Part shown: positions 1-64,000 of the stretch, piece after piece
Layout: each line of letters opens with the position of its first letter
How positions within the stretch are numbered: the stretch's first letter is position 1
Assembly: GCA_002255935.1 (NCBI GenBank)
Contig: NKIO01000001.1
Span: 62,001-126,000 of the forward strand
DNA: 64,000 bases
From: Comamonadaceae bacterium PBBC2
Lineage (GTDB): Bacteria; Pseudomonadota; Gammaproteobacteria; Burkholderiales; Burkholderiaceae_C
Reading direction: 5' to 3'
Position numbers and translations under genes: made by a program
Notes under the pieces: model-generated
What the model was told of the DNA's origin: nothing
Databases searched by the model: none
The model's input: only the letters and a program-made list of their open reading frames with translations

Positions 1-1553
1 TCCATGCTGCCCACGATGGCGCGGTGCAAGATCACAGGGCGCTGGCGTGAACCGTCTTCGGCCACATATTCTGCGTCCAGACGCTCAGACAGGTTGAAAT
101 CCACCTGAATGGTGCCACATTGCCATTCACGGCCAATCGCGTCCTTCAAGGTGTATTCGATCTTGGGGCCGTAAAACGCGCCGTCACCTTCCGAAATCAC
201 AAACTCGCAACCGGAAGCCCGCAAGCTGTCCATCAAGGCTTTTTCGGCCTTGTCCCACAACTCATCAGACCCAATGCGAGCCGCTGGGCGGGTCGAGACC
301 TTGTAGAGGATGTCGGTGAAGCCAAAGTCGGCATAAACCTTCTTGAGCACCTTGGTGAAGGTGTCGCACTCGGGCAGGATTTGGTCTTCTGTACAGAAGA
401 TGTGACCATCGTCTTGCGTGAAGCCGCGCACACGCATGATGCCGTGCAAGCCGCCCGAAGGCTCGTTGCGGTGGCACTGGCCAAATTCGCCGTAGCGCAA
501 AGGCAAATCGCGGTAGCTCTTGATGCCTTGTTTGAAAATCAGGATGTGACCCGGGCAGTTCATCGGCTTCAAGGCGTAATCGCGCTTTTCCGACTCGGTC
601 GTGAACATGTTGTCACGGTACTTGTCCCAGTGACCGGTTTTTTCCCACAGGCTCTTGTCGATGATCTGCGGACCCTTGACTTCCTGGTAGCCGTTGTCGC
701 GGTACACCTGGCGCATGTACTGCTCGATGATTTGCCACACGGTCCAGCCCTTGGGGTGCCAGAACACCAAGCCGGGCGCATGTTCATCGATGTGAAACAA
801 ATCCAACTCGCGGCCCAGTTTGCGGTGATCGCGCTTTTCAGCTTCTTCAAGACGAGTCAGGTACTGCTGCAGATCGTCTTTGCTGGCCCAGGCCGTGCCA
901 TAGACACGCTGGAGCATCTCGTTCTTGCTGTCGCCGCGCCAGTAGGCTCCGGCGACCTTCATCAATTTGAAATGCTTGAGTTTGCCGGTGCTGGGCACGT
1001 GGGGGCCTCGGCACAGGTCCTCGAATTGGCCTTCACGGTAGAGGCTCACGTCTTGATCCGCCGGAATGCTGGCGATGATCTCGGCTTTGTAGTGCTCGCC
1101 CAAACCTTTGAAATAGGCCACCGCCTCGTCACGCTGTAAAACGCGGCGCACCACCGGTTCATCCTTGTTGGACAACTCGGTCATGCGCTTTTCGATGGCG
1201 ACCAAATCCTCTGGCGTGAAGGGACGGCTGAAAGAGAAGTCGTAATAAAACCCGTTGTCGATCACAGGCCCGATGGTCACTTGCGCCTCAGGAAACAGCT
1301 CCTTGACGGCATAGGCCAATAAGTGCGCTGTCGAGTGACGGATCAGCTCCAGGCCCTCAGGGTCTTTGGCCGTGACGATGGCCAAGTTGGCATCGGCGGC
1401 CATGCTGAAACTGGTGTCCACCAATTGGCCATTGACCTTGCCGCCCAAAGCCGCTTTGGCCAAGCCAGCGCCAATGGAGGCGGCCACATCGGCCACGGTC
1501 ACGGGACCGGGAAATTCACGCAGGGAGCCGTCGGGAAGGGTAATCTGAACCAT
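1..1553 (-). CDS. thrS: Threonyl-tRNA synthetase (3' end beyond the window)
   Basis: Charges tRNA-Thr in the cytoplasm. About 517 codons are present, against roughly 635 in the family, so the C-terminal anticodon-binding domain lies off the left edge. Visible in order: an N-terminal TGS-like domain ([14 protein letters not shown]), the editing domain with the HSTAH metal site and [10 protein letters not shown], then the class II catalytic core with MNCPGH, the motif 2 loop ([11 protein letters not shown]) and the motif 3 region (HRAIVGS) at the edge. The ATG at 1551-1553 has no strong Shine-Dalgarno and lies only 16 nt after an intrinsic-terminator-like hairpin (1570-1591). Partial because of the window edge, not because of a mutation. 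Confidence 0.97.
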
Positions 1554-1565
1554 GAGTTTGCAAGT

Positions 1566-1591
1566 AAAAAAGCGCGGCAAAGGCCGCGCTT
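1566..1591 (-). terminator. Intrinsic terminator or attenuator hairpin between aceA and thrS
   Basis: Two perfectly complementary 9-nt arms (AAGCGCGGC at 1570-1578, GCCGCGCTT at 1583-1591) enclose a 4-nt loop. Read on the minus strand the hairpin is followed by a run of six T. It fits termination of aceA. Because it ends only 16 nt before the thrS ATG, it could also attenuate thrS transcription. Confidence 0.75.
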
Positions 1592-1656
1592 GAAAGAGAT
1601 GTCTAAACGCTGAGGACGGATTTTACGCCGCCCTCGCCTTCAGCTCCCCAAGTCGA

Positions 1657-2973
1657 TCAGTGGAACTGCTCTTCTTCGGTGGAACCCGTCAGGGCTTTCA
1701 CGCTGGAAGAGCCGCCCTGGATCACGGTGGTCACGTCGTCGAAGTAGCCTGCGCCCACTTCTTGCTGGTGCGACACGAAGGTGTAACCCTTGTCGCGGGC
1801 TGCGAATTCAGGCTCTTGCACCATCTCGGTGTAGTGCTTCATGCCTTCGCCGCGGGCGTAGTTGTGGGCGAACTGGAAGGTGTTGAACCAGTTGATGTGG
1901 ATACCGGCCAGTGTGATGAACTGGTACTTGTAGCCCAAAGCCGACAGGTCGTCTTGGAAAGAAGCAATCTGGCTGTCGTTGAGGTTTTTCTTCCAGTTGA
2001 AAGACGGCGAGCAGTTGTAGGACAGCAGCTTGCCTGGGCAAGCAGCGTGCACAGCTTGGGCGAATTCACGGGCAAAGCCAATGTCGGGCACACCGGTTTC
2101 GCACCAGACCAAGTCAGCGTAAGGGGCGTAAGCCACGCCGCGGCTGATGGCTTGCTCCAAACCATTTTTGACACGGTAGAAACCTTCTTGTGTGCGCTCG
2201 CCGGTCAAGAAAGGCTTGTCGTTGGCATCGTGGTCAGACGTGATCAGGTTGGCGGCTTCGGCGTCGGTACGGGCCAACACGATGGTGGACACGCCCATGA
2301 CGTCGGCGGCGAAACGCGCAGCGATCAGCTTTTCGCAAGCTTCTTGCGTAGGCACCAACACTTTGCCACCCATGTGACCGCACTTCTTCACAGCGGCCAA
2401 TTGGTCTTCAAAGTGAACGCCAGCAGCACCAGCGGAAATCATGTTCTTCATCAGCTCGAAAGCGTTCAAAACGCCACCGAAACCGGCTTCAGCATCGGCC
2501 ACGATGGGCAGGAAGTAGTCGATGAAGTCCTTGGAACCTGGCTCGATACCACGGCCCCACTGGATTTCATCAGCGCGCTTGAACGTGTTGTTGATGCGGC
2601 GAACCATGGTGGGCACCGAGTCGTAGGCGTACAGCGACTGGTCGGGGTACATGGTCTCAGACGTGTTGCCGTCCGCAGCGACTTGCCAGCCCGACAGGTA
2701 CACAGCCTCCAGGCCCGCCTTGGCTTGCTGCATGGCTTGACCCGCAGAGATAGCGCCGAAAGCATTCACGTAGCCCTTCTTCGCGCCACCGTTGACTTTT
2801 TCCCAGAGTTTTTCTGCGCCGTTCTTGGCAAAGGTGCACTCAGGCTGAACGCTGCCGCGCAGGCGAACAACGTCTGCAGCCGAATAGCCACGCTTCACGC
2901 CATTCCAGCGGGGGTTGGTGGCCCAGTCTTTTTCGAGGGCGGCGATTTGCTGTTCACGGGTCAGTTTAGTCAT
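1657..2973 (-). CDS. aceA: Isocitrate lyase
   Basis: Cleaves isocitrate to glyoxylate and succinate in the glyoxylate shunt, allowing growth on acetate and fatty acids. 438 residues, a normal length for the proteobacterial enzyme. The catalytic signature [13 protein letters not shown] (active-site Cys) is present, as are the substrate-binding [10 protein letters not shown] segment and the [10 protein letters not shown] region. I chose the ATG at 2971-2973 because GGAG lies 6-9 nt upstream; a longer reading frame to 3054 would run through the operator region. Malate synthase is not in the window. Upstream lies a large palindrome with a third half-site (3037-3102), implying tight regulation. 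Confidence 0.97.
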
Positions 2974-3036
2974 GAGATCACTCCGTAGTTGATAAAAGTT
3001 AGAACAAGTAGCGGCTGCTGTGCCGATGGTGAATTC

Positions 3037-3102
3037 TAGTCTTCTATAAGACACATATTTTGTCTTGTGTCTTATAGAAGACTAAATATTTTTTCTATAA
3101 GA
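3037..3102. promoter_or_regulatory. Operator-like palindrome cluster upstream of aceA
   Basis: A perfect 19-nt inverted repeat (TAGTCTTCTATAAGACACA at 3037-3055, its complement at 3066-3084) is followed by a third copy of the core TTCTATAAGA at 3093-3102. Each core is itself nearly palindromic (TCTTCTATAAGA). The cluster lies 64-129 nt upstream of the aceA start, where a repressor or activator would bind. No regulator gene is adjacent. The rest of the 2974-3273 gap holds only the terminator at 3222-3252. Confidence 0.7.
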
Positions 3103-3221
3103 ATCAATGGCTTAACAACTAAATTTCACTATGCGGTGCTAATTTGCTGCAATGCAGAATAGTATCTTGATGGAGAAGCAGCGTCAATTCCATAATATGA
3201 AAGGCTCAAATGCATCGTAAA

Positions 3222-3252
3222 AAAAGCCAGTGGCTTGCGACCACTGGCTTTT
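3222..3252. terminator. Bidirectional intrinsic terminator
   Basis: A 12-bp perfect stem (AAAAGCCAGTGG at 3222-3233, CCACTGGCTTTT at 3241-3252) with a 7-nt loop, flanked by A and T runs. It ends the minus-strand transcript of the glutamine-synthetase-like gene, 22 nt past its stop codon. Confidence 0.85.
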
Positions 3253-3273
3253 ACATCGGGGCTCTGTGGGGCG

Positions 3274-4605
3274 CTAGAAGGCGTCGGCGTAGTGCTCTAA
3301 CTCCCAGGCACTGACTTGCAAACTGTAGGCATCCCATTCGGCGCGCTTGAGCTGAATGAATTCGGCGCAAAAAGCGGAGCCCAGGGCCGCGACCAAATAA
3401 GTGTTCGCTTCCAGCGCATCCACCGCTTCCTTCAAATCCCGCGGCAAGCGCTCAGGCATGGGCAAGCCTTGGGCGCGGCGCTCGTACAAGTCTTCGTCGC
3501 AGGGCGCTGGTGGATTCAAAGCGCGCTCGATGCCATCCAAACCGGCAGCGAGCGTGGCCGCAATGGCGGCATACACATTGCAAGAAGGATCGGGCAGACG
3601 CCATTCCAGCCGGCCCGCCACCGTCCGGACCACGCAGGTGCGGTTATTGTCGCCATAGGCTTTCCACACCGGGGACCAGGTGGTCCCAGACGCGCTGGCG
3701 CTGCTGGCCAAGCGCTTGTAGCTGTTGACTGTAGGTGCACACAAGCCGCTCACCGCATCGGCGTGGTGCAGCAAGCCAGCTGCAAACTGGTGGCCAAGCT
3801 GGCTCAGGCCCAAGGCACCTTGGGCATCGGTAAACACGGGCACGCCGTTGGCATCGGTGATGCTCAGGTGAAAGTGCAAGCCGCTACCCGGTGCGTGGGC
3901 CAGGGGCTTGGGCATGCAGCTGAAGGTCATGCCATGGCGCTCGGCCACGGCGTGGGCCGTCAGCTTGAAAAGCATGTAGCGGTCTGCAGCTGCCAAGGCA
4001 TGGTCGAACTTGTAATTGACTTCGTACTGGCCCCGGGCGTCCTCGTGGTCGATCTGCTGCAGCTCGAAGCCCAGGGCGGTCAGCGTGCTGCGCATGTCGT
4101 CCAGGTAGGCGGCATTGCGGTGGATGGCTTTCAGGTCGTACGAGGGCTTGGCTAAACGGTCCTCAGTATCGGCCACATCCCACTGGCCCTGGGCATTGCG
4201 TTTGAGCAAAAAGTACTCGGGCTCGATTCCGACCCACAGCCTCCAGCTACGGGCCTCCAGGCGCTGGAGCTGGTGCTTGAGCAGTTGGCGCGAGCAGGTG
4301 TCCAGCGGTTCGCCGCCCGCAAAGCCATCGCACACGGCATGGGCCACGCCGGGCATGAAAGGCAAAGCCCGGAGTGATTCCACCTGCACACGGCCGTAGT
4401 ACTCGCTGCGTGCGCCGTAGCGCGGCAGGCCAGTGCCCCAAATGCTGGGGCCGGCGAAACCTGCGCCCTGCTCCACCCACTCGCGCAAGTTATCCACCGG
4501 TACCAGCTTGCCTTTGGCCACGCCATGCAAATCACAGAACTGCGTGAGGATGGAGTGAATGCCCTGGGCCTTCAAGGCAGATACCGCTTCTTCAATGGGA
4601 TTCAT
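3274..4605 (-). CDS. Glutamine synthetase family protein, probable gamma-glutamyl-amine ligase
   Basis: 443 residues of the glutamine synthetase fold. An N-terminal beta-Grasp-like part (FCDLHGVAKGKLVP) is followed by the catalytic domain with metal-binding GIEPEYFLL, QIDHEDARGQYEVNY, the GSGLHFHLS segment and the RLPDPSCNVY C-terminal motif. It resembles the GlnT/type III-like branch more than housekeeping GlnA: there is no adenylylation-loop signature that I can see, and the start lacks the usual GlnA N terminus. It is the last gene of the polyamine array and follows gabT, so ligation of glutamate to an amine is plausible; the substrate is inferred. I chose the ATG at 4603-4605; a TTG two codons upstream is possible. 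The leader immediately upstream is a copy of the dispersed repeat. Confidence 0.8.
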   Translation of the reverse strand: MNPIEEAVSALKAQGIHSILTQFCDLHGVAKGKLVPVDNLREWVEQGAGFAGPSIWGTGLPRYGARSEYYGRVQVESLRALPFMPGVAHAVCDGFAGGEPLDTCSRQLLKHQLQRLEARSWRLWVGIEPEYFLLKRNAQGQWDVADTEDRLAKPSYDLKAIHRNAAYLDDMRSTLTALGFELQQIDHEDARGQYEVNYKFDHALAAADRYMLFKLTAHAVAERHGMTFSCMPKPLAHAPGSGLHFHLSITDANGVPVFTDAQGALGLSQLGHQFAAGLLHHADAVSGLCAPTVNSYKRLASSASASGTTWSPVWKAYGDNNRTCVVRTVAGRLEWRLPDPSCNVYAAIAATLAAGLDGIERALNPPAPCDEDLYERRAQGLPMPERLPRDLKEAVDALEANTYLVAALGSAFCAEFIQLKRAEWDAYSLQVSAWELEHYADAF

Positions 4606-4608
4606 AGT

Positions 4609-4665
4609 CAAATAGGCATTTCAGGCCGTGGATAGTGCGGGAGCAGCTACTAAACTTATAGCATA
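4609..4665 (-). repeat. Dispersed Comamonadaceae-type repeat, copy 1
   Basis: Contains the conserved core CTGCTCCCGCACTATCCA (minus strand) with the flanks TATAAGTTTAGTAG on one side and GGCCTGAAATGCCTATTTG on the other. It ends 3 nt before the ATG at 4605 and therefore forms the leader of that gene. It fills the 73-nt gap after gabT. Confidence 0.9.
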
Positions 4666-4678
4666 CGCGCTGTGATGC

Positions 4679-5995
4679 CTAGGCCAAGACACTGTCCAGA
4701 ATCAGCATCGCCTCCTCAAAGACTACGTCCTGGATCGTCAATGGGAACAAAAAGCGAATGACATTGCCATACACGCCGCAGGTCAGCAACAGAAGGCCTT
4801 TCTTGAGTGCGGCTTGCTGGATCTGCTTGGCCAGGTCCGCATCGGGTGCGCCCGTCTCGGGGTTCACAAAATCACAGGCCACCATGGCACCCAGGCCGCG
4901 CACATCGCCCATCTTGGCGTTCTTGGCGGCGGCGGCCTTCAAACGGCCCAACAGCTTTTCGCCCAGCACATTGGCACGGTCGGCCAACTTTTCCTCGGCC
5001 ATCACGTCCAGCACGGCGTGCGCTGCCGCCACCGCAAGAGGGTTACCAGCGTAAGTGCCACCCAGGCCACCGGGGTTGGGCGCATCCATCACGTCCGTAC
5101 GGCCCACCACCGCTGACAAGGTAGTGCCGCCCGCCATGCTCTTGGCCAGGGTCATGATGTCGGGCGTCACGCCATAGTGCTCCATCGCAAACATCTTGCC
5201 GGTGCGGGCGAAGCCGGTCTGCACCTCGTCGGCGATCAAGAGGATGCCGTGCTCATCGCAAAGCTTGCGCAGCCACTGCACGGCCTCTTTCTGAATCGGA
5301 TTGAAACCACCCTCGCCTTGCACGGGCTCAAAAATGATGGCCGCCACGCGGCTGGGCTCGATGTCGCATTTGAAGAGTTGCTCGATGGCGTGCTTGGTTT
5401 CATCCAGGCTGGCGCAGTGGCAAGGGAAAGGCGCGTGGTAAATCTCGGGGGCGAAGGGACCAAAGCCCGCCTTGTAGGGCTGTACCTTGCCTGTCAGTGC
5501 CACCGCAAACAGGCTGCGGCCGTGGAAGGCACCACCAAAGGCGATCACGCCGCTGCGCTTGGTGTAGGAGCGGGCGATCTTGATGGCGTTCTCTACCGCT
5601 TCCGCCCCGGTCGAGAAGAACGCTGTTTTTGCAGGCCCAGTGATGGGCACGATGGCGTTGATGCGCTCAGCGAGCGACACGTATTCGGCATAGGGGACCA
5701 CCTGAAAGCAAGTGTGGGTGAAGCGCTGCAACTGCGCCGCAATGGCCGCCTGCACCTTGGGGTGCACGTGGCCGGTGTTGAGCACGGCAATGCCACCGGC
5801 AAAGTCGATAAAGCGGCGGCCTTCAATATCCCAGAACTCGGAGTTCTTGGCGTGGCTGATATAGAAATCGCCAAACACCGCGACACCGCGGGGGGTGGCG
5901 GCTTGACGGCGTGCATGCCATTCGGCATTGGTACCAGCGTTGATACCAGCAGAGGTGCCTGCGGCCAGCGCGGTGGGTTTCAGGATTGCGTTCAT
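4679..5995 (-). CDS. gabT: 4-aminobutyrate aminotransferase
   Basis: Transfers the amino group of GABA to 2-oxoglutarate, giving succinate semialdehyde and glutamate: the final nitrogen-recovery step of putrescine catabolism. 438 residues, a class III PLP-dependent aminotransferase. Visible are the substrate/cofactor segment FFSTGAEAVENAIK, GGAFHGR, the PLP-phenolate aspartate in IADEVQTGFARTG and the Schiff-base lysine in TLAKSMAGG. The start is supported by AAGGAG 6-10 nt upstream. It lies 62 nt after puuC in the same direction. Succinate-semialdehyde dehydrogenase (gabD) is not seen in the window. Confidence 0.95.
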   Translation of the reverse strand: MNAILKPTALAAGTSAGINAGTNAEWHARRQAATPRGVAVFGDFYISHAKNSEFWDIEGRRFIDFAGGIAVLNTGHVHPKVQAAIAAQLQRFTHTCFQVVPYAEYVSLAERINAIVPITGPAKTAFFSTGAEAVENAIKIARSYTKRSGVIAFGGAFHGRSLFAVALTGKVQPYKAGFGPFAPEIYHAPFPCHCASLDETKHAIEQLFKCDIEPSRVAAIIFEPVQGEGGFNPIQKEAVQWLRKLCDEHGILLIADEVQTGFARTGKMFAMEHYGVTPDIMTLAKSMAGGTTLSAVVGRTDVMDAPNPGGLGGTYAGNPLAVAAAHAVLDVMAEEKLADRANVLGEKLLGRLKAAAAKNAKMGDVRGLGAMVACDFVNPETGAPDADLAKQIQQAALKKGLLLLTCGVYGNVIRFLFPLTIQDVVFEEAMLILDSVLA

Positions 5996-6057
5996 GGGGA
6001 GTCTCCTTCAGGTCTGGAACGGATTAGTTGTTTTAGTAAAAACGGGCTTTGCAATGC

Positions 6058-7545
6058 TCAAACCGGGGAATCAATACGAATCCAGGTGGTCTTGGTCTCG
6101 GTGTACTTGTCAAAAGCGTGCAGGGATTTGTCGCGCCCCACTCCGCTTTGCTTGAAGCCACCAAAGGGCACGGTGATGTCGTCTTCGTCGTACTGGTTGA
6201 CGTGCACGGTGCCTGCACGCAGCGCACGCGCCACGCCGTGGGCCTTATTCAGGTCACTGGTCCAGACACCGGCCTGCAAGCCGTAGACACTGGCATTGGC
6301 CTGGCGCACCACATCCGCCGTGTCGGTAAACGACAGCACCGACAGCACCGGGCCAAAGATCTCTTCGCGGGCAATCGTCATGCTGTTGGTCACGCCGTCA
6401 AAGATCGTGGGTTGCACGTAGCAACCACCAGTCTCAGACAACGCTTGTTCGCCACCGGCAATCAGCTTGGCGCCCTCGGCCTTACCGCTTTCGATATAGC
6501 GCAGCACGGTGTTCATCTGGGTCTGATCGACCAGTGCACCCATGATGGTGTCGGGCAAGGTGGGGTTGGCAGGCGCATAGGCGGGTACCAACTTCAGGGC
6601 CTTCTCCAGGAAACGCTCTTTGATGCTGGCCTCTACAAACAAGCGGGACGGTGCATTGCAGCTCTCGCCCTGGTTGAAGAAGATGCTGCCCACAGCAGCT
6701 TCGACCGCTTTGTCCAAGTCGGGGCAATCGGCGAACACGATGTTGGGTGACTTGCCACCCAGCTCGGTCCAGGCACGTTTCAAATTGCTTTGCCCCGCCA
6801 TCACATGGATCTGCTTGCCCACGCGGGTAGAGCCGGTGAAGGCGATGCAATCCACGTCCATGTGCAAGGCCAACGGAGACCCCGCCTCGGGGCCGAAGCC
6901 CGTCACCACATTGAACACGCCAGCCGGAATGCCTGCCTCCAGGGCCAAATCGGCCATACGCAAGGCGGTCAGGGGCGACTTTTCACTGGGTTTCAATACC
7001 ACCGAGTTACCAGCGGCTAAGGCCGGCGCGATCTTCCACGAGGCCATGATCATGGGGTAATTCCAAGGCACGATCACGCCCACTACGCCCACAGGCACGC
7101 GGGTGATCAGCGCCAGGGCGGTATCCGCCGTGGGTGCAATTTCGTCGTAGACCTTGTCCACCGCTTCGCCATACCAGCGCAGGCAATTGGCAGCGCTGTT
7201 CACGTCCACGGCCTTGGCGTACTTCACGGGCTTGCCCATGTCCCAGGTTTCAGTCAGCGCCAGCTCATCCGCATGCTGCACCAGCAGGTCGGCAAAACGG
7301 ATCATGATGCGTTTGCGCTGGGCGGGCGGCAGGCCGCACCAGCGGCGGTCATCAAAAGCCGCGCGCGCGGCTTGCACGGCGGCGTCTATGTCTGCCTCGG
7401 CGCAGCGGGCTATCTGGGTCAACACACGTCCGTCCACCGGGGAAATGCAGTCAAACAGCTGGCCGCTGGCTGCGCCTATGCGTTTGCCATTTATAAGGGC
7501 ACGGCCATCAAAGGCGGGCAAGGTGGCGGTTTTTACAGAAGTCAT
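6058..7545 (-). CDS. puuC: Gamma-glutamyl-gamma-aminobutyraldehyde dehydrogenase (aldehyde dehydrogenase family)
   Basis: NAD(P)-dependent oxidation of gamma-glutamyl-gamma-aminobutyraldehyde to gamma-glutamyl-GABA, the third step of the Puu pathway. 495 residues. It shows VPWNYPMIMASWKIAPALAA, the NAD-binding FTGSTRVGK, the general base ELGGKSPN and the catalytic cysteine in NQGESCNAPSR. PuuC-type enzymes have broad specificity, so it may also oxidise succinate semialdehyde, for which no dedicated enzyme is seen here. I chose the ATG at 7543-7545; a TTG five codons upstream is the alternative and neither has a clear Shine-Dalgarno. It is separated from the porin gene by a terminator, so it probably has its own promoter. 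Confidence 0.9.
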   Translation of the reverse strand: MTSVKTATLPAFDGRALINGKRIGAASGQLFDCISPVDGRVLTQIARCAEADIDAAVQAARAAFDDRRWCGLPPAQRKRIMIRFADLLVQHADELALTETWDMGKPVKYAKAVDVNSAANCLRWYGEAVDKVYDEIAPTADTALALITRVPVGVVGVIVPWNYPMIMASWKIAPALAAGNSVVLKPSEKSPLTALRMADLALEAGIPAGVFNVVTGFGPEAGSPLALHMDVDCIAFTGSTRVGKQIHVMAGQSNLKRAWTELGGKSPNIVFADCPDLDKAVEAAVGSIFFNQGESCNAPSRLFVEASIKERFLEKALKLVPAYAPANPTLPDTIMGALVDQTQMNTVLRYIESGKAEGAKLIAGGEQALSETGGCYVQPTIFDGVTNSMTIAREEIFGPVLSVLSFTDTADVVRQANASVYGLQAGVWTSDLNKAHGVARALRAGTVHVNQYDEDDITVPFGGFKQSGVGRDKSLHAFDKYTETKTTWIRIDSPV

Positions 7546-7632
7546 GGTGTTGGCTCGCAATACAAAAAGATGAACATTTCAAATGGACACCTGCAAACAT
7601 CAAAAAGTGGCCCCATCCGGGCCTCCAAGTAG

Positions 7633-7662
7633 AAACGGGGCGACATCCCTGTCGCCCCGTTT
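7633..7662 (-). terminator. Intrinsic terminator after the porin gene
   Basis: Perfect 13-bp stem (AAACGGGGCGACA at 7633-7645, complement at 7650-7662) with a TCCC loop, 27 nt beyond the porin stop. On the minus strand it is followed by TTT and then mixed sequence, so the U-tract is short. Confidence 0.75.
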
Positions 7663-7688
7663 TAAAGCCTATCGGCAAAAAAGCTAAA

Positions 7689-8984
7689 TCAGAAGGACAC
7701 CACCAAAGACGTGCCCAAGGTCGTCTTGTCACGCTTGGGTGCGCCGTTCTCATCGGTGAAGTTGTAACCCGACGACTGATCGAAACGGATCTCGGTCTTC
7801 CACTGCGTGGTCGCATTCAACAGGTAGTTGGTGCCCAATGAGAGACGCGTCAGGTTCGCACCCACCGTCGTGTCGTTGATCACGCCTGCGCTGTCCATTT
7901 CAGGGCCCAAGCCGGTACCGGCCGTGGTGCCACTACCCAAAGTGTCCAGTGGGTTGTTCAGGTAGTTATAGGCATAGGTGCCGCCGCCGTTCTTGCGGTT
8001 TTCCAGGTAGTCCGCGCGGGCCAGCAGTTGCAGGCGCGGCGTGAACTTGTAGCCCACCAGACCCGACAAACCGCTCCAGGATGCATCGCCACCCGCGTAA
8101 GCTCCTTGTTTGAGTTGGCCCAGTGTGACTTGGCCATTGAGCTGCCAATCACCACGGGTAAAGCCACCGTCCAGCGCCACGACATCAAAAGAGCGGCTGG
8201 AGCTGGCATGCGCACCCGAGAAGCCGGCGTAGGCGTACTCGCTCAGGGTCCAGTCAAACCGGTAGGCCAAGCCGACAGAAGGTTTGAGCGTCAAGCCTGT
8301 GGCCGCATTGACATCGTTACCGCCATCAATATTGCCCACCATCCACTTCAAGGCCAGGTTCTTGCTGAGCTGGTTTGTCATGCCCAAGCCACTGTAGTTG
8401 GTGGGGCCTGCCAAGTCATACAAGGCATTGTGCGAGACCAACAGGTTTTGGTTCGCAAAGAACGCCTCATAACCTTGGAAGTCGGGAATCAGACCACCGA
8501 ACACCCGCATACCCGGAGCAACACCCACAGACACAGTGGCCTCGTGCACCAGATTGGCGGCGCCAGGCGACAGGCGCAGCGTCCAATTCACGCCCTCACC
8601 ATCCTCTGTCTCTTTGGTCAACTCCAGCATCGCATTGCCACCGGCACCGCTGCCATCACGTGAGGCAAAGGTGTGCGCACCCGAAGAACTGTCATAGGCA
8701 TAGGCGGCCTCTGCCACGCCTTTGAATTTCAGGCCCTTCAGTCCTGCTTTCTCTATAGCTTCTTCGGCAAGCTCCTGCTTTTGCTCAATGCGGGTGACTT
8801 GCTGTGCGATAGACGGGCCAGCGGTCTGGGCTGTCAGGGCGTCTACTTTTTGCTGCAGGGCTTGCAATTGGGCCTTCAGTGCTGCGATGTCTTTTTGCAA
8901 GTCGGCAGCAGACTGGGCATAGACGCTGGCCATCGGCAACACACTGGCCAGTGCAACCACGAGTAGTTTTCTTGGAAGGCTCAT
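7689..8984 (-). CDS. DUF3138-type outer-membrane porin
   Basis: 431 residues. A Sec signal peptide (MSLPRKLLVVALASVLPMASVYA) is followed by a short coiled coil (about residues 25-75, LQKDIAALKAQLQALQQKVDALTAQ). The rest is a beta-barrel-like region with alternating aromatic and polar residues, ending in Phe (SLVVSF), the usual outer-membrane insertion signal. This matches the DUF3138 porin family of Burkholderiales as I remember it. AGGAG lies 8 nt upstream of the ATG. It sits 42 nt after potI and before puuC in the same orientation, so I infer that it passes polyamines or related amines across the outer membrane; the substrate is not shown by the sequence. Confidence 0.8.
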   Translation of the reverse strand: MSLPRKLLVVALASVLPMASVYAQSAADLQKDIAALKAQLQALQQKVDALTAQTAGPSIAQQVTRIEQKQELAEEAIEKAGLKGLKFKGVAEAAYAYDSSSGAHTFASRDGSGAGGNAMLELTKETEDGEGVNWTLRLSPGAANLVHEATVSVGVAPGMRVFGGLIPDFQGYEAFFANQNLLVSHNALYDLAGPTNYSGLGMTNQLSKNLALKWMVGNIDGGNDVNAATGLTLKPSVGLAYRFDWTLSEYAYAGFSGAHASSSRSFDVVALDGGFTRGDWQLNGQVTLGQLKQGAYAGGDASWSGLSGLVGYKFTPRLQLLARADYLENRKNGGGTYAYNYLNNPLDTLGSGTTAGTGLGPEMDSAGVINDTTVGANLTRLSLGTNYLLNATTQWKTEIRFDQSSGYNFTDENGAPKRDKTTLGTSLVVSF

Positions 8985-9026
8985 TTCATTCTCCTGTTGA
9001 ATATCTATCGCAAGTTCAAACGCAAA

Positions 9027-9866
9027 TTAAGTCTGGCGGTATGCAGCGGCCATCTCCGCTGCGCGACGGCGCTCGGCCCGGGCAATCAACACGCTAGCGA
9101 TCAGCACGCCCGCACTCACCACCAACACCGTCAACGTCGCCACGGTGTTCACACTGGGACTCAGGCCCAGCCGAGCACGACTGAAGATGGTGATGGGCAT
9201 GGTGGTAGACCCTGGGCCGGACAAAAAGGCCGACAAAACCACGTCATCCAAAGACAGTGTGAAAGTAAGCAACCAGGCGGAGCCGATAGCCTGTGAAATC
9301 AAAGGCAAAGTGACCAGGAAAAAAACCTGCAAGGGACGGCAACCCAGGTCCTGCGCAGCCTCTTCCATTTGGGGGCTGAGCTCTTGCAAACGCGACTGCA
9401 CCACCACCGTGGCGTAGGCCATGCCGAGCAAGGTGTGCCCGAGCCAAATGGTGCCCATGCCGCGCTCAGGAAAACCGAACATGCGTTGTACCGACACCAA
9501 CATCAACAACAAAGACAAGCCAATGATCACCTCCGGCATCACCAGCGGTGAATTCACCATGCCAGCCAACATGGTGCGGCCCGGAAAACGTTTGAATCGA
9601 TGCAATGACAAAGCCGCCAAGGTACCCAAAATCACAGATGAACAGGCCGTAAGAAAAGCAATCTTCAGGGACAGCCCGAACCCGGTAATGATTTCGGTAT
9701 CGTTGACCAACTCCTGATACCAGCGCAAAGACCAACCGCCCCAACTGGTGACCATGGGACTGGCGTTGAAACTTAGGATGATGAGCGTAAAGATGGGCAA
9801 GTACAAGAACAGAAAGACCGCGCCCATCCAGACCCGCGATGTCATTTGGCCGGCTGAAAGTTTCAT
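9027..9866 (-). CDS. potI: Putrescine ABC transporter permease PotI
   Basis: Inner-membrane permease of the putrescine importer, 279 residues with about six hydrophobic helices. The cytoplasmic EAA-type loop that docks on PotG is visible (MEEAAQDLGCRPLQVFF). The ATG overlaps the potH stop by 4 nt (ATGA), so the two permeases are translationally coupled. It is the last gene of the potFGHI set; the porin gene follows 42 nt later. Confidence 0.93.
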   Translation of the reverse strand: MKLSAGQMTSRVWMGAVFLFLYLPIFTLIILSFNASPMVTSWGGWSLRWYQELVNDTEIITGFGLSLKIAFLTACSSVILGTLAALSLHRFKRFPGRTMLAGMVNSPLVMPEVIIGLSLLLMLVSVQRMFGFPERGMGTIWLGHTLLGMAYATVVVQSRLQELSPQMEEAAQDLGCRPLQVFFLVTLPLISQAIGSAWLLTFTLSLDDVVLSAFLSGPGSTTMPITIFSRARLGLSPSVNTVATLTVLVVSAGVLIASVLIARAERRRAAEMAAAYRQT

Positions 9867-10789
9867 GCGCGACCTCCTGAAGCGCTTTCAGCCTGGTACT
9901 TGTTGAAAAAGGCCAGCGGCACAATGATCAACAGCACCATCACCACCGCCACGGTGGCAGCCATGGGCCAATCGTTGTTGCTGAAAAACTCGTCCCACAG
10001 CACGCGGCCAATCATCAAGGTCTCCGGGCCACCCAGCAATTCGGGAATCACAAACTCACCCACGCATGGGATGAACACCAGCATGGAACCCGCGATGATG
10101 CCGCTCTTGGACAGAGGCACCGTGATGCGCCAGAAGGCCTGCCAGGGCGTAGCGCCCAAGTCCAAAGCAGCCTCCAACAGGCGCAAATCCATCTTCACCA
10201 GGTTGGCATACAGCGGCAAGATCATGAAGGGCACATAGGTGTAGACCATACCCAGCACCAGTGAGAACGGCGTGTTCATCATCTTGATGGGCTCACTGAT
10301 CAGGCCCAAAGACATCGCCACGTTATTGAACACACCGCTGTCGGCCAGCAGCATCTTCCAGGCGTAAACCCGCAACAAAAATGAGGTCCAGAACGGCAAC
10401 ATCACCAGCATCAACAACGCCGGACGTTTGTCCGCTGGACTGCGTGCCATGAAATAGGCAAACGGGTAGGCGATCAGTAAACAAATGGCCGTGGTGATAG
10501 CCGCAAACTTGATGGAACTCAGGTAGGTCTGAAAGTACAAGTCATCCTGGGTCAGGCTGACATAGTTACCAAAGTGAAATTGCAGCGTCAGCGTCTGCTC
10601 CGCCCAGGTCAATACGTCCTTGAAAAACACCGTGTCCATTTCGGACAGGCTGATTTTGAAGACCACTAAAAACGGCAGCAGAAAAACCGCCAGCAGGAAC
10701 AGCATAGGCACGCCAATGACAGCAGTGCGGCCCCAGGGTCCGGTAATTTTGTTGTGGAGCGAAAAGCGCTTCATGGTGGTTGCCATCAT
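9863..10789 (-). CDS. potH: Putrescine ABC transporter permease PotH
   Basis: Partner permease of PotI, 308 residues. A long N-terminal cytoplasmic stretch leads into the first helix (VIGVPMLFLLAVFLLPFLVV), and the EAA loop appears as LLEAALDLGATPWQAFW. It starts 6 nt after the potG stop and overlaps potI by 4 nt. The frame opens with MMATTMKRFSLHN, so the true start could be the internal ATG a few codons on. Confidence 0.93.
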   Translation of the reverse strand: MMATTMKRFSLHNKITGPWGRTAVIGVPMLFLLAVFLLPFLVVFKISLSEMDTVFFKDVLTWAEQTLTLQFHFGNYVSLTQDDLYFQTYLSSIKFAAITTAICLLIAYPFAYFMARSPADKRPALLMLVMLPFWTSFLLRVYAWKMLLADSGVFNNVAMSLGLISEPIKMMNTPFSLVLGMVYTYVPFMILPLYANLVKMDLRLLEAALDLGATPWQAFWRITVPLSKSGIIAGSMLVFIPCVGEFVIPELLGGPETLMIGRVLWDEFFSNNDWPMAATVAVVMVLLIIVPLAFFNKYQAESASGGRA

Positions 10790-10795
10790 TGCTGT

Positions 10796-11950
10796 TTAAC
10801 TGGTCAACACAACGACATCGCTGCCACACCACCACACAACCACCTTGTCGCCCCAGGTCAGTTGGACAGCGTTGTGGCGTGCGGCATTGGTACGTGTCAC
10901 TTTGACCATGGCACCGGATGCCAACTTGACGTGGTAGGTCGTCAAGCTGCCCAGATAGGCCAAATCTTCGATGACGCCCTCCGCCTGGTTGAAGCCCACT
11001 TCGGCCAGCGATTCACGTTCACTATCAGCGGGAACACCCTGTTGAATTTCCATTTTCTCGGGGCGAATGGCCACATGCACAGCCATGTCGGCCGTACCGG
11101 TGATGCCGTGGCTCACATAGTGTTTGCACTCAGGCGTGGCAATGATCACGTGATCAGGCTCATCCACCTCAACTTTGCCCTTGAACAAGTTCACACTGCC
11201 AATGAAGTCGGCCACAAAGCGGCAGTTGGGCGTTTCATAAATCTCAGCAGGTTTGCCGATTTGCAGAATCTTACCCTCGCTCATCACACCAATGCGGGTG
11301 GCCATGGTCATGGCCTCCTCCTGGTCATGGGTCACCATCACACAGGTCACGCCGACCTGCTCAATGATGCCGACCAGCTCCAACTGGGTGCGTTCGCGCA
11401 GCTTGGCATCCAGAGCACCCAAAGGCTCATCGAGCAATAGCAGCTTAGGCCGCTTGGCCAAGCTCCGTGCCAAGGCGACGCGCTGCTGTTGACCGCCCGA
11501 GAGTTGGTGGGGCTTGCGTTTGGCATAGGCCTTGAGTTGCACCAGATCCAGCATCTGGGTCACGCGAGCCTCAATCTCCTCCTTAGGCAACCCATCGCGC
11601 TTCAGACCAAAAGCGATGTTGTCCCACACCGTGAGGTGCGGAAACAAGGCGTAGCTCTGGAACATCATATTAATGGGCCGCTCGTAGGGCGCGAGCCCGA
11701 CGATGTCTTGGCCCGCCAACAGAATTTGTCCCGACGTGGGCGTTTCAAAACCGGCCAGCATGCGCAACAAGGTGGACTTTCCGCAGCCCGACGATCCTAG
11801 CAACGCGAAGATTTCACCCTGTCGAATGTCCAGCGACACCTCATCAACCGCAAATACATCGTCAAATTTTTTGACAATGCGCTTGATCTGCAAAAACGGA
11901 GCGCCGTTGGCCGGCGCTGCCGAAGCACTGGAATTGGGAGGAGTTGCCAC
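10796..11950 (-). CDS. potG: Putrescine ABC transporter ATP-binding protein PotG
   Basis: Nucleotide-binding subunit of the putrescine importer, 384 residues. Walker A GSSGCGKST, the ABC signature LSGGQQQRVALARSLAKR, Walker B LLLLDEPLGALD and the H-loop VTHDQEEAM are all intact. A C-terminal TOBE-like regulatory domain (about residues 270-380) is typical of PotG and MalK. It lies 46 nt after potF, and potH starts 6 nt after its end. Confidence 0.95.
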   Translation of the reverse strand: MATPPNSSASAAPANGAPFLQIKRIVKKFDDVFAVDEVSLDIRQGEIFALLGSSGCGKSTLLRMLAGFETPTSGQILLAGQDIVGLAPYERPINMMFQSYALFPHLTVWDNIAFGLKRDGLPKEEIEARVTQMLDLVQLKAYAKRKPHQLSGGQQQRVALARSLAKRPKLLLLDEPLGALDAKLRERTQLELVGIIEQVGVTCVMVTHDQEEAMTMATRIGVMSEGKILQIGKPAEIYETPNCRFVADFIGSVNLFKGKVEVDEPDHVIIATPECKHYVSHGITGTADMAVHVAIRPEKMEIQQGVPADSERESLAEVGFNQAEGVIEDLAYLGSLTTYHVKLASGAMVKVTRTNAARHNAVQLTWGDKVVVWWCGSDVVVLTS

Positions 11951-11996
11951 CAGAGTTACCCTTGTCAGCGAGATAAAAAGACCAACTTGTCAGGGC

Positions 11997-13124
11997 TCAA
12001 AGCCCTGTTTTGAAGCTGGTGTAGGTGCGGGTAGCCAGACGGCGCACATCATTGGTCAGCGCACTGGGCGCCACCATCTTGGCCATTTCAGCCCCAGTCG
12101 GGAACACCGACGGGTTGTTGGCAATATCAAGGGCAATGAACTTGCGCGAGGCCTTATTGGGGTTGGCGTAAAACACCTGGTTAGTCAGACCCGCATGCAC
12201 TTCAGGACGCATGATGTAGTTGATGAATGCATGGGCATTCTTGGGGTGGGGGGCATCAGCAGGAATGGCCATCATGTCAAAGAACAAAATGCCGCCTTTC
12301 TTGGGCACAAAGGCCTGGATGTCCTGGCCGGTCTTGCCCTCAATGGCGCGTTTGCGTGCGATGTTGATATCACCACTCCAGCCCAGCGCCAGGCAAACGG
12401 AGCCACCCGCCATGTCATTGATGTAGCCAGACGAACTGAATAAGGTTACGTAGGGCCGCACGGACTTAAGTAGGTCACTCGCCTCTTTGTAATCCGCGGA
12501 GTTTTTGCTAAACGGGTTTTTGCCGAGGTAATGCAGGGCCGCTGGCAAGACCTCCGTGGCGCTATCCAGCACCGACACGCCACAGCCTTTGAGCTTGCTA
12601 ACGTATTTGGGATTGAAAAACAATTCCCACACGTTGTCAGGAATAGGTTCAGAGCCCAACGCAGCTTTCACTTTGGCGGTGTTAACGCCAATGGTGGTGT
12701 AGCCCCAGAGCCAGTTCACCAGGTACTGGTTGCCGGGGTCGATGTTGGCAATTTGGGCTTGAATGTCGGGGTCGAGATTTTTCAGATTCGGGAGCTGGGT
12801 AGTATCCAGTTTGGTCAGCAGACCGCCGTCGATCTGCAAGCGCGCAAAGGTGCTGGAGGGCACAACAATGTCGTAACCGGTCTTGCCAGCTACCAATTTG
12901 GCATGCAGGATTTCGTTGTTGTCGTAGGTGTCATAGCGCACCTTGATGCCGGTTTCTTTCTCAAAATTCTGGATGGTGTCGGGTGCAATGTAGTCTGACC
13001 AGTTGTAGATGTTGAGAACTTTTTCCTCCTGCGCAGTCGCATGGAATGCGAAGGTCGAGAGTCCTGCCGCCGTCAGCCCGCTCAAAAGCAGGTTCAACCA
13101 ATTTTTTCCAATTGCTTTGACCAC
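11997..13124 (-). CDS. potF: Periplasmic putrescine-binding protein PotF
   Basis: Captures putrescine in the periplasm for PotGHI. 375 residues with a signal peptide ending near ATAQEEK. The mature start KVLNIYNWSDYIAPDTIQNF and the later LVNWLWGYTTIGVN are characteristic of the PotD/PotF family of extracellular binding proteins. The 112-nt gap upstream (13125-13236), after the aminotransferase, could carry a promoter; I see no clear operator there. Confidence 0.95.
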   Translation of the reverse strand: MVKAIGKNWLNLLLSGLTAAGLSTFAFHATAQEEKVLNIYNWSDYIAPDTIQNFEKETGIKVRYDTYDNNEILHAKLVAGKTGYDIVVPSSTFARLQIDGGLLTKLDTTQLPNLKNLDPDIQAQIANIDPGNQYLVNWLWGYTTIGVNTAKVKAALGSEPIPDNVWELFFNPKYVSKLKGCGVSVLDSATEVLPAALHYLGKNPFSKNSADYKEASDLLKSVRPYVTLFSSSGYINDMAGGSVCLALGWSGDINIARKRAIEGKTGQDIQAFVPKKGGILFFDMMAIPADAPHPKNAHAFINYIMRPEVHAGLTNQVFYANPNKASRKFIALDIANNPSVFPTGAEMAKMVAPSALTNDVRRLATRTYTSFKTGL

Positions 13125-13236
13125 TTGAATCTCCTAGTAAAAGTCCGACATCCGAAATTTTGGGGTTTACTCGCCGCTGTGCCCTGCACCGCAGGAATCC
13201 TAACGCCTGTTTGCGCTATTTTTAACCATGCAATCC

Positions 13237-14634
13237 CTATGCCAACCACGCATTTTTTTGCGCATCTGCATAGGTTAAATCGAGACACAACAGGATCAGT
13301 CCAATCATTTCGTCAATTTGGGCGTGCGTCATGGTCAAAGGCGGCGCAATGATCATGCGATCGCCCACCGCGCGCATGATCAAACCATTGCCAAAACAGT
13401 GGCCACGGCAAACCATGCCGACACCCAAGTCCTCAGAAAAATGCGCGCCGGTGGCCTTATTTTTAACCAACACCAGCCCGGCCGTAAAACCGCAAGTTTC
13501 TGCAACACCGACCAAAGGATGTGCGGCCACCTTTTTGAACTGCTCGGCCAAGTAGGGGCCAACATCGTCGCGCACGCGCTGGGGCAGTTGTTCGCGCTCC
13601 ATGATTTCCAGATTGGCCAGGGCCACGGCGCAAGCCACGGGGTGGCCGCTGTAGGTGTAGCCGTGGTTGAACTCGCCGCCCTTTTCAATCAACACATCGG
13701 CCACACGGTTACCCACCATGACGCCGCCCAGCGGAATATAGCCACTGGTTACCGCTTTGGCGAAGGTGATCAAGTCAGGCTTGTAGTCAAATTTTTCGCA
13801 ACCAAACCAGTAGCCCAAACGGCCAAATGCGCAGATCACCTCATCGCTGATCAGCAAGATGCCGTATTTGTCCACGATGCGTTGAATCTCGGGCCAATAG
13901 GTGGCGGGCGGAATGATGACGCCACCCGCACCTTGCACAGGCTCGGCAATGAAAGCGGCTACCTTGTCGGCACCCAGCTCCAGAATTTTTTCCTCCAGCC
14001 AGCCCGCGGCGCGAACACCGAATGCGTCTGCGCTCTCTCCCGGTTTGGCATTGTCAAAGTGATAGGGCTGTTCAATGTGGGTGATGTTGGGGATCGGCAA
14101 ATCACCCTGCGCGTGCATACCGCTCATGCCGCCCAAAGAAGCGCCCGCCATGGTGCTGCCGTGGTAGCCGTTCTTGCGACCAATGATGATCTTGCGCTGG
14201 GGCTGCCCCAGCAAATCCCAGTAGCGGCGCACCATGCGCACATTGGAGTCATTGCTCTCGCTGCCGCTGGAGGAATAGAAAACGTGGTTAAAAGTTCGAT
14301 CCCCAATTTTGGGTGCTAGCGATGCCAATTTGGCCGCCAGTGTGGCTGCAGGCACGTTGGTAGTTTGGAAGAAGGTGTTGTAGAAGGGAAGCACCATCAT
14401 TTGCTTGGCCGCAGCATCGGCCAGTGCCTGGCGGCCATAGCCCACATTCACACACCACAGGCCACTCATGGCATCCAGCACGCGCTTGCCTTCAGAGTCC
14501 CACACGTAAATGTCATCGGCCCGGGTCATCACCCGCGCACCCTTGGCATTGAGCTCTTTGAAATCTGTGAAAGGATGCAAAAAGTGGGCGCTATCCAAGG
14601 CTTGAATCAGGGCGGTATCAACAACGGTATTCAT
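13237..14634 (-). CDS. spuC: Class III aminotransferase, probable putrescine-pyruvate aminotransferase (SpuC-like)
   Basis: 465 residues, PLP-dependent. Motifs: YSSSGSESNDSNVRMVRRYW, KNGYHGST, the cofactor aspartate in LLISDEVICAFGRLG and the PLP lysine in TFAKAVTSGYIPLGG. This matches the SpuC / omega-amino-acid:pyruvate group, which converts putrescine to 4-aminobutanal and gives a direct route parallel to the gamma-glutamyl pathway. It starts 32 nt after the puuA stop, in the same direction, and is followed by potF. The exact amine specificity is inferred from context. Confidence 0.85.
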   Translation of the reverse strand: MNTVVDTALIQALDSAHFLHPFTDFKELNAKGARVMTRADDIYVWDSEGKRVLDAMSGLWCVNVGYGRQALADAAAKQMMVLPFYNTFFQTTNVPAATLAAKLASLAPKIGDRTFNHVFYSSSGSESNDSNVRMVRRYWDLLGQPQRKIIIGRKNGYHGSTMAGASLGGMSGMHAQGDLPIPNITHIEQPYHFDNAKPGESADAFGVRAAGWLEEKILELGADKVAAFIAEPVQGAGGVIIPPATYWPEIQRIVDKYGILLISDEVICAFGRLGYWFGCEKFDYKPDLITFAKAVTSGYIPLGGVMVGNRVADVLIEKGGEFNHGYTYSGHPVACAVALANLEIMEREQLPQRVRDDVGPYLAEQFKKVAAHPLVGVAETCGFTAGLVLVKNKATGAHFSEDLGVGMVCRGHCFGNGLIMRAVGDRMIIAPPLTMTHAQIDEMIGLILLCLDLTYADAQKNAWLA

Positions 14635-14666
14635 AAAAATATCCAGCTTAAAAATGAAATAAATGT

Positions 14667-16034
14667 TTAAACGTGCAGCAGCAGATGCTCACGTTCCCAA
14701 GGTGAAATGACCTTCATAAATTCGTCAAATTCGAGTTCCTTGATTTCGGAATACACCGTAATGAACTCTTTGCCCAAGACTTCATGCAAATCCGACTCGC
14801 GCGACAACCAATCCAGTGATTCGCCCAGACTGCGTGGCAAGGCGTAAGGAGCCAAATAGGCATCCCCCTTCATCTCAGGCTTAGGTTTAATCTTGTTTTT
14901 GAGTCCCAGGTAGCCGCAGGCCAAAGTCATCGCCATCGCGATATACGGATTGGCATCCGCACCAATCACGCGGTTCTCTACACGCCGTGCCGACGGCGAA
15001 GAAATAGGCGACCGGATACCGCAGGTGCGGTTGTCATAGCCCCATTCAATATTGATGGGGGCCGCCATATTGCGGGCCAGGCGACGGTAGCTGTTCACAT
15101 AGGGCGCCACCAGCACCATCGCGGCGGGAATATAGCGTTGCAATCCACCGATGTAGTGCATGAAAGCTTCCGATGGCGTGCCATCTTCGTTGCTGAAAAT
15201 GTTCTTACCCGTCGCAATACTCAGGATGCTTTGGTGCACATGCATGGCGCTACCCGGCTCACCCGCAATGGGCTTGGCCATGAAGGTGGCATACATGTCA
15301 TGGCGCAGCGCCGCTTCACGCACCGTGCGCTTGAAGAAGAACACTTCATCGGCCAGGCCCAGTGGCTGGTTGTGAAAGAAGTTGATTTCCATTTGCCCGG
15401 CACCCACTTCGTGAATCAGCGTGTCCACGTTGAGCTCCATCTTGTCGGCGTAGTCGTAGATCTCTTCGAATAAAGGATCAAACTCATTCACCGCATCGAT
15501 GCTGTAGGCCTGGCGCGATGTCTCAGCGCGGCCGCTGCGGCCAATCGGAGCCTTCAATGGAATATCGGGATCGGTGTTGCGGGCGGTAAGGTAGAACTCC
15601 AGCTCGGGTGCGACGATGGGCTGCAGGCCCTCGGCGGCGAACAGATCGCACACCTTGCGCAGCACACTGCGCGGGGCAAATGGCACGAGCTTGCCTTCGT
15701 TATCAAAGCAGTCATGCACCACCTGGGCCGTGGGGTCAGTAGCCCAAGGAACAATGCGCACAGTAGACGGGTCCGGGCGCAGTTGCATGTCCTTGTCAGT
15801 GGGGTCGATCACGTCATAGTAAGGTCCGGTCTCGGGCACTTCACCCGTTACACCCATGGCCACAATGGCCTGGGGCAAGCGCATGCCCCGATCTTCAGTG
15901 AACTTGGCTCGCGGCAAAATTTTTCCACGTGCCACACCGGTCAAATCGGGTACCAGGCATTCCACTTCGGTCACACGGCGTTCATTGAGCCATTGCTCCA
16001 GATCATTGAAGGTCATGGTCTTCGGTGCACTCAT
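14667..16034 (-). CDS. puuA: Gamma-glutamylputrescine synthetase (glutamine synthetase fold)
   Basis: ATP-dependent ligation of glutamate to putrescine, the first step of the Puu pathway. 455 residues. N-terminal VECLVPDLTGVARGKILPRA, catalytic-domain PELEFYLT, HEVGAGQMEINFFHN, GSAMHVHQS and the ENRVIGADANPY C-terminal motif. The sequence differs strongly from the second glutamine-synthetase-like gene at 3274-4605, so the two are not a recent duplication. It lies 26 nt after puuD in the same transcript. Confidence 0.9.
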   Translation of the reverse strand: MSAPKTMTFNDLEQWLNERRVTEVECLVPDLTGVARGKILPRAKFTEDRGMRLPQAIVAMGVTGEVPETGPYYDVIDPTDKDMQLRPDPSTVRIVPWATDPTAQVVHDCFDNEGKLVPFAPRSVLRKVCDLFAAEGLQPIVAPELEFYLTARNTDPDIPLKAPIGRSGRAETSRQAYSIDAVNEFDPLFEEIYDYADKMELNVDTLIHEVGAGQMEINFFHNQPLGLADEVFFFKRTVREAALRHDMYATFMAKPIAGEPGSAMHVHQSILSIATGKNIFSNEDGTPSEAFMHYIGGLQRYIPAAMVLVAPYVNSYRRLARNMAAPINIEWGYDNRTCGIRSPISSPSARRVENRVIGADANPYIAMAMTLACGYLGLKNKIKPKPEMKGDAYLAPYALPRSLGESLDWLSRESDLHEVLGKEFITVYSEIKELEFDEFMKVISPWEREHLLLHV

Positions 16035-16060
16035 CGCTTACTCCTTGCTGCACAGGGCAG

Positions 16061-16846
16061 CTATTTCAAATTCTTGTGCTCTCGAGCGGCATTGCGTTGG
16101 CGGCAGGCATCGCCAAAGGCTTTAAAAATGGCCGCATAAAACGGATTCTCTGAGGTCCGCCACTCCGGGTGCCATTGCACAGCCACAGCAAAACTGCGCG
16201 CCGCCTTTAATTCAAAAGCCTCCACCAAACCATCGTTGGCACGGGCCAGCGGCAGCAGGCCATCAGCCAATCGCGCAATACCCTGGCCGTGCAGTGAATT
16301 CACATCCACCGTAGTAGCACCCGCCCATTGCGCCATTCTGGAGCCTGGCAGCAAGTGCACCGGGTGGCTGGGGCCATACTGAATGTCGAACGGCGCGGTT
16401 TTGCTTTCGCGGTGGTCCTGCAAGCCCTCTACCAAGTGCACCTGTTGGTGCAGCGTGCCGCCTAGGGCCACATTAATTTCCTGAAAGCCACGGCAAATGC
16501 CCAGCAAGGGCACATCGGCCACGATGCAAGCCTTTACCAGCGCCAGGGTCAACGCATCGCGGTGGGTATCGAGTGGCAGGGCTGGGTTGGCTACCGTTTC
16601 ACCAAAATGGGAGGGATGCACGTTGGAGGCGGAACCCGTCAGCATCACGCCATCCACCAATTCCAGCAAGGACGCAATGTCTTCCGCATCCGCCAGCGGA
16701 AATATCACGGGCTGGGCCTGTGCATTCACTTTGACAGCGCGCGCATATTTGTCACCCAAAACCAGGGATGGCATCTGCAGATCGCCCTGCCCCAGCAAGC
16801 GATGGTCCACCGGCAACCAAACCAAACAGGACGTCCTGTTTTTCAT
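16061..16846 (-). CDS. puuD: Gamma-glutamyl-GABA hydrolase (class I glutamine amidotransferase-like)
   Basis: Hydrolyses gamma-glutamyl-GABA to GABA and glutamate, closing the Puu pathway. 261 residues of the peptidase C26 / GATase1-like fold: the nucleophile elbow in LLGICRGFQEINVALGG and the catalytic histidine in AVQWHPEW. I chose the ATG at 16844-16846 because GGGGAGA sits 6 nt upstream. It is the first gene of the minus-strand array and is divergent from the MocR regulator. Confidence 0.92.
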   Translation of the reverse strand: MKNRTSCLVWLPVDHRLLGQGDLQMPSLVLGDKYARAVKVNAQAQPVIFPLADAEDIASLLELVDGVMLTGSASNVHPSHFGETVANPALPLDTHRDALTLALVKACIVADVPLLGICRGFQEINVALGGTLHQQVHLVEGLQDHRESKTAPFDIQYGPSHPVHLLPGSRMAQWAGATTVDVNSLHGQGIARLADGLLPLARANDGLVEAFELKAARSFAVAVQWHPEWRTSENPFYAAIFKAFGDACRQRNAAREHKNLK

Positions 16847-16953
16847 GCATATCTCCCCAATGTTCTTTCGCATTGTCAGGCAGAATTGGATTGTTGTGGG
16901 AGCCATTTGGAGCCACCGGGTGGTGCCACTTCGTTTACCAATGATTGATCCGC
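16847..16953. promoter_or_regulatory. Divergent promoter region puuD / mocR with repeated GGAGCCA and GGTGGTGCCA elements
   Basis: GGAGCCA occurs twice, 10 bp apart (16899-16905 and 16909-16915), followed by GGTGGTGCCACTTC at 16919-16932. The last element recurs with one mismatch upstream of speB. MocR-family proteins often bind direct repeats of this kind next to their own gene, so this is a plausible operator; binding is inferred. Confidence 0.5.
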
Positions 16954-18444
16954 ATGCTGTCCGAATTACTACTCACTGAGATGACCCGACTGGCCAAGAA
17001 GGACAACATGCCTTTGCACCGCCAGCTCTACGAAGCCTTACGCCGCGCCATGCTAGACGGCAATCTGGGTGCGGGTGAGCGCCTGCCCTCCAGCCGTGAG
17101 CTCACCACCGATTTAAAGCTGTCACGCAACACCGTGGTGTCGGCGCTCAATCAACTCGGTGTAGAGGGTTACTTGGTGAGCCGCGTTGGCAGCGGCACCT
17201 ATGTGAATGACAACCTGCCCAAGCCACAGGCCCGTAAACGCAGCAGCCATGTGGCTGCCCACACAGCCGATCTTTCCAGGCGCGGCACCGCGCTGTCCAG
17301 CACCTTTTGCTCCAGCCAATTGGAGATGCAACCTTTCACACCCGGCATTGCGGATTTCAGCGCTTTCCCGGTGGCCCTGTGGCAACGGCTGCAAAACAAA
17401 CACTGGCGCATGACCTACCCCGAGATGCTGGACTACAGCCACTCGGGCGGCTATGCACCGCTACGCCGCGCGGTGGCGGATTACTTGCGCGTGTTTCGCA
17501 GCGTGCCGCTGGATGTGGACCAGGTCATCATTACCAGCGGCACCCAGCAATCGCTGGAGCTGTGCTCGCAGTTGCTGGCCGACCACGGCGATACGGTGTG
17601 GATGGAGGACCCGGCGTACTGGGGCGCGGCGAATGTGTTCATCGCCACAGGTTTGCAGCGCCACCCGGTTGCTGTGGACCAGGAGGGCATGGCACCCGGC
17701 CCCCAGGATGAAACCGTACCGCCGCGCCTGATCTACACCACACCTTCGCACCAGTACCCCACCGGGGCCGTGATGTCGCTAGTGCGTCGGCAACAAATTT
17801 TGTCGATAGCGCGTACGCACAAGGCGTGGATTCTGGAAGACGACTACGACAGTGAATTCCGCTTCAGCGGACCACCGCTGTCTAGCCTGGCCGGACTGGA
17901 CAAGGAAGAACGCGTGCTGTACCTGGGCTCGTTTTCCAAGGTGCTCTACCCAGGCTTGAAGCTGGGCTATTTGGTGGTGCCCAAACGCCTGGCGGCGGCC
18001 TTCAAACAAGCCCATTACGACCTGAACCGCCCCGGACAAATGCCCATGCAAGCGGCCCTGGCCGAATTCATTGAGCTGGGCTACTTTGCCAGCGCCCTGC
18101 GCAAAGCGCGGGCCAGCTATGCCCAGCGGCGTCAGTCCTTGCTAGAAGCATTGCAACCCTGCCTGGGTGACCAGGCTCAAATTACAGGGGCCGAGCAAGG
18201 TTTGCACCTGTGCATGCGCTTGCCTTCCCACGTCGATGACCGCGCGCTCACGCAGCGCATTGCCGACCATGGGCTCACCGTGCGGCCCTTGTCTGCGTAC
18301 TGCCTGCGCCGCACAGATGCGCGGGGCCTGGTGATTGGCTATGGCTACGCAGCGCTGGCGGACATTGAACGCTACGGTCCAGTGCTGGCCCAGGTGATTG
18401 GCAATGAACTCAAGCGCCTTGGCAAGGCCCACAGCGCGGCTTGA
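16954..18444 (+). CDS. MocR-family (GntR wHTH + aminotransferase-like) regulator, likely of polyamine genes
   Basis: 496 residues. The N-terminal GntR winged helix (about 10-80) includes PLHRQLYEALRRAMLDGNL and LPSSRELTTDLKLSRNTVVSA. It is joined to a fold-type I aminotransferase domain (about 120-490) with the PLP lysine in LGSFSKVLYPGLKLGY. Such proteins (GabR, TauR, PdxR) sense an amine or PLP adduct. It is divergent from puuD and flanked by puuB on the other side, so I infer control of this polyamine locus. I chose the ATG at 16954; an in-frame TTG three codons earlier is possible. It converges on puuB with a 19-nt gap. Confidence 0.88.
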   Translation: MLSELLLTEMTRLAKKDNMPLHRQLYEALRRAMLDGNLGAGERLPSSRELTTDLKLSRNTVVSALNQLGVEGYLVSRVGSGTYVNDNLPKPQARKRSSHVAAHTADLSRRGTALSSTFCSSQLEMQPFTPGIADFSAFPVALWQRLQNKHWRMTYPEMLDYSHSGGYAPLRRAVADYLRVFRSVPLDVDQVIITSGTQQSLELCSQLLADHGDTVWMEDPAYWGAANVFIATGLQRHPVAVDQEGMAPGPQDETVPPRLIYTTPSHQYPTGAVMSLVRRQQILSIARTHKAWILEDDYDSEFRFSGPPLSSLAGLDKEERVLYLGSFSKVLYPGLKLGYLVVPKRLAAAFKQAHYDLNRPGQMPMQAALAEFIELGYFASALRKARASYAQRRQSLLEALQPCLGDQAQITGAEQGLHLCMRLPSHVDDRALTQRIADHGLTVRPLSAYCLRRTDARGLVIGYGYAALADIERYGPVLAQVIGNELKRLGKAHSAA

Positions 18445-18463
18445 GCGTGCAGCCCGAAGCCCT

Positions 18464-19765
18464 TTAGAAAGCGTCCATCAGCCGGTGGTAGGCGGTGCCC
18501 AGCACCAGGCTGGGCATGCGCAGCAGTGGCCCACCGGGAAAGTTGCGGTGCTTGAGCTTGGCAAACACATCAAAGCGCTCTGCCTGACCCGCCACGCTCT
18601 GCGCGACCAGACGCCCGGCCAGCCCAGTCAAGGCCACGCCGTGCCCGCTGAAACCTTGCAGGTAATACAGGTTGCCACCCAGGCGGCCAAAGTCGGGCGC
18701 GCGGTTCATGCTGATGTCCACAAACCCGCCCCAGATAAATTCAATCGGCACACCTTTGAGCTGTGGAAACACCTCGCCCATGCGACGCGCCATCACCGCT
18801 TGCAGTTTGGCCGGTGTGCGGGTGGAGTAGCTTACGCGGCCGCCGAACAACAGGCGGTGGTCGGCACTGAAACGGAAGTAATCGAGGATGAAATTGTTGT
18901 CGCACACGGCGGCAGCGCTGGGGATCAGGGACTCGCACAGCGCGGGATCCAGCGGCGCAGTACCAATGATGTAAGTGCCTACCGGCATCACCCGCGCAGC
19001 AATGTCTGGGGCCACCTGCGCGCCGTACTCAGGCAGCGTGCAGTTGCCAGCCAACACGCCAAAGCGCGCGTGCACCGAGCCCTGCGCCGTGCGGGCGATC
19101 AACGGGTCGCCGCGCTGCAAGGAAGTCACCGCGCTGTGCTCAAAAATTTGCACGCCCAGACTCTGCGCGGCACGCGCCAAACCCAGGCCGTACTTGAGCG
19201 GATGCAGATGGCCCGATGTGGTCTCATACGCCGATGCGCAATACAGCGGGCTTTGGATATGCGCCTGCACATCGTTGCCGCGGGCCAGCGCGCAGGTAAA
19301 GCCGTAGCTCTGCGCCAGCTTGTCTACCTCGGCCTCCAGCGCGCGCGCTTTGCGCGCCGAATCGGCCACGTAAAGGTATCCCTTCACCCGGTCGCAGTCG
19401 ATGTTGAACTGCGCAATACGTTCATCCACCAAATGGATAGCCTCTATCGACATGTCCCAGGCCAGCTTGGCTTGCGCGGGGCCGAGCTGCGACTCAAATG
19501 GGTCCTGCCCACTGGCATAACCCACAATAGTTTGTCCGCCATTGCGGCCCGATGCGCCACTGCAAATACGGTCCGCTTCCAACACCACCACCTTGTAGCC
19601 GCGCTGCGCCAGCTCGATAGCCGACGACAGACCGGAGTAGCCCGCGCCCACCACCACCACATCAGCCTGCAGAACCCCCCTCAGGGGTTCGGTCACCGCA
19701 GGGCGTGTGACACTGGCTTCGTAGTAACTGCGCTGATTCAGTTGGGTATCAGAGGTCAATAGCAT
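18464..19765 (-). CDS. puuB: Gamma-glutamylputrescine oxidoreductase (FAD)
   Basis: Oxidises gamma-glutamylputrescine to the aldehyde substrate of PuuC. 433 residues of the DAO/GlpO flavoprotein family: N-terminal FAD-binding DVVVVGAGYSGLSSAIELA, GASGRNGGQ and the C-terminal GFSGHGVALTGLAGRLVA. ATG at 19763-19765 chosen; a GTG four codons upstream is possible. It lies 24 nt after speB and on the far side of the regulator from puuD, so the Puu pathway is split over two transcripts. Confidence 0.9.
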   Translation of the reverse strand: MLLTSDTQLNQRSYYEASVTRPAVTEPLRGVLQADVVVVGAGYSGLSSAIELAQRGYKVVVLEADRICSGASGRNGGQTIVGYASGQDPFESQLGPAQAKLAWDMSIEAIHLVDERIAQFNIDCDRVKGYLYVADSARKARALEAEVDKLAQSYGFTCALARGNDVQAHIQSPLYCASAYETTSGHLHPLKYGLGLARAAQSLGVQIFEHSAVTSLQRGDPLIARTAQGSVHARFGVLAGNCTLPEYGAQVAPDIAARVMPVGTYIIGTAPLDPALCESLIPSAAAVCDNNFILDYFRFSADHRLLFGGRVSYSTRTPAKLQAVMARRMGEVFPQLKGVPIEFIWGGFVDISMNRAPDFGRLGGNLYYLQGFSGHGVALTGLAGRLVAQSVAGQAERFDVFAKLKHRNFPGGPLLRMPSLVLGTAYHRLMDAF

Positions 19766-19789
19766 GGTCGGTCCCACAGGGTCAGTCCA

Positions 19790-20719
19790 TCACTTCGCTT
19801 GTGCAGCGCCTTTGGCCACTTGCCCACACAGGTAAGTCCACATGAAAGTGGCCGCCGCATTGCTGGTCAGCTCGGCATGGTCGTACGAAGGTGCCACCTC
19901 CACGCAATCCATGCCAATGAAGTTCAGTCCTGCCAGGCTCTCCAGAAAGGTCAATACCTGTGAGCTAGTCATGCCGCCAGGCTCGGGTGTGCCGGTGCCG
20001 GGTGCAAAAGCCGGGTCCAGGCAATCGATATCCAGCGTCAGGTAAACAGGCCGATCGCCAATGCGCGACTTGATCGCGTCCACCATTGATGCCAGCGCAT
20101 CGCCGTCTTTGCCCCGCAGAGCACGGGCGGTGTAGATCAGGCCGCCCTGGTCTTGCACATACTCGCGGGCAGACCGTTCGCCACTGGAGCGCAAACCAAT
20201 TTGCACCGTTTGCGCCGGGTTGACCAGACCTTCTTGCAGCGCCTCATAGGTCCAGGTGCCATGACCCGAAGGTTCTCCAAAGTGGTCCACCCAGGTATCG
20301 CAGTGCGCATCAAAGTGAATCAAAGCCAACTCACCATGCAGCGCCTTGGCGGCGCGCAATAAGGGCAAGGTGATGGAATGGTCGCCACCAATGAAGACAC
20401 AGTGGTGTTTGGCCATCAGTGCCGCAGCCTGGGCTTCGATTGCTTCGCGCACCACGGGCAAGCCTGAAGCATTGGGTAACCGCAGATCGCCAGCATCCCC
20501 CATCACGTCCACAGGCGTTACCTCAAACACCGGATGCAGTCCATCGCAGAGCATCAATGATGCACGGCGAATCTCTTGCGGGCCAAAGCGTGCGCCAGGT
20601 CGGTTGGTCACCGCGCCGTCAAAGGGCACACCGATGACGGCAAAGCGCTGGTCCGCCAGCGCTGGGGCCGCCAGAAAGCGGTTGCTGTTGTTGGCATATG
20701 CAAACTGTCCTATCGCCAT
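19790..20719 (-). CDS. speB: Agmatinase (ureohydrolase family)
   Basis: Hydrolyses agmatine to putrescine and urea, feeding the neighbouring putrescine pathway. 309 residues. The binuclear manganese ligands are visible in GGDHSIT, IHFDAHCDTW and LDIDCLDPAFAPGTGTPEPG. GAGGA lies about 8 nt upstream of the chosen ATG (20717-20719). It is first in a transcript with puuB. A gamma-guanidinobutyrase or guanidinopropionase activity cannot be excluded, as the family is close. Confidence 0.88.
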   Translation of the reverse strand: MAIGQFAYANNSNRFLAAPALADQRFAVIGVPFDGAVTNRPGARFGPQEIRRASLMLCDGLHPVFEVTPVDVMGDAGDLRLPNASGLPVVREAIEAQAAALMAKHHCVFIGGDHSITLPLLRAAKALHGELALIHFDAHCDTWVDHFGEPSGHGTWTYEALQEGLVNPAQTVQIGLRSSGERSAREYVQDQGGLIYTARALRGKDGDALASMVDAIKSRIGDRPVYLTLDIDCLDPAFAPGTGTPEPGGMTSSQVLTFLESLAGLNFIGMDCVEVAPSYDHAELTSNAAATFMWTYLCGQVAKGAAQAK

Positions 20720-20773
20720 CACAAAGTCCTCAGGAGTTTTCTGGCTCCGAAGTTACCGCAAACCCGGCGCTTT

Positions 20774-20787
20774 GGTGGTGCCAATTC
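20774..20787. promoter_or_regulatory. GGTGGTGCCAATTC element upstream of speB
   Basis: Matches 13 of 14 positions of the element in the puuD/mocR intergenic region (16919-16932). It lies 55 nt upstream of the speB start in the 165-nt gap between divergent speB and the EamA gene. It may be a shared operator for the MocR regulator; this is inferred from the match alone. Confidence 0.4.
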
Positions 20788-20884
20788 ACCGGATCACGAG
20801 CAAACCAGCGAGGTGGAGACCGGAAGCTCGGCGAGGCTGCGGCATGATAGGCACCCATCGCCTCTCTGCCCATTCGCCACTTAC

Positions 20885-21868
20885 ATGCACGCCACTGAAC
20901 TCAGCCACACCCCACGCCAACGCTGGATTGCCTACGGATTTTTAGCCCTGAGCATGTCGCTGGTCGGCAGCTATGTGGCGCTATCCAAACCCCTGGTGGC
21001 TGCCCTGCCCGTCTTCCTGCTGGCCTGGATGCGCTTCGGCATTGGCGGGCTGGGCATGGTGCATTGGCTGCGCAAGCCGGTGGACGAAGCGCCGATGACA
21101 CCGGCCACCCGCAAGCTGATCTTTCTGGAGTCCTTCCTGGGCAACTTCATGTTTTCCATCTGCATGCTGTTTGGCGTCAGCATGACCAGTGCGGTGTCTG
21201 CCGGCGTGATCATGGCGTCTATACCCGCAGTGGTCGCCATCCTGAGCTGGATCTTTTTGAAAGAGCGCATCGGCCTGCGCGTCTGGCTGGCGGTGGGCTT
21301 TGGGGCTCTGGGCATTGGCTTGCTGTCGCTATCAAAAAGTGAGCTGCTCCCGCACAATCCAGGCGCCCCAGAGGTCGATTTGGCATGGAATGGACTGACG
21401 CTTAGCAAGGCAATGGTAGGTAATCTGCTGGTGTTCGCTGCGGTGTTGTGTGAGGCGGCCTATGCGGTGATAGGCAAAAAGCTCACGGGGACGCTATCGC
21501 CCAAACGCATCACTGCGCTGATCAACCTGTGGGGGTTCTTGTTAATGACGCCTGTGGGAATTTACGCGGCTTGGCGTTTTGACTTTGCAGCCGTGCAAGG
21601 CCCCATCTGGCTGCTGCTGGTTTTTTACGCCATGGCCGCCAGCGTATGGACCGTCTGGCTGTGGATGACCGGACTGAAGCACGTGGCGGCCGCAAAAGCC
21701 GGTGTGTTTACCGTCATGCTGCCCATCTCTGCGGCGCTGGTCGGCGTAGGGGTGTTGGGTGAAAGTTTGAGTGGCCTGCAGCTACTGGCCTTTGGCTTGG
21801 CGCTCACTGGAGTGGTGCTGGCCACTCTGCCCAGCAAAGCCGCTGCACCACCTACGGGGCCAGCGTAA
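20885..21868 (+). CDS. EamA/DMT-family permease carrying a repeat-encoded loop
   Basis: 327 residues with about ten hydrophobic helices in two EamA halves (for example LLAWMRFGIGGLGMVHWL and GVFTVMLPISAALVGVGVLGE), as in RhaT/YdcZ-type drug/metabolite transporters; the substrate is unknown. I chose the ATG at 20885; upstream in-frame codons overlap the divergent speB promoter. The frame contains a copy of the dispersed repeat (21327-21362), translated as LSKSELLPHNPG in the loop between the two halves. Its 3' end overlaps the convergent RraA-like gene by 17 bp. Confidence 0.85.
   Translation: MHATELSHTPRQRWIAYGFLALSMSLVGSYVALSKPLVAALPVFLLAWMRFGIGGLGMVHWLRKPVDEAPMTPATRKLIFLESFLGNFMFSICMLFGVSMTSAVSAGVIMASIPAVVAILSWIFLKERIGLRVWLAVGFGALGIGLLSLSKSELLPHNPGAPEVDLAWNGLTLSKAMVGNLLVFAAVLCEAAYAVIGKKLTGTLSPKRITALINLWGFLLMTPVGIYAAWRFDFAAVQGPIWLLLVFYAMAASVWTVWLWMTGLKHVAAAKAGVFTVMLPISAALVGVGVLGESLSGLQLLAFGLALTGVVLATLPSKAAAPPTGPA
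21327..21362 (+). repeat. Dispersed repeat, copy 2, inside a coding sequence
   Basis: The sequence GCTATCAAAAAGTGAGCTGC and following CTCCCGCACAATCCA match copy 8 (58179 onward) closely, differing mainly at A-rich positions and one T-to-A in the core. It is 36 nt, a multiple of three, so the EamA frame stays open. Confidence 0.85.
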
Positions 21869-22367
21869 TCACCATGCCATCTTCGTCGGCATACAACCAG
21901 TCACCGGGCTGCACCCGTACGCCTTGAATCACCACCGGCACCTGGGATTGACCTTCACTGCGTTTCTCGGTGGGCATCGGCATGGCGGCCAGCGCCCGGA
22001 TACCCAGTGCTTCGCGCGCTAGCTCGGCGGTGTCGCGTACACAGCCATCCACCACCACACCAGCCCAACCATTGCGGGCCGCTGCCGCGCCCAGATTGCC
22101 ACCCAACAAGGCTTTGCGCAAGGAGGCTCCGCCATCTACCACCAGCACTTGGCCCACGCGCCCCGCAGCCGTATCAATCCAACCCTGACTGTCTACCGCG
22201 GCTTTGACGAGGCTGTTGTCCTCAAAGCACTTGACGGTGACCACCGGGCCACAGAATTTTTCAAGCCCGCCAAAGTTGCGAAAGACAGGTGGCAAAACCC
22301 GATAATTACCCGAGGCATCTGCCTTGTGGGCATCACACAAATCACAGGTAGCAAAGTTATTCGACAT
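21852..22367 (-). CDS. RraA-like protein (RNase E inhibitor / 4-hydroxy-4-methyl-2-oxoglutarate aldolase family)
   Basis: 171 residues. Family features are FCGPVVTVKCFEDNSLVK, LVVDGGASLRKALLGGN, GVVVDGCVRDTAEL and GDWLYADEDGMVI. Both RraA proper and the metal-dependent aldolases share this fold. The G-x20-R-D pattern of the aldolase active site (GGNLG...GCVRD) is present, so catalysis is possible. No aromatic-ring-cleavage genes lie next to it, so I do not choose. AAGGAG is 8 nt upstream of the ATG at 22365-22367. Confidence 0.8.
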   Translation of the reverse strand: MSNNFATCDLCDAHKADASGNYRVLPPVFRNFGGLEKFCGPVVTVKCFEDNSLVKAAVDSQGWIDTAAGRVGQVLVVDGGASLRKALLGGNLGAAAARNGWAGVVVDGCVRDTAELAREALGIRALAAMPMPTEKRSEGQSQVPVVIQGVRVQPGDWLYADEDGMVITLAP

Positions 22368-22399
22368 GAGGCAACACTCCTTTTGGCGGTAAACGGCTA

Positions 22400-22414
22400 T
22401 TTTCCAATGGAAAA
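22400..22414. promoter_or_regulatory. Short palindrome in the rraA-like / H1-like divergent region
   Basis: TTTTCC AAT GGAAAA, a perfect 6-bp dyad 33 nt upstream of the RraA-like start, followed by a related TTCCCCAATGAAAA. It may be an operator; no known regulator was identified. Confidence 0.35.
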
Positions 22415-22544
22415 AACAACGTTCCCCAATGAAAATTGCATTTTTACGCTTGGAAACGCCCATTTTTACCAGTAGCATCCGCACTACCAGCGAAGAAGCA
22501 GTTTTTTGCTGGTGATTAATCAACTTCTAGAAGGACAATCAATC

Positions 22545-23006
22545 ATGGCAACTGCAAAGAAAGCACCGGCTAAAAAAGCCGCTCCCGCAAAAAAAGCGGC
22601 ACCTGCCAAGGCAGCCGCACCCGCGAAAAAAGTAGCCGTTAAAGCGGCCGTGAAGGCACCAGCCAAAAAGGCAGCTCCTGCTAAGAAAGCGGCCCCCGCC
22701 GCCAAAAAAGCAGCTCCCGCTAAAAAGGCTGCTGCAACCAAGACTCCCGCCAAAAAGCGCACTGTGAACGCGGCCTTCATGAAGGCCCTGACACCTAGCG
22801 CAGCATTGGCTGCGGTAGTCGGCGCGGCTCCCCTGCCACGCACCGAAGTGGTCAGCAAGCTGTGGGCTTACATCAAGAAGAACAAACTTCAAGATGCAGT
22901 CAACAAGCGCATGATCAACGCGGATGCGAAGCTGAAAGAGATTTTCGGCAAGATGCAAGTCTCGATGTTCGAGATGGCAGGTCTGATCGGCAAGCACCTG
23001 AAATAA
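22545..23006 (+). CDS. Histone H1-like protein with C-terminal SWIB/MDM2-type domain
   Basis: 153 residues in two parts. Residues 1-75 are almost entirely Lys, Ala and Pro in repeats such as AAPAKKAAPAKK, as in eukaryotic H1 tails and bacterial HctB/BpH1-like nucleoid proteins. Residues 80-153 (FMKALTPSAALAAVVGAAPLPRTEVVSKLW..INADAKLKEIFG) resemble a SWIB domain. It probably binds DNA through the basic tail. ATG at 22545 with AAGGA about 10 nt upstream; the in-frame extension upstream has no Shine-Dalgarno. A strong terminator follows. Confidence 0.85.
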   Translation: MATAKKAPAKKAAPAKKAAPAKAAAPAKKVAVKAAVKAPAKKAAPAKKAAPAAKKAAPAKKAAATKTPAKKRTVNAAFMKALTPSAALAAVVGAAPLPRTEVVSKLWAYIKKNKLQDAVNKRMINADAKLKEIFGKMQVSMFEMAGLIGKHLK

Positions 23007-23075
23007 TCGCTTGCGGGACAGATCTTGCGTTCTGTCCCCGACCGATTAAAGAATGCGTTACTGCGATCTACAAAG

Positions 23076-23104
23076 AAAAAGGCCGGTCTGACCGGCCTTT
23101 TTTT
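23076..23104 (+). terminator. Intrinsic terminator after the H1-like gene
   Basis: AAAAAGGCCGGT (23076-23087) pairs with ACCGGCCTTTTT (23091-23102) around a 3-nt loop and continues into T7. It separates the H1-like gene from the dpp operon. Confidence 0.85.
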
Positions 23105-23133
23105 CTAGCGCCCCTACAAGTACACTCGCCGCC

Positions 23134-24144
23134 ATGTTGCGTTTTATCTTCACCCGTTTGAGCCTCATCATCCCGACTTTTTTCGGCATGACCTTGTTGG
23201 CCTTCTTCCTTATCCGCCTGGTACCAGGGGACCCCATAGAAACACTGGCCGGTGAGCGCGGTATCGATGCCACCCGCCATGCACAACTGCTCAAGGAGTA
23301 TGGGCTGGACCGCCCAGTCATGGTGCAGTACGGTATCTACATCTCTAAAGTATTGCAGGGCGATTTGGGCAAATCCATGATTACCCAGGCACCCGTTTTG
23401 GAAGAGTTTCGCGCCCTGTTTCCCGCCACCATTGAACTCGCGCTGTGTGCCATTTTGTTTGCGCTGCTCATTGGCATTCCCGCAGGCATTTTGGCCGCAG
23501 TCAAACGCAACTCCTGGCTCGATCATGGCGTGATGGGCGTCTCACTCACCGGCTATTCCATGCCCATTTTTTGGTGGGGCTTGCTACTCATTCTGCTGTT
23601 CTCGGTGCAGCTAGACCTGACCCCGGTGTCGGGCCGCATTGCCGTGCAGTATTTTCTGGAGCCTGTCACCGGCCTGCTGCTGATTGACTCCTGGCTGTCT
23701 GGCGAACCAGGGGCATTTAGCTCGGCCGCATCGCACTTGATTCTTCCCACTATTGCGCTGGGCACCGTTCCCCTGGCCGTGATCGCGCGCATGACGCGTT
23801 CGGCCATGCTAGAGGTGATGGGTGAAGACTACATCCGTACGGCACGCGCCAAAGGCCTCTCAGACTTTCGGGTGGTGTCTTTGCACGCGCTGCGCAATGC
23901 GCTGATACCAGTCATTACCGTCATCGGACTCCAGGTTGGCGTGCTGTTCACCGGTGCCATCCTCACCGAGACCATGTTCTCCTGGCCTGGCGTGGGCAAG
24001 TGGCTCATAGAGGCCATCAGCCGACGTGACTATCCTGTTCTTCAGGGCGGCATGCTGCTATTAGGTGTCATCGTCATGGCCGTCAATTTGCTCGTGGACT
24101 TGGCCTACGGAATCATCAACCCACGTATCCGTCATCAAAAATGA
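23134..24144 (+). CDS. dppB: Dipeptide/oligopeptide ABC transporter permease DppB
   Basis: 336 residues, inner-membrane permease. N-terminal MLRFIFTRLSLIIPTFFGM is typical of DppB/GsiC, followed by RLVPGDPIETLAG and the EAA-like loop (DYIRTARAKGLSDFRVV). The stop overlaps the dppC start by 4 nt (ATGA). First gene of a dppBCDFA transcript. Confidence 0.92.
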   Translation: MLRFIFTRLSLIIPTFFGMTLLAFFLIRLVPGDPIETLAGERGIDATRHAQLLKEYGLDRPVMVQYGIYISKVLQGDLGKSMITQAPVLEEFRALFPATIELALCAILFALLIGIPAGILAAVKRNSWLDHGVMGVSLTGYSMPIFWWGLLLILLFSVQLDLTPVSGRIAVQYFLEPVTGLLLIDSWLSGEPGAFSSAASHLILPTIALGTVPLAVIARMTRSAMLEVMGEDYIRTARAKGLSDFRVVSLHALRNALIPVITVIGLQVGVLFTGAILTETMFSWPGVGKWLIEAISRRDYPVLQGGMLLLGVIVMAVNLLVDLAYGIINPRIRHQK

Positions 24145-25046
24145 GTGCTGTATCCACCTCCACCGCATCAGCGCCGCCCAGCGGCCCGGCACACCCCTTC
24201 AAGGATTTTTGGCGCTACTTCAGTGCCAACAAAGGTGCCATGGCCGGTTTGCTGGTTGTCAGCTTTGTGCTGCTCATTGCCATCTTTGCGGATGTACTGG
24301 CCCCCTACCCCCCGGCTGTGACGGACAGCACCGCGTTCCTTCTACCCCCGGCTTGGCAAGCGGGCGGCTCTTCGGCCCACTGGCTGGGTACCGATGCCAT
24401 TGGCCGCGACATTCTGTCGCGTTTGATGCACGGCTCGCGCTTGTCCCTGACGATTGGTATTGCAGTCGTTGCCGTGTCTGTGGTGGTGGGTACCGCACTC
24501 GGTTTGCTGGCAGGCTACTTCCGTGGCATCTTTGAGATCGCGGTCATGCGCGCCATGGACATCATCTTGACGCTACCGAGTTTGCTGTTGGCCATTGTGG
24601 TGGTTGCCATTCTTGGCCCTGGCATGCTCAACGCCATGTTGGCCGTGTCTATCGTGGTCTTGCCGCACTATGTGCGCATTACCCGCGCCGCCGTCATTGC
24701 CGAAACATCGCGCGACTATGTCACTGCCGCACGCATGGGCGGCGCGGGCCACTGGCGCGTGATGGTCAGCGAAGTGCTGCCCAATTGCACCGCGCCCCTG
24801 ATCGTGCAAGCGTCACTGGGTATTTCCACCGCCATTCTGGACGGTGCAGCACTGGGATTTTTAGGTCTGGGTGCCCAGCCGCCCTCACCCGAATGGGGCA
24901 CCATGCTGGCCGACGCGCGCGAGTTCGTGCTGCGCGCCTGGTGGGTGGTCACCTTCCCCGGTCTGGCCATTCTGATTACGGTATTGGCCTTCAATTTGTT
25001 GGGCGATGGCCTGCGCGATGCGCTGGACCCCAAGCTCAAGCGCTAA
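24141..25046 (+). CDS. dppC: Dipeptide/oligopeptide ABC transporter permease DppC
   Basis: 301 residues. Shows the DppC N-terminal helix (FLLVV-like VVSFVLLIAIFADVLAPYPP), WLGTDAIGRDILSRLMHG and the EAA-like loop (RDYVTAARMGGAGHWRVM). Translationally coupled to dppB by ATGA and 18 nt ahead of dppD. Confidence 0.92.
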   Translation: MSAVSTSTASAPPSGPAHPFKDFWRYFSANKGAMAGLLVVSFVLLIAIFADVLAPYPPAVTDSTAFLLPPAWQAGGSSAHWLGTDAIGRDILSRLMHGSRLSLTIGIAVVAVSVVVGTALGLLAGYFRGIFEIAVMRAMDIILTLPSLLLAIVVVAILGPGMLNAMLAVSIVVLPHYVRITRAAVIAETSRDYVTAARMGGAGHWRVMVSEVLPNCTAPLIVQASLGISTAILDGAALGFLGLGAQPPSPEWGTMLADAREFVLRAWWVVTFPGLAILITVLAFNLLGDGLRDALDPKLKR

Positions 25047-25064
25047 ACCCACACACGCAAAAAA

Positions 25065-26063
25065 ATGGCATTGCTCGAAATAGAAAATCTGTCGGTGGAG
25101 TTTCCATCGCACAACGGCACCATGCATGCGGTCGATGGCGTGAGCCTGTCGGTCGATAGCGGCGATGTGCTTGGCATTGTGGGCGAATCCGGCTCCGGCA
25201 AAAGCGTCACCATGATGGCACTGATGGGTCTAGTAGCCTACCCCGGTGTGGTTCGCGCAGACAAGCTGCGCTTTGATGGACACGATCTGCTGGCGCTGTC
25301 GCCGCGCGAGCGGCGCAAGCTGACGGGCAAAGACCTGTCGATGATCTTCCAGGACCCCACCACCAGCTTGAACCCCTGCTTCACGGTGGGCTTCCAACTG
25401 GCCGAGACATTGAAGTTGCATCTGGGCATGGACAAGAAAGCTGCCCGCAAGCGCTCGATTGAATTGCTGGAGCAGGTCGGTATTCCCGCACCCGAAAGCC
25501 GACTCGGCGTTTATCCGCACCAGTTGTCTGGCGGCATGAGCCAGCGCGTGATGATCGCCATGGCGATTGCCTGCAACCCCAAGCTCTTGATTGCCGATGA
25601 GCCAACAACGGCCCTCGACGTAACCATCCAGGCGCAAATTTTGGACCTGTTGCGCAGCCTGCAAAAAGACCGCGGCATGGCCCTAGTGCTGATCACGCAC
25701 AACATGGGCGTGGTCAGTGAAATGGCCCGCAATGTGGCCGTGATGTACGCAGGGCAGGTGATGGAGCAGCGCGCCGCGCTAGACCTGTTCAACAGCCCCC
25801 AGCACCCCTACACCGAAGCACTAATGGCTGCCATGCCCGAGCGCAGCGATGGTTTGTCCCGCCTGGCCACCATCCCCGGCATGGTGCCCGGACTGTATGA
25901 CCGCCCGAATGGTTGCCTGTTTGCGCCACGGTGCAGCGTTGCCGTAGAAGGCACCTGTGGCAAGCGCCCCGCTTTGCGCCCCTGGGCCGACGGATTCGTG
26001 CGTTGTCATTTCCCTATTTCCGAGCGCACATCCACCCATGTTGCGACCAAGGTCAGCCCATGA
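25065..26063 (+). CDS. dppD: Dipeptide ABC transporter ATP-binding protein DppD
   Basis: 332 residues. Walker [10 protein letters not shown], signature LSGGMSQRV, Walker [15 protein letters not shown] and the H-loop [12 protein letters not shown] are intact. The C-terminal oligopeptide/dipeptide-transporter domain contains GCLFAPRC with further cysteines, the site of an iron-sulfur cluster in some homologues. It overlaps dppF by 4 nt. Confidence 0.93.
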
Positions 26064-27055
26064 GCCCTATCTCCAACACCACCGTAGTGACCGCGCGTGA
26101 CCTGCGCCAGGTCTATGCCATCAGCAACGGATTCATGCGCAAAGCTGACGCGCTGCAAGCCGTCAGCGGCGTCTCGTTTTCTATTCAAGCCGGCAAGACC
26201 CTGGCCATTGTGGGAGAGTCCGGTTGTGGCAAGTCCACCCTGGCACGCATGGTGTCGCTGATTGAATCCCCCACCAGTGGTGATTTGCAAATCGGATCGG
26301 TGAATGCCGTCACGGCATCGCAGTCCGACAAGCGGGTGCTGCGGCAAAAAGTGCAGTTAGTGTTTCAAAACCCCTATGGGTCCTTGAACCCGCGCAAGCG
26401 CATCGGCCAGATTCTGGAAGCGCCTCTGGAGATCAACACCTCGCTCAGCCGCGATGAGCGCATCGCACAAGCCCGTGCCATGCTGGCCCTGGTGGGGCTA
26501 CGACCCGAGCACTATGACCGCTACCCCCACATGTTCTCGGGCGGACAACGCCAGCGCATCGCCATTGCCCGCGCGCTGATGTTGAACCCCTCTTTGGTCG
26601 TGGCCGATGAACCGGTGTCTGCACTGGATGTCTCCATTCAAGCCCAAGTGCTCAACCTCTTGGCCGATCTGCAAAAAGACCGTGGCTTGGCCTACCTCTT
26701 TATCTCGCATGATCTGGGCGTGGTTCGGCACATTGCCCACGATGTGATGGTGATGTACTTGGGTCATACAGTCGAGCATGGCTCCAAAGAGCGCATCTTT
26801 GCGCGCCCGCTGCACCCCTATACCCAAGCCTTGCTGGGCTCCACACCAGGTTTGGCCGGGCACGGACAAGCCACCAAACGGGTTGTACTGATGGGCGAGT
26901 TGCCATCGCCCTTGAACCCGCCGGCCGGTTGTGTGTTCTCCACACGCTGCCCCCATGCCACCGCCCAGTGCCGAGCGGCGCGGCCCGAGCAGCGCATGAT
27001 CGATGGCCGTTTAGTTGCTTGTTTTGAAGCCGAACGATTGGCCTCAATCGCTTAA
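26060..27055 (+). CDS. dppF: Dipeptide ABC transporter ATP-binding protein DppF
   Basis: 331 residues. Walker [10 protein letters not shown], signature FSGGQRQRI, Walker [14 protein letters not shown] and the C-terminal cysteine-rich [20 protein letters not shown] are present. I chose the ATG at 26060 because it overlaps the dppD stop (ATGA); the frame stays open upstream inside dppD but has no ribosome-binding site. Confidence 0.93.
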
Positions 27056-27098
27056 TATGCAGGTTCAGTGGCTCCGCGGTGCGGGGTCCAATTTTTTT

Positions 27099-27121
27099 GA
27101 ACTGCATGGCAGTTCTTTTTT
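27099..27121 (+). terminator. Hairpin with T-tract between dppF and dppA
   Basis: GAACTGC and GCAGTTC (27099-27115) form a 7-bp stem around ATG, followed by six T (27116-27121). The dppA Shine-Dalgarno CAGGAG starts at the next base. It would partially terminate upstream transcription or stabilise the upstream mRNA. Confidence 0.6.
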
Positions 27122-27134
27122 CAGGAGTTTGTAC

Positions 27135-28784
27135 ATGACCCCAACCCGTGACGCCCTGTCGCGCAGCGTTTCCTTTGGCCGTCGATTGTCTCTGCGCAAG
27201 AGTGCATGGCTCTGTGCCCTGGCTCTGCCTGCTGCCATGGCCCTGAGCCCGGTGGCCGCCAAAACCTTGGTGTACTGCTCTGAGGGCAGTCCTGAGAATT
27301 TTTACCCCGGCATCAACACCACCGGTACCTCATTTGATGTCAATAGCCAGATCTACAACCACGTTGTAGATTTCGAGCGCGGCGGCACAAAAGTCGTCCC
27401 GTCACTGGCCGAGCGTTGGACAGTCTCCAAAGACGAAATGGAATACGTCTTCCATTTGCGCAAAGGCGTCAAATTCCACAGCAATAAAAACTTCAAACCC
27501 AGCCGCGACTTCAATGCCGATGACTTCATCTTCAGCATTGAACGCCAGTGGAAAGAAAACGACCCCTACTACAAGGTCACCAGCAGCAACCACTCCTACT
27601 TCAACGACATGGGCATGCCCAAGCTGCTGAAGACTGTAGAGAAGGTAGACGAGTACACCGTCAAGATCGTGCTGAACCAGCCCGAAGCGCCTTTCTTGTC
27701 GAACCTGGCCATGGAATACGCCGGTATCCAGTCCAAGGAATATGCGATTGCCATGCTGAAGGCTGGCACGCCTGAAAAGATTGACCAAGACCCGATTGGC
27801 ACCGGCCCCTACCAAATGGTTCAGTACCAAAAAGATGCCTTAGTGCGTTTCAAGGCTTTCCCCGAATACTGGGCTGGCAAGGCCAAGATCGATGACCTGA
27901 TTTTTGCCATCACACCCGACTCTTCGGTGCGCTGGGCCAAGATGCAAAAGGGCGAGTGCCATGTCATGCCCTACCCCAACCCGGCCGACCTGGACGCGAT
28001 GCGCAAGGATCCCAACGTGGTCATGCTGGAACAGCCCGGCCTGAACATCGGCTACCTGGCCTACAACACCACCAAGAAGCCGTTTGACGATGTGCGCGTG
28101 CGCAAAGCCATCAATATGGCCATCGACAAAAAGGCCATCATATCGGCCGTCTACCTGAGCACGGGCGTTGCTGCTATCAACCCGATTCCGCCCACGCAGT
28201 GGTCTTACAACAAGAGCGTCAAAGACGATGCCTTTGACCCAGCCGCTGCCAAGAAGGCTTTGGCAGCCGCAGGCTACCCCAATGGTTTCACCACCGACCT
28301 GTGGGCCATGCCTGTGCCACGCCCCTACAACCCCAATGCCAAGCGCATTGCCGAGCTGATGCAGGCCGACCTGGCCAAGATTGGCGTGAAGGCCGAGATC
28401 AAGAGCTTTGAATGGGGCGAGTACCGCAAGCGCATGCAAAACGGCGAACACCAATTGGGCATGATGGGCTGGACCGGTGACAACGGAGACCCAGACAACT
28501 TCCTGAACAACCTTCTGGGCTGCGACTCGGCCAAAACCAACGGCTCCAATGTCGCCAAGTTCTGCTACCAGCCCTTTGAAGACCTGATCAAAAAGGCCAA
28601 GGTCGTGACCAACCCGGCGGAGCGCACCAAGCTCTATGAGAAGGCACAAACCATCTTCAAAGAGCAAGCCCCTTGGTTCACGATTGCCCATGCGGTTCAG
28701 CTTAAGCCGGTGCGCAAAGAAGTGATCGACTTCAAGCTGAGTCCTTTCGGACGCCACACCTTCTACGGCGTGGATATGAAGTAG
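27135..28784 (+). CDS. dppA: Periplasmic dipeptide-binding protein DppA (SBP family 5)
   Basis: 549 residues. Captures di-/oligopeptides for DppBCDF. Signal peptide with an extended basic N region ends near SPVAAKTLVYCSEGSPE, then family-5 motifs VVDFERGGTKVVPSLAERW, LRKGVKFH and DPIGTGPYQMVQ. CAGGAG lies 7 nt upstream of the ATG at 27135. Here the binding protein follows the permease and ATPase genes rather than leading the operon. Haem or delta-aminolevulinate are also substrates of some DppA proteins. Confidence 0.92.
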   Translation: MTPTRDALSRSVSFGRRLSLRKSAWLCALALPAAMALSPVAAKTLVYCSEGSPENFYPGINTTGTSFDVNSQIYNHVVDFERGGTKVVPSLAERWTVSKDEMEYVFHLRKGVKFHSNKNFKPSRDFNADDFIFSIERQWKENDPYYKVTSSNHSYFNDMGMPKLLKTVEKVDEYTVKIVLNQPEAPFLSNLAMEYAGIQSKEYAIAMLKAGTPEKIDQDPIGTGPYQMVQYQKDALVRFKAFPEYWAGKAKIDDLIFAITPDSSVRWAKMQKGECHVMPYPNPADLDAMRKDPNVVMLEQPGLNIGYLAYNTTKKPFDDVRVRKAINMAIDKKAIISAVYLSTGVAAINPIPPTQWSYNKSVKDDAFDPAAAKKALAAAGYPNGFTTDLWAMPVPRPYNPNAKRIAELMQADLAKIGVKAEIKSFEWGEYRKRMQNGEHQLGMMGWTGDNGDPDNFLNNLLGCDSAKTNGSNVAKFCYQPFEDLIKKAKVVTNPAERTKLYEKAQTIFKEQAPWFTIAHAVQLKPVRKEVIDFKLSPFGRHTFYGVDMK

Positions 28785-28805
28785 CCCTGTGGCACCCTAA
28801 AAACC

Positions 28806-28834
28806 AAAAGCCGGTGAAAGCCGGCTTTTTGCAT
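28806..28834 (+). terminator. Intrinsic terminator after dppA
   Basis: AAAAGCCGG (28806-28814) pairs with CCGGCTTTT (28821-28829) around TGAAAG, with further T residues following. It lies 22 nt beyond the dppA stop. Confidence 0.85.
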
Positions 28835-28899
28835 TTTTTTTCATTTTTTGGCGCAATAATGCGGCGGACAATAAACCTAGAACAAAGGAGAGGCGCTTC

Positions 28900-31340
28900 A
28901 TGCCGGGACCCGACAGCAGGTTTGCGATCCATTCCCGAAAGCCCCTCAGCGTAGCAGTCGCGGTGTTCCTTATCGCATTGCTGACCATGGCGCTTGCGAT
29001 ATGGAAGCTGGAGCAACGCGATGTGGAGGCAGAGCGCTTGCGCTACTCGGTGCTCGCTGGCAATCACGCCTATGCGATCCAGATCTCTATGGAGCGCGCG
29101 TTATCGGCCACCTATGCCGTAGCTGCCGTCATACGGCAAAACAAAGGCCAAGTGACCGACTTTGAAGGGCTGGGCATGGAAATGCTGCCGCTCTACCCCG
29201 GCATCTCCAGCATGGCCCTGGCACCCGGTGGCGTGGTTCGTTATGTAGCCCCGCTAGAGGGCAACCAAAAGGCGATCGGGCTGGACCAGCTCAATGACGT
29301 CAAACAAGGCAATGAAGCCCGGCGGGCACGTGACTCCGGGCAGTTGACGCTGGCCGGGCCATTGCAGCTAAGGCAAGGAGGAATCGGAGTCGTTGGACGC
29401 CTACCGATTTTTGTGCCAGGCCACAACGGCAAAAATGAGTTTTGGGGCCTCATCTCTGTTGTCATCCGCCTGCCCCAAGCGCTGGCCAATATCCATTTGG
29501 AGCAGCTGAAAACCGAAGGCTTGCACTATGAGCTGTTTCGAATCCACCCCGAAACTGGCGAAAAATTCACCATTGCAAGCTCCGGGACTGAGGCCCTGAA
29601 TAACCCTGTGTTGCACAGCCTCACGGTTCCAAACGGAACCTGGACTTTGGCGGTGACCCCCATGGCGGGCTGGGGCTCCAGCACCGGTCTGGCTTTCAAT
29701 GCCATGTTGGCCATGGTCTGCAGCTTGCTGGTCGCCTATGCCGCCAAACTGCTGGTGGAGCTGAACCAAAGCCGGGCCGGGCAAGAGGCGCTGGTGGCGG
29801 ACCGGACCCGTGAAGTGACCTCTTCCCAAGCCAAGCTGCAAGCCACGCTGGACGCTATCCCAGACCTGATTCTGGAAGTCAGCCTGGACGGCACCTTTCA
29901 GGAATACCGCGCCCCGCGCATGGCAGACCATTACCCGCCGGCCGAGTTTTTTCTGGGGCACAGCGCAGCGGCGGTGTTGCCGGCGGAGGCTGCCTTTGCG
30001 CTGCGCACCGCGCTGCGCCAGGCCGACCAAATTGGCCACTCCGATGGTCAGGAAATCTTCATTGACCGAAACGGCGGGCGGCGCTGGTTTGAGATATCGG
30101 TGAGTCGCAAACAAGGTGCCCCCACGGATGAGCCCCGCTTTATCGTGCTGGCACGCGACATCAGCCAACGCAAGCTGGCCGAGACCGAACTGCGCGTTGC
30201 GGCCACGGCCTTTGACTCGCAGCTGGGCATGGCTATTACCGATGTGGACGAGGTGGTGCTGCGCATCAACCAGGCCTTCACCGACATCACCGGCTACACC
30301 GAAAGCGATGCAGTGGGCAAGACACTGACTTTTCTGGACTCTGAACGGCACGACGCAGCTTTCTTTGACGACATGCTGTCGACCGTGCGCACCACCGGCG
30401 CCTGGCGCGGTGAGATCTGGAACCGCCGCAAAAACGGCCAGGTATTTCCCAGCCAGTGCACCATGTCCGCCGTGCGCGCAGAAGACGGTACCGTCACCCA
30501 CTACATCAACAGCCTGACCGACATCACCCAGGTCAAAGCGACCGAAGAAGAAATCAACAAGCTGGCGTTTTACGACCCACTGACCAGCCTACCCAACCGG
30601 CGCATGTTGCTGGACCGGCTGCGTCTGGCCATGGCCGAGAGCAACCGCTCGCTGGCGACGGCACCGGGGCCGAGGTCTTGCTGCGCTGGCCGCATCCGCA
30701 GCGCGGCATGGTGCCGCCAAATGAATTCATCACCTTGGCCGAAGACACTGGCCTGATACTGCCGCTAGGCAACTGGGTGCTGGAAACGGCCTGCCACCAG
30801 CTCACCCAGTGGGCCCAAAACCCAAGCACCGCGCACATGACCCTGGCTGTGAACGTGAGTGCGCGCCAGTTCCGCCAGCAAGACTTTGTGTCCTATGTGC
30901 TGGACCTGATCCAGTACACCGGTGCCAACCCACGGCGGCTGAAGTTGGAGCTGACCGAAAGCATGCTGGTCAAAGACGTGGAAGACACCATTGCCAAAAT
31001 GACCGCGCTCAAGGTCGAAGGTATTGGCTTCTCTTTGGATGACTTTGGCACGGGCTACTCGTCCTTGAGCTACCTCAAACGCCTGCCGCTGGACCAGCTC
31101 AAAATCGACCAATCCTTTGTGCGCGATTTGATGACCGACCCCAACGATGCCGCCATCGCCCGCACCGTGATTGCCCTGGGCCACAGCCTGGGCCTGAATG
31201 TGATTGCGGAAGGGGTAGAAACTGCGGAGCAACGCCGCTTCCTGGCGGAGCAAGGCTGCGATGCCTACCAGGGCTATTTGTTTGGGCGGCCCATGCCGAT
31301 TGCAGACCTGGAACAGCGTCTGGAATCGAAAATGCTATAG
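28900..31340 (+). pseudogene. CHASE-PAS-GGDEF-EAL signalling gene with internal deletion and frameshift
   Basis: The first frame (28900-30756) encodes a membrane segment (VAVAVFLIALLTMALAIW), a CHASE sensor domain (about residues 40-270), a second helix, two PAS domains and the first part of a GGDEF domain ([20 protein letters not shown]). Just after MAESNRS (about nt 30655) the sequence jumps to [14 protein letters not shown], the normal context of the EAL motif, in another frame that runs to 31340. The GGDEF active site and the start of the EAL domain, roughly 200 residues, are missing. The remaining EAL part keeps [25 protein letters not shown] and IAEGVET. It would encode c-di-GMP turnover if intact; as read it cannot make one protein. 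AAAGGAG precedes the ATG. The final stop codon lies inside dispersed repeat copy 3. Confidence 0.85.
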
Positions 31341-31390
31341 TTTTAGGAGCTTCTCCCGCACTATCCATGGGCTAGAAGCCATATTTGGCT
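31330..31390 (+). repeat. Dispersed repeat, copy 3
   Basis: AATGCTATAGTTTTAGGAGC, then CTCCCGCACTATCCATGG and a tail ending CATATTTGGCT. It overlaps the last codons of the EAL fragment and supplies its stop. Its last three bases (GCT) are the target duplication of the IS30 element that follows. Confidence 0.88.
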
Positions 31391-32482
31391 CGCGGATTCA
31401 AGTACGAAGTGCACCGTTCAGTAAACGGTTGGGCCAAGAGTGAATAGGATGGACTCTTTGCGACCAGCCAGTCTCAACGAGCACCATGACCTACACACAC
31501 TTGACCCAAGACGAACGATACCAAATCCACACGCTCAAGCGCCAAGGCATCCGCCTTGGTCGCATCGCCGCTGAGCTCCTTCGCAGCCCCTCAACTATCA
31601 GCCGCGAGCTCAATCGGAATGCCTGCCCATTGGGATACAAGCCCGCGCTGGCTCACCAAACTGCCCGCACTCGCCAAACCCAGCGTCGCAATGCGCATGC
31701 GTTCAGCCCCCAGCAGTGGAGCCATGTAGAGACTTATTTGCGCCTGGACCTCTCACCCCAGCAGGTCAGCGGACGGCTGCTGCTGGAGCAGGCCCTGCGC
31801 ATCAGCCACGAATGCATCTACCAACACGTCTACCAAAACAAAGCCCAAGGCGGGAGTTTGGTCAGTTCGCTGCGTTGCCAGAAGGTGCGAAAGAAGCGCT
31901 ACGCCAGTGGCCAAGAGCGCAGGGGCACGCTCAAGAACCGCGTCAGCATCGAAGAGCGCCCTGCTGTTGTGGACAAGCGCAGCCGTATCGGGGACTGGGA
32001 GGGCGACACTGTCATCGGCAAAGGGCACCAAGGGGTGTTGGTCACACTGGTGGAGCGTAAGTCGCGCTACACCCTGGCAGCACAACTTGACTCACGCCAC
32101 AGCACTAAAGTCACACAAGCCATCATTGAACTGCTAGGCCCCCATAAGCATCAGTGCAAGACATTGACCTTTGACAACGGCAAGGAGTTTGCTGAGCACG
32201 CGTTCATTGCCAAGTGTTTGGATGCCAAGGTGTACTTTGCGCATCCCTATTGCTCCTGGGAACGCGGGCTCAATGAGAACCACAATGGGCTACTGCGTCA
32301 GTACTTCCCCAAGGCGACAAACCTGCTCAAGGTGACGCAGGATGAGGTTAATGAGGCGGTGTACCGGATGAACCATAGGCCCAGAAAGTGTTTGGGCTAC
32401 AGGACCCCGCATGAAGTCTTCTACGGTCTGGAGATGCGTCCGCTTAAACTACCTACTGATGCACTTTGTAGTTGAATCTGCG
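31391..32482 (+). mobile_element. IS30-family insertion sequence, complete
   Basis: 1092 bp, bounded by terminal inverted repeats of 25 bp (31391-31415 and 32458-32482) that match at 21 positions. A 3-bp direct repeat GCT flanks the element (31388-31390 and 32483-32485), a target-site size known for IS30. It holds one intact transposase gene. It landed at the end of dispersed repeat copy 3, just downstream of the minus-strand ABC permease gene at 32499. Confidence 0.9.
31486..32475 (+). CDS. IS30-family transposase
   Basis: 329 residues. N-terminal HTH (THLTQDERYQIHTLKRQG; IAAELLRSPSTISRELNRN) for end binding, then the DDE catalytic domain: first Asp in GDWEGDTVIG, second in LTFDNGKEFA and Glu in ERGLNENHNGLLRQYFP. 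No frameshift is seen, so it is probably active. The start has only a weak Shine-Dalgarno. Confidence 0.95.
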   Translation: MTYTHLTQDERYQIHTLKRQGIRLGRIAAELLRSPSTISRELNRNACPLGYKPALAHQTARTRQTQRRNAHAFSPQQWSHVETYLRLDLSPQQVSGRLLLEQALRISHECIYQHVYQNKAQGGSLVSSLRCQKVRKKRYASGQERRGTLKNRVSIEERPAVVDKRSRIGDWEGDTVIGKGHQGVLVTLVERKSRYTLAAQLDSRHSTKVTQAIIELLGPHKHQCKTLTFDNGKEFAEHAFIAKCLDAKVYFAHPYCSWERGLNENHNGLLRQYFPKATNLLKVTQDEVNEAVYRMNHRPRKCLGYRTPHEVFYGLEMRPLKLPTDALCS

Positions 32483-32498
32483 GCTTGAATTTCCAGGC

Positions 32499-33266
32499 TC
32501 AAGCGCTGTTGGAACCTCTGTGTGCCCAACCCGTGGTGCGTTTCTCTACCCAACTGAACAGCTCATACATCACCATGGCCATGGCCCCCACCACCATGAG
32601 CCCGGCAAACGCCAGCCCCATCTGCATGGACGAACCGGCCGAGATCAGCAGGTAGCCAATGCCCTCATTGGCGGCGGTCATCTCCGACACCGTCGTACCC
32701 ACAAAGGCCAGCGTAATCGCCACCTTGAGCGAGCCGTAAAAGTAGGGCATGGAGCGCGGCAGGCCCACCTTGACCAGCACATCCCAGCGCTTGGCCCCCA
32801 GCACGCGCAGCACGTCTTCCAGCTCAGGCTCCAGCGTGGCCAAGCCGGTGGCGATATTCACCATGATGGGGAAGAAGCTGATCAAGAAAGCCGTGAGGAT
32901 GGCCGGGCCCACGCCAATGCCAAACCACACCACGAGGATAGGCACAAAGGCCGCCTTGGGCAGCGCATTGAAGGCCGTCATCAGCGGGTATACGGCGGCA
33001 TAGGCCAGGCGCGAGCTGCCAATCAAAAAGCCCAGCAAGACGCCCACCACGATTGCAATGCCAAAGCCCACCATGGTGACCCAAAAAGTGCGCCAGGCGT
33101 GGCCCGCAATCACCTCTTTGTATTCCAACAGCTGGGTCCAGATGCGCCAGGGGCTGGGGAATAGAAACTCCGAAACGTCAAGGGCCGAGCAAATGATTTG
33201 CCACAGCACGATAACGGCCACCAGCAGTATCCACGGGGACCACAACTCGACTTGTTTTTGGTTCAT
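32499..33266 (-). CDS. ABC transporter permease, NitT/TauT (SsuC/TauC) type
   Basis: 255 residues with six hydrophobic helices and the EAA-type loop (LEDVLRVLGAKRWDVLVKVGLP) of the SsuC/TauC/ThiX permeases. It lies 11 nt after the ATPase gene in the same direction. The 3' end is 17 nt from the IS30 element but is not interrupted. The substrate is unknown; the Tsx-like channel divergent from this operon may be a clue. Confidence 0.88.
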   Translation of the reverse strand: MNQKQVELWSPWILLVAVIVLWQIICSALDVSEFLFPSPWRIWTQLLEYKEVIAGHAWRTFWVTMVGFGIAIVVGVLLGFLIGSSRLAYAAVYPLMTAFNALPKAAFVPILVVWFGIGVGPAILTAFLISFFPIMVNIATGLATLEPELEDVLRVLGAKRWDVLVKVGLPRSMPYFYGSLKVAITLAFVGTTVSEMTAANEGIGYLLISAGSSMQMGLAFAGLMVVGAMAMVMYELFSWVEKRTTGWAHRGSNSA

Positions 33267-33277
33267 AGCGCTCTGCC

Positions 33278-34144
33278 CTATTGGTGAATGACCACACCCG
33301 AATGGGCGGCTGCGGCGGCGACTGCGCCCTGCCCTGCTTTGGGTTGCCGCATGGCACCGATATGCCCGCGCAGCTCCAGCACGATGTCGGAAAACTCTTG
33401 GGTGTAGGTGACTTCCAACTCGCGCGGGCGCGGCAGGTCGATCTCCCGCTTCACGACAAAACGGCCCGGGCTCTTGCTCATCACATACACCGTGTCGGCC
33501 AAAAATACCGATTCGCGCAGGTCGTGCGTCACCAGAATCACGTTGAACTGTTGCTCAGTCCACAAGTCGCGCAAGATGCACCACAGCTCCTCGCGCGTGA
33601 AGGCATCCAGCGCGCCAAAGGGCTCGTCCAGCAGCAGCATCTTGGGCTCGTGAATCAGCGCGCGGCAGATACTGGCGCGCTGCTGCATGCCGCCAGACAG
33701 CTGCCACGGGAACTTGTCTTCGTAGCCCGCCAGCCCCACTTTTTGCAGCAGCTTGCGCGCGCGTTCTTCGTACTCTTTGCGCTTGGCTTTGAAGCTGCTG
33801 CGGTAGGGTTCCACGATTTCCAGCGGTAGCAACACGTTGTCCACCGTGGTGCGCCAGGGCAACAAGGACGGTGCCTGGAAAGCCATGCCAGAAATTTTGA
33901 GCGGCCCCGTCACCGGCTGGCCATCGATCAAGATCTTGCCCATCGACGGCATCTTCAGCCCGGTGGTGAGCTTCATGAAGGTGGATTTGCCACAGCCCGA
34001 CGGCCCGACGATGGCGATGAACTCGCCCTGGCGCACCTTCAGGTCAATGGCTTCCACGGCAAATTGGTTGGACGCCAGCAGGGACTGGTTGTAGGCCAGC
34101 CAGACATCCTGAAAATCAACAAACCAGGGGCTAGGTGCTTGCAT
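33278..34144 (-). CDS. ABC transporter ATP-binding protein, NitT/TauT (SsuB/TauB) type
   Basis: 288 residues. Walker A GPSGCGKST, signature LSGGMQQRASICRALIHEP, Walker B MLLLDEPFGALDAFTREELW and the H-loop VTHDLRESVFLAD match the nitrate/sulfonate/taurine group. ATG at 34142-34144 chosen over an adjacent TTG. The gap to the binding-protein gene upstream (109 nt) contains a copy of the dispersed repeat. Confidence 0.9.
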   Translation of the reverse strand: MQAPSPWFVDFQDVWLAYNQSLLASNQFAVEAIDLKVRQGEFIAIVGPSGCGKSTFMKLTTGLKMPSMGKILIDGQPVTGPLKISGMAFQAPSLLPWRTTVDNVLLPLEIVEPYRSSFKAKRKEYEERARKLLQKVGLAGYEDKFPWQLSGGMQQRASICRALIHEPKMLLLDEPFGALDAFTREELWCILRDLWTEQQFNVILVTHDLRESVFLADTVYVMSKSPGRFVVKREIDLPRPRELEVTYTQEFSDIVLELRGHIGAMRQPKAGQGAVAAAAAHSGVVIHQ

Positions 34145-34173
34145 CAAAGGTCCATTCTCAGAGCTAGATTGCG

Positions 34174-34236
34174 TGCCAAATAGCCGTTTCAGGCCGTGGA
34201 TAGTGCGGGAGCAGCTATTGATTTAGGAGCAAATGC
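34174..34236 (-). repeat. Dispersed repeat, copy 4
   Basis: Minus-strand orientation: GAGCTGCTCCCGCACTATCC-type core followed by ACGGCCTGAAACGGCTATTT. It sits between the binding-protein and ATPase genes of one apparent operon. Confidence 0.9.
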
Positions 34237-34253
34237 GCTGCGGGCTGGTGGCT

Positions 34254-35282
34254 TTATTTTTTGGGCAGGATGGCCAACTCAGCTTTGGAAGGCAGGTAGG
34301 CATCGGTCCACACCGCATCTGCATTCACACGCGTCTTGGTGTTGAAGGCATCCGACACCTGGCTGGCCATCAATGACAGGCGTGGGCCATTCACCTGACC
34401 AAAACCTTCGGCGCGCGCATTCGGGCTGTTGATGGCGGTATCAATGGCCATCTGCAGGCGGCGGGTTTCCAGCGCCACATTGACGATACCGTCGCGCGCT
34501 TTCACATCGGCAATCGCCGCGCCGGGATTGGCCAACACGTCCTTCATGCCCTTGGTGAAGGCGCTCAGAAATGCCTTGATGGCGGCGGGGTTCTCCTTGA
34601 TCAGCTTGGGCGACACGATGATGGCATTGCCATACAGCTTCACGCCGTAATTGGGGTAGGGCAACACCACCACGTCATCCAGCTTCACGCCGCGCGCCTC
34701 CAGGTTAAGCAAAGACGTGAAGGTGAAGCCGGTGATGGCATCCACATCGCCGCGCGCCAGCATGGTCTCGCGCAGCGGTGGGTCCATCGCAGTCCACTGC
34801 ACGCCAGTGATGTTGTTGGCCTTGGCAAAGATCGGGAAAGCCTTGCGCCCGGCGTCAAACACCGGCGCACCGAGCTTCTTGCCGCTCAAATCTGCGGGCG
34901 TCTTGATGCCGGATTTTTTCAGCGCCATTACCGAGGCCGGTGTGTCGTTGTAGACCATCATCACCGCCACCGGCTTGTTGGGTGCGTCGGGGTTGTTGGC
35001 ATGAAACTCCATCAGCGCGGCCAGGTCGGCAAAGCCAATGTCATACGCACCCGACGCTACGCGCGTCACCGTGCCGCCCGATCCATTGCCGGCGTCAATC
35101 GTCACGTCTAGCTTGGCATCCTTGAAATAGCCCTTGGCGGCGGGCGTGAGGAACAGCGCGGCGGGGCCTTCAAAGCGCCAATCGAGTTGAAACTTCAGCG
35201 GCGTGATTTGGGCCACTGCCATGCCTGAGGCCAAACACCAAGCCGCTGCGGCTGTGGATTGCAGAAAAGTGCGCTTAATCAT
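34254..35282 (-). CDS. ABC transporter substrate-binding protein, NMT1/SsuA-like
   Basis: 342 residues. Signal peptide MIKRTFLQSTAAAAWCLASG with cleavage near GMAVAQ, then the SsuA/THI5/NMT1-like start LKFQLDWRFEGPAALFL and GNGSGGTVTRVASGAYDIGFAD. Such proteins bind aliphatic sulfonates, nitrate, riboflavin or thiamine-precursor pyrimidines; the ligand cannot be read here. GGAG is 6 nt upstream of the ATG at 35280-35282. First gene of the importer operon, divergent from the Tsx-like channel with a 136-nt shared promoter region. Confidence 0.88.
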   Translation of the reverse strand: MIKRTFLQSTAAAAWCLASGMAVAQITPLKFQLDWRFEGPAALFLTPAAKGYFKDAKLDVTIDAGNGSGGTVTRVASGAYDIGFADLAALMEFHANNPDAPNKPVAVMMVYNDTPASVMALKKSGIKTPADLSGKKLGAPVFDAGRKAFPIFAKANNITGVQWTAMDPPLRETMLARGDVDAITGFTFTSLLNLEARGVKLDDVVVLPYPNYGVKLYGNAIIVSPKLIKENPAAIKAFLSAFTKGMKDVLANPGAAIADVKARDGIVNVALETRRLQMAIDTAINSPNARAEGFGQVNGPRLSLMASQVSDAFNTKTRVNADAVWTDAYLPSKAELAILPKK

Positions 35283-35418
35283 GGTGACTCCAAGAGAAAA
35301 CAAGTGAGAGAAAGCCTCAACCCAGCGTCAGCAAGAAAGGTGCCTGACAGCCCGCTTACTGGCATATCACTTGCTATCACCCCAGTGGTCCCCTGCTTCA
35401 ACCCAACAAGGAAATGCG

Positions 35419-36297
35419 ATGAAAACTCCGATCAAGTCTGCCCTGACCCTGTCCGCATCGGCCCTACTGGCCGTATCGGCACTCGCCACCAGCGCCGCCC
35501 ATGCAGCCCTTTGGAGCGATACGTCCATCGGCTACCGCACCGGCAGCCAGTACTCCGAACCCTTTAACAATACGCCCTTCAGCAAAGACATCATCAGCCT
35601 GAACCACGTCAGCGGCTACAAATACGGCAGCAACTTCTTCAACGCCGACCTGCTGCTCTCTAGTGCCACCGACCCGGCAGGCAAGGGCTCCAAAGAAGGT
35701 GCACACGAGGTGTATGTGGTCTACCGCCACACCCTGGACTTGGAAAAGCTCACTGGCACGCCTTACAAGTTTGGCCCAGTGCGCGGCGTGGGCTTGGTGG
35801 GTGGTTTTGACTTCAACACCAAGACCGATGCGGGCTACAACTCCAAGAAACGCATGGTCGTGGCAGGCCCCATGCTGATGATGGATGTGCCGGGCTTTTT
35901 GAATGTGGGGCTGCTGGCCTTGTGGGAGAGCAATGCGCCGTTTAACACCTTCACCGGCGTGGCCACCAACCGCTACAACTACGACGTGCACCCCATGGTC
36001 AGCGTGGTCTGGGGCATCCCTTTCAATGCGGGCATACCGCTGTCTTTTGAAGGCTTTGCCAACTTCATCGCCTCCAAAGGCAAAAACGAATTTGGTGCAG
36101 ACACCGCCAACGAGACCAATATCGACATGCAGGTGATGTACGACTTTGGCCCCGCACTGGGCGCACACAAAAACGCACTCAAAGTGGGCCTGCAGTACCA
36201 ATATTGGGAAAACAAGTTTGGCAACAACGCCTCCGGCCCTGCCGGTAGCGGTGCCATTGCCAAGACTCCGATGATCCGGGTGGAGTACCACTTCTAG
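35419..36297 (+). CDS. Tsx-like outer-membrane channel
   Basis: 292 residues. Signal peptide MKTPIKSALTLSASALLAVS ending near AAHAA, then LWSDTSIGYRTGSQYSEPFN and a 12-strand-type barrel ending VEYHF with a terminal aromatic. This resembles the nucleoside-specific channel Tsx / OMPP-like family. It would admit small solutes, possibly nucleosides or bases, across the outer membrane. AAGGA precedes the ATG at 35419. The divergent importer suggests that both act on one substrate; this is inferred. Confidence 0.8.
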   Translation: MKTPIKSALTLSASALLAVSALATSAAHAALWSDTSIGYRTGSQYSEPFNNTPFSKDIISLNHVSGYKYGSNFFNADLLLSSATDPAGKGSKEGAHEVYVVYRHTLDLEKLTGTPYKFGPVRGVGLVGGFDFNTKTDAGYNSKKRMVVAGPMLMMDVPGFLNVGLLALWESNAPFNTFTGVATNRYNYDVHPMVSVVWGIPFNAGIPLSFEGFANFIASKGKNEFGADTANETNIDMQVMYDFGPALGAHKNALKVGLQYQYWENKFGNNASGPAGSGAIAKTPMIRVEYHF

Positions 36298-36310
36298 GCA
36301 TTTGGGCCAG

Positions 36311-36371
36311 ATGCTATTATTTTAGGAGCTGCTACCGCACTATCCACGGGCTGAATGGCCGATTTGGCTCC
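36311..36371 (+). repeat. Dispersed repeat, copy 5
   Basis: ATGCTATTATTTTAGGAGCT, a GCTACCGCACTATCCACGGG core with one base changed and a tail GCCGATTTGGCT. It starts 14 nt after the Tsx-like stop. Confidence 0.9.
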
Positions 36372-36372
36372 C

Positions 36373-36418
36373 AAAACCCGACACCACCGCAGGTCCAAGC
36401 TGTGATGCCGGGTTTTTT
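36373..36418 (+). terminator. Probable terminator after the Tsx-like gene
   Basis: AAAACCCG (36373-36380) pairs with CGGGTTTT (36409-36416), with a T run, but the loop is 28 nt, so the structure is weaker than the others. The rest of the 257-nt gap before 36555 holds only repeat copy 5 and a possible promoter for the ABC gene. Confidence 0.5.
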
Positions 36419-36554
36419 TGTGTTTCGTGTGGATTAGTGCGCTTATGACGCAGAACCGGGCGTTCGTCGCATTTCAGCCGGGTACGGACCTCGGAGGCGT
36501 TAATCTCGCGGTCTTGTACACGCTTTCGCGTCCGATTCCTTCCTACGAACCGCC

Positions 36555-37478
36555 ATGCTCACACTCGCCAACGTCACCCACATCTACCCCAACGGCACCA
36601 AGGCCCTGGACAACGTCAACCTGAATATTCCCACCGGCATGTTTGGCCTCTTGGGGCCCAATGGCGCGGGCAAGTCCACGCTGATGCGCTGCATTGCCAC
36701 GCTGCAGACGCCCACCAGTGGCAGCCTGAAGTTTGGGGATGTGGATGTGGTGCGAGAGCCCGAAAAGCTGCGCGCCACGCTGGGCTATTTGCCACAAGAC
36801 TTTGGCGTCTACCCGCGCGTATCGGCCTACGACCTGCTGGACCACCTGGCCGTGCTCAAAGGCATTGGCGACAAGGGCAGCCGCAAGGACACCGTGGAGA
36901 CCCTGCTCACCCAGGTCAATTTGTGGGATGTGCGCAAGAAAGCCGTGGCTGGTTTCTCAGGCGGCATGCGCCAGCGCTTTGGTGTGGCCCAGGCGCTGAT
37001 CGGCAATCCCAGCCTGATCATCGTGGACGAACCCACCGCCGGGCTGGACCCGGAAGAGCGCAACCGTTTTAACAACCTGCTGGCCAAGATTGGCGAAAAC
37101 GTGGTGGTGATTTTGTCCACCCACATCGTCGAGGATGTGGCCGACCTGTGCCCGCGCATGGCCATCATCAGCGGCGGGCGGATTGTGCAAAGCGGCGCGC
37201 CGCTAGAGCTCACGCGTGCGCTGCAAGGCCGCGTATGGCGCGGCGCTGTGCCGCCGGATGCACTGGCCCGTTACCAGGCCGAGATGGATGTGATCTCCAA
37301 CCGCTTGCGCGGTGGCCAGACTGTGATCCACGTGTTGGCCGACGCCCAACCTGCGGCGGGCTTTGAGGCCATCGAGGGCAATCTGGAAGACCTGTACTTT
37401 GCGACGCTGTCAGAGTCACGCCGCGCCACGCCGACAGCGAACGCCAATGCCGCTGGCAGCGCCGCAGTGGCTGCTTGA
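36555..37478 (+). CDS. ABC exporter ATP-binding protein (ABC-2 partner)
   Basis: 307 residues. Walker A GPNGAGKST, signature FSGGMRQRFGVAQAL, Walker B LIIVDEPTAGLDP and H-loop STHIVEDVADLC. This is the CcmA/NatA-like class that drives ABC-2 permeases. It ends 14 nt before the start of the permease/aminopeptidase fusion and is presumably its motor. The ATG at 36555 has no obvious Shine-Dalgarno. Confidence 0.92.
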   Translation: MLTLANVTHIYPNGTKALDNVNLNIPTGMFGLLGPNGAGKSTLMRCIATLQTPTSGSLKFGDVDVVREPEKLRATLGYLPQDFGVYPRVSAYDLLDHLAVLKGIGDKGSRKDTVETLLTQVNLWDVRKKAVAGFSGGMRQRFGVAQALIGNPSLIIVDEPTAGLDPEERNRFNNLLAKIGENVVVILSTHIVEDVADLCPRMAIISGGRIVQSGAPLELTRALQGRVWRGAVPPDALARYQAEMDVISNRLRGGQTVIHVLADAQPAAGFEAIEGNLEDLYFATLSESRRATPTANANAAGSAAVAA

Positions 37479-37492
37479 TCAGGAGCCGCCCC

Positions 37493-40400
37493 ATGTTCAA
37501 GCACATCGCGGCCTTTGAGGCCCGCTACCAACTGCGTTCGCCCCTGTTCATCGTCAGCTTCATCCTGTTCTTCTTACTGGCCTTTGGCGCGGTGACGTCC
37601 GACCAGATTCAGATCGGCGGCAAGGGCAACGTCAATATCAACGCCCCCACAGCCATCTTGCAAACCCTGTCCATCATGGGGATTTTTGCCATCTTCATCG
37701 TCACCGCCTTCGTGGCCAATGTGGTCATCCGTGACGAGGAAACCGGCTTTGCGCCGATCTTGCGCGCCACCCGCATTGGCAAGTTTGACTACCTGGTAGG
37801 CCGCTTTGCCGGCGCCCTGCTGGTGGCCGTGCTGGTGCAATGCGCCGTGCCGCTGGCCATGCTGGTGGGCTCGTTCATGCCATGGCTCGATTCTGAAAAA
37901 GTCGGCCCCTTGGTGCTATGGCATTACGCCTACGCCATTTTGGTGTTTGGCGTACCCACGATGTTTGCCATGGGTGCAGGCTTCTTTGCGCTGGCCACGG
38001 CCACGCGCTCCATGATGTGGACCTATGTGGGCGTGATCGGTTTTCTGGTGTTGTTTGCCGTATCCCGTGTGCTGATGCGCGACCCGGCTTATGACACCGT
38101 GGGCGCACTGCTCGATCCCTTTGCCGTCAGCGCTTTGGGCCAGATTACGAAGTACTGGACAGCGGCCGACCGCAATACGCTCTTGCCGCCGCTAGAGGGC
38201 GTGCTGCTCTACAACCGCCTGCTGTGGCTGGGCGTGGGGGCAGTCTTGTTTGCGCTGGCCTATGCGGTGTTCCGGTTTGAGGTCAAAGCCAAACCCGGCG
38301 CACCGTCACCCACCCCCAATGCACAGCCGACGTCAGACGCGGCCCCGGCCGCCAAGCCCCTGGCAGCGCCGCGTGCCGACGGCACTACCCGCCGCCTGCA
38401 GTTTTGGGCGCTCACACGCTTTGACATGGCCTTTGTGTTCAAAAGCCCGGCCTTCTTTGTGCTGCTGGGCCTGGGCGTGTTCAATGCCTTTGGCAGCCTG
38501 TTCTCGGTGGTGGATGTGCGTGGCGAAATCTATCTGCCAGTGACCCGTGCCGTGGTCGATGCACTGGCGGGCAGCTTCACACTGATCCCCATCATCATTG
38601 CCGTCTACTACAGCGGCGAACTGGTCTGGCGTGACCGCGACCGCCGCATGCATGAGATCGTGGATGCCACCGCCTCCCCCAACTGGGCGTTTTTGGTGCC
38701 CAAGGTGATTGCGATCAGCCTAGTGCTGCTGGCCACCTTTGTGGTGGCGGCTGTGTTTGGCATGGGCTTTCAGTTGTTCCATGGCTTCACGCAAATCGAC
38801 CTGCACGCCATGGCCCTGTGGTTTGTGCTGCCCAATCTGATTTCTGCCGTGCTGCTGGCCATACTCAGCATCTTTGTGCAGGCCCTGGTGCCGCAAAAGG
38901 CCATGGGCTGGGGTGTGATGCTGGTCTATACCGTAGCCAGTATCACACTGGGCATGCTGGGCTTTGAGCACAAGCTCTATAACTTTGGCGAGACTGCGCC
39001 CGTGCCCTTGTCTGACATGAATGCCATGGGCCACTTCTGGATCGGCCGAGCCTGGCACCAGGCCTACTGGCTGGCGTTTGGTGGCATGCTGCTGGTGGGC
39101 ACCCACCTGATGTGGCGCCGTGGCACCGAGACCCGCCTTAAGCCCCGGCTGGCGCTGCTGACGAGCCGCCTGCAGGGCACACCCGGCGTGCTGCTGGGGC
39201 TGTGCACGCTGGCCTGGCTGGGGCTGGGCGGCTGGGTTTTTTACAACACCAATGTACTGAACCACTACACCACGGAGCCCGAGACAGAGCAACTGGCCGC
39301 GGACTATGAAAAGACCCTGCTGCCCTTTGAAAATCTGCCCCAGCCCACCATCCAACACGTCACACTCAAGGTCGACCTGTACCCGCAAAGCATCCGTGCG
39401 GATGCCCAGGGCACCTACCTGTTGAAGAACCTCAGCGGCCAGGCCTTGAGCCGGGTGGATGTGCAGTTTGACCGCGACTTGAAAGTACAAGCGGTGGAGC
39501 TGGAAGGCGCGACCCTGCAAAAGGAATACCCCGAGTTTGGCCACCGCACCTATGCGCTCTCTACGCCCATGCAACCGGGTGAGCAGCGCAGCCTGCGCTT
39601 CAGCACCCGGCTGGAGCAAGTGGGCTTTGTCAATGGTCGCCCGCTGACCCGCATCGTGGGCAATGGCACGTTTCTGGACAACTTTGCCCTCACCCCCCTG
39701 CTGGGCGTGACCCGCAATGCCGCCTTGCAAGACCGGGCCAAGCGCCGCAAATACGGCCTACCTGCCGACATGCGCCCGCCCAAGCTGGAAGACACCGCCG
39801 CCAACGCCCACCACTACCTGCGCCATGACAGCGATTGGGTCACCGCTGACATCACGCTGAGCACCGATGCCGACCAAACCCCGCTGGCCCCCGGCTATAC
39901 GGTCAGCGACACCACGGCGAATGGCCGGCGCACGCTGGTCACGCGCACCGAGGCGCCCATCCACAATTTCTTCTCGCTCCAATCCGCGCGCTACGCGGTG
40001 GGCCAAGACCGCTGGACAGGTAAGGATGGCAAGCCCGTGGCGCTGAGCGTCTACTACCACCCAGACCACCCGCGCAATGTGCAGCGCATGCTGGACGCCA
40101 TGAAGGCATCGCTGGATGTGTTTAGCACCGCGTTCTCGCCCTACCAGTTCACCCAGGCGCGGGTGCTGGAGTTTCCGGCCTACGCCAGCTTTGCGCAGTC
40201 CTTTGCCAACACCGTGCCTTATTCCGAGGGGGTGGGGTTTATCCAGAACTTCAAGGATGCGGACAAGGACGAGAAGATTGACGTGGTGACCTACATCACC
40301 GCCCATGAGATCGCCCACCAGTGGTGGGCACACCAGATCGTCGGGGCCGACAAACAAGGCATGACCCTGCTCTCTGAATCCTTTGCGCAGTACTCCGCGC

Positions 40401-41095
40401 TGTTGGTGATGGAAAAGCTGTATGGCAAGGAGCAGATCCGCAAGTTCCTGAAAGCGGAGCTAGACCGCTACCTGCGCCGCCGCGGGGCGGAGGCTGTAGA
40501 AGAACTGCCGCTGAACCGTGTAGAAAACCAGGGCTACATCCACTACCAAAAGGGATCGCTGGCTATGTATTGGCTGAAGGAAGTGGTGGGCGAGTCGGTC
40601 GTCAACGTCACCTTGAAAAAGCTGTTGGCCGAGTTCGCTTTCAAATCAGCGCCCTACCCTTCCAGCACTGACTTTTTGCGCCTGCTGCGCGCGGAGGCCG
40701 GGCCGCAGCACGAGCAACTGATCGTCGATCTGTTCGAAAAGATCACGCTCTACGACCTGAAAGCCAGCGATGCCAAAGCTACCAAGCGCGCGGATGGCCA
40801 ATATGACGTGACCTTCAACGTAGATGCCAAAAAACTGTATGCCGATGGCAAAGGCAAAGAAACCGAAAGCCCACTCGATGAAGTGTTTGACATTGGCGTC
40901 TTCAGCGCCGAGCCAGGCAAGAAGGGCTACAGCCGTGAATCGGTGCTGCTGATGCAACGCAGCGCCCTCAAAACCGGTGTGCAAAAGCTGACGTTTACCG
41001 TGGCCAAAGCACCTAGCTTTGTGGGGGTGGACCCCTACAACATGCGCATAGACCGCAACTCCAACGACAACCTGAGCAAGGTGGAGATGCAGTAA
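37493..41095 (+). CDS. ABC-2 permease fused to an M1-family aminopeptidase
   Basis: 1200 residues. About the first 560 carry two clusters of hydrophobic helices (for example PLFIVSFILFFLLAFGAVTS and LGLGVFNAFGSLFSVVDV), i.e. a duplicated ABC-2 permease. The last helix (LLGLCTLAWLGLGGWVFY) leads into a soluble M1 (gluzincin) domain. Its zinc site is HEIAH at 938-942 with the third ligand in SESFAQYS (E962), followed by a Tyr-containing YIHYQKGSLAMYW segment. The peptidase domain is probably periplasmic. AGGAG precedes the ATG at 37493. Such fusions are known as conserved hypothetical ABC permease/M1 proteins; substrate and purpose are unknown. Confidence 0.9.
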   Translation: MFKHIAAFEARYQLRSPLFIVSFILFFLLAFGAVTSDQIQIGGKGNVNINAPTAILQTLSIMGIFAIFIVTAFVANVVIRDEETGFAPILRATRIGKFDYLVGRFAGALLVAVLVQCAVPLAMLVGSFMPWLDSEKVGPLVLWHYAYAILVFGVPTMFAMGAGFFALATATRSMMWTYVGVIGFLVLFAVSRVLMRDPAYDTVGALLDPFAVSALGQITKYWTAADRNTLLPPLEGVLLYNRLLWLGVGAVLFALAYAVFRFEVKAKPGAPSPTPNAQPTSDAAPAAKPLAAPRADGTTRRLQFWALTRFDMAFVFKSPAFFVLLGLGVFNAFGSLFSVVDVRGEIYLPVTRAVVDALAGSFTLIPIIIAVYYSGELVWRDRDRRMHEIVDATASPNWAFLVPKVIAISLVLLATFVVAAVFGMGFQLFHGFTQIDLHAMALWFVLPNLISAVLLAILSIFVQALVPQKAMGWGVMLVYTVASITLGMLGFEHKLYNFGETAPVPLSDMNAMGHFWIGRAWHQAYWLAFGGMLLVGTHLMWRRGTETRLKPRLALLTSRLQGTPGVLLGLCTLAWLGLGGWVFYNTNVLNHYTTEPETEQLAADYEKTLLPFENLPQPTIQHVTLKVDLYPQSIRADAQGTYLLKNLSGQALSRVDVQFDRDLKVQAVELEGATLQKEYPEFGHRTYALSTPMQPGEQRSLRFSTRLEQVGFVNGRPLTRIVGNGTFLDNFALTPLLGVTRNAALQDRAKRRKYGLPADMRPPKLEDTAANAHHYLRHDSDWVTADITLSTDADQTPLAPGYTVSDTTANGRRTLVTRTEAPIHNFFSLQSARYAVGQDRWTGKDGKPVALSVYYHPDHPRNVQRMLDAMKASLDVFSTAFSPYQFTQARVLEFPAYASFAQSFANTVPYSEGVGFIQNFKDADKDEKIDVVTYITAHEIAHQWWAHQIVGADKQGMTLLSESFAQYSALLVMEKLYGKEQIRKFLKAELDRYLRRRGAEAVEELPLNRVENQGYIHYQKGSLAMYWLKEVVGESVVNVTLKKLLAEFAFKSAPYPSSTDFLRLLRAEAGPQHEQLIVDLFEKITLYDLKASDAKATKRADGQYDVTFNVDAKKLYADGKGKETESPLDEVFDIGVFSAEPGKKGYSRESVLLMQRSALKTGVQKLTFTVAKAPSFVGVDPYNMRIDRNSNDNLSKVEMQ

Positions 41096-41108
41096 GCGGG
41101 CCGAAGCC

Positions 41109-41168
41109 AAATGCTATCTATTTAGTAGCTTCTCCCGCACTATCCACGGCCTGAAATGGCTATTTGAC
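41109..41168 (+). repeat. Dispersed repeat, copy 6
   Basis: AAATGCTATCTATTTAGTAG, core CTTCTCCCGCACTATCCACG, tail CTGAAATGGCTATTTGACC. It lies between the convergent fusion gene and phhA. Confidence 0.9.
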
Positions 41169-41202
41169 CCGCGGCTTATAAATTGGGGCTTGCAAATCGA
41201 GC

Positions 41203-42084
41203 TTACAAAGCCGCACCACCCCGATGGTAGTTGCCGGTGCCACGGTGCAGCACCGCATCGGTGGCCAGCACATCGCCCGGCTGGTAGCTGGGGCCGCTGT
41301 CCAGGCGGGCGTAATACGGGGCGAATTCGATATTTGCCAGCTCCAGCAGGTCTTGCAGTGCGTTCAGCACGAAGTAGCTTTCCTGAAAATCGTCAATCCG
41401 GTAGTGGGTGCGCATCACGCGCTCCAGCTCAAAGCCGATGCGGTTGGGTGAATCGCTCTGCACGGAGAAAGTGCTCTCAGAGAACGAAGACGCAATGCCC
41501 GCGCCATAGAGACGCATGCCTTCGGGCTGGCGCACCAAGCCAAACTCCACCGTGTACCAGTAGACGCGCGCCAGCTCGGTCAGCTTGCCAATTTGCTTGG
41601 CGCGCAGCCCTGCGTGGCCATAGGCCTGAATGAAGTCGGCCATCACCGGGTTCATCAGCATGGGCACATGGCCAAACACGTCGTGGAACACATCGGGCTC
41701 TTCCAGGTAATCCAGCTCATGCGGCTTACGGATGAAGTTGCCGGCCGGGAAACGGCGGTGGGCCAGGTGGTCAAAAAACACTTCATCGGGCACCAAGCCC
41801 GGCACGGCCACGACTTCCCAGCCAGTGTGCTGGCGCAGCACCTGGGACAGCTCCACAAAATCAGGAATGCGGTCGGCCGACAGGGGCAAATTCTGCATGC
41901 CCTGCACAAAGGCATCACAGGCCAGGCCAGGCAGCAACTGGGTTTGGCGGTTGAACAGCGTCTTCCACACCGCGTGCTCATCGGCGGTGTACTGGCTCCA
42001 GCCCTGGTCAATGGTCCAGTCGGCGCGCTGGGGCGCATCGCCAGCCGCTAGGCCGTGCTTCACTTTGTCAGGCGTGGCGTCCAT
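41203..42084 (-). CDS. phhA: Phenylalanine 4-monooxygenase
   Basis: Hydroxylates phenylalanine to tyrosine using tetrahydrobiopterin and Fe(II). 293 residues, the compact bacterial catalytic-domain form. The iron ligands are seen as two His in PDVFHDVFGHVPML and the Glu in VYWYTVEFGLV. Last gene of the transcript VOC-fahA-phhB-phhA, 24 nt after phhB. Confidence 0.95.
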   Translation of the reverse strand: MDATPDKVKHGLAAGDAPQRADWTIDQGWSQYTADEHAVWKTLFNRQTQLLPGLACDAFVQGMQNLPLSADRIPDFVELSQVLRQHTGWEVVAVPGLVPDEVFFDHLAHRRFPAGNFIRKPHELDYLEEPDVFHDVFGHVPMLMNPVMADFIQAYGHAGLRAKQIGKLTELARVYWYTVEFGLVRQPEGMRLYGAGIASSFSESTFSVQSDSPNRIGFELERVMRTHYRIDDFQESYFVLNALQDLLELANIEFAPYYARLDSGPSYQPGDVLATDAVLHRGTGNYHRGGAAL

Positions 42085-42108
42085 GCTGTGCTCCTTGCGC
42101 TTCTGGGC

Positions 42109-42420
42109 TCAAGCCTTGGCCAGTGCGGTGTAGCCCGCAAACGCCCGGTCGCAAAACTGGGCCATGGCGATGTCATTCACCGTGAGGCCATCGGCATCGT
42201 GCGTGGTCCAAGTGATGTGCACACGGTGGTAGACATTGCGCCACTCGGGGTGGTGGTTGCACTTCTCGGCAGTGATGGCAATTTGCGTCATAAAGCCAAA
42301 GGCTTGCACAAAGTCTGCCAACAAGAATTCACGGCTGATGGCACCGCCCGCCGCGTCCAGTGTCCAGTGCGGCAGGTCTTGGAGCAGCTTGCCCACTTCT
42401 TGCGATTCGAGTTTCTTCAT
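42109..42420 (-). CDS. phhB: Pterin-4a-carbinolamine dehydratase
   Basis: Recycles the pterin cofactor of PhhA. 103 residues, a normal length; the active-site motif EKCNHHPEW with paired His and a further His in VYHRVHITW are present. ATG at 42418-42420, only 2 nt after the fahA stop; the frame's upstream extension lies inside fahA and was not used. Confidence 0.95.
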   Translation of the reverse strand: MKKLESQEVGKLLQDLPHWTLDAAGGAISREFLLADFVQAFGFMTQIAITAEKCNHHPEWRNVYHRVHITWTTHDADGLTVNDIAMAQFCDRAFAGYTALAKA

Positions 42421-42422
42421 TT

Positions 42423-43718
42423 TCAATCCAAAGTTGCCAAAGTTCGCGCAGGCACGATGGTGCCGCGGCATTCACCCAAACCAATACGCCGCGCACCGGC
42501 GCGCTGGGCATGGGCTTTCAAAATCACGGTATCGCCATCTTGCAGAAAGGTGCGCGTCTCGCCGTTGGGCAGGCTGATGGGCTGCTTGCCGCCAGCACTT
42601 AGTTCCAACATCGAACCGCCCTGCTCGGGCGCGGGGCCCGACAGCGTGCCCGTGCCCAGTACATCGCCAGGGCGCAAGTTGCAGCCATTGACGGTGTGGT
42701 GCGTCACCAGTTGGGCCAGCGTCCAGTAGGCGTCCAAAAAATTGGAGCTGGAGAGCAAGTGCCCGGCATGGCCTGCTGCCGCCATCGCAGGCGTTTGCAG
42801 CCAGACCTCCAGCACCACGTCAAACGCCCCGGCAGCGCGGTTGTGTGCACCGTCCAAATAGGGCAACGGCTGCGGGTCGCCTTCAGGCCGAGTGAACGGC
42901 GCGCGGAACGGCGCCAGCGCATCCAGCGACACCACCCAGGGCGATGTCGTGGTGGCAAAGTTTTTGGCCAAGAACGGCCCCAGTGGCTGGTATTCCCAGG
43001 CCTGAAAGTCGCGCGCGCTCCAGTCATTGAGCAGACTCACGCCCCACACGTGGTCTTCGGCCTCATCCAGCGGCACGGGCTCACCCAGTGCATTGCCCTG
43101 CCCCACCCAGATGGCCAGCTCCAGTTCGTAATCGAGGCGTTGGGTGGCGGTCAATGCGGGAATCTCCGCGCCGGGCTTGAGCGTCTGCCCGCATGGGCGG
43201 CGCACACTGTGGCCGCTGGTCCCAATGCTGGACGCGCGGCCGTGGTAACCAATCGGCACCCACTTGTAGTTGGGCAGCAGCGGGTTGTCCGGGCGAAACA
43301 GCTTGCCCACCGTGGTGGCATGGTGGATGCCGGTGTAGAAATCGGTGTAGTCCCCCACCTCGCAGGGCAGACCCAGCTCTACAGTGTTTTGCGGTAGCAG
43401 TGCGGCTTGCCACAGTGGCTGCAATGCGGAACCTGCTTTCAGTCCTTCCCACAGCGTCTTGCGCAAAGCACGCCGTGCGGCCACGGGCATAGCCATCAGG
43501 CGGTGCATGTCAAAGTGATCAATCAGTCCAGCCGCATGCAGGTCCAGCACCTGGTCGCCAATTGCCACGCCGATTTGCCAGGGCTCGGCCGGGCTGCGCC
43601 TAAAGCGGCCAAAGGGCAGGTTTTGGATCGGGAAATCGCAGTCGGGCGCATTGGCCGACGCGACCCAGCTTTGCGTTTCCAGATCGTGGGTTGCGTCCAG
43701 CATCACAGAGGTACTCAC
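42423..43718 (-). CDS. fahA: Fumarylacetoacetase
   Basis: Hydrolyses fumarylacetoacetate to fumarate and acetoacetate, the last step of tyrosine breakdown. 431 residues. Metal and catalytic features DYTDFYTGIHHATTVGKLFR (Asp, His), YELELAIWVG (Glu ligands) and NDWSARDFQAWEYQPLGPF are present. I chose a GTG start at 43716-43718, which overlaps the stop of the VOC gene by 4 nt (GTGA). An ATG five codons later is the alternative. Confidence 0.93.
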   Translation of the reverse strand: MSTSVMLDATHDLETQSWVASANAPDCDFPIQNLPFGRFRRSPAEPWQIGVAIGDQVLDLHAAGLIDHFDMHRLMAMPVAARRALRKTLWEGLKAGSALQPLWQAALLPQNTVELGLPCEVGDYTDFYTGIHHATTVGKLFRPDNPLLPNYKWVPIGYHGRASSIGTSGHSVRRPCGQTLKPGAEIPALTATQRLDYELELAIWVGQGNALGEPVPLDEAEDHVWGVSLLNDWSARDFQAWEYQPLGPFLAKNFATTTSPWVVSLDALAPFRAPFTRPEGDPQPLPYLDGAHNRAAGAFDVVLEVWLQTPAMAAAGHAGHLLSSSNFLDAYWTLAQLVTHHTVNGCNLRPGDVLGTGTLSGPAPEQGGSMLELSAGGKQPISLPNGETRTFLQDGDTVILKAHAQRAGARRIGLGECRGTIVPARTLATLD

Positions 43719-44260
43719 GCAGCATCTCCCAGCTCTTTGGCGTGCAAAAACGCAGCGTGTTTGGGCGCGCGCTTGGTCACGCTCCATTCTTCCAGCATCG
43801 CCCACTTCACGGCATCGGCCTGCGCAATCTTGGCGGTCTCTTCGGGGTCCGGGCAAGCCAGCTCCAGGCGGTGGCCATTGGGGTCGAAGAAGTAAATGCT
43901 GTGGAACATGCCGTGGTCGGTCACGCCCAGTACATCCACGCCCTGCGCTTCCAGGTGGGCTTTGAATTCCAGCAGCTCCGCGCGGTCTTTCACGCGGAAG
44001 GCAATGTGTTGCACCCACTCTGGCGTGTTCATGTCGCGGCCCATGGGTGGCTGCGTAGGCAGCTCAAAGAAGGCCAGCACATTGCCCATGCCAGCGTCCA
44101 TGAAGATGTGCATGTAGGGGTCAGGTGCCTTGGTGCTGGGCACCACGTCTTCGGCAATGGCCAGCACAAAGTCCATGTTCAGCATCTTCTGGTACCAAAG
44201 CACAGTTTCTTTGGCGTCTTTGCAGCGGTAGGCTACGTGGTGAATGCGGTCGATTTTCAT
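43715..44260 (-). CDS. VOC (glyoxalase/dioxygenase superfamily) protein of the tyrosine locus
   Basis: 181 residues, two beta-alpha-beta-beta-beta modules. The putative metal ligands are His in RIHHVAYRCKD, His in WVQHIAFRVKD and Glu in GHRLELACPD, the 2-His-1-Glu pattern of active VOC enzymes. The first gene of the fahA-phhB-phhA transcript and translationally coupled to fahA, which ties it to tyrosine degradation, but the reaction is unknown. GAGGAAG lies upstream of the ATG at 44258-44260. Confidence 0.8.
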   Translation of the reverse strand: MKIDRIHHVAYRCKDAKETVLWYQKMLNMDFVLAIAEDVVPSTKAPDPYMHIFMDAGMGNVLAFFELPTQPPMGRDMNTPEWVQHIAFRVKDRAELLEFKAHLEAQGVDVLGVTDHGMFHSIYFFDPNGHRLELACPDPEETAKIAQADAVKWAMLEEWSVTKRAPKHAAFLHAKELGDAA

Positions 44261-44469
44261 AACTGCTTCCTCATTTTTTGTGATTCTCAGACTTTTTGTC
44301 ACTGTGCGCAGGGCTAATGTGTGCGCGCTTCGGTGGCTGGGGCACTGCGGGGTCCTAGTGGTTCGCGCATCTCGGAGACCGGGGTGGGTACACGTTGCAA
44401 TACTGTCTAACTACCCAAGGCTTGAATGAGTCGGCTGGTGTCATGCGCGGTGCTACGAACTGCGAAGGA

Positions 44470-44582
44470 GCATCGGCCTGGGAGCCTGGGCGACCGGGCG
44501 TTCTGCGCAGGTAAAAGGAGGAGGCCGAGGGCCGGGGGACACGGAGCAGAACGTCCGGTCGTCCAGGCTCTTAGGTCGATGC
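44470..44582 (+). repeat. Long inverted repeat with wobble-compatible arms
   Basis: Two 37-nt arms (44470-44506 and 44546-44582) enclose a 39-nt purine-rich loop. Thirty-two positions pair by Watson-Crick, and all five others are G opposite T on the plus strand, so plus-strand RNA would pair along the full length with G-U wobbles. It lies between hpd and the VOC gene, in the 334-nt gap 44261-44594, where I see no gene. It may be a structured RNA or a MITE-like element. Confidence 0.7.
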
Positions 44583-44594
44583 GGGGGGCCAAAC

Positions 44595-45671
44595 TCAAGC
44601 CACCTCCAAAGCCCCACGCTCAATCTGATCCCGCTCCAGCGACTCAAACAGGGCCTTGAAATTTCCTTCGCCAAAACCATCATCCCCTTCGCGCTGAATA
44701 AACTCAAAAAACACCGGCCCCAACTGCGTTTGCGAGAAGATTTGCAGCAGAAGGCGTGGCGTGCCGCCTGCGGTCGTACCGTCCATCAAAATACCGCGCG
44801 CTTGCAACTCAGCGACTGGCTGACCGTGGCCTGGCAGACGCCCCTCCAGCATGTCGTAATAGGTTTTAGTAGGAGCCGTCATCAGCGGCACACCGGCTTT
44901 AGCCAAGCTGTCCACCGTGGCCAGCAGGTTGTCGCAAATCAGCGCGATGTGCTGGATGCCTTCGCCGTTGAACTTCATCAAATACTCTTCAATCTGCCCA
45001 CCGCCCTGGCGCGACTCCTCGTTCAGCGGAATGCGGATCATGCCGTCGGGCGCGGTCAGCGCTTTGGAGGTCAGGCCGGTGTATTCGCCCTTGATATCGA
45101 AGAAGCGAATCTCCCGGAAGTTGAACAGGCGCTCGTAGTAGTCGGCCCAGAAGGCCATGCGGCCGCGGTAAACGTTGTGCGTCAGGTGGTCAATGAGCTT
45201 CAGGCCGTGGCCCACGGGGCGGCGGTCCACGCCTTCGATGAATTCAAAGTCGATGTCGTAGATCGACTTGCCATCCTCATAGCGATCGATCAGGTACAGC
45301 GGCGCGCCGCCAATACCCTTGATGGCGGGCAGGTTCAGCTCCATCGGGCCGGGGCGAAGCGCTACGGGTTGTGCGCCCAACTCCAAGGCACGCTTGTAAG
45401 CGTGGTGCGAGTCCTTCACGCGGAAGGCCATGCCGCAGGCGCTGGGGCCGTGCTCGGCAGCAAAGTAACCCGCCACACTCTTCGGTTCGCGGTTGACAAT
45501 GAAATTGATATCGCCCTGGCGGTACAGCACCACGTCTTTGGAACGGTGCTTGGCCACCAGCGTGAAGCCCATGCGCTCGAACACCGGCTCGATCACACCG
45601 CCCACCGGCGACGCAAATTCCACAAATTCAAAGCCCATCAGGCCCATGGGATTGTCAAAAAGATCCGCCAT
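44595..45671 (-). CDS. hpd: 4-hydroxyphenylpyruvate dioxygenase
   Basis: Converts 4-hydroxyphenylpyruvate to homogentisate with Fe(II) and O2. 358 residues. Iron ligands: His in [12 protein letters not shown], His in [11 protein letters not shown] and Glu in [12 protein letters not shown]. The C-terminal helix [17 protein letters not shown] closes the active site. GAGGAG lies 8 nt upstream of the ATG at 45669-45671. It is divergent from an Lrp/AsnC regulator. Confidence 0.95.
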
Positions 45672-45792
45672 TGCAATGCTCCTCAAAATCGTTGCTCACA
45701 GGGTGAGTGAATCCTTGATTGTGATCAAGACTGCCTGCAATGGGGCTGCAATTTCAATGCTACCCACGGCCTCTTGTGCATAATTTGTGCAT
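45672..45792. promoter_or_regulatory. Divergent hpd / lrp-type promoter region with dyads
   Basis: Contains CTCAC-AGG-GTGAG (45695-45707), the palindrome CTTGATTGTGATCAAG (45714-45729) and two direct copies of TTGTGCAT 11 bp apart (45774-45781, 45785-45792), the second overlapping the regulator's start codon. Lrp/AsnC proteins bind arrays of such sites, so autoregulation and control of hpd are plausible. Confidence 0.55.
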
Positions 45793-46300
45793 GAAAACTG
45801 AAAAATACGATGATTCGCTGCTCGATGGCTTCGATATCAGTTTGCTTGCTGCACTGCAACGCGACTCCACAGCAACCCACCAGCAAATTGGCGCCGAGAT
45901 TCATTTGAGCGCCTCGCAGGTCAGCCGCCGGGTGCAGCGCCTGCAGTCCGCGGGCATCATCAGCCGCTACGTGGCCCTGCTCAACCCCGCGGCGCTGGGC
46001 CTCACCGTGCGTGCGGTGAGCTACGTCATCCTCACCCGCCACAGTGGTGACGAGGGCTTGGCTTTTGAGCGAGAGATTGCGCTGTTTCCTGAGGTGCTGG
46101 AGTGCTATTCCGTGGCCGGTGAGTCGGACTACATCTTGCAAATCGTGGCGGCCGATTTACACACGCTGTCGGAATCCGTGCTGCGCCGCCTGACGCGCAT
46201 TCAGGGTGTGGGCAGTATTCGCTCCAATATCGTGCTCAACTGCATCAAATCCACCACACAGCTGCCGCTGGTGCATGCGGGCCTGCCCAAGTCACGTTAG
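45791..46300 (+). CDS. Lrp/AsnC-family transcriptional regulator
   Basis: 169 residues. N-terminal HTH (FDISLLAALQRDSTATHQQI and LSASQVSRRVQRLQSAGII) and the C-terminal RAM/AsnC ligand domain (VAGESDYILQIVAADLHTL). Divergent from hpd, so it probably senses an aromatic amino acid and controls the catabolic genes; this is inferred from position. No Shine-Dalgarno is seen before the ATG at 45791, so the mRNA may be nearly leaderless. The stop overlaps the convergent diguanylate cyclase gene. Confidence 0.9.
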   Translation: MKTEKYDDSLLDGFDISLLAALQRDSTATHQQIGAEIHLSASQVSRRVQRLQSAGIISRYVALLNPAALGLTVRAVSYVILTRHSGDEGLAFEREIALFPEVLECYSVAGESDYILQIVAADLHTLSESVLRRLTRIQGVGSIRSNIVLNCIKSTTQLPLVHAGLPKSR

Positions 46301-47412
46301 GGCGTGCCCATCACCACCCGGTTGCGCCCTTGCCGCTTGGCTTCATACAAGGCCCGGTCGGCGGCTTGAATCAAACCTTCAGGCGTGGTGGCGTGACCCG
46401 GAAATCCGGCGACGCCAATCGACAAGCGTGTGCTGATCTGAAACTCGCCAAAGCCCAGCACAGCGGCCTCCACTTTTTGCCGGTACTGCTCGGCACGCGC
46501 CTGGGCCGATGCCAAGGGCATATTGGGGAAAAGTACCAAAAACTCTTCACCGCCATAGCGGCACACCAAATCACTACCGCGCACCTCTTGCACCAGGATG
46601 GCACCCAGTTGTTTAAGCACCTCGTCTCCGGCCTGGTGGCCGTAGGTGTCGTTCACCGTTTTGAAGTGGTCAATGTCGATCATCAACAGGCTCAGCGGCT
46701 GCCCCTCGCGCATGCAGCGCGCCAGCTCGCGGCCCATGGTCTCGGTCAGGTAGCGCCGGTTATACAGCCCGGTGAGCGGGTCGCAATTCACCTGCTGGGT
46801 CAGCAGGCCTTGTAGCGATTGCACTTCATGGAGCTGCTGTTGCAAGGCGGTTTCGCTTTTCATCAGCTTGTGCCGTATGGCCCGCAGCACCAGCGCCCGG
46901 CGGTTGGCGTCCAATGAAAACAGAAACAAGTACAGCGCCAACGAGGCCATGCAAATCAGGGTCACCAGCACATCGGTCTGTGGAGAAAAACGCAGGCCAC
47001 TCCAAGCCATTACGCCCAAGCTGCCCACCACCATGGCCGCACTGGCCAGTAAGGCCCCGCGCACACCACGAAACGCCGACAGCCCCATCACCCCGCAAAT
47101 CCACAGTGAAAAAGTGATCCACAGCGGAAACTCCAGCACCGCTACCCAGACCCCAAAGCCCAGCGCATCCAGCACCATGGTTTTGATTTCGGTGGCCAAG
47201 GGATCTTTGGAATGCTTGGCCGCCAGATACACAACATGCGGATACACCAAAAACTGCGCGGCCATGCAGGCCATCGTCCAGCTGCTATACGCCTGCGCTG
47301 CCAAGTGCAGCGCCATGGCCACAAACACCACGGCCCACGAGATGCTGCGGGTTCGGTAATTCATGCTGACCACCCAATGCATCTTGGGGGTGTTGGGCTG
47401 TGCCTGCGTCAT
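46297..47412 (-). CDS. MASE2-GGDEF diguanylate cyclase
   Basis: 371 residues. About residues 20-190 form a membrane sensor domain of MASE2 type with several hydrophobic helices; a short coiled coil (TALQQQLHEVQSLQGLL) links it to the GGDEF domain. The active-site motif reads GGEEF in LVCRYGGEEFLVLFPN, with metal-binding IDIDHFKTVNDTYGH, so synthesis of c-di-GMP is expected. No RxxD inhibitory site stands out before the motif. It converges on the Lrp gene with a 4-bp overlap. Confidence 0.92.
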   Translation of the reverse strand: MTQAQPNTPKMHWVVSMNYRTRSISWAVVFVAMALHLAAQAYSSWTMACMAAQFLVYPHVVYLAAKHSKDPLATEIKTMVLDALGFGVWVAVLEFPLWITFSLWICGVMGLSAFRGVRGALLASAAMVVGSLGVMAWSGLRFSPQTDVLVTLICMASLALYLFLFSLDANRRALVLRAIRHKLMKSETALQQQLHEVQSLQGLLTQQVNCDPLTGLYNRRYLTETMGRELARCMREGQPLSLLMIDIDHFKTVNDTYGHQAGDEVLKQLGAILVQEVRGSDLVCRYGGEEFLVLFPNMPLASAQARAEQYRQKVEAAVLGFGEFQISTRLSIGVAGFPGHATTPEGLIQAADRALYEAKRQGRNRVVMGTP

Positions 47413-47558
47413 GGATCAAGGGTCGGTGATATTCGGAGTGCTTCGGTCTTTATAACCACAAATCGTCTGTCAGGCCCCCAAAGCCGTGTTTCGTCTCAGA
47501 AACTCAGGGCCCTGCGCTTTTAGCCGCTACATTCGCGGCACTCACTTGCTTTACATTC

Positions 47559-49046
47559 ATGCCCATGAAAATTTTAAAGACGCAAATATGGAGCCGCTTA
47601 GCGCCGCTGATGCTGGGGCTCGGCCTGATGGCCCACCCGGCTGCCCAGGCGCAAACCGTATCCACCAAACCCTGCCACCTGCCGGGCATGCGCGATGCCG
47701 TGCAGTGCGGCAGCCTGGCCCGGCCGCTGAACCCGGAAGACCCCAACGGCAAACAAGTGCAAATTCAATTTGCAATGCTGCCGTCCAAGGCCCGAGAAAA
47801 GCATCCCGACCCGATTTACTTCTTGGCCGGTGGGCCAGGCCAAAGCGCCATGGACCTGATACCGGCCATGCAGGGTGCCATGTCACGCTTGAATAACCGC
47901 CGCGACTTGGTGTTTGTAGACCAGCGCGGCACGGGTGAGAGCGCTCCCTTGAAATGCGAGCGCGAAACCCAGCTGGGCTTGGCCGATTCACTCGACCCCA
48001 CGCAACTGCCCACGCGCATGGCCAAGTGCCGCGCCGCGCTGGAGAAACTGCCCCATGGTGATCTGCGCTTTTACAGCACCAGCATTGCCATGCAAGACCT
48101 GGATGCGGTGCGCGCCGCCCTGGGGCAAGAACGTATCAATCTGATAGGTGCGTCTTACGGCACCCGCACGGCGCTGGAATATTTGCGCCAATACCCCCAG
48201 CGGGTGCGCCGCATGGTGATTGACGGCGTGGCACCGGCCAGCATGTCACTCACCGAGTCCATGGCCGACGACGCCAACGCCGCCTGGAAATCTTTGGCAG
48301 AGGACTGTGCTGCGGACCCAGCCTGCGCCAAAGCCCACCCCACGCTGGCCAAACAGTGGGACGCGCTGTTTGCATCGCTACCCCAGAGCATTGCGGTCAA
48401 CAACCCCCTGACCGGCGCGCCCGAACGCGTCACGCTAACCGCGCCGATGGTGGCTGGCATGGTGCGCGGCCCCCTGTACGCCCCCCAAATGGCGGCGGGC
48501 TTGCCCTATGCCATCAGCGAAGCGGCCCAGAGCCGCTGGACCCCGCTCATTGGTCTGGCCAGTGCCACGGTCAGCCGCTCCGGTGGCGGTGGCATGGCCA
48601 TGGGCATGCACTTCTCCGTCATTTGTGCTGAAGACCCGCTGCGCTCTGCTGGCCCCGCCACGGCGGGTCACTTTGCCGGTTTGATGGATACTTCTTACAA
48701 AGGGGTATGCGCCGATTGGCCCAAAGCGAAGGTGGACAAGGCCTTCTACACCCTGCCCCCATCGGCCTCACCCGTACTGATGTTCAGCGGCGGCGTAGAC
48801 CCTGCCACACCACCCCGCCACGCCGAGGCGGTAGCCAAGGCACTGGGCGACCAGGTACGCCACATACTGGTACCCAAAGCGGGCCACGGCATCTTGCGCC
48901 TGGGCTGCACCAGCGACATGGTTTTCAAATTCATCGACAACAAGGTGAACGCCGACGCACTGAAAGTAGACGCCGCTTGCCTGGCCAATATCCCCCGCCC
49001 CACCGCCTTTATCCCCCTGGGTGCCACTCTGGAAAGCCGGCCATGA
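47559..49046 (+). CDS. Secreted alpha/beta-hydrolase peptidase (TAP/SlpD-like)
   Basis: 495 residues. Signal peptide (MPMKILKTQIWSRLAPLMLG, cleavage near HPAAQAQ). Alpha/beta-hydrolase domain with oxyanion-loop FLAGGPGQS, VFVDQRGTGES, nucleophile in IGASYGTRTAL, then a C-terminal TAP-like domain with Asp in MFSGGVDPATPP and His in PKAGHGIL. Expected to cleave N-terminal residues from peptides in the periplasm or outside. An ATG two codons later is an equal start. Its stop overlaps the start of the next ABC gene (ATGA), which couples peptidase and exporter. Confidence 0.88.
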   Translation: MPMKILKTQIWSRLAPLMLGLGLMAHPAAQAQTVSTKPCHLPGMRDAVQCGSLARPLNPEDPNGKQVQIQFAMLPSKAREKHPDPIYFLAGGPGQSAMDLIPAMQGAMSRLNNRRDLVFVDQRGTGESAPLKCERETQLGLADSLDPTQLPTRMAKCRAALEKLPHGDLRFYSTSIAMQDLDAVRAALGQERINLIGASYGTRTALEYLRQYPQRVRRMVIDGVAPASMSLTESMADDANAAWKSLAEDCAADPACAKAHPTLAKQWDALFASLPQSIAVNNPLTGAPERVTLTAPMVAGMVRGPLYAPQMAAGLPYAISEAAQSRWTPLIGLASATVSRSGGGGMAMGMHFSVICAEDPLRSAGPATAGHFAGLMDTSYKGVCADWPKAKVDKAFYTLPPSASPVLMFSGGVDPATPPRHAEAVAKALGDQVRHILVPKAGHGILRLGCTSDMVFKFIDNKVNADALKVDAACLANIPRPTAFIPLGATLESRP

Positions 49047-49819
49047 TCCTCGTAGAAAACTTAAGCAAACAATTCGTCACACCCAAGCGCTTTCGGGTGC
49101 CAGCGGTTACGGTGCAGGCCGTGGCCGACATGAGTTTTACCGCAGACAACGGCTGCATCACCGGCCTGCTGGGGGCCAATGGCGCGGGCAAAACCACATC
49201 GCTGCGCATTGTGGCGGGCCTGCTAACCGCAGACACCGGCCGCGTGATGATTGACGACATTGATGTGCGCCAAAACCCACGCGCGGCACTGGCACGCATT
49301 GGCTGCCTGAGCGATTCGCGCGGCCTGTACCCACGCCTGACGGCGCGTGAAAACGTCATCTACTACGGCCGCCTGCAGGGCCTGAGCCAACTGGCCGCCG
49401 TCAAGCGCACGGACGAGCTGGGCGAGCTGCTAGATATGACCGAACTGCTGGACCGCCGCACCGAAGGCTTTAGCCAGGGCGAGCGCATGAAAACAGCACT
49501 GGCCCGCGCGCTGATCCACGACCCGGCCAACCTGCTGCTCGATGAGCCCACCAATGGGCTGGACGTGGTGGCGACGCGCCGCCTGCGGGATGCGCTGCGC
49601 CATTTGGCATCACCCCAGGGTGGAAACAAATGCATCGTGTTTTCTACCCACATCATGCAAGAGGTGGAGCGCCTGTGTGGCGATGTAAGCGTGGTGGCCG
49701 CCGGACGGGATGTAGCCCGTGGCAGCGTGCGCGCCCTGTGCGAACAGACCGGATGCCCGGATTTTGAAGACGCCTTTGTTGCCCTGGCCTTCGCGCCGGG
49801 CGTGGGAGTAGCAGCATGA
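49043..49819 (+). CDS. ABC exporter ATP-binding protein (NatA-like)
   Basis: 258 residues. Walker A GANGAGKTT, Walker B LLLDEPTNGLDVV, H-loop STHIMQEVERLC. The signature is FSQGERMKTALARAL, where Gln replaces the usual first Gly of LSGGQ, as in NatA. It overlaps both neighbours by 4 nt (ATGA at each end), so all three genes are translated together. Confidence 0.9.
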   Translation: MILVENLSKQFVTPKRFRVPAVTVQAVADMSFTADNGCITGLLGANGAGKTTSLRIVAGLLTADTGRVMIDDIDVRQNPRAALARIGCLSDSRGLYPRLTARENVIYYGRLQGLSQLAAVKRTDELGELLDMTELLDRRTEGFSQGERMKTALARALIHDPANLLLDEPTNGLDVVATRRLRDALRHLASPQGGNKCIVFSTHIMQEVERLCGDVSVVAAGRDVARGSVRALCEQTGCPDFEDAFVALAFAPGVGVAA

Positions 49820-50991
49820 ATACCGCTATGAAAGACAGCTGGATCGTTTTTCGCAAAGAGATGGTCGATGCCGTGCGCGACCGCAAGACCTTGATGATGA
49901 TTTTCTTCACCGCGGTGCTGATTGGCCCGGTGATGCTGGTGGCGCTGTCTTTCATCGTCAGCCAGCAGGAAGAAAAATCCGAGCGCCGCGAGGTCTGGGT
50001 GGCCGGGCTGGAGCGCGCGCCCGCGCTGCACAACTACCTGCTGCGCCAGGGCATGAAAGTCAATGCAGCCCCTGAAGACTACGAGGCCCAACTGCGCGAC
50101 TTCCGCCTGGGGGAATCCGTCATTTTGGTGCCTGAGGATTACGCCGAAAAGCAAAGCAAGGGCGAGTCCCCCGAGCTGCGCGTGGTGTTTGACTCGGCCA
50201 ACCGCCAGTCCAGCGTGCTGGTGGGCCGCAACGTGGGCTTGCTGGATGGCTATAGCCGCGAGCAGGGTATGTTGGAGATGTCCATGCGCGGGGTGGCACC
50301 TGCCGTGCTGCAGCCGTTTCGTATTCAAGAGCGCAACCTGGCCAGCGCGCAAAGCCGATCATCACAAATGACGGGCATGGTGCCCTGGATGGTGATGATG
50401 GCCGTGCTGGTGGGCAGCCTGACGGTAGCGCTGGACACCACTGCGGGCGAGCGCGAGCGTTCATCGCTAGAGCCGCTGCTGACCAATCCGATCACGACCT
50501 TTGCCTTGGTGGTGGGTAAATGGATGGCAGCGTCTGCCGTCGCCATGGCGATTGCTGCACTCAGCGTGACGAGCTTCTTCCCGGCGAAACTACTCATTCA
50601 AAGTGAGGCGCTGCAGGCCATGTTCCGCTTCGGGGCCATGGAGGCGGGGCTATTTTTATTGATGCTGTTGCCGCTGGCGGCGGCGGTGTCTGCAGTGCTG
50701 ATGCTGGCCGCCATTTATGGCCGCACCGTCAAAGAAGCACAGAGCCGTGCCACGGTAGCCCTGCTCGGTTTTCAGTTCGCACCCTTGATTGCGATCATGG
50801 ATTTTTCAGGCGAGAAGCCTTGGCACTTGCTGGTGCCCAGCCTGGCACAGCAGTCGGTGATGCTGCGCGTGCTGCGTGGCGATGAATTGCACTTGCAGCA
50901 CCTGCTGGTGCCGACCGGGGTGAGTCTGGCGGTGACCGTAGTGTGTTTGGTGGTGTTGGCGCGGCGAATGAAGAGTTTGGCGATTCGCTAA
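49816..50991 (+). CDS. ABC exporter permease (NatB-like)
   Basis: 391 residues. One N-terminal helix (LMMIFFTAVLIGPVMLVALS), a large extracytoplasmic part (about 45-180), then five more helices (for example MVPWMVMMAVLVGSLTVAL). This is the NatB/ABC-2 layout. Sodium export by NatAB is known in Bacillus; here the coupled peptidase suggests another role, possibly peptide-linked. Confidence 0.88.
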   Translation: MNTAMKDSWIVFRKEMVDAVRDRKTLMMIFFTAVLIGPVMLVALSFIVSQQEEKSERREVWVAGLERAPALHNYLLRQGMKVNAAPEDYEAQLRDFRLGESVILVPEDYAEKQSKGESPELRVVFDSANRQSSVLVGRNVGLLDGYSREQGMLEMSMRGVAPAVLQPFRIQERNLASAQSRSSQMTGMVPWMVMMAVLVGSLTVALDTTAGERERSSLEPLLTNPITTFALVVGKWMAASAVAMAIAALSVTSFFPAKLLIQSEALQAMFRFGAMEAGLFLLMLLPLAAAVSAVLMLAAIYGRTVKEAQSRATVALLGFQFAPLIAIMDFSGEKPWHLLVPSLAQQSVMLRVLRGDELHLQHLLVPTGVSLAVTVVCLVVLARRMKSLAIR

Positions 50992-51001
50992 AAGTGGCAA
51001 C

Positions 51002-51099
51002 GCCCTGAAGGAGGCTGGGTGGACAAAATCGCTCGTGTCACCCGGCCTTCGGCCTCCTTCTTTACCTCGCCATTTTGCCCACCCAGCCTCCTCCAGGGC
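51002..51099. repeat. Long inverted repeat between convergent genes
   Basis: Arms of 28 nt (51002-51029 and 51072-51099) match at 26 positions; the two exceptions would be G-U pairs in minus-strand RNA. The loop contains a small GGCC-TTC-GGCC hairpin. It lies between the NatB-like gene and the M13 peptidase gene and may protect or terminate the 3' end of the latter. Confidence 0.75.
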
Positions 51100-51124
51100 T
51101 TAGCTCAGTTGGGCTGGAATCACC

Positions 51125-53233
51125 CTACCAAACCTTGCAAACCTTATCGCGAACCATAGCCTGACCCGGTTTGCAACTAAAGGCCTTCGCAAACTCCGGC
51201 ATATTCGACACCACCCCATTGATGCGGTAACGCGGTGGGGAATGCGGGTCGGTCTGGGCTTGCAGGCGCTCGGCTTCGGGCCGGGTGTTGGAGCAGGCCC
51301 ACTGGGCCAGGCCGACAAAGAAACGTTGATCCGGTGTCAGGCCTTGGATCACTTCCAGCTTCTGGTTCGCGGTAGTGGTCTTCCAAGCGGCATAGGCCAA
51401 GATGGTGCCGCCCAAGTCGGCCAAGTCTTCACCCAGGGTCAGCTTGCCGTTGACCTTCACATCGTCCACGGCGGTGTAGCTTGAGTACTGCTTCACGATG
51501 CAGGAGGCACGGCGCTCAAACTCCTTGCCGTCTTTTGCGTTCCACCAGTCGCGCAGATTGCCCTTGGCATCAAAGCGGCGGCCTTCGTCGTCAAAACCAT
51601 GGATCAGCTCGTGGCCGATGGTGGAACCGGTGTTGCCATAGTTGGGCGCATCGTCCGAGCGCGGGTCAAACAGCGGGGGCTGCAAGATGCCGGCGGGGAA
51701 GTTGATGTCATTCATCTGCGCGTTGTAATAGGCGTTCACGGTGGGTGGCGTCATGCCCCACTCGGCGCGGTCTACCGGCTTGCCGATTTTGGCGAGCTGG
51801 CGCTGGGCTTCAAACACTTGGCTGCGCTGCACATTACCCGCAAAGTCATCGGGCTTCACTTGCAGCGCCGTGTAATCACGCCATTGCTCAGGGTAGCCAA
51901 TCTTGTTGACCATCGTGGCCAGCTTGGCATGTGCAGCCCTCTTGGTGGCGGGGCTCATCCAGTCCAGCGCGTCCAGGCGCGTGGTCATGGCCTGCTGGAT
52001 TGCCAGCGTCATGTCTTGCGCGCGCTGGCGGGTTTGCGGTGTGAAGGTGCGCTGGGTAAACACCTGGCCCAGGGCTTCACCCAGGTCGCGGTCCACCCAG
52101 GTGACGCACTGTTTCCAGCGCGCGGGCATGGTCTTCACGCCCAGCAGCTTGGCCGAGAAAAAATCAAAGCGCGCCTGCGCCAGCGGCTGCGACACATAGG
52201 GCGACTGGGCGGTCACGCTGTGCCAACGCAGATAGGTTTTCCATTGCGCCAGCGGGCGCTGCGCCAACAAGGTGTTGAGCTTGCGAAAGAACGCTGGTTG
52301 GGCCACGTTCAGCCCCACATCGCTGGCCAGCGGCAGGGCCTGCAGATACGCGCCCCAGCCTATGTTGGGTGCCAGTTTGGCTAACTGCGCCAGCGTCATC
52401 TTGTGGTACAGCTTGGTCGGGTCACGCCGCGCCTCTACCGACAAGGAGGCACGCGCCAGCGCGGTCTCCAGTTCCACAATCTGATCGGCAGCAGCGCGTG
52501 CCGCTGCAGGCGTGTCGCCCACCAGGCCCAGCACCTGGGCAATGTGCGCGCGGTAGGCTGCGCGAATGTCTTTGGACTTGGCATCGCTGCGCAGGTAGTA
52601 GTCGCGCTCGGGCAGGCCCAGGCCACCCGCGTCCAGCGTGGCGATCATGCGTTCGGAATCTGCAAAGTCTTGCTCCACCGCCAGATGGAACAGCGCGTTG
52701 TCCGTGCCATGGCCATGCAGCCAGGCCAGCAGCGCGGGCAAGGACTGCACGCTATCGAGCGCGGCAATGCGATTCAGGGCCGGGGCCAGCGGTGCCTGGC
52801 CTGCGGCGTTCACCGCGTCTTCATTCATGCAGGCGGCGAAGTAGTCGCCCGTCTTTTGCTCAGCCGCGCTGCGCTGCGCGCCGGGTTTGGCCGCATCCAG
52901 CAACAAGGCCCACAGGTAGCGCAGGTTGTCGTCATGCAGCTTGCTGTAGACGCTCCAGTCCGATTGGTCACCGGGGATCGGGTTGGCCTGCTGCCAGCCG
53001 CCGCAGCTGTAACTGTAAAAGTCTTCACAGGGGTTGGCACTGCGGTCCATGGAGGACGCATCCAGGCTAGGCGAATACGGCAACTCGGACAGCGGGCCCT
53101 GGGCGGGCTGCACCGCCACGGGCTCCGCCGCCCATGCCAGTGTGGCGGCACAAGCCAGTGCCACCGCGGTGAGTGATTGGCAGAGCCGCACACGGGGGCT
53201 GCGGGCTGAGGCAAAGCGTTGATTTATGCGCAT
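51125..53233 (-). CDS. M13-family (neprilysin-like) zinc metallopeptidase
   Basis: 702 residues. Signal peptide ending near LAWAAEP, a large N-terminal domain beginning SANPCEDFYSYSCGGW, then the catalytic domain with NAYYN, the zinc motif HELIH in GSTIGHELIHGFDDEG, GEDLADLGG (third ligand Glu) and the C-terminal CKVW. Expected to degrade peptides in the periplasm (PepO type). The ATG at 53231-53233 lies only 7 nt from a dispersed repeat copy. No Shine-Dalgarno is evident. Confidence 0.93.
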   Translation of the reverse strand: MRINQRFASARSPRVRLCQSLTAVALACAATLAWAAEPVAVQPAQGPLSELPYSPSLDASSMDRSANPCEDFYSYSCGGWQQANPIPGDQSDWSVYSKLHDDNLRYLWALLLDAAKPGAQRSAAEQKTGDYFAACMNEDAVNAAGQAPLAPALNRIAALDSVQSLPALLAWLHGHGTDNALFHLAVEQDFADSERMIATLDAGGLGLPERDYYLRSDAKSKDIRAAYRAHIAQVLGLVGDTPAAARAAADQIVELETALARASLSVEARRDPTKLYHKMTLAQLAKLAPNIGWGAYLQALPLASDVGLNVAQPAFFRKLNTLLAQRPLAQWKTYLRWHSVTAQSPYVSQPLAQARFDFFSAKLLGVKTMPARWKQCVTWVDRDLGEALGQVFTQRTFTPQTRQRAQDMTLAIQQAMTTRLDALDWMSPATKRAAHAKLATMVNKIGYPEQWRDYTALQVKPDDFAGNVQRSQVFEAQRQLAKIGKPVDRAEWGMTPPTVNAYYNAQMNDINFPAGILQPPLFDPRSDDAPNYGNTGSTIGHELIHGFDDEGRRFDAKGNLRDWWNAKDGKEFERRASCIVKQYSSYTAVDDVKVNGKLTLGEDLADLGGTILAYAAWKTTTANQKLEVIQGLTPDQRFFVGLAQWACSNTRPEAERLQAQTDPHSPPRYRINGVVSNMPEFAKAFSCKPGQAMVRDKVCKVW

Positions 53234-53240
53234 ACTTTTG

Positions 53241-53300
53241 TGCCAAATAGTCCGTTCAGGCCGTGGATAGTGCGGGAGCAGCTATGAAACCAATAGCAAG
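53241..53300 (-). repeat. Dispersed repeat, copy 7
   Basis: Minus-strand orientation: AGCTGCTCCCGCACTATCCA core and GGCCTGAACGGACTATTTGG tail, ending 7 nt before the M13 peptidase ATG. It occupies nearly the whole gap to the M20 peptidase gene. Confidence 0.9.
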
Positions 53301-53303
53301 CGT

Positions 53304-54791
53304 CTACTGCGCCTGCGCCACTTGCGTAATCAGCCGGTGGTAGAAGCGGATCGCACCGGCGTAGTTGGCCACGCCCAGCCGCTCATTGGTGCCATGAAAT
53401 AACTTCAGGTCTTGCGCGTTAGCGCGTATCGGCGAGAACTTGAAAATATGGTCGCTGATCGCGCCGTAGTGAATCGAATCCGTGCCCGCCACCATCAGGC
53501 CGGGGGCCACCAGCGCATCGGGGAAGATTTCACGCACGGTGGTGTTGAGCAAGCGGTATTGCGCAGAATCCGTCGGGGCCACTTTGGAGGCGTCTACCGC
53601 GCCTGGCAAGGCCAGCAGCTCAAACTGATCCTTTGGCGCGGCCCCACTCACCTTGGCGCGCATATGCTCCAGCACCTGCTCTTTGGTATCGCCCGGCAGG
53701 ATGCGGAAGTTCACCGTGGCCTCGGCGCGGCCGGGCAGCACATTGTCTTTGTTGCCCGCGTTCACAATCGTCAGCGCTGTGGTGGTGCGCAGCATGGCAT
53801 TGGTGCTGCCCGTGCCTTCCAACTGCTTTTGCACCACCGGGCCAAACAGCCACAGGTTGGACAAAGCCACCCGGCTGAAGCCACCCATTTCGGGGGCCAG
53901 CGTGTCAAACATCTCGGCCGCCACGCCACGGATGCCGCCCGGCAGTTGTTCATCGTCCAGCCGCTTCAGGGCGGCGCTCAGCATGCCAATGGCGCTGGTG
54001 CCCGCCTTGGGTGGCATGGACGAATGGCCGGGTGTGGCCGACATCTTCAACACCACCGACATATAGCCCTTCTCGGCCACGCCAATCAGCGCGGTGGGCT
54101 GTTGGATGCCAGGCATCACGCCTTCTAGCACCAGCAGACCTTCGTCCAGCACCATGTCCAGGCGCACGCCGCGCTCTTTGAGCAGGGCGGCAATCTGGGC
54201 CGCACCACGCAGGCCACCCACCTCTTCATCGGCACCGTAGGCCAGGTAAACGGTGCGCTTGGGTTTGAAGCCGCTGGTCAGCAGCATTTCTACCGCCTCC
54301 AGTTGCGACATCAGGTTGCCTTTGTCATCCCATGAGCCACGGCCCCAGACAAAGCCGTCTTTGACCTCGCCCGCAAAGGGTGGCACCTGCCAATCGCCCT
54401 CAGTGCCGGGTGCGACGGGCACCACATCCTGGTGGGCCATCAGCAGCACCGGCGGGGCTTTGGGGTCCGTGCCTTCCCAGGTGTAGAGCAGGCTTAAATC
54501 GGCCACCACTTCGCGCTTGAGCTTGGCGTGAACCGCCGGAAAGCGGGCCTGCACCAAGCTGTGCAATGCCTTGAATTCCTCAGCATTCAGGCTGGGGTTG
54601 TCACGCGCAGAAATGGTCTTGAGCCGCACCGCCTCACCCAGCCTGCGGGCCACGGCGGCCTCATCCACCGCCACCGGCGCCAGGGCTGCCACTTGCAATT
54701 GGCGCGAGCTTTTGCGCAGGGTGTTAACAGCCACCACGGCCACCAAAATCAATACCAAGGCCAGCACGGAGAGGCTTATTTTTTTAATCAT
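53304..54791 (-). CDS. M20-family metallopeptidase (carboxypeptidase PM20D1-like)
   Basis: 495 residues. N-terminal membrane anchor (ISLSVLALVLILVAVVAV), then metal-binding LLMAHQDVVPV, GRGSWDDKGN and YGADEEVGG, a dimerisation domain, and the last ligand in GTDSIHYG. Long loops and length match the PM20D1/carboxypeptidase S branch. Expected to cleave N-acyl amino acids or dipeptides outside the membrane. ATG at 54789-54791; no clear Shine-Dalgarno. Confidence 0.9.
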   Translation of the reverse strand: MIKKISLSVLALVLILVAVVAVNTLRKSSRQLQVAALAPVAVDEAAVARRLGEAVRLKTISARDNPSLNAEEFKALHSLVQARFPAVHAKLKREVVADLSLLYTWEGTDPKAPPVLLMAHQDVVPVAPGTEGDWQVPPFAGEVKDGFVWGRGSWDDKGNLMSQLEAVEMLLTSGFKPKRTVYLAYGADEEVGGLRGAAQIAALLKERGVRLDMVLDEGLLVLEGVMPGIQQPTALIGVAEKGYMSVVLKMSATPGHSSMPPKAGTSAIGMLSAALKRLDDEQLPGGIRGVAAEMFDTLAPEMGGFSRVALSNLWLFGPVVQKQLEGTGSTNAMLRTTTALTIVNAGNKDNVLPGRAEATVNFRILPGDTKEQVLEHMRAKVSGAAPKDQFELLALPGAVDASKVAPTDSAQYRLLNTTVREIFPDALVAPGLMVAGTDSIHYGAISDHIFKFSPIRANAQDLKLFHGTNERLGVANYAGAIRFYHRLITQVAQAQ

Positions 54792-54822
54792 GCGAACTGA
54801 ACCCAAAGAGTGATGAAGAGGG

Positions 54823-56073
54823 TCAAATGGTTTTGCGACTGGCCTCAGTGCGGTAGCCCACGCCCAGCGCAGCCCCCACGCTCAGCAGCAGCACCAGTGC
54901 CGCCCCCAGCAGCGTGGCCCCGTACCAGCCCCGGTCCATAAACACACCAAACACGATGGGCGACAGCGCAAAGCCTGTGTCTAAGCCCGAATACACCAGG
55001 CCATACACGCGGCCGGTGGCACCGGGCGGCGTGGCTTTTTTGATCATCATGTCGCGCGAGGGGCCGCCAATGCCCACCGCAAAACCGGTGGCCGCCAGCA
55101 CCACCATGGTGGCCTGCGCGCCCAGCAGACCGGTGCCGCACAGTGCCAGCAGCACGGCACCGCAGGCCATAGCAATCGCCACCACGCGGTCGCTGTGCGC
55201 TGATCGCGCCGCCACAAAACCACCCACAAACATGCCCACCGCGCCGCACAGCATGTATGCGGTGATGGTGAGCGTGGCCGCTTCAAAGCTGATGCCGTGC
55301 ATGGCTTTGAGGATGGACACCGCGAAGCTCTGCACCACGGCCAGCGTCATGGTGGAGAGCAAAAAGAAACCAAAACACCACCACACCACCGGCAGCTTCA
55401 TGAAGGCCATGGCGTGCTCAGGCTGCGCGGCATGGGCTTGGGCGGAGGAAGTTGAAAGCGCGGCGCGTGGGGCCACACGGGTGCTGAGTTTGTCGCGCTG
55501 CAGCACCAATAGCAGCAAGATGGCGGCGTACATCAACGCCGCGGCCAGGTAGGCATTGCGCCAGCCCACCAGCGCACCCATGCCGGCAAAAAACACCGGT
55601 GCGGCGGCCCAACCCAAGTTGCCGGTCAGCCCGTGGGCGCTAAAGGCATAACCCAGGCGCGGAGCCGACACCCGCTGGTTCAAAATCGTGAAATCCACCG
55701 GGTGAAACGTGGCATTGCCCAAGCCCGCCAGCGCAGCCACCCAGATCAGTCCGGCGTAGCTGGTAACGGCCGATGCGCACAAGCAGGCCGCAATAAAAAT
55801 GCCCATGGCCACAAACAGCAGGGGCCGCGCGCCCAGCCGGTCCACCACAAAACCTGCGCTGGCCTGCCCTACCCCAGAGACCACAAAAAAGGTGGTCATC
55901 AACAAGCCCAACTGTGAATAGCTCAGGCCAAACTCTTGCATGAATACCGGGAACAGCAGCGGCAGCAGCAAATGCCCGAAATGGGAGCTGGCGTGGGCCA
56001 GGCCCACCAGGCCAATGATGGTGGCGTCTTGCCGCAAAGGGGGATGCGGCACGCCGCTGAGTGTGTCTGCCAT
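54823..56073 (-). CDS. MFS-family permease
   Basis: 416 residues with twelve predicted helices. The MFS motif A region appears as GFVVDRLGARPLLF between helices 2 and 3, and an equivalent in the second half as GGFVAARSAHSDRVV. The substrate is unknown. It is 31 nt upstream of the M20 peptidase in the same direction, so the two could handle related compounds. Confidence 0.87.
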   Translation of the reverse strand: MADTLSGVPHPPLRQDATIIGLVGLAHASSHFGHLLLPLLFPVFMQEFGLSYSQLGLLMTTFFVVSGVGQASAGFVVDRLGARPLLFVAMGIFIAACLCASAVTSYAGLIWVAALAGLGNATFHPVDFTILNQRVSAPRLGYAFSAHGLTGNLGWAAAPVFFAGMGALVGWRNAYLAAALMYAAILLLLVLQRDKLSTRVAPRAALSTSSAQAHAAQPEHAMAFMKLPVVWWCFGFFLLSTMTLAVVQSFAVSILKAMHGISFEAATLTITAYMLCGAVGMFVGGFVAARSAHSDRVVAIAMACGAVLLALCGTGLLGAQATMVVLAATGFAVGIGGPSRDMMIKKATPPGATGRVYGLVYSGLDTGFALSPIVFGVFMDRGWYGATLLGAALVLLLSVGAALGVGYRTEASRKTI

Positions 56074-56094
56074 CGCCAAGGCCTTATCAGCCGC

Positions 56095-56727
56095 TCAGGC
56101 TGGCTGGGTTTCGAAACTCGCGCGCACCAGCTCTTCGAGCCGACCAAAATGAACTGGCTTGGCAAAAAAGCTCACATCGGCAGGCAAGCCGCCGTTTGCG
56201 GCAATGTCAGCAGCACTGAGCGCCGACACCACCACCACTTTCAGGGCCTCATAGCCAGAGCCAGATTTTTTGAGGGTGCGCAGCATCTGAAAGCCATCCA
56301 TGCCGGGCATGTGCAGGTCGGTGACGACCAAGTCCGGCTGCATTTCCCCAATGCGCACCAGGGCCTCAAAACCATTGCTGGCGGTGTTTAAAGTGACAGG
56401 GAATTTCCAGGTCGCCATCACCTGCGACGTCAGCCGTAACATGATGGGGTCATCCTCCACCACCAAAATTTTGATACCGGAAACGGCGGCACTGGGGGGC
56501 GCAACGACCGGTGCAGCCGGTGCCACCGCCGGAATAAACACCTGGGAGCGCTCCAGCATCAGCGCGTCTACGGCCGCACGCGGTATGCGGCGGTGCCCGC
56601 CAGCCGTGCGCCACGCGGGCAACAAACCCGCCTCTACCCACAACTGCACGGTGCGTACCGCCACGCCCAGCTTTTCGCCAGCCTCGCGGGTGGTCATCAA
56701 GTCATCGTTCGCCGAAGTTTTTCGCAC
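56095..56727 (-). CDS. Regulator with N-terminal MerR/excisionase-type HTH and C-terminal receiver domain
   Basis: 210 residues. Residues about 10-55 form a helix-turn-helix (LMTTREAGEKLGVAVRTVQL, GLLPAWRTAGGHRRIP). A Pro/Ala-rich linker follows, then a receiver domain (about 85-205) with acidic pair VVEDDP, phosphoacceptor Asp in LVVTDLHMPGMDG and the conserved Lys in FFAKPVHFG. The domain order is the reverse of the usual response regulator. GTG start at 56727 is assumed; an ATG ten codons later is possible. No histidine kinase lies nearby. Confidence 0.85.
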   Translation of the reverse strand: MRKTSANDDLMTTREAGEKLGVAVRTVQLWVEAGLLPAWRTAGGHRRIPRAAVDALMLERSQVFIPAVAPAAPVVAPPSAAVSGIKILVVEDDPIMLRLTSQVMATWKFPVTLNTASNGFEALVRIGEMQPDLVVTDLHMPGMDGFQMLRTLKKSGSGYEALKVVVVSALSAADIAANGGLPADVSFFAKPVHFGRLEELVRASFETQPA

Positions 56728-56835
56728 TCTGTTTTCCGCTGCTGGTTAGGTGATTTGAGTGATCCTATACCATCGCGCCCGATTCTCTGGCCAACGGAGG
56801 CGACAGCGGCACCCCAACTGCCGCCCTAGGCCACC

Positions 56836-57552
56836 CTAGCGCCCAGCCTTATCGCCCCACAACTGCGCCAGCCGCGCATCACGCCCACAGCTGCTGCGGT
56901 AGTACTTGTAGCGGATCGGGTTCTTTTTGTAATAGTCTTGGTGGTAGTCCTCTGCCGGGTAAAAAGCACCGGCAGGCGTGATTTCCGTCATCACCGGCTC
57001 TTTGAAAGGCTTGGTTTTTTCTAGCGCAGCGCGCGAGGCCTGGGCGATCTTCAGTTGCTCAGCGCCCACCGCAAAAATGGCGGTGCGGTAGGGGCTGCCC
57101 CGGTCACAAAACTGCTGGTCCTTTACCGTAGGGTCTATGGTGTGCCAAAAGTACTCCACCAGGCGCTCGTAGCTCACTTTGGCGGGGTCATACACCACCT
57201 CTACCGCCTCGGCATGGCCGGTGCCGTGGCCGGAGACTTGCTCGTAGCTGGGGTTGGCCGTGTTGCCGCCGGTGTAGCCCGAGGTGGTGGCAATCACACC
57301 CGGAATCTTGTCAAAGTCAGACTCCACACACCAAAAGCAGCCCCCAGCAAAAATGGCGCGGGCCGTGGTGGCAGTGGGTGTTGACGCGGCGGCGGGTGCA
57401 GCCGGTTTGGTTTGGGCGACAACGGGTTGCAAAATGCCAGCGCCCCAAGCCAAAAGTGTCAGCAGCAGTAGCGCGCCAAAGGCTCTCAGCGCCTTTGCCA
57501 CCGGGCTGTGTGCCTGGGCCGTGCCAGCTTGGGTTGTGCGGGCGCGGCTCAT
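56836..57552 (-). CDS. msrA: Peptide-methionine (S)-S-oxide reductase, exported
   Basis: Repairs oxidised methionine (S form). 238 residues. A hydrophobic segment (LRAFGALLLLTLLAWGAGIL) suggests a periplasmic or anchored enzyme. Catalytic GGCFWCVE, GHAEAVEV and the C-terminal SSCGRD with a resolving Cys are present. The start overlaps the msrB stop by 4 nt. Confidence 0.94.
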   Translation of the reverse strand: MSRARTTQAGTAQAHSPVAKALRAFGALLLLTLLAWGAGILQPVVAQTKPAAPAAASTPTATTARAIFAGGCFWCVESDFDKIPGVIATTSGYTGGNTANPSYEQVSGHGTGHAEAVEVVYDPAKVSYERLVEYFWHTIDPTVKDQQFCDRGSPYRTAIFAVGAEQLKIAQASRAALEKTKPFKEPVMTEITPAGAFYPAEDYHQDYYKKNPIRYKYYRSSCGRDARLAQLWGDKAGR

Positions 57553-58058
57553 GCGGCCACCACAAATTTAAGGGCCACGCCGTTATTGCAGTAGCGCTTG
57601 CCCGTGGGTGCCGGGCCGTCGTTAAACACATGGCCCTGGTGCCCTTCGCAGCGGGCGCAGTGGTATTCGGTACGCGGAAAGAGCAGCTTGAAATCGGTCT
57701 TGGTAACCACCGCGCCAGGCAGATAGTTAAAAAAGCTGGGCCAGCCCGTGCCGCTGTCAAACTTCATGGACGCATCAAACAGTGGCAAATCACAGCCCGC
57801 ACAGTGGTACAGGCCTTTGCGCTTCTCGGCGTTCAGCGGGCTGGTGCCCGCGCGCTCGGTGCCCTCGTGGCGCAGCACATCGTATTGCGGACCGGATAGG
57901 CGCTTTTGCCACTCGGCATCCGTCAGGCGCAGCGGCACGATGGCTTTGGCATCGGCAGCGCCCGCACTCCCTGGTGCGGCGGGTGCAGCCGGTGCAGCAG
58001 TAGCCAGGCGCGCAAGCCCCAGGCCGCTCAAAAAGGCAAACAGGTTTCTGCGGGTCAT
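57549..58058 (-). CDS. msrB: Peptide-methionine (R)-S-oxide reductase, exported
   Basis: Repairs the R form of methionine sulfoxide. 169 residues. The start MTRRNLFAFLSGLGLARLAT looks like a Tat signal (RRNLF). Zinc-binding CAGC and CARC pairs, GTGWPSF and the catalytic Cys in RYCNNGVALKF are intact. First gene of the msrB-msrA pair, both apparently periplasmic. Confidence 0.94.
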   Translation of the reverse strand: MTRRNLFAFLSGLGLARLATAAPAAPAAPGSAGAADAKAIVPLRLTDAEWQKRLSGPQYDVLRHEGTERAGTSPLNAEKRKGLYHCAGCDLPLFDASMKFDSGTGWPSFFNYLPGAVVTKTDFKLLFPRTEYHCARCEGHQGHVFNDGPAPTGKRYCNNGVALKFVVAA

Positions 58059-58178
58059 ACAAAGTCTTTCGGTGGGTGGCTGATGGGGGTTTGTCGCACA
58101 AACCACCAAAATCTTTCACCACCGGGGACAAGTGCCTACGGGCTGGTCAAGATTGGTAGCAAAGGTTTTAGGGGTTCC

Positions 58179-58236
58179 GCTATCAATAAATGAGCTGCTC
58201 CCGCACTATCCACGGGCTGAATGGGCTGTTGGGCAT
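58179..58236 (+). repeat. Dispersed repeat, copy 8
   Basis: GCTATCAATAAATGAGCTGC, then TCCCGCACTATCCACGGGCT and TGAATGGGCTGTTGGGCA. It lies in the gap between msrB and the C39 transporter gene. Confidence 0.9.
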
Positions 58237-58261
58237 GCAAATTCCGCCCCCCAAACGCTTT

Positions 58262-60379
58262 CTACACAGTCCCAATGGCTGCTGCAGCCCGCAGCTCTAC
58301 CGCCTTGCCCGCATCCACCCCCACTACCCGCTGTGCCCCGGCAATGGTCTCGGGCCGGTGGGCCACGATGATGCGGGTGATGGGCATGGCGGCCAGCGCA
58401 TCTGTCACCCGGCGCTCGTTGGCAATGTCCAGGTGGCTGGTGGCTTCGTCCAGCGCCAGCACCTTGGGGGCTTTGTAGAGCGCGCGAGCCAGCAACACGC
58501 GCTGCTTTTGCCCTCCACTCAGGGCCGAGCCCATATCCCCCACCAGCGTTTGGTAGCCCATGGGCATCTTGGCAATATCGTCATGCACTGCCGCCATCGC
58601 GGCGCAGGCGTAAACGCGGTCTAGCTCGGGCCGCAGATCAAAGAAGCTGATGTTGTCGGCAATGCTGCCCGCCAAGAGCACGTCTTCTTGCATCACCGTG
58701 CCAATGACCTTGCGGTAGTTTTGCAGGCCCAGGTGTTTGACTGGCACGCCGCCGTACAGCACCTCGCCCTCTTGCGGGTGTAGCAGGCCCAAGATGACCT
58801 TGAGCAGCGTGGTCTTGCCGCAGCCGCTTGGCCCCACCAGCGCCACACTTTGGCCTGCGGGCAGTTGCAAGTTCAGGTCTTTCAACACCCAGGGCTCGCC
58901 TTCTCCATATCGGAAGCTCACATTGCGCAGCTCTATGCTGGGCTGTAAATGGGCCAGGTCGTTGGGGGGTGCAGTGTCGGTTTCTGGCTCTGCGAGCGCA
59001 ATGTCTGCCAGACGCTCAGAGTGCAGGCTGAGCATCTTGATCTCTACTGCGTAGTTGATGAGCGCCGACACACGGCCAGTGAACTGGCCCTTATAAGCAA
59101 TGTAAGCGAACAACATGCCGATGGTGAACGGCGAAGCGGTGGCTGCCCCCACACCACCCACTCCCGACTGCATTACCAGCCCAGCACCCAGCCAAAACAC
59201 CACCAAATTTTCGACGCCAAACACAAAGGTATTGGCCACGCCAAAGCCAATGTTCATCTTGGCGGTGCGTACATCGCGGTTTTGCACCTCGACCAGCAGG
59301 TTTTGCCAACGCGCGCGGCGCTCTTGCTCTCGGCCAAAAAGCTTGAGCGGCGTGATGGCGCGCAGGGTTTCCAAGAAATGGGTGTTCTCGCGGGCAGAGA
59401 CAATGAGCCTCTCAGCACCAGCGTCACGGAAGGGAGTGTATGCCGCCCAACGCAGCAGGCCATAAACAACGACTGAAGCAACAGTGACCGCCGCCAGCTT
59501 GGGCGAATACAGCAGCATCATGCTCAGGGCAGCCAAGCCCATGATGCCGTCTAGCATTGCCTCTACCACGCTGGTGGTTAGAGTGCGCTGAATGGCCCCC
59601 ACCGCCCCAAAGCGGCTAACGATATCGCCCAGGTGGCGCTTCTCAAAAAACTCGACTGGCAACTTGATCAAATGTGCAAACACATTGCCCGCCCACTGCA
59701 AGCTAAGCGATTGGCCCAACACCATCAGCATCCAACTACGCGCCAGACCTATGGCCGTCTGAATAAGCAGCAGCAAACCAAAGCCGATGATTAAGACTTG
59801 GAGCAAGTCCATATCGTGCGTGGCTATGGCGTCGTCTACCACCAGCTGATTCAACAACGGTGAGGCTATGGCGAAAAGCTCTAGGACTACGGCAATGGCA
59901 AAGATTTGAAATAGCGAACGCTTTAAACCAAGCACCTTGCCAGTCAGTGCCGACAAAGCCACGCGCTTGCGCTCGTCCACCGGTTTGAAGTCCGCATTAG
60001 GCGTCAGCTCCAAGGCCACGCCGGTAAAGTGCTCGGATACCTCGACCATAGCCAGCTTGCGTTCGCCGACTGCAGGGTCAAGGATGGTGATGTGGCCCCG
60101 GCCTACCTTCTTCAGAACTACAAAGTGGTTCAAGTCCCAATGCAAGATGCAGGGGAGTTGCAACTGCCCCAGCTCTTCCAAATCCAGACGCAGCGGGCGG
60201 CTATTAAAGTTGAGTAGGCTGGCGTGGGTGATGAGCTGCTGAAGGGTTGCGCCTTTGAGGGACACCGGGAAACGGCGACGGACTTCAGAGAGGTCGAGTT
60301 GCAGGTGATACGCGTTGGCGACCATGACGATGCAGGCTAGACCGCATTCGCTGGATTCGGATTGAAAAATCAACTGCAC
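58262..60379 (-). CDS. C39-peptidase ABC transporter (peptide exporter, PCAT type)
   Basis: 705 residues in three parts. Residues 1-130: a peptidase C39 domain with oxyanion Gln6, catalytic Cys12 (SSECGLAC), His85 (DLNHFVVL) and Asp101 (ILDPAVG), so it should cut after double-glycine leaders. About 150-440: six-helix exporter domain. About 470-700: nucleotide-binding domain with Walker A GPSGCGKTT, signature LSGGQKQRV and Walker B VLALDEATSHLD. Last gene of the minus-strand export locus, 114 nt after the TraB/GumN gene. It would pair with the HlyD-like protein and a TolC encoded elsewhere. Confidence 0.93.
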   Translation of the reverse strand: MQLIFQSESSECGLACIVMVANAYHLQLDLSEVRRRFPVSLKGATLQQLITHASLLNFNSRPLRLDLEELGQLQLPCILHWDLNHFVVLKKVGRGHITILDPAVGERKLAMVEVSEHFTGVALELTPNADFKPVDERKRVALSALTGKVLGLKRSLFQIFAIAVVLELFAIASPLLNQLVVDDAIATHDMDLLQVLIIGFGLLLLIQTAIGLARSWMLMVLGQSLSLQWAGNVFAHLIKLPVEFFEKRHLGDIVSRFGAVGAIQRTLTTSVVEAMLDGIMGLAALSMMLLYSPKLAAVTVASVVVYGLLRWAAYTPFRDAGAERLIVSARENTHFLETLRAITPLKLFGREQERRARWQNLLVEVQNRDVRTAKMNIGFGVANTFVFGVENLVVFWLGAGLVMQSGVGGVGAATASPFTIGMLFAYIAYKGQFTGRVSALINYAVEIKMLSLHSERLADIALAEPETDTAPPNDLAHLQPSIELRNVSFRYGEGEPWVLKDLNLQLPAGQSVALVGPSGCGKTTLLKVILGLLHPQEGEVLYGGVPVKHLGLQNYRKVIGTVMQEDVLLAGSIADNISFFDLRPELDRVYACAAMAAVHDDIAKMPMGYQTLVGDMGSALSGGQKQRVLLARALYKAPKVLALDEATSHLDIANERRVTDALAAMPITRIIVAHRPETIAGAQRVVGVDAGKAVELRAAAAIGTV

Positions 60380-60493
60380 AATGCTACCAATACAAACTCA
60401 GTGCGTTAATTGGTTAGATTTTCCGGACTGCCAATTTGTCCTAGTATGGAAAAATGAACTTGAATTCAGTAGTTCTAAGTAACGGCCTTCCGA

Positions 60494-61429
60494 CTACTTG
60501 AGATCACCCGATGAAATAATCCTTGTGGTAACGCCATTCGCATTCAAAATATTTACTATGCCATCATCACCACCAAGATGAGCAGCTCCAACAGCAAAAA
60601 AGGGTTGGTAGCCATTTTTTATCATTCTCTCAATTTTTCTAGCCATCACTGCATTTCTGTTGGTCACGAAATGCCGGTAAAAATCTTCACTCGCGCCCAA
60701 AAATTTATATAAATCTGTATTGTATTTCGCAAATGCATTCATATCATCTGATACATAGGACTTCGCAATACGATTTTTCAAATCCAAGTAAATTTTTCGC
60801 TCAGGCAAATTGGTTCTCATGGCGCAATATTTTGACAAGAATGCATAAGCATCATCGTTTGAAATATTTTTAAGCATTTGAATCTTGTCAGCGGCAACTT
60901 CCAACCCCGCCAGAGGTAGTTTTCTTGTTTTTGCATACGAAATTATTTTTTGATCATAGCCCAGGCCTTGCGCCGCTGGAATATAAAGTGCCTCCGTATA
61001 TCCGGAATATCTCATTGCAAAGAGAAATGGTACCGAGGTAAAGTCTAGATTTACTGCAGAGTTATCGTTTTCATCACCCAGCATTTCTTCATATGCATTT
61101 TGAACACACGCCTGCATATCTTTCGGTGCGTTTGTAAGTATGGTGTCGGCCCCACCTATTGCCAACTGCTCCTTCTGCGTTTGGGGGGAGTAGCCATGAA
61201 TGCTCTCCATTACGACAAATCTGCTTTGCGCGAGCATCGGTGCGAGTTTTTCAAAATTTATGGGAACGCCATTGACCGCCCCATGTGTACTTCCAAACAG
61301 AAATCCCAACACTTTATTATTTACGCTCAACTCAACGAGTTGCGCAACTGAATGTTTTGGAAAAAACATTGCAAGTGCTAACATTAATGAGAATAAACAG
61401 CGTTTTTTAGAAAAAATGTTGTGATTCAT
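60494..61429 (-). CDS. TraB/GumN-family periplasmic protein
   Basis: 311 residues. Sec signal peptide (KKRCLFSLMLALAMFFPKHS, ending near VAQ). Family motifs are GSTH at 46-49 and the C-terminal FFAVGAAHLGGDDGIVNIL around 277-295. The family includes enterococcal TraB, which limits pheromone activity, and Tiki-type proteases. Composition is AT-rich, unlike the flanking transporter genes. It starts 11 nt after the double-glycine peptide gene, so a role as immunity, maturation or inhibitor of that peptide is possible but inferred. Confidence 0.75.
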   Translation of the reverse strand: MNHNIFSKKRCLFSLMLALAMFFPKHSVAQLVELSVNNKVLGFLFGSTHGAVNGVPINFEKLAPMLAQSRFVVMESIHGYSPQTQKEQLAIGGADTILTNAPKDMQACVQNAYEEMLGDENDNSAVNLDFTSVPFLFAMRYSGYTEALYIPAAQGLGYDQKIISYAKTRKLPLAGLEVAADKIQMLKNISNDDAYAFLSKYCAMRTNLPERKIYLDLKNRIAKSYVSDDMNAFAKYNTDLYKFLGASEDFYRHFVTNRNAVMARKIERMIKNGYQPFFAVGAAHLGGDDGIVNILNANGVTTRIISSGDLK

Positions 61430-61440
61430 ATTTTTATATA

Positions 61441-61860
61441 CTATGGCGTTGGCATTGATTGGATACTAATTATCCTAGGAATTTCCTCCACTACATCGAC
61501 TCTGACACACATGCCAACGGTTACTCCATTAGTAGTTATTGACAACGTAGGGTGGCCCTCACTATTAATTGATTGTTCAAAAGTTCCCGTCCCTCCACTA
61601 GAATTGGTAAATGCAAAACTTTGAAAATCACCAGGTTGGGAGAAACCATTATTTACCACATTATTTACTGTAAAGTTATCCAGTGGATATCCAAATTTTA
61701 TGGGGGCGAGGCATTGATTGACCTGATTGTCCGTACCGCCGGGACACATCCCACCGCCGCCTGAAATGCCTGGGCTCAAATTCGGATCGCCGCCGTCTAA
61801 ACTAGTAGTTCCTACGCCGCCAGCAATCATTTTGCATTGTTCTGAATTCAGTTCTTTCAT
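61441..61860 (-). CDS. Candidate exported peptide precursor with double-glycine leader
   Basis: 139 residues, no family recognised. The first 15 residues (MKELNSEQCKMIAGG) fit the leader recognised by C39 peptidases: hydrophobic Leu4, Met11 and Ile12 spaced from a terminal Gly-Gly. Cleavage would release 124 residues starting VGTTSLDGG. The mature part is rich in Gly, Ser, Thr and Asn, has Cys39, Cys50 and Cys118 and a beta-rich pattern at the C-terminal end (HPTLSITTNGVTVGMCVRVD). AGGACG lies upstream of the ATG. Clearly AT-richer than hlyD and the transporter gene. Confidence 0.75.
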   Translation of the reverse strand: MKELNSEQCKMIAGGVGTTSLDGGDPNLSPGISGGGGMCPGGTDNQVNQCLAPIKFGYPLDNFTVNNVVNNGFSQPGDFQSFAFTNSSGGTGTFEQSINSEGHPTLSITTNGVTVGMCVRVDVVEEIPRIISIQSMPTP

Positions 61861-61929
61861 AATTACGTCCTATTTTCGATGGCACCGAAATAGCGCTCGG
61901 CCCATACGCTTCCAACACCGCCCAGATCC

Positions 61930-63276
61930 TCAACCGCCTTCGCGCTTGCCTCTCAGATCAGCATTCAGAACTTTCACTTGCTGCCTAGCCGCCAACACCG
62001 GCTCCAGCACCCACTCCCAAACCTTCCTGCGCTCTTGCAACACATCGGCTTCCAGCGTCAGGCCGGGTTTGAGGGCAATGTCTTCCCCATAAGCTTTGAT
62101 ACTTTGGTCTGCCAATTGCACGTTGACGCGGTACATGGCTTCATTGCTGCCAGCTTGGCTCAATAACTGCTGGGCCAGGTTGGGCGGCAGCTCACTGGGG
62201 GCAAATGGGGTGGCAGAGATGCTGGTGATTTTTCCGGCATACAGACCAAACTTTTGGTAGGGGTAGGCGGCGTAGCGCAGGTACACGGTTTGGCCGGGGC
62301 GCACAAAGCCGGCGGTGCGGCTGGGGGCGTAAAGGTGGGCTTGCAAGTTGGATGCTTTGTCTTGCCCGGTGTTGCCTGGCGCTGCTTGCGGTAAGAGGGT
62401 CAGCAAGCTTTGCCCCGCCTGCACCGATTGCCCGGCTTGCAGGCCGAGAGCCGTCACTGTGCCTGCAAAGGGTGCGGTGATAACCATGCTTTTGCGGGCG
62501 GTGTTCTCAGTGGCTTCTTGGTCCAGGCTGGCTTGGCTGCGGTTGAGTTGGTTTACATCGGCTTGCAGTTGCGCGGCCAGTGCATCGCGCTCGGCTTTTA
62601 CGGCTTGCAGGTCGCGCTGCAGGCTGGTGGTGTTGCGCTGGCTGCTTTGCAGGCGGGCTTCGGCGTCCAGGCGCTCCTCTTGGCGGCTTTGCACCTGGGC
62701 GGGGGATACAAAACCGTCTTTAGCCAGATGCTGGTGGCGCTCTAGGGTGGTTTGGGCCAGCTGCACGCGGCGCTCTAGCAGGCTGTTTTGTTCTTCCACC
62801 TGGCGCAGCTCGGCTTGTACGGTGCGCAGCCGGTCGTTCAGCACTTGCTCGCGCTGGCGCACTTGCAGCTCGCGCAGGGTCCGTTCGGTTTGCAGGGTCT
62901 GGGTGCGGGTGGCGATTTGCTGGGCGATGCGGGCGCTGGTGTCATCCGCCACGCCGTTGCGCAGGGTGCTGCGTTCGGCGTTTAGCACCAGCAGCACGTC
63001 GCCCGCCTGCACAGTTTGGCCCTCGGTCACCGGGAGCTGTACTACGGTGCCGGGCTGCGGGGTGGTGATATTCAGGGTGCCCAGTGCGGGCACTAGCAAG
63101 CCAGACAGGTGGGCTTTGCGGTTGACCTCGCCCCAAGTGGCAAAGGCGATGAGCGCCATGGCGATAGCCAAGGCACCGCCGGTGACCAAGCTAAATGACA
63201 ACGGGCGGTGCAAACGCACGCTGCCCATCCACTGCGCGGTTTGGGCCGCTGCCACCTCTGGCCGAAACAAGCTCAT
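61930..63276 (-). CDS. HlyD-family membrane-fusion protein (type I secretion adaptor)
   Basis: 448 residues. Short cytoplasmic N terminus (MSLFRPEVAAAQ), one membrane helix (FSLVTGGALAIAMALIAF), a barrel-sandwich half-motif (GTVVQLPVTEGQTVQAGDVL), a long coiled coil (about 110-285, many Gln, Leu, Arg) and the second lipoyl half (APFAGTVTALGLQAGQSV). I chose the ATG at 63274-63276; a TTG at 63342 would add 22 residues unlike the family. Bridges the C39 ABC transporter to an outer-membrane TolC-type channel, which is not in the window. Confidence 0.9.
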   Translation of the reverse strand: MSLFRPEVAAAQTAQWMGSVRLHRPLSFSLVTGGALAIAMALIAFATWGEVNRKAHLSGLLVPALGTLNITTPQPGTVVQLPVTEGQTVQAGDVLLVLNAERSTLRNGVADDTSARIAQQIATRTQTLQTERTLRELQVRQREQVLNDRLRTVQAELRQVEEQNSLLERRVQLAQTTLERHQHLAKDGFVSPAQVQSRQEERLDAEARLQSSQRNTTSLQRDLQAVKAERDALAAQLQADVNQLNRSQASLDQEATENTARKSMVITAPFAGTVTALGLQAGQSVQAGQSLLTLLPQAAPGNTGQDKASNLQAHLYAPSRTAGFVRPGQTVYLRYAAYPYQKFGLYAGKITSISATPFAPSELPPNLAQQLLSQAGSNEAMYRVNVQLADQSIKAYGEDIALKPGLTLEADVLQERRKVWEWVLEPVLAARQQVKVLNADLRGKREGG

Positions 63277-63412
63277 GCGCCGATGCGCCCCTGGCGGCAC
63301 TGGGCGGGGCGTGCCCGGCGTAGTGTGCGGGCTTGCAAGCAACGTGTGCGTTGACTTGGCGTCAGGTAGTTGTAAGGCATGGCGCGATTGTTCAAGCGCC
63401 CTACTAGACTTA

Positions 63413-63447
63413 CAACCCTACAGATGTAGCCTACATCTGTAGGGTTG
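63413..63447. promoter_or_regulatory. Perfect 35-bp palindrome between luxR-type gene and hlyD
   Basis: Seventeen-base arms (63413-63429, 63431-63447) separated by one base. Each arm contains CTACAGATGTAG, itself a small palindrome, so it looks like two tandem dyads. It starts 9 nt past the LuxR-type stop and lies about 137 nt upstream of hlyD. There is no T-tract, so an operator is likelier than a terminator. Confidence 0.65.
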
Positions 63448-63456
63448 ACGCAAGCA

Positions 63457-63741
63457 TCACTCTTGCACTAACGAGCGCGGCACTGATCTGCGCTCGCCAC
63501 CGCCGCGGCGGTCTGTGCCACGCGGTGTAACTGAATTTTTGCCAATGGACGGGCGCGCAGGCTGGGTCGAAATGGCCGCCAGCAATGCAGCGCGGTTCTT
63601 GACGCTAAAGCGCGCAAACATGGGGCTGATGTTGTCGCGCACGGTGTGTTGGCTCAAGCCCAGAGCTAGGCCAATTTCTTTGTTGGTAAGGCCTTGTTGT
63701 AACAAGACAACGATTTGTAGTTCGCGGGGACTGAGATGCAT
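63457..63741 (-). CDS. Small LuxR-type HTH regulator (GerE-like, no receiver domain)
   Basis: 94 residues. The LuxR/FixJ C-terminal HTH fills residues 1-60: LSPRELQIVVLLQQGLTNKE and IGLALGLSQHTVRDNISPMF. A short Arg/Ser-rich tail follows. No sensor or receiver domain is present, as in GerE. It is upstream of and co-directional with the export locus, so it probably regulates it. The tail (RRGGGERRSVPRSL) is unlike the family. Confidence 0.8.
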   Translation of the reverse strand: MHLSPRELQIVVLLQQGLTNKEIGLALGLSQHTVRDNISPMFARFSVKNRAALLAAISTQPARPSIGKNSVTPRGTDRRGGGERRSVPRSLVQE

Positions 63742-63867
63742 GTAGATGGTGGTGTGACAGACTTAAAAACCTACCGGAGCCCTGACCCAGTAGCCGTCGG
63801 AATTCTACTTACGTGAAGTTACGTATGCGGAACCAATCCGAAGTGAACGGCGGACCGGCGCTGAGCG

Positions 63868-63936
63868 AAATGCTATCTGCTACAAATACAGGAGCTGCTC
63901 CCGCACTATCCATGGCCTGAACGACCTATTGGGCAT
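63868..63936 (+). repeat. Dispersed repeat, copy 9
   Basis: AAATGCTATCTGCTACAAAT, GAGCTGCTCCCGCACTATCC, then a tail GCCTGAACGACCTATTGGGC. It ends 26 nt before the start of the gene at the right edge. The remainder of the 63742-63962 gap shows no gene. Confidence 0.9.
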
Positions 63937-63962
63937 ACAAACGGCTGATAACATGCACCACC

Positions 63963-64000
63963 ATGGACACCCGCAAAGCCCTCGACCCCCAAGCCATCTT
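63963..64000 (+). CDS. Start of a gene cut by the right edge, product unclear
   Basis: ATG followed by codons for DTRKALDPQAI and then the window ends. The N terminus is reminiscent of some EamA/DMT permeases, but twelve codons are too few to name it. No strong Shine-Dalgarno is visible (ACATGCACC precedes the ATG). Confidence 0.4.
   Translation, partial: MDTRKALDPQAI

Follow-up and report, generated by a model that had tools for sequence, protein, structure and literature searches.

A C39-type export locus with an exchangeable cargo-TraB/Tiki cassette: a candidate bacteriocin system with a putative, protease-like immunity partner

The window, i.e., the whole stretch of 64,000 nucleotides analysed here from Comamonadaceae bacterium PBBC2, contains a locus of five genes, luxR, hlyD, a cargo gene, traB and abc. 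All five are found in the ORF list on the minus strand, as described in the first-pass annotation (Table 1).

Table 1. Genes and sequence features of the locus at positions 58262-63741 of the window.
Feature	Position	Strand	Description
abc	58262..60379	-	C39-peptidase ABC exporter (PCAT); GTG start; part of the frame
traB	60494..61429	-	TraB/PrgY/GumN (Tiki-type), 311 aa; partner gene of the cassette
cargo gene	61441..61860	-	139 aa
double-glycine leader MKELNSEQCKMIAGG	61816..61860	-	pattern and length common to cargos of related loci
hlyD	61930..63276 (likely ATG)	-	HlyD-type membrane fusion protein; ORF open from TTG 63342
luxR	63457..63741	-	GerE/LuxR regulator, 94 aa
variable cassette, widest shared limits	60367..61883	-	ends of DNA homology in related loci
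inverted repeat CTACAGATGTAG-G-CTACATCTGTAG	63418..63442	.	between luxR and hlyD

The abc product matches Peptidase_C39 (114.8 bits), ABC_membrane and ABC_tran above the Pfam cut-offs, and it carries Walker A, LSGGQ and the complete set of C39 catalytic residues previously read from its sequence (Q6, C12, H85, D101); NCBIfam models match it too, none of the 25 matches listed reaching its own cut-off. The products of hlyD (HlyD_3, 66.3 bits) and luxR (GerE, PF00196, 44.7 bits) are also above their Pfam cut-offs, and hlyD probably starts at ATG 63276 rather than TTG 63342, since conservation begins there. The inverted repeat between luxR and hlyD (2 pattern matches vs 0 in 100 shuffles) folds as a hairpin and could be either an operator or the luxR terminator. 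The locus lacks a TolC gene. OEP-domain matches (13, in seven frames) are all on other contigs of the genome, and these candidates could provide, together with the membrane fusion protein, the tripartite export typical of class II microcins. Among the best 80 matches listed, the exporter is 95% identical to that of a related locus, L034. Its identity to PBB3 is 95%, vs at most 68% in 90 genomes of the genus of the window genome. As the contamination of the bin is moreover estimated at 8.74%, horizontal transfer or a misplaced contig is possible, the locus itself being unchanged either way.

The cargo gene encodes a protein with a 15-residue leader ending in GG, and the leader pattern bears out its earlier description as a 139-residue double-glycine protein. 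The spacing then proposed, L-x6-MI-x-GG, has to be corrected to L-x7-[VI]-x-GG, with L4 and I12. The mature part would comprise 124 residues (12.7 kDa, pI 4.1, 3 Cys). In agreement with the view that it belongs to no recognised family, the cargo matches no Pfam or NCBIfam model, and no homologue is detected in 99 other genomes at E <= 0.01, in plasmids at E <= 1, or among the other 115 distinct loci at E <= 1e-3. An AlphaFold2 model of the cargo alone has a pLDDT of 38.

The leader itself is shared with related loci. When the 54 hlyD-abc intervals, that of the window among them, are scanned for the leader pattern with a GG, GA or GS end, it is matched 60 times in the forward and twice in the reverse orientation, and 41 of these intervals contain an ORF that carries it. 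The density in the intervals is 0.69 per kb, whereas the 102 matches downstream of abc correspond to 0.107 per strand-kb, and the pattern is thus commoner than chance between hlyD and abc. The leader is exactly 15 residues long, as in the window, in 48 of the 60 matches, some of which are not cargos (e.g., the match of L076 sits inside its TraB gene). For loci without a full hlyD, the scan covered up to 2.5 kb upstream.

The gene set is not a fixed unit, as cargo and TraB are both absent beside the 95%-identical exporter of L034, DNA homology is broken from hlyD to abc, and GC content contrasts between the genes. Homology breaks off around the hlyD end, either 24 bp before the cargo ATG (L034, remnant copy; L035, L036 and L060) or slightly earlier, inside the hlyD end (L034, intact copy; L037-L040), and it returns just inside abc, 13-15 bp into the gene in all eight compared loci. 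The GC content is 0.44 for the cargo gene and 0.40 for traB, vs 0.63 for hlyD and 0.59 for abc, and in 40 of 42 other loci the hlyD-abc interval has a lower GC content than the gene on either side. The frame of the system consists of hlyD and abc; cargo, partner and luxR vary, and the cargo gene and traB form an exchangeable cassette in this constant frame. The regulator-cargo-partner-export set of the first-pass annotation is retained in part: the cargo-partner-export association stands, TraB/GumN recurring in other loci (see below), and the constancy of the neighbours does not. Displaced remnants near the locus are a feature of polymorphic toxin systems. Here, remnants of hlyD or abc (at least 90 bp and 85% identity) lie in 11 of 107 loci; in the window genome, the hlyD 3' end occurs only once.

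Genome G128 carries nine cassettes, each behind a copy of an approximately 300-bp hlyD/promoter repeat, of which eight full copies are 95.7-99.0% identical to the resident one and two more are partial. A GG-leader cargo follows each of the nine repeats, and only the upstream repeat, the start and the leader are alike among cassettes. The partner genes (n = 8) comprise three TraB/Tiki, three CPBP, one Peptidase_MA-like (HELLH, E 0.0023, below cut-off) and one without Pfam match. This array and the remnants are reminiscent of polymorphic toxin systems, whose variable toxin parts come from recombination with standalone cassettes (PMC3482391); the present loci differ in that separate small genes with a common promoter and leader are exchanged, and not the variable C-terminal toxin domains of one long protein whose N-terminal part is constant. 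If live, the array would exemplify in nature how a single exporter can serve many secreted antagonists or switch among them.

The window TraB matches PF01963 (TraB_PrgY_gumN) with 84.5 bits, vs a cut-off of 26.8, and is the sole match to this family in the window genome. H49, E75, E177, R258, G281 and H284 are invariant across five cassette TraBs. They agree with the His, Glu, Arg and C-terminal GxxH that PF01963 conserves, which presumably have a role in catalysis. Its proposed export by Sec agrees with the signal-like N-terminus found by a crude script, which is positive for 7 of the 10 TraB/Tiki genes of exporter loci (negative for those of L044 and L076 and for the L216 TraB) vs 81 of 300 background genes. 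As to a Tiki/EreA-like fold, neither a Foldseek comparison of its AlphaFold2 model (pLDDT 68.6) with the PDB, at E <= 0.001, nor a PDB sequence search with the TraB profile gives a match. In a tree in which 40 of the 66 other TraBs were sampled, the cassette members are not placed in one clade (5 changes), a placement made uncertain by their long end branches (2.35-6.47, vs 0-2.8 in the sampled others). Such long-branched partners, like cassette exchange and the array, would be left unexplained if the cargo were a secreted matrix or adhesive protein and TraB its quality control. This reading takes its model from Synechococcus elongatus, where small GG-motif proteins serve biofilm development (PMC4997328), and would suit the acidic, glycine-rich (15% Gly) mature cargo, but we consider it very unlikely.

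The locus set, to which 40 exporter-match places (6 of them duplicates) were added, contains 10 TraB/Tiki genes in 8 of 116 distinct loci, window included. A leader-type cargo lies on the same strand, at most 335 bp upstream, for 7 of the 10; it comes after traB in L132 and L044, and the Tiki gene of L052, without any cargo found adjoining, is a candidate orphan immunity gene. TraB could conceivably be an unrelated passenger that arrived with the cargo and has its own function, as genes of this family are common in the order, with 46 matches in 100 genomes, and 67 of the 68 TraB loci inspected, some of which are the same gene, have no C39-type exporter within about 1.5 kb. Nine TraB/Tiki genes beyond that of the window are nevertheless found in seven exporter loci, vs 0.19 expected, cargo and traB are only 11 bp apart in the window, and cargo-TraB pairs are repeated within L198 and within G128, which makes a mere passenger extremely improbable.

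Other genes occupy the partner slot elsewhere. MchC-like genes in at least six loci and ATP-grasp genes in at least two resemble modification enzymes. The CPBP label is backed by Pfam in four of the six members scanned (L044, L051, L054, L060), the two others (L059, L072) giving no CPBP match, and the alpha/beta-hydrolase and ClpP-like labels are weak (best E 0.2 and 0.029, respectively). No partner class is recognised in 76 of the 116 loci. The counts of recognised classes are lower bounds, as leaders had to begin with ATG and to be no longer than 20 residues, and ORFs of 130 aa or more were picked greedily by length, leaving out, e.g., the CPBP-like ORFs of L068-L070. When cargos are compared according to partner kind, those of L034 and L076 being added by hand, p is 0.004 for hydropathy, 0.07 for length (112 vs 65 residues) and 0.32 for the strongest hydrophobic stretch, all post hoc and with CPBP labels partly unconfirmed, for which reason no weight is given to this comparison.

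The protease partner could be needed for activity and not for protection, finishing the cargo by cutting it a second time, releasing it or folding it. Peptide processing is within the reach of CPBP proteases, and immunity, processing and receptor roles have been assigned to CPBP proteins in bacteriocin loci, where SilX was found not to confer immunity (PMC9298176). A 124-residue cargo is moreover long enough for further cutting, and the MchC-like and ATP-grasp genes indicate that maturases can be accommodated in the slot. This would, however, require proteases of several unrelated kinds to act, each as a maturase, on cargos that one array makes from a single type of promoter-start repeat. The tripartite route is also generally taken to lead the cargo past the periplasm, where an enzyme would then encounter it only if it came back in. 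We regard maturation as rather unlikely.

Our preferred reading, to which we give a probability of about 55%, is that of a bacteriocin-type cargo with the protease-like TraB as its immunity protein. The locus would be a type I (PCAT-HlyD-TolC) export frame holding one exchangeable cargo/partner cassette. The C39 domain of the exporter would cut the cargo after Gly15 and a 124-residue protein would be released outside, where it would most likely target neighbouring bacteria like a bacteriocin or class II microcin. The TraB/Tiki protein, with its Sec-type signal, would wait in the periplasm and confer immunity by degrading or capturing the cargo when it gets back into the producer or into kin cells. 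In other cassettes of the frame, the partner slot would be filled by other predicted proteases, and cassettes would be swapped by recombination in hlyD, abc or the promoter-start repeat. This reading draws on the leader and the exporter, on the cassette structure with its remnants, on the recurrence of TraB, on the G128 array, on the TraB genes that go with glycine-zipper-type cargos in L132 and G128, on the long end branches of the cassette TraBs, on the candidate orphan of L052 and on the precedent of PrgY. The counterpoints to immunity are: (i) the toxicity of the cargo is presumed, and the cargo is without homologue in the above searches, (ii) some partners, MchC-like and ATP-grasp, look like modification enzymes and not proteases, 76 loci have no recognised partner class, and SilX does not confer immunity, (iii) the window partner has 311 aa, vs 51-216 aa for the known class II microcin immunity proteins (PMC9746304), and finally (iv) the CPBP class is part-confirmed, the signal test is not positive for all TraB/Tiki genes, the cargo follows traB in two loci, and the TraB model finds no significant PDB match.

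Class II microcins of the MccV type combine a GG precursor, a C39 exporter, a HlyD adaptor and an adjacent immunity gene; their exporters are conserved, their core and immunity proteins are variable, the latter often having TM helices, and a 250-aa cut-off was applied in the cinful survey (PMC9746304). The window shares the GG leader, the C39 Cys, His and Asp, HlyD, TolC candidates elsewhere in the genome and a candidate immunity gene adjoining the cargo. It differs by its TraB/Tiki partner, outside the known size range and above that cut-off, and the likeness of the cargo to known microcins is judged only from its failure to match Pfam and NCBIfam models. CDZ bacteriocins, which kill in Caulobacter and whose exporters are more alike than their cargos according to the authors, were defined by a length of 60-151 residues and a leader ending in G[G/A/S] (PMC5380434); the window resembles them in its type I system without its own TolC and in its cargo, which fits both limits. 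The glycine-zipper pattern of CDZ toxins, GxxxGxxxG, is absent from the window cargo in a simple pattern search and present, by the same pattern only, in sibling cargos of L035, L132 and the first G128 cassette, the last two being paired with a TraB gene. CdzI is a small three-TM protein and not protease-like, whereas the window partner is. Finally, McbABCI of Moraxella catarrhalis unites HlyD, a C39-type exporter, a GG bacteriocin and an adjacent immunity gene in one operon (PMC2761928), i.e., the same gene kinds in another order, with McbI having only 74 aa and no similarity to known proteins.

PrgY of Enterococcus plasmids, of the same Pfam family as the window TraB, is described as a peptidase located in the membrane, whose presumed target, outside the cell, is the peptide exported by the producer itself (PMC7117660). 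The target of PrgY is a Gram-positive sex pheromone, whereas the window would associate a presumed 124-aa T1SS substrate with a predicted periplasmic TraB. As PrgY is thought to degrade a pheromone, the cargo could alternatively serve as a signal, peptide or protein, controlled by LuxR, with TraB as a PrgY-like shutdown against self-response. A luxR gene indeed adjoins the locus, and in L198 each of the two cargo-Tiki pairs has a weak GerE match before it, below the cut-off with 18.4 and 18.5 bits. No receptor gene is recognised in the window locus, however, and cargos differ between loci, a hypervariability that would fit antagonism better; signalling is thus distinctly unlikely in our view.

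The bacteriocin-immunity reading could be extended, tentatively and with somewhat less than an even chance, to a polymorphic, exporter-centred bacteriocin system. The proteases in its immunity slot would be interchangeable and belong to several unrelated clans (Tiki/TraB, CPBP, HExxH, ClpP-like, retropepsin-like), each with its own GG cargo, swapped via shared hlyD or promoter-start repeats, and immunity would result from destruction, not binding. For double-glycine bacteriocins of Gram-negatives, the literature notes that sequence is a poor guide to the immunity protein (PMC9746304, PMC5380434). If the partner slot is often a protease slot, fold and active site could serve to pick out candidate immunity genes, many uncharacterised cargos would come within reach, and the TraB/GumN family would gain a bacterial role beyond pheromone plasmids. 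A swappable pair of a secreted and a protease-like protein also hints at protease-based immunity to bacterial antibiotics. A 250-aa maximum, as used in one survey (PMC9746304), would miss all ten TraB/Tiki partners found here.

The five-gene set is on the minus strand as first described, according to an ORF check of the window, and its C39-ABC exporter, HlyD, GerE/LuxR and TraB/PrgY/GumN assignments are borne out by Pfam. The exporter does carry the four residues initially listed, Q6, C12, H85 and D101, as well as Walker A and LSGGQ motifs, and the 139-residue cargo, already noticed as lacking a recognised family, matches none in Pfam or NCBIfam. The cargo starts with MKELNSEQCKMIAGG; leader positions -12 and -4, counted back from the cleavage site, are hydrophobic, and -2 and -1 are both Gly. 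The predicted mature cargo has 124 residues, 12.7 kDa, a pI of 4.1 and three Cys. Given this double-glycine (GG) leader and the intact C39 domain, we propose that the latter would cut the cargo at Gly15 and that export would occur in one step via HlyD and a TolC. The genome contains one C39 match, one TraB match and 13 OEP-domain matches, these last in seven frames, all on other contigs. The exporter is 95% identical to that of Burkholderiales PBB3; across 90 genomes from its own genus the identity does not exceed 68%. Estimated contamination of the bin is 8.74%.

The GG leader pattern recurs in related loci, a comparison suggested by the first-pass annotation. When 54 intervals, that of the window among them and none shorter than 200 bp, were scanned (up to 2.5 kb where a full hlyD was lacking) for a pattern at positions -12, -8 or -9, -4, -2 and -1, there were 60 forward versus 2 reverse matches, with at least one match in 41 of the intervals. 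Pattern density is 0.69 in the intervals versus 0.107 per strand-kb in the flanks 3' of abc (102 flank matches), a few of the 60 matches clearly not being cargos, such as one within the TraB gene of exporter locus L076. Two properties outside the search pattern are shared, namely a leader of exactly 15 residues (48/60) and Arg or Lys at -14 (42 of 54 aligned leaders).

As a GG cargo on a C39 exporter is already known as such, the novelty lies in the partner, the gene that accompanies the cargo, and in the cassette array. In the available portions of the cinful survey (PMC9746304), class II microcins have the same five parts as here, with immunity proteins of 51-216 aa and a cut-off of 250 aa. 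Excerpts of the CDZ paper (PMC5380434) already note a greater likeness among secretion genes than among cargos, and mention nearby CaaX proteases as signs of lateral transfer. No paper linking TraB/GumN with a GG cargo was found among the matches listed in open-licence PMC literature.

An exporter search was run over one genome per species, and the best 80 loci were taken from the matches listed. In these loci the best segment of the exporter is 51-95% identical to the window's, the window cargo has no match and its TraB is matched in L076 only (tblastn, E 0.01), and the hlyD-to-abc spacing ranges from about 15 bp to 5.5 kb, being below 250 bp in 28. In L035, L036, L060 and L034 (for the latter's remnant copy of hlyD), DNA homology stops 24 bp before the ATG of the cargo; in L037-L040 and the intact copy of L034 it stops inside the last part of hlyD. 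It restarts 13-15 bp inside abc in all eight loci. GC content is 0.44 for the window cargo and 0.40 for traB versus 0.63 for hlyD and 0.59 for abc; the interval averages 0.508 in 42 other loci, versus 0.612 and 0.586 for the flanking genes, and is below both neighbours in 40 of them. Extra hlyD or abc fragments of some size are present in 20 of 107 loci having both genes, and in 11 they are 90 bp or longer with an identity of 85% or more (L034, L035, L043, L051, L054, L077, L081, L086, L211, L215 and L216). In L034, an abc 3' piece, a hlyD 3' piece and a second GG cargo precede the intact abc; the window's own genome has no second copy of the hlyD 3' end.

Cassettes also occur as arrays. The L198 locus of genome G366 has the set of parts known from the window twice in tandem 5' of hlyD-abc: each time a weak GerE match is joined by a GG or GS cargo and a gene of the Tiki type. 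In G128, a genome of the same order, nine copies of a ~300-bp repeat, counting the resident one, lie upstream of hlyD, each made of the hlyD 5' end, a divergent intergenic stretch and the first cargo codons; identity of the other eight to the resident copy is 95.7-99.0%, and there are two further partial copies. All nine lead into a GG-leader cargo, some cargos being near-duplicates. Eight partner genes were found for the nine cassettes, one cassette having no partner of its own: one TraB and two near-identical Tiki, three CPBP (Rce1-like) proteins, all above the Pfam cut-off and two with EExxxR, one Peptidase_MA-like protein with HELLH (E 0.0023, under cut-off) and one protein without match. 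A transposase gene follows one Tiki cassette, and a near-identical gene follows the other. In G279, a close relative of G128, the finds were limited to one weak CPBP-like gene and two more cargos, and nothing was found in a further 20 kb upstream in G366 or on the other side in G128. The combination of one exporter, a single promoter repeat and start, and many cargos, most with a protease-like gene alongside, is the strongest reason for seeing a functional link between partner and cargo.

The TraB family was chosen in advance, from the window, for an enrichment test. The background, 46 matches over the 331 Mb of 100 genomes from the order, predicts 0.19 genes in the 1.39 Mb around these exporters; nine TraB/Tiki genes in seven loci were observed besides the window's (Poisson P about 9e-13 for genes, 2e-9 for loci). 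Conversely, an ABC match lies within about 1.5 kb in 3 of 68 TraB loci, some of which are the same gene, and it is of the C39 type at L005 alone, which coincides with L132; most TraB genes thus serve elsewhere. H49, E75, E177, R258, G281 and H284 are kept in five aligned cassette TraBs, and a crude test for signal peptides scores 7 of the 10 TraB/Tiki genes as positive, among them the window gene, versus 81 of 300 background genes. A leader-type cargo lies at most 335 bp upstream of 7 of the 10 (window, L042, L076, two each in L198 and L216), and follows the TraB gene in L132 and L044.

TraB/GumN is above the Pfam cut-off in the window, L042, L044, L052, L076, the first gene of L198 and two genes of L216; the second Tiki-type gene of L198 is under it (E 0.00097) and was assigned by custom profile, and the TraB gene of L132, whose exporter was also found in the exporter search, by similarity (E 7.8e-15) and custom profile. 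CPBP passes the cut-off in L044, L051, L054 and L060; the L059 and L072 partners, labelled CPBP by eye, have no Pfam support and are themselves members of the custom CPBP profile. The L073 partner is a retropepsin-type aspartyl protease (30.1 versus a cut-off of 28.2 bits). The ClpP-like (L034, E 0.0035, under cut-off), HExxH (L036 and L096, by motif) and alpha/beta-hydrolase-like labels are tentative. A class was named, by profiles and labels, in at least 40 of 116 distinct loci (window, best 80, L132 and 34 further regions, six of the 40 retrieved being duplicates), three loci having two classes each; as lower bounds, there are 15 CPBP-like, 8 TraB/Tiki, 6 MchC-like, 5 ClpP-like, 4 hydrolase-like, 2 HExxH, 2 ATP-grasp and 1 aspartyl, and none was recognised in 76. 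The partners of six loci are presumably MchC-like, Pfam yielding only a weak SelO match for the member scanned, from L046; the L046 and L225 gene pairs are perhaps cargo-modification enzymes.

Judging from sequence, our first choice is that the TraB partner would give immunity by degrading or capturing re-entering cargo, because a Sec-exported, periplasmic TraB is expected to meet the cargo on re-entry and not on export. Consistent with this, TraB goes with GxxxGxxxG cargos in L132 and G128, the end branches of cassette TraBs are long (2.35-6.47 versus 0-2.8 for 40 sampled other TraBs, tree placements being unsure), and L052 retains a Tiki gene with no cargo found near it. PrgY is also thought, in the accessible part of PMC7117660, to break down its own producer's exported pheromone. 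Against immunity, the slot is filled by apparent modification enzymes in some loci, the roles of CPBP proteins are mixed and SilX conferred no immunity (extracts of PMC9298176). That the partner matures the cargo instead of protecting the producer is a serious rival.

Coordinates of the cassette features and neighbouring elements
Feature	Locus	Position	Description
Tandem module	L034	2485-8000	GG cargo, two ClpP-like genes (tentative), 3' remnants of abc and then of hlyD, second GG cargo, intact abc
Aspartyl protease	L073	6836-7984	signal-like N-terminus; adjoins GG cargo, in the slot that TraB has elsewhere
MchC-like gene pair	L046	5533-7997	two related genes in hlyD-abc interval; tested member a weak SelO match
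MchC-like gene pair	L225	5510-8001	two related genes in hlyD-abc interval
MvdD-type ATP-grasp gene	L061	5815-6906	inside hlyD-abc interval
G128 array	L233, L234	1-19901, 1-2600	nine cassettes, one exporter; transposase genes in between
Two genes that by eye resemble methionine sulfoxide reductases A and B	window	56836-58109	directly 3' of abc, same strand
Long inverted repeat	window	63418-63442	in the luxR-hlyD spacer; contains two CTACAnnTGTAG boxes

Within the same hlyD-abc frame, the L061 cassette possibly encodes a graspetide. An MsrA-looking family is also found downstream in four related loci. The window inverted repeat is a candidate LuxR operator or terminator, its boxes having what we take to be a BlaI/CopY-like core, and a single box of this type lies just 5' of hlyD in L060.
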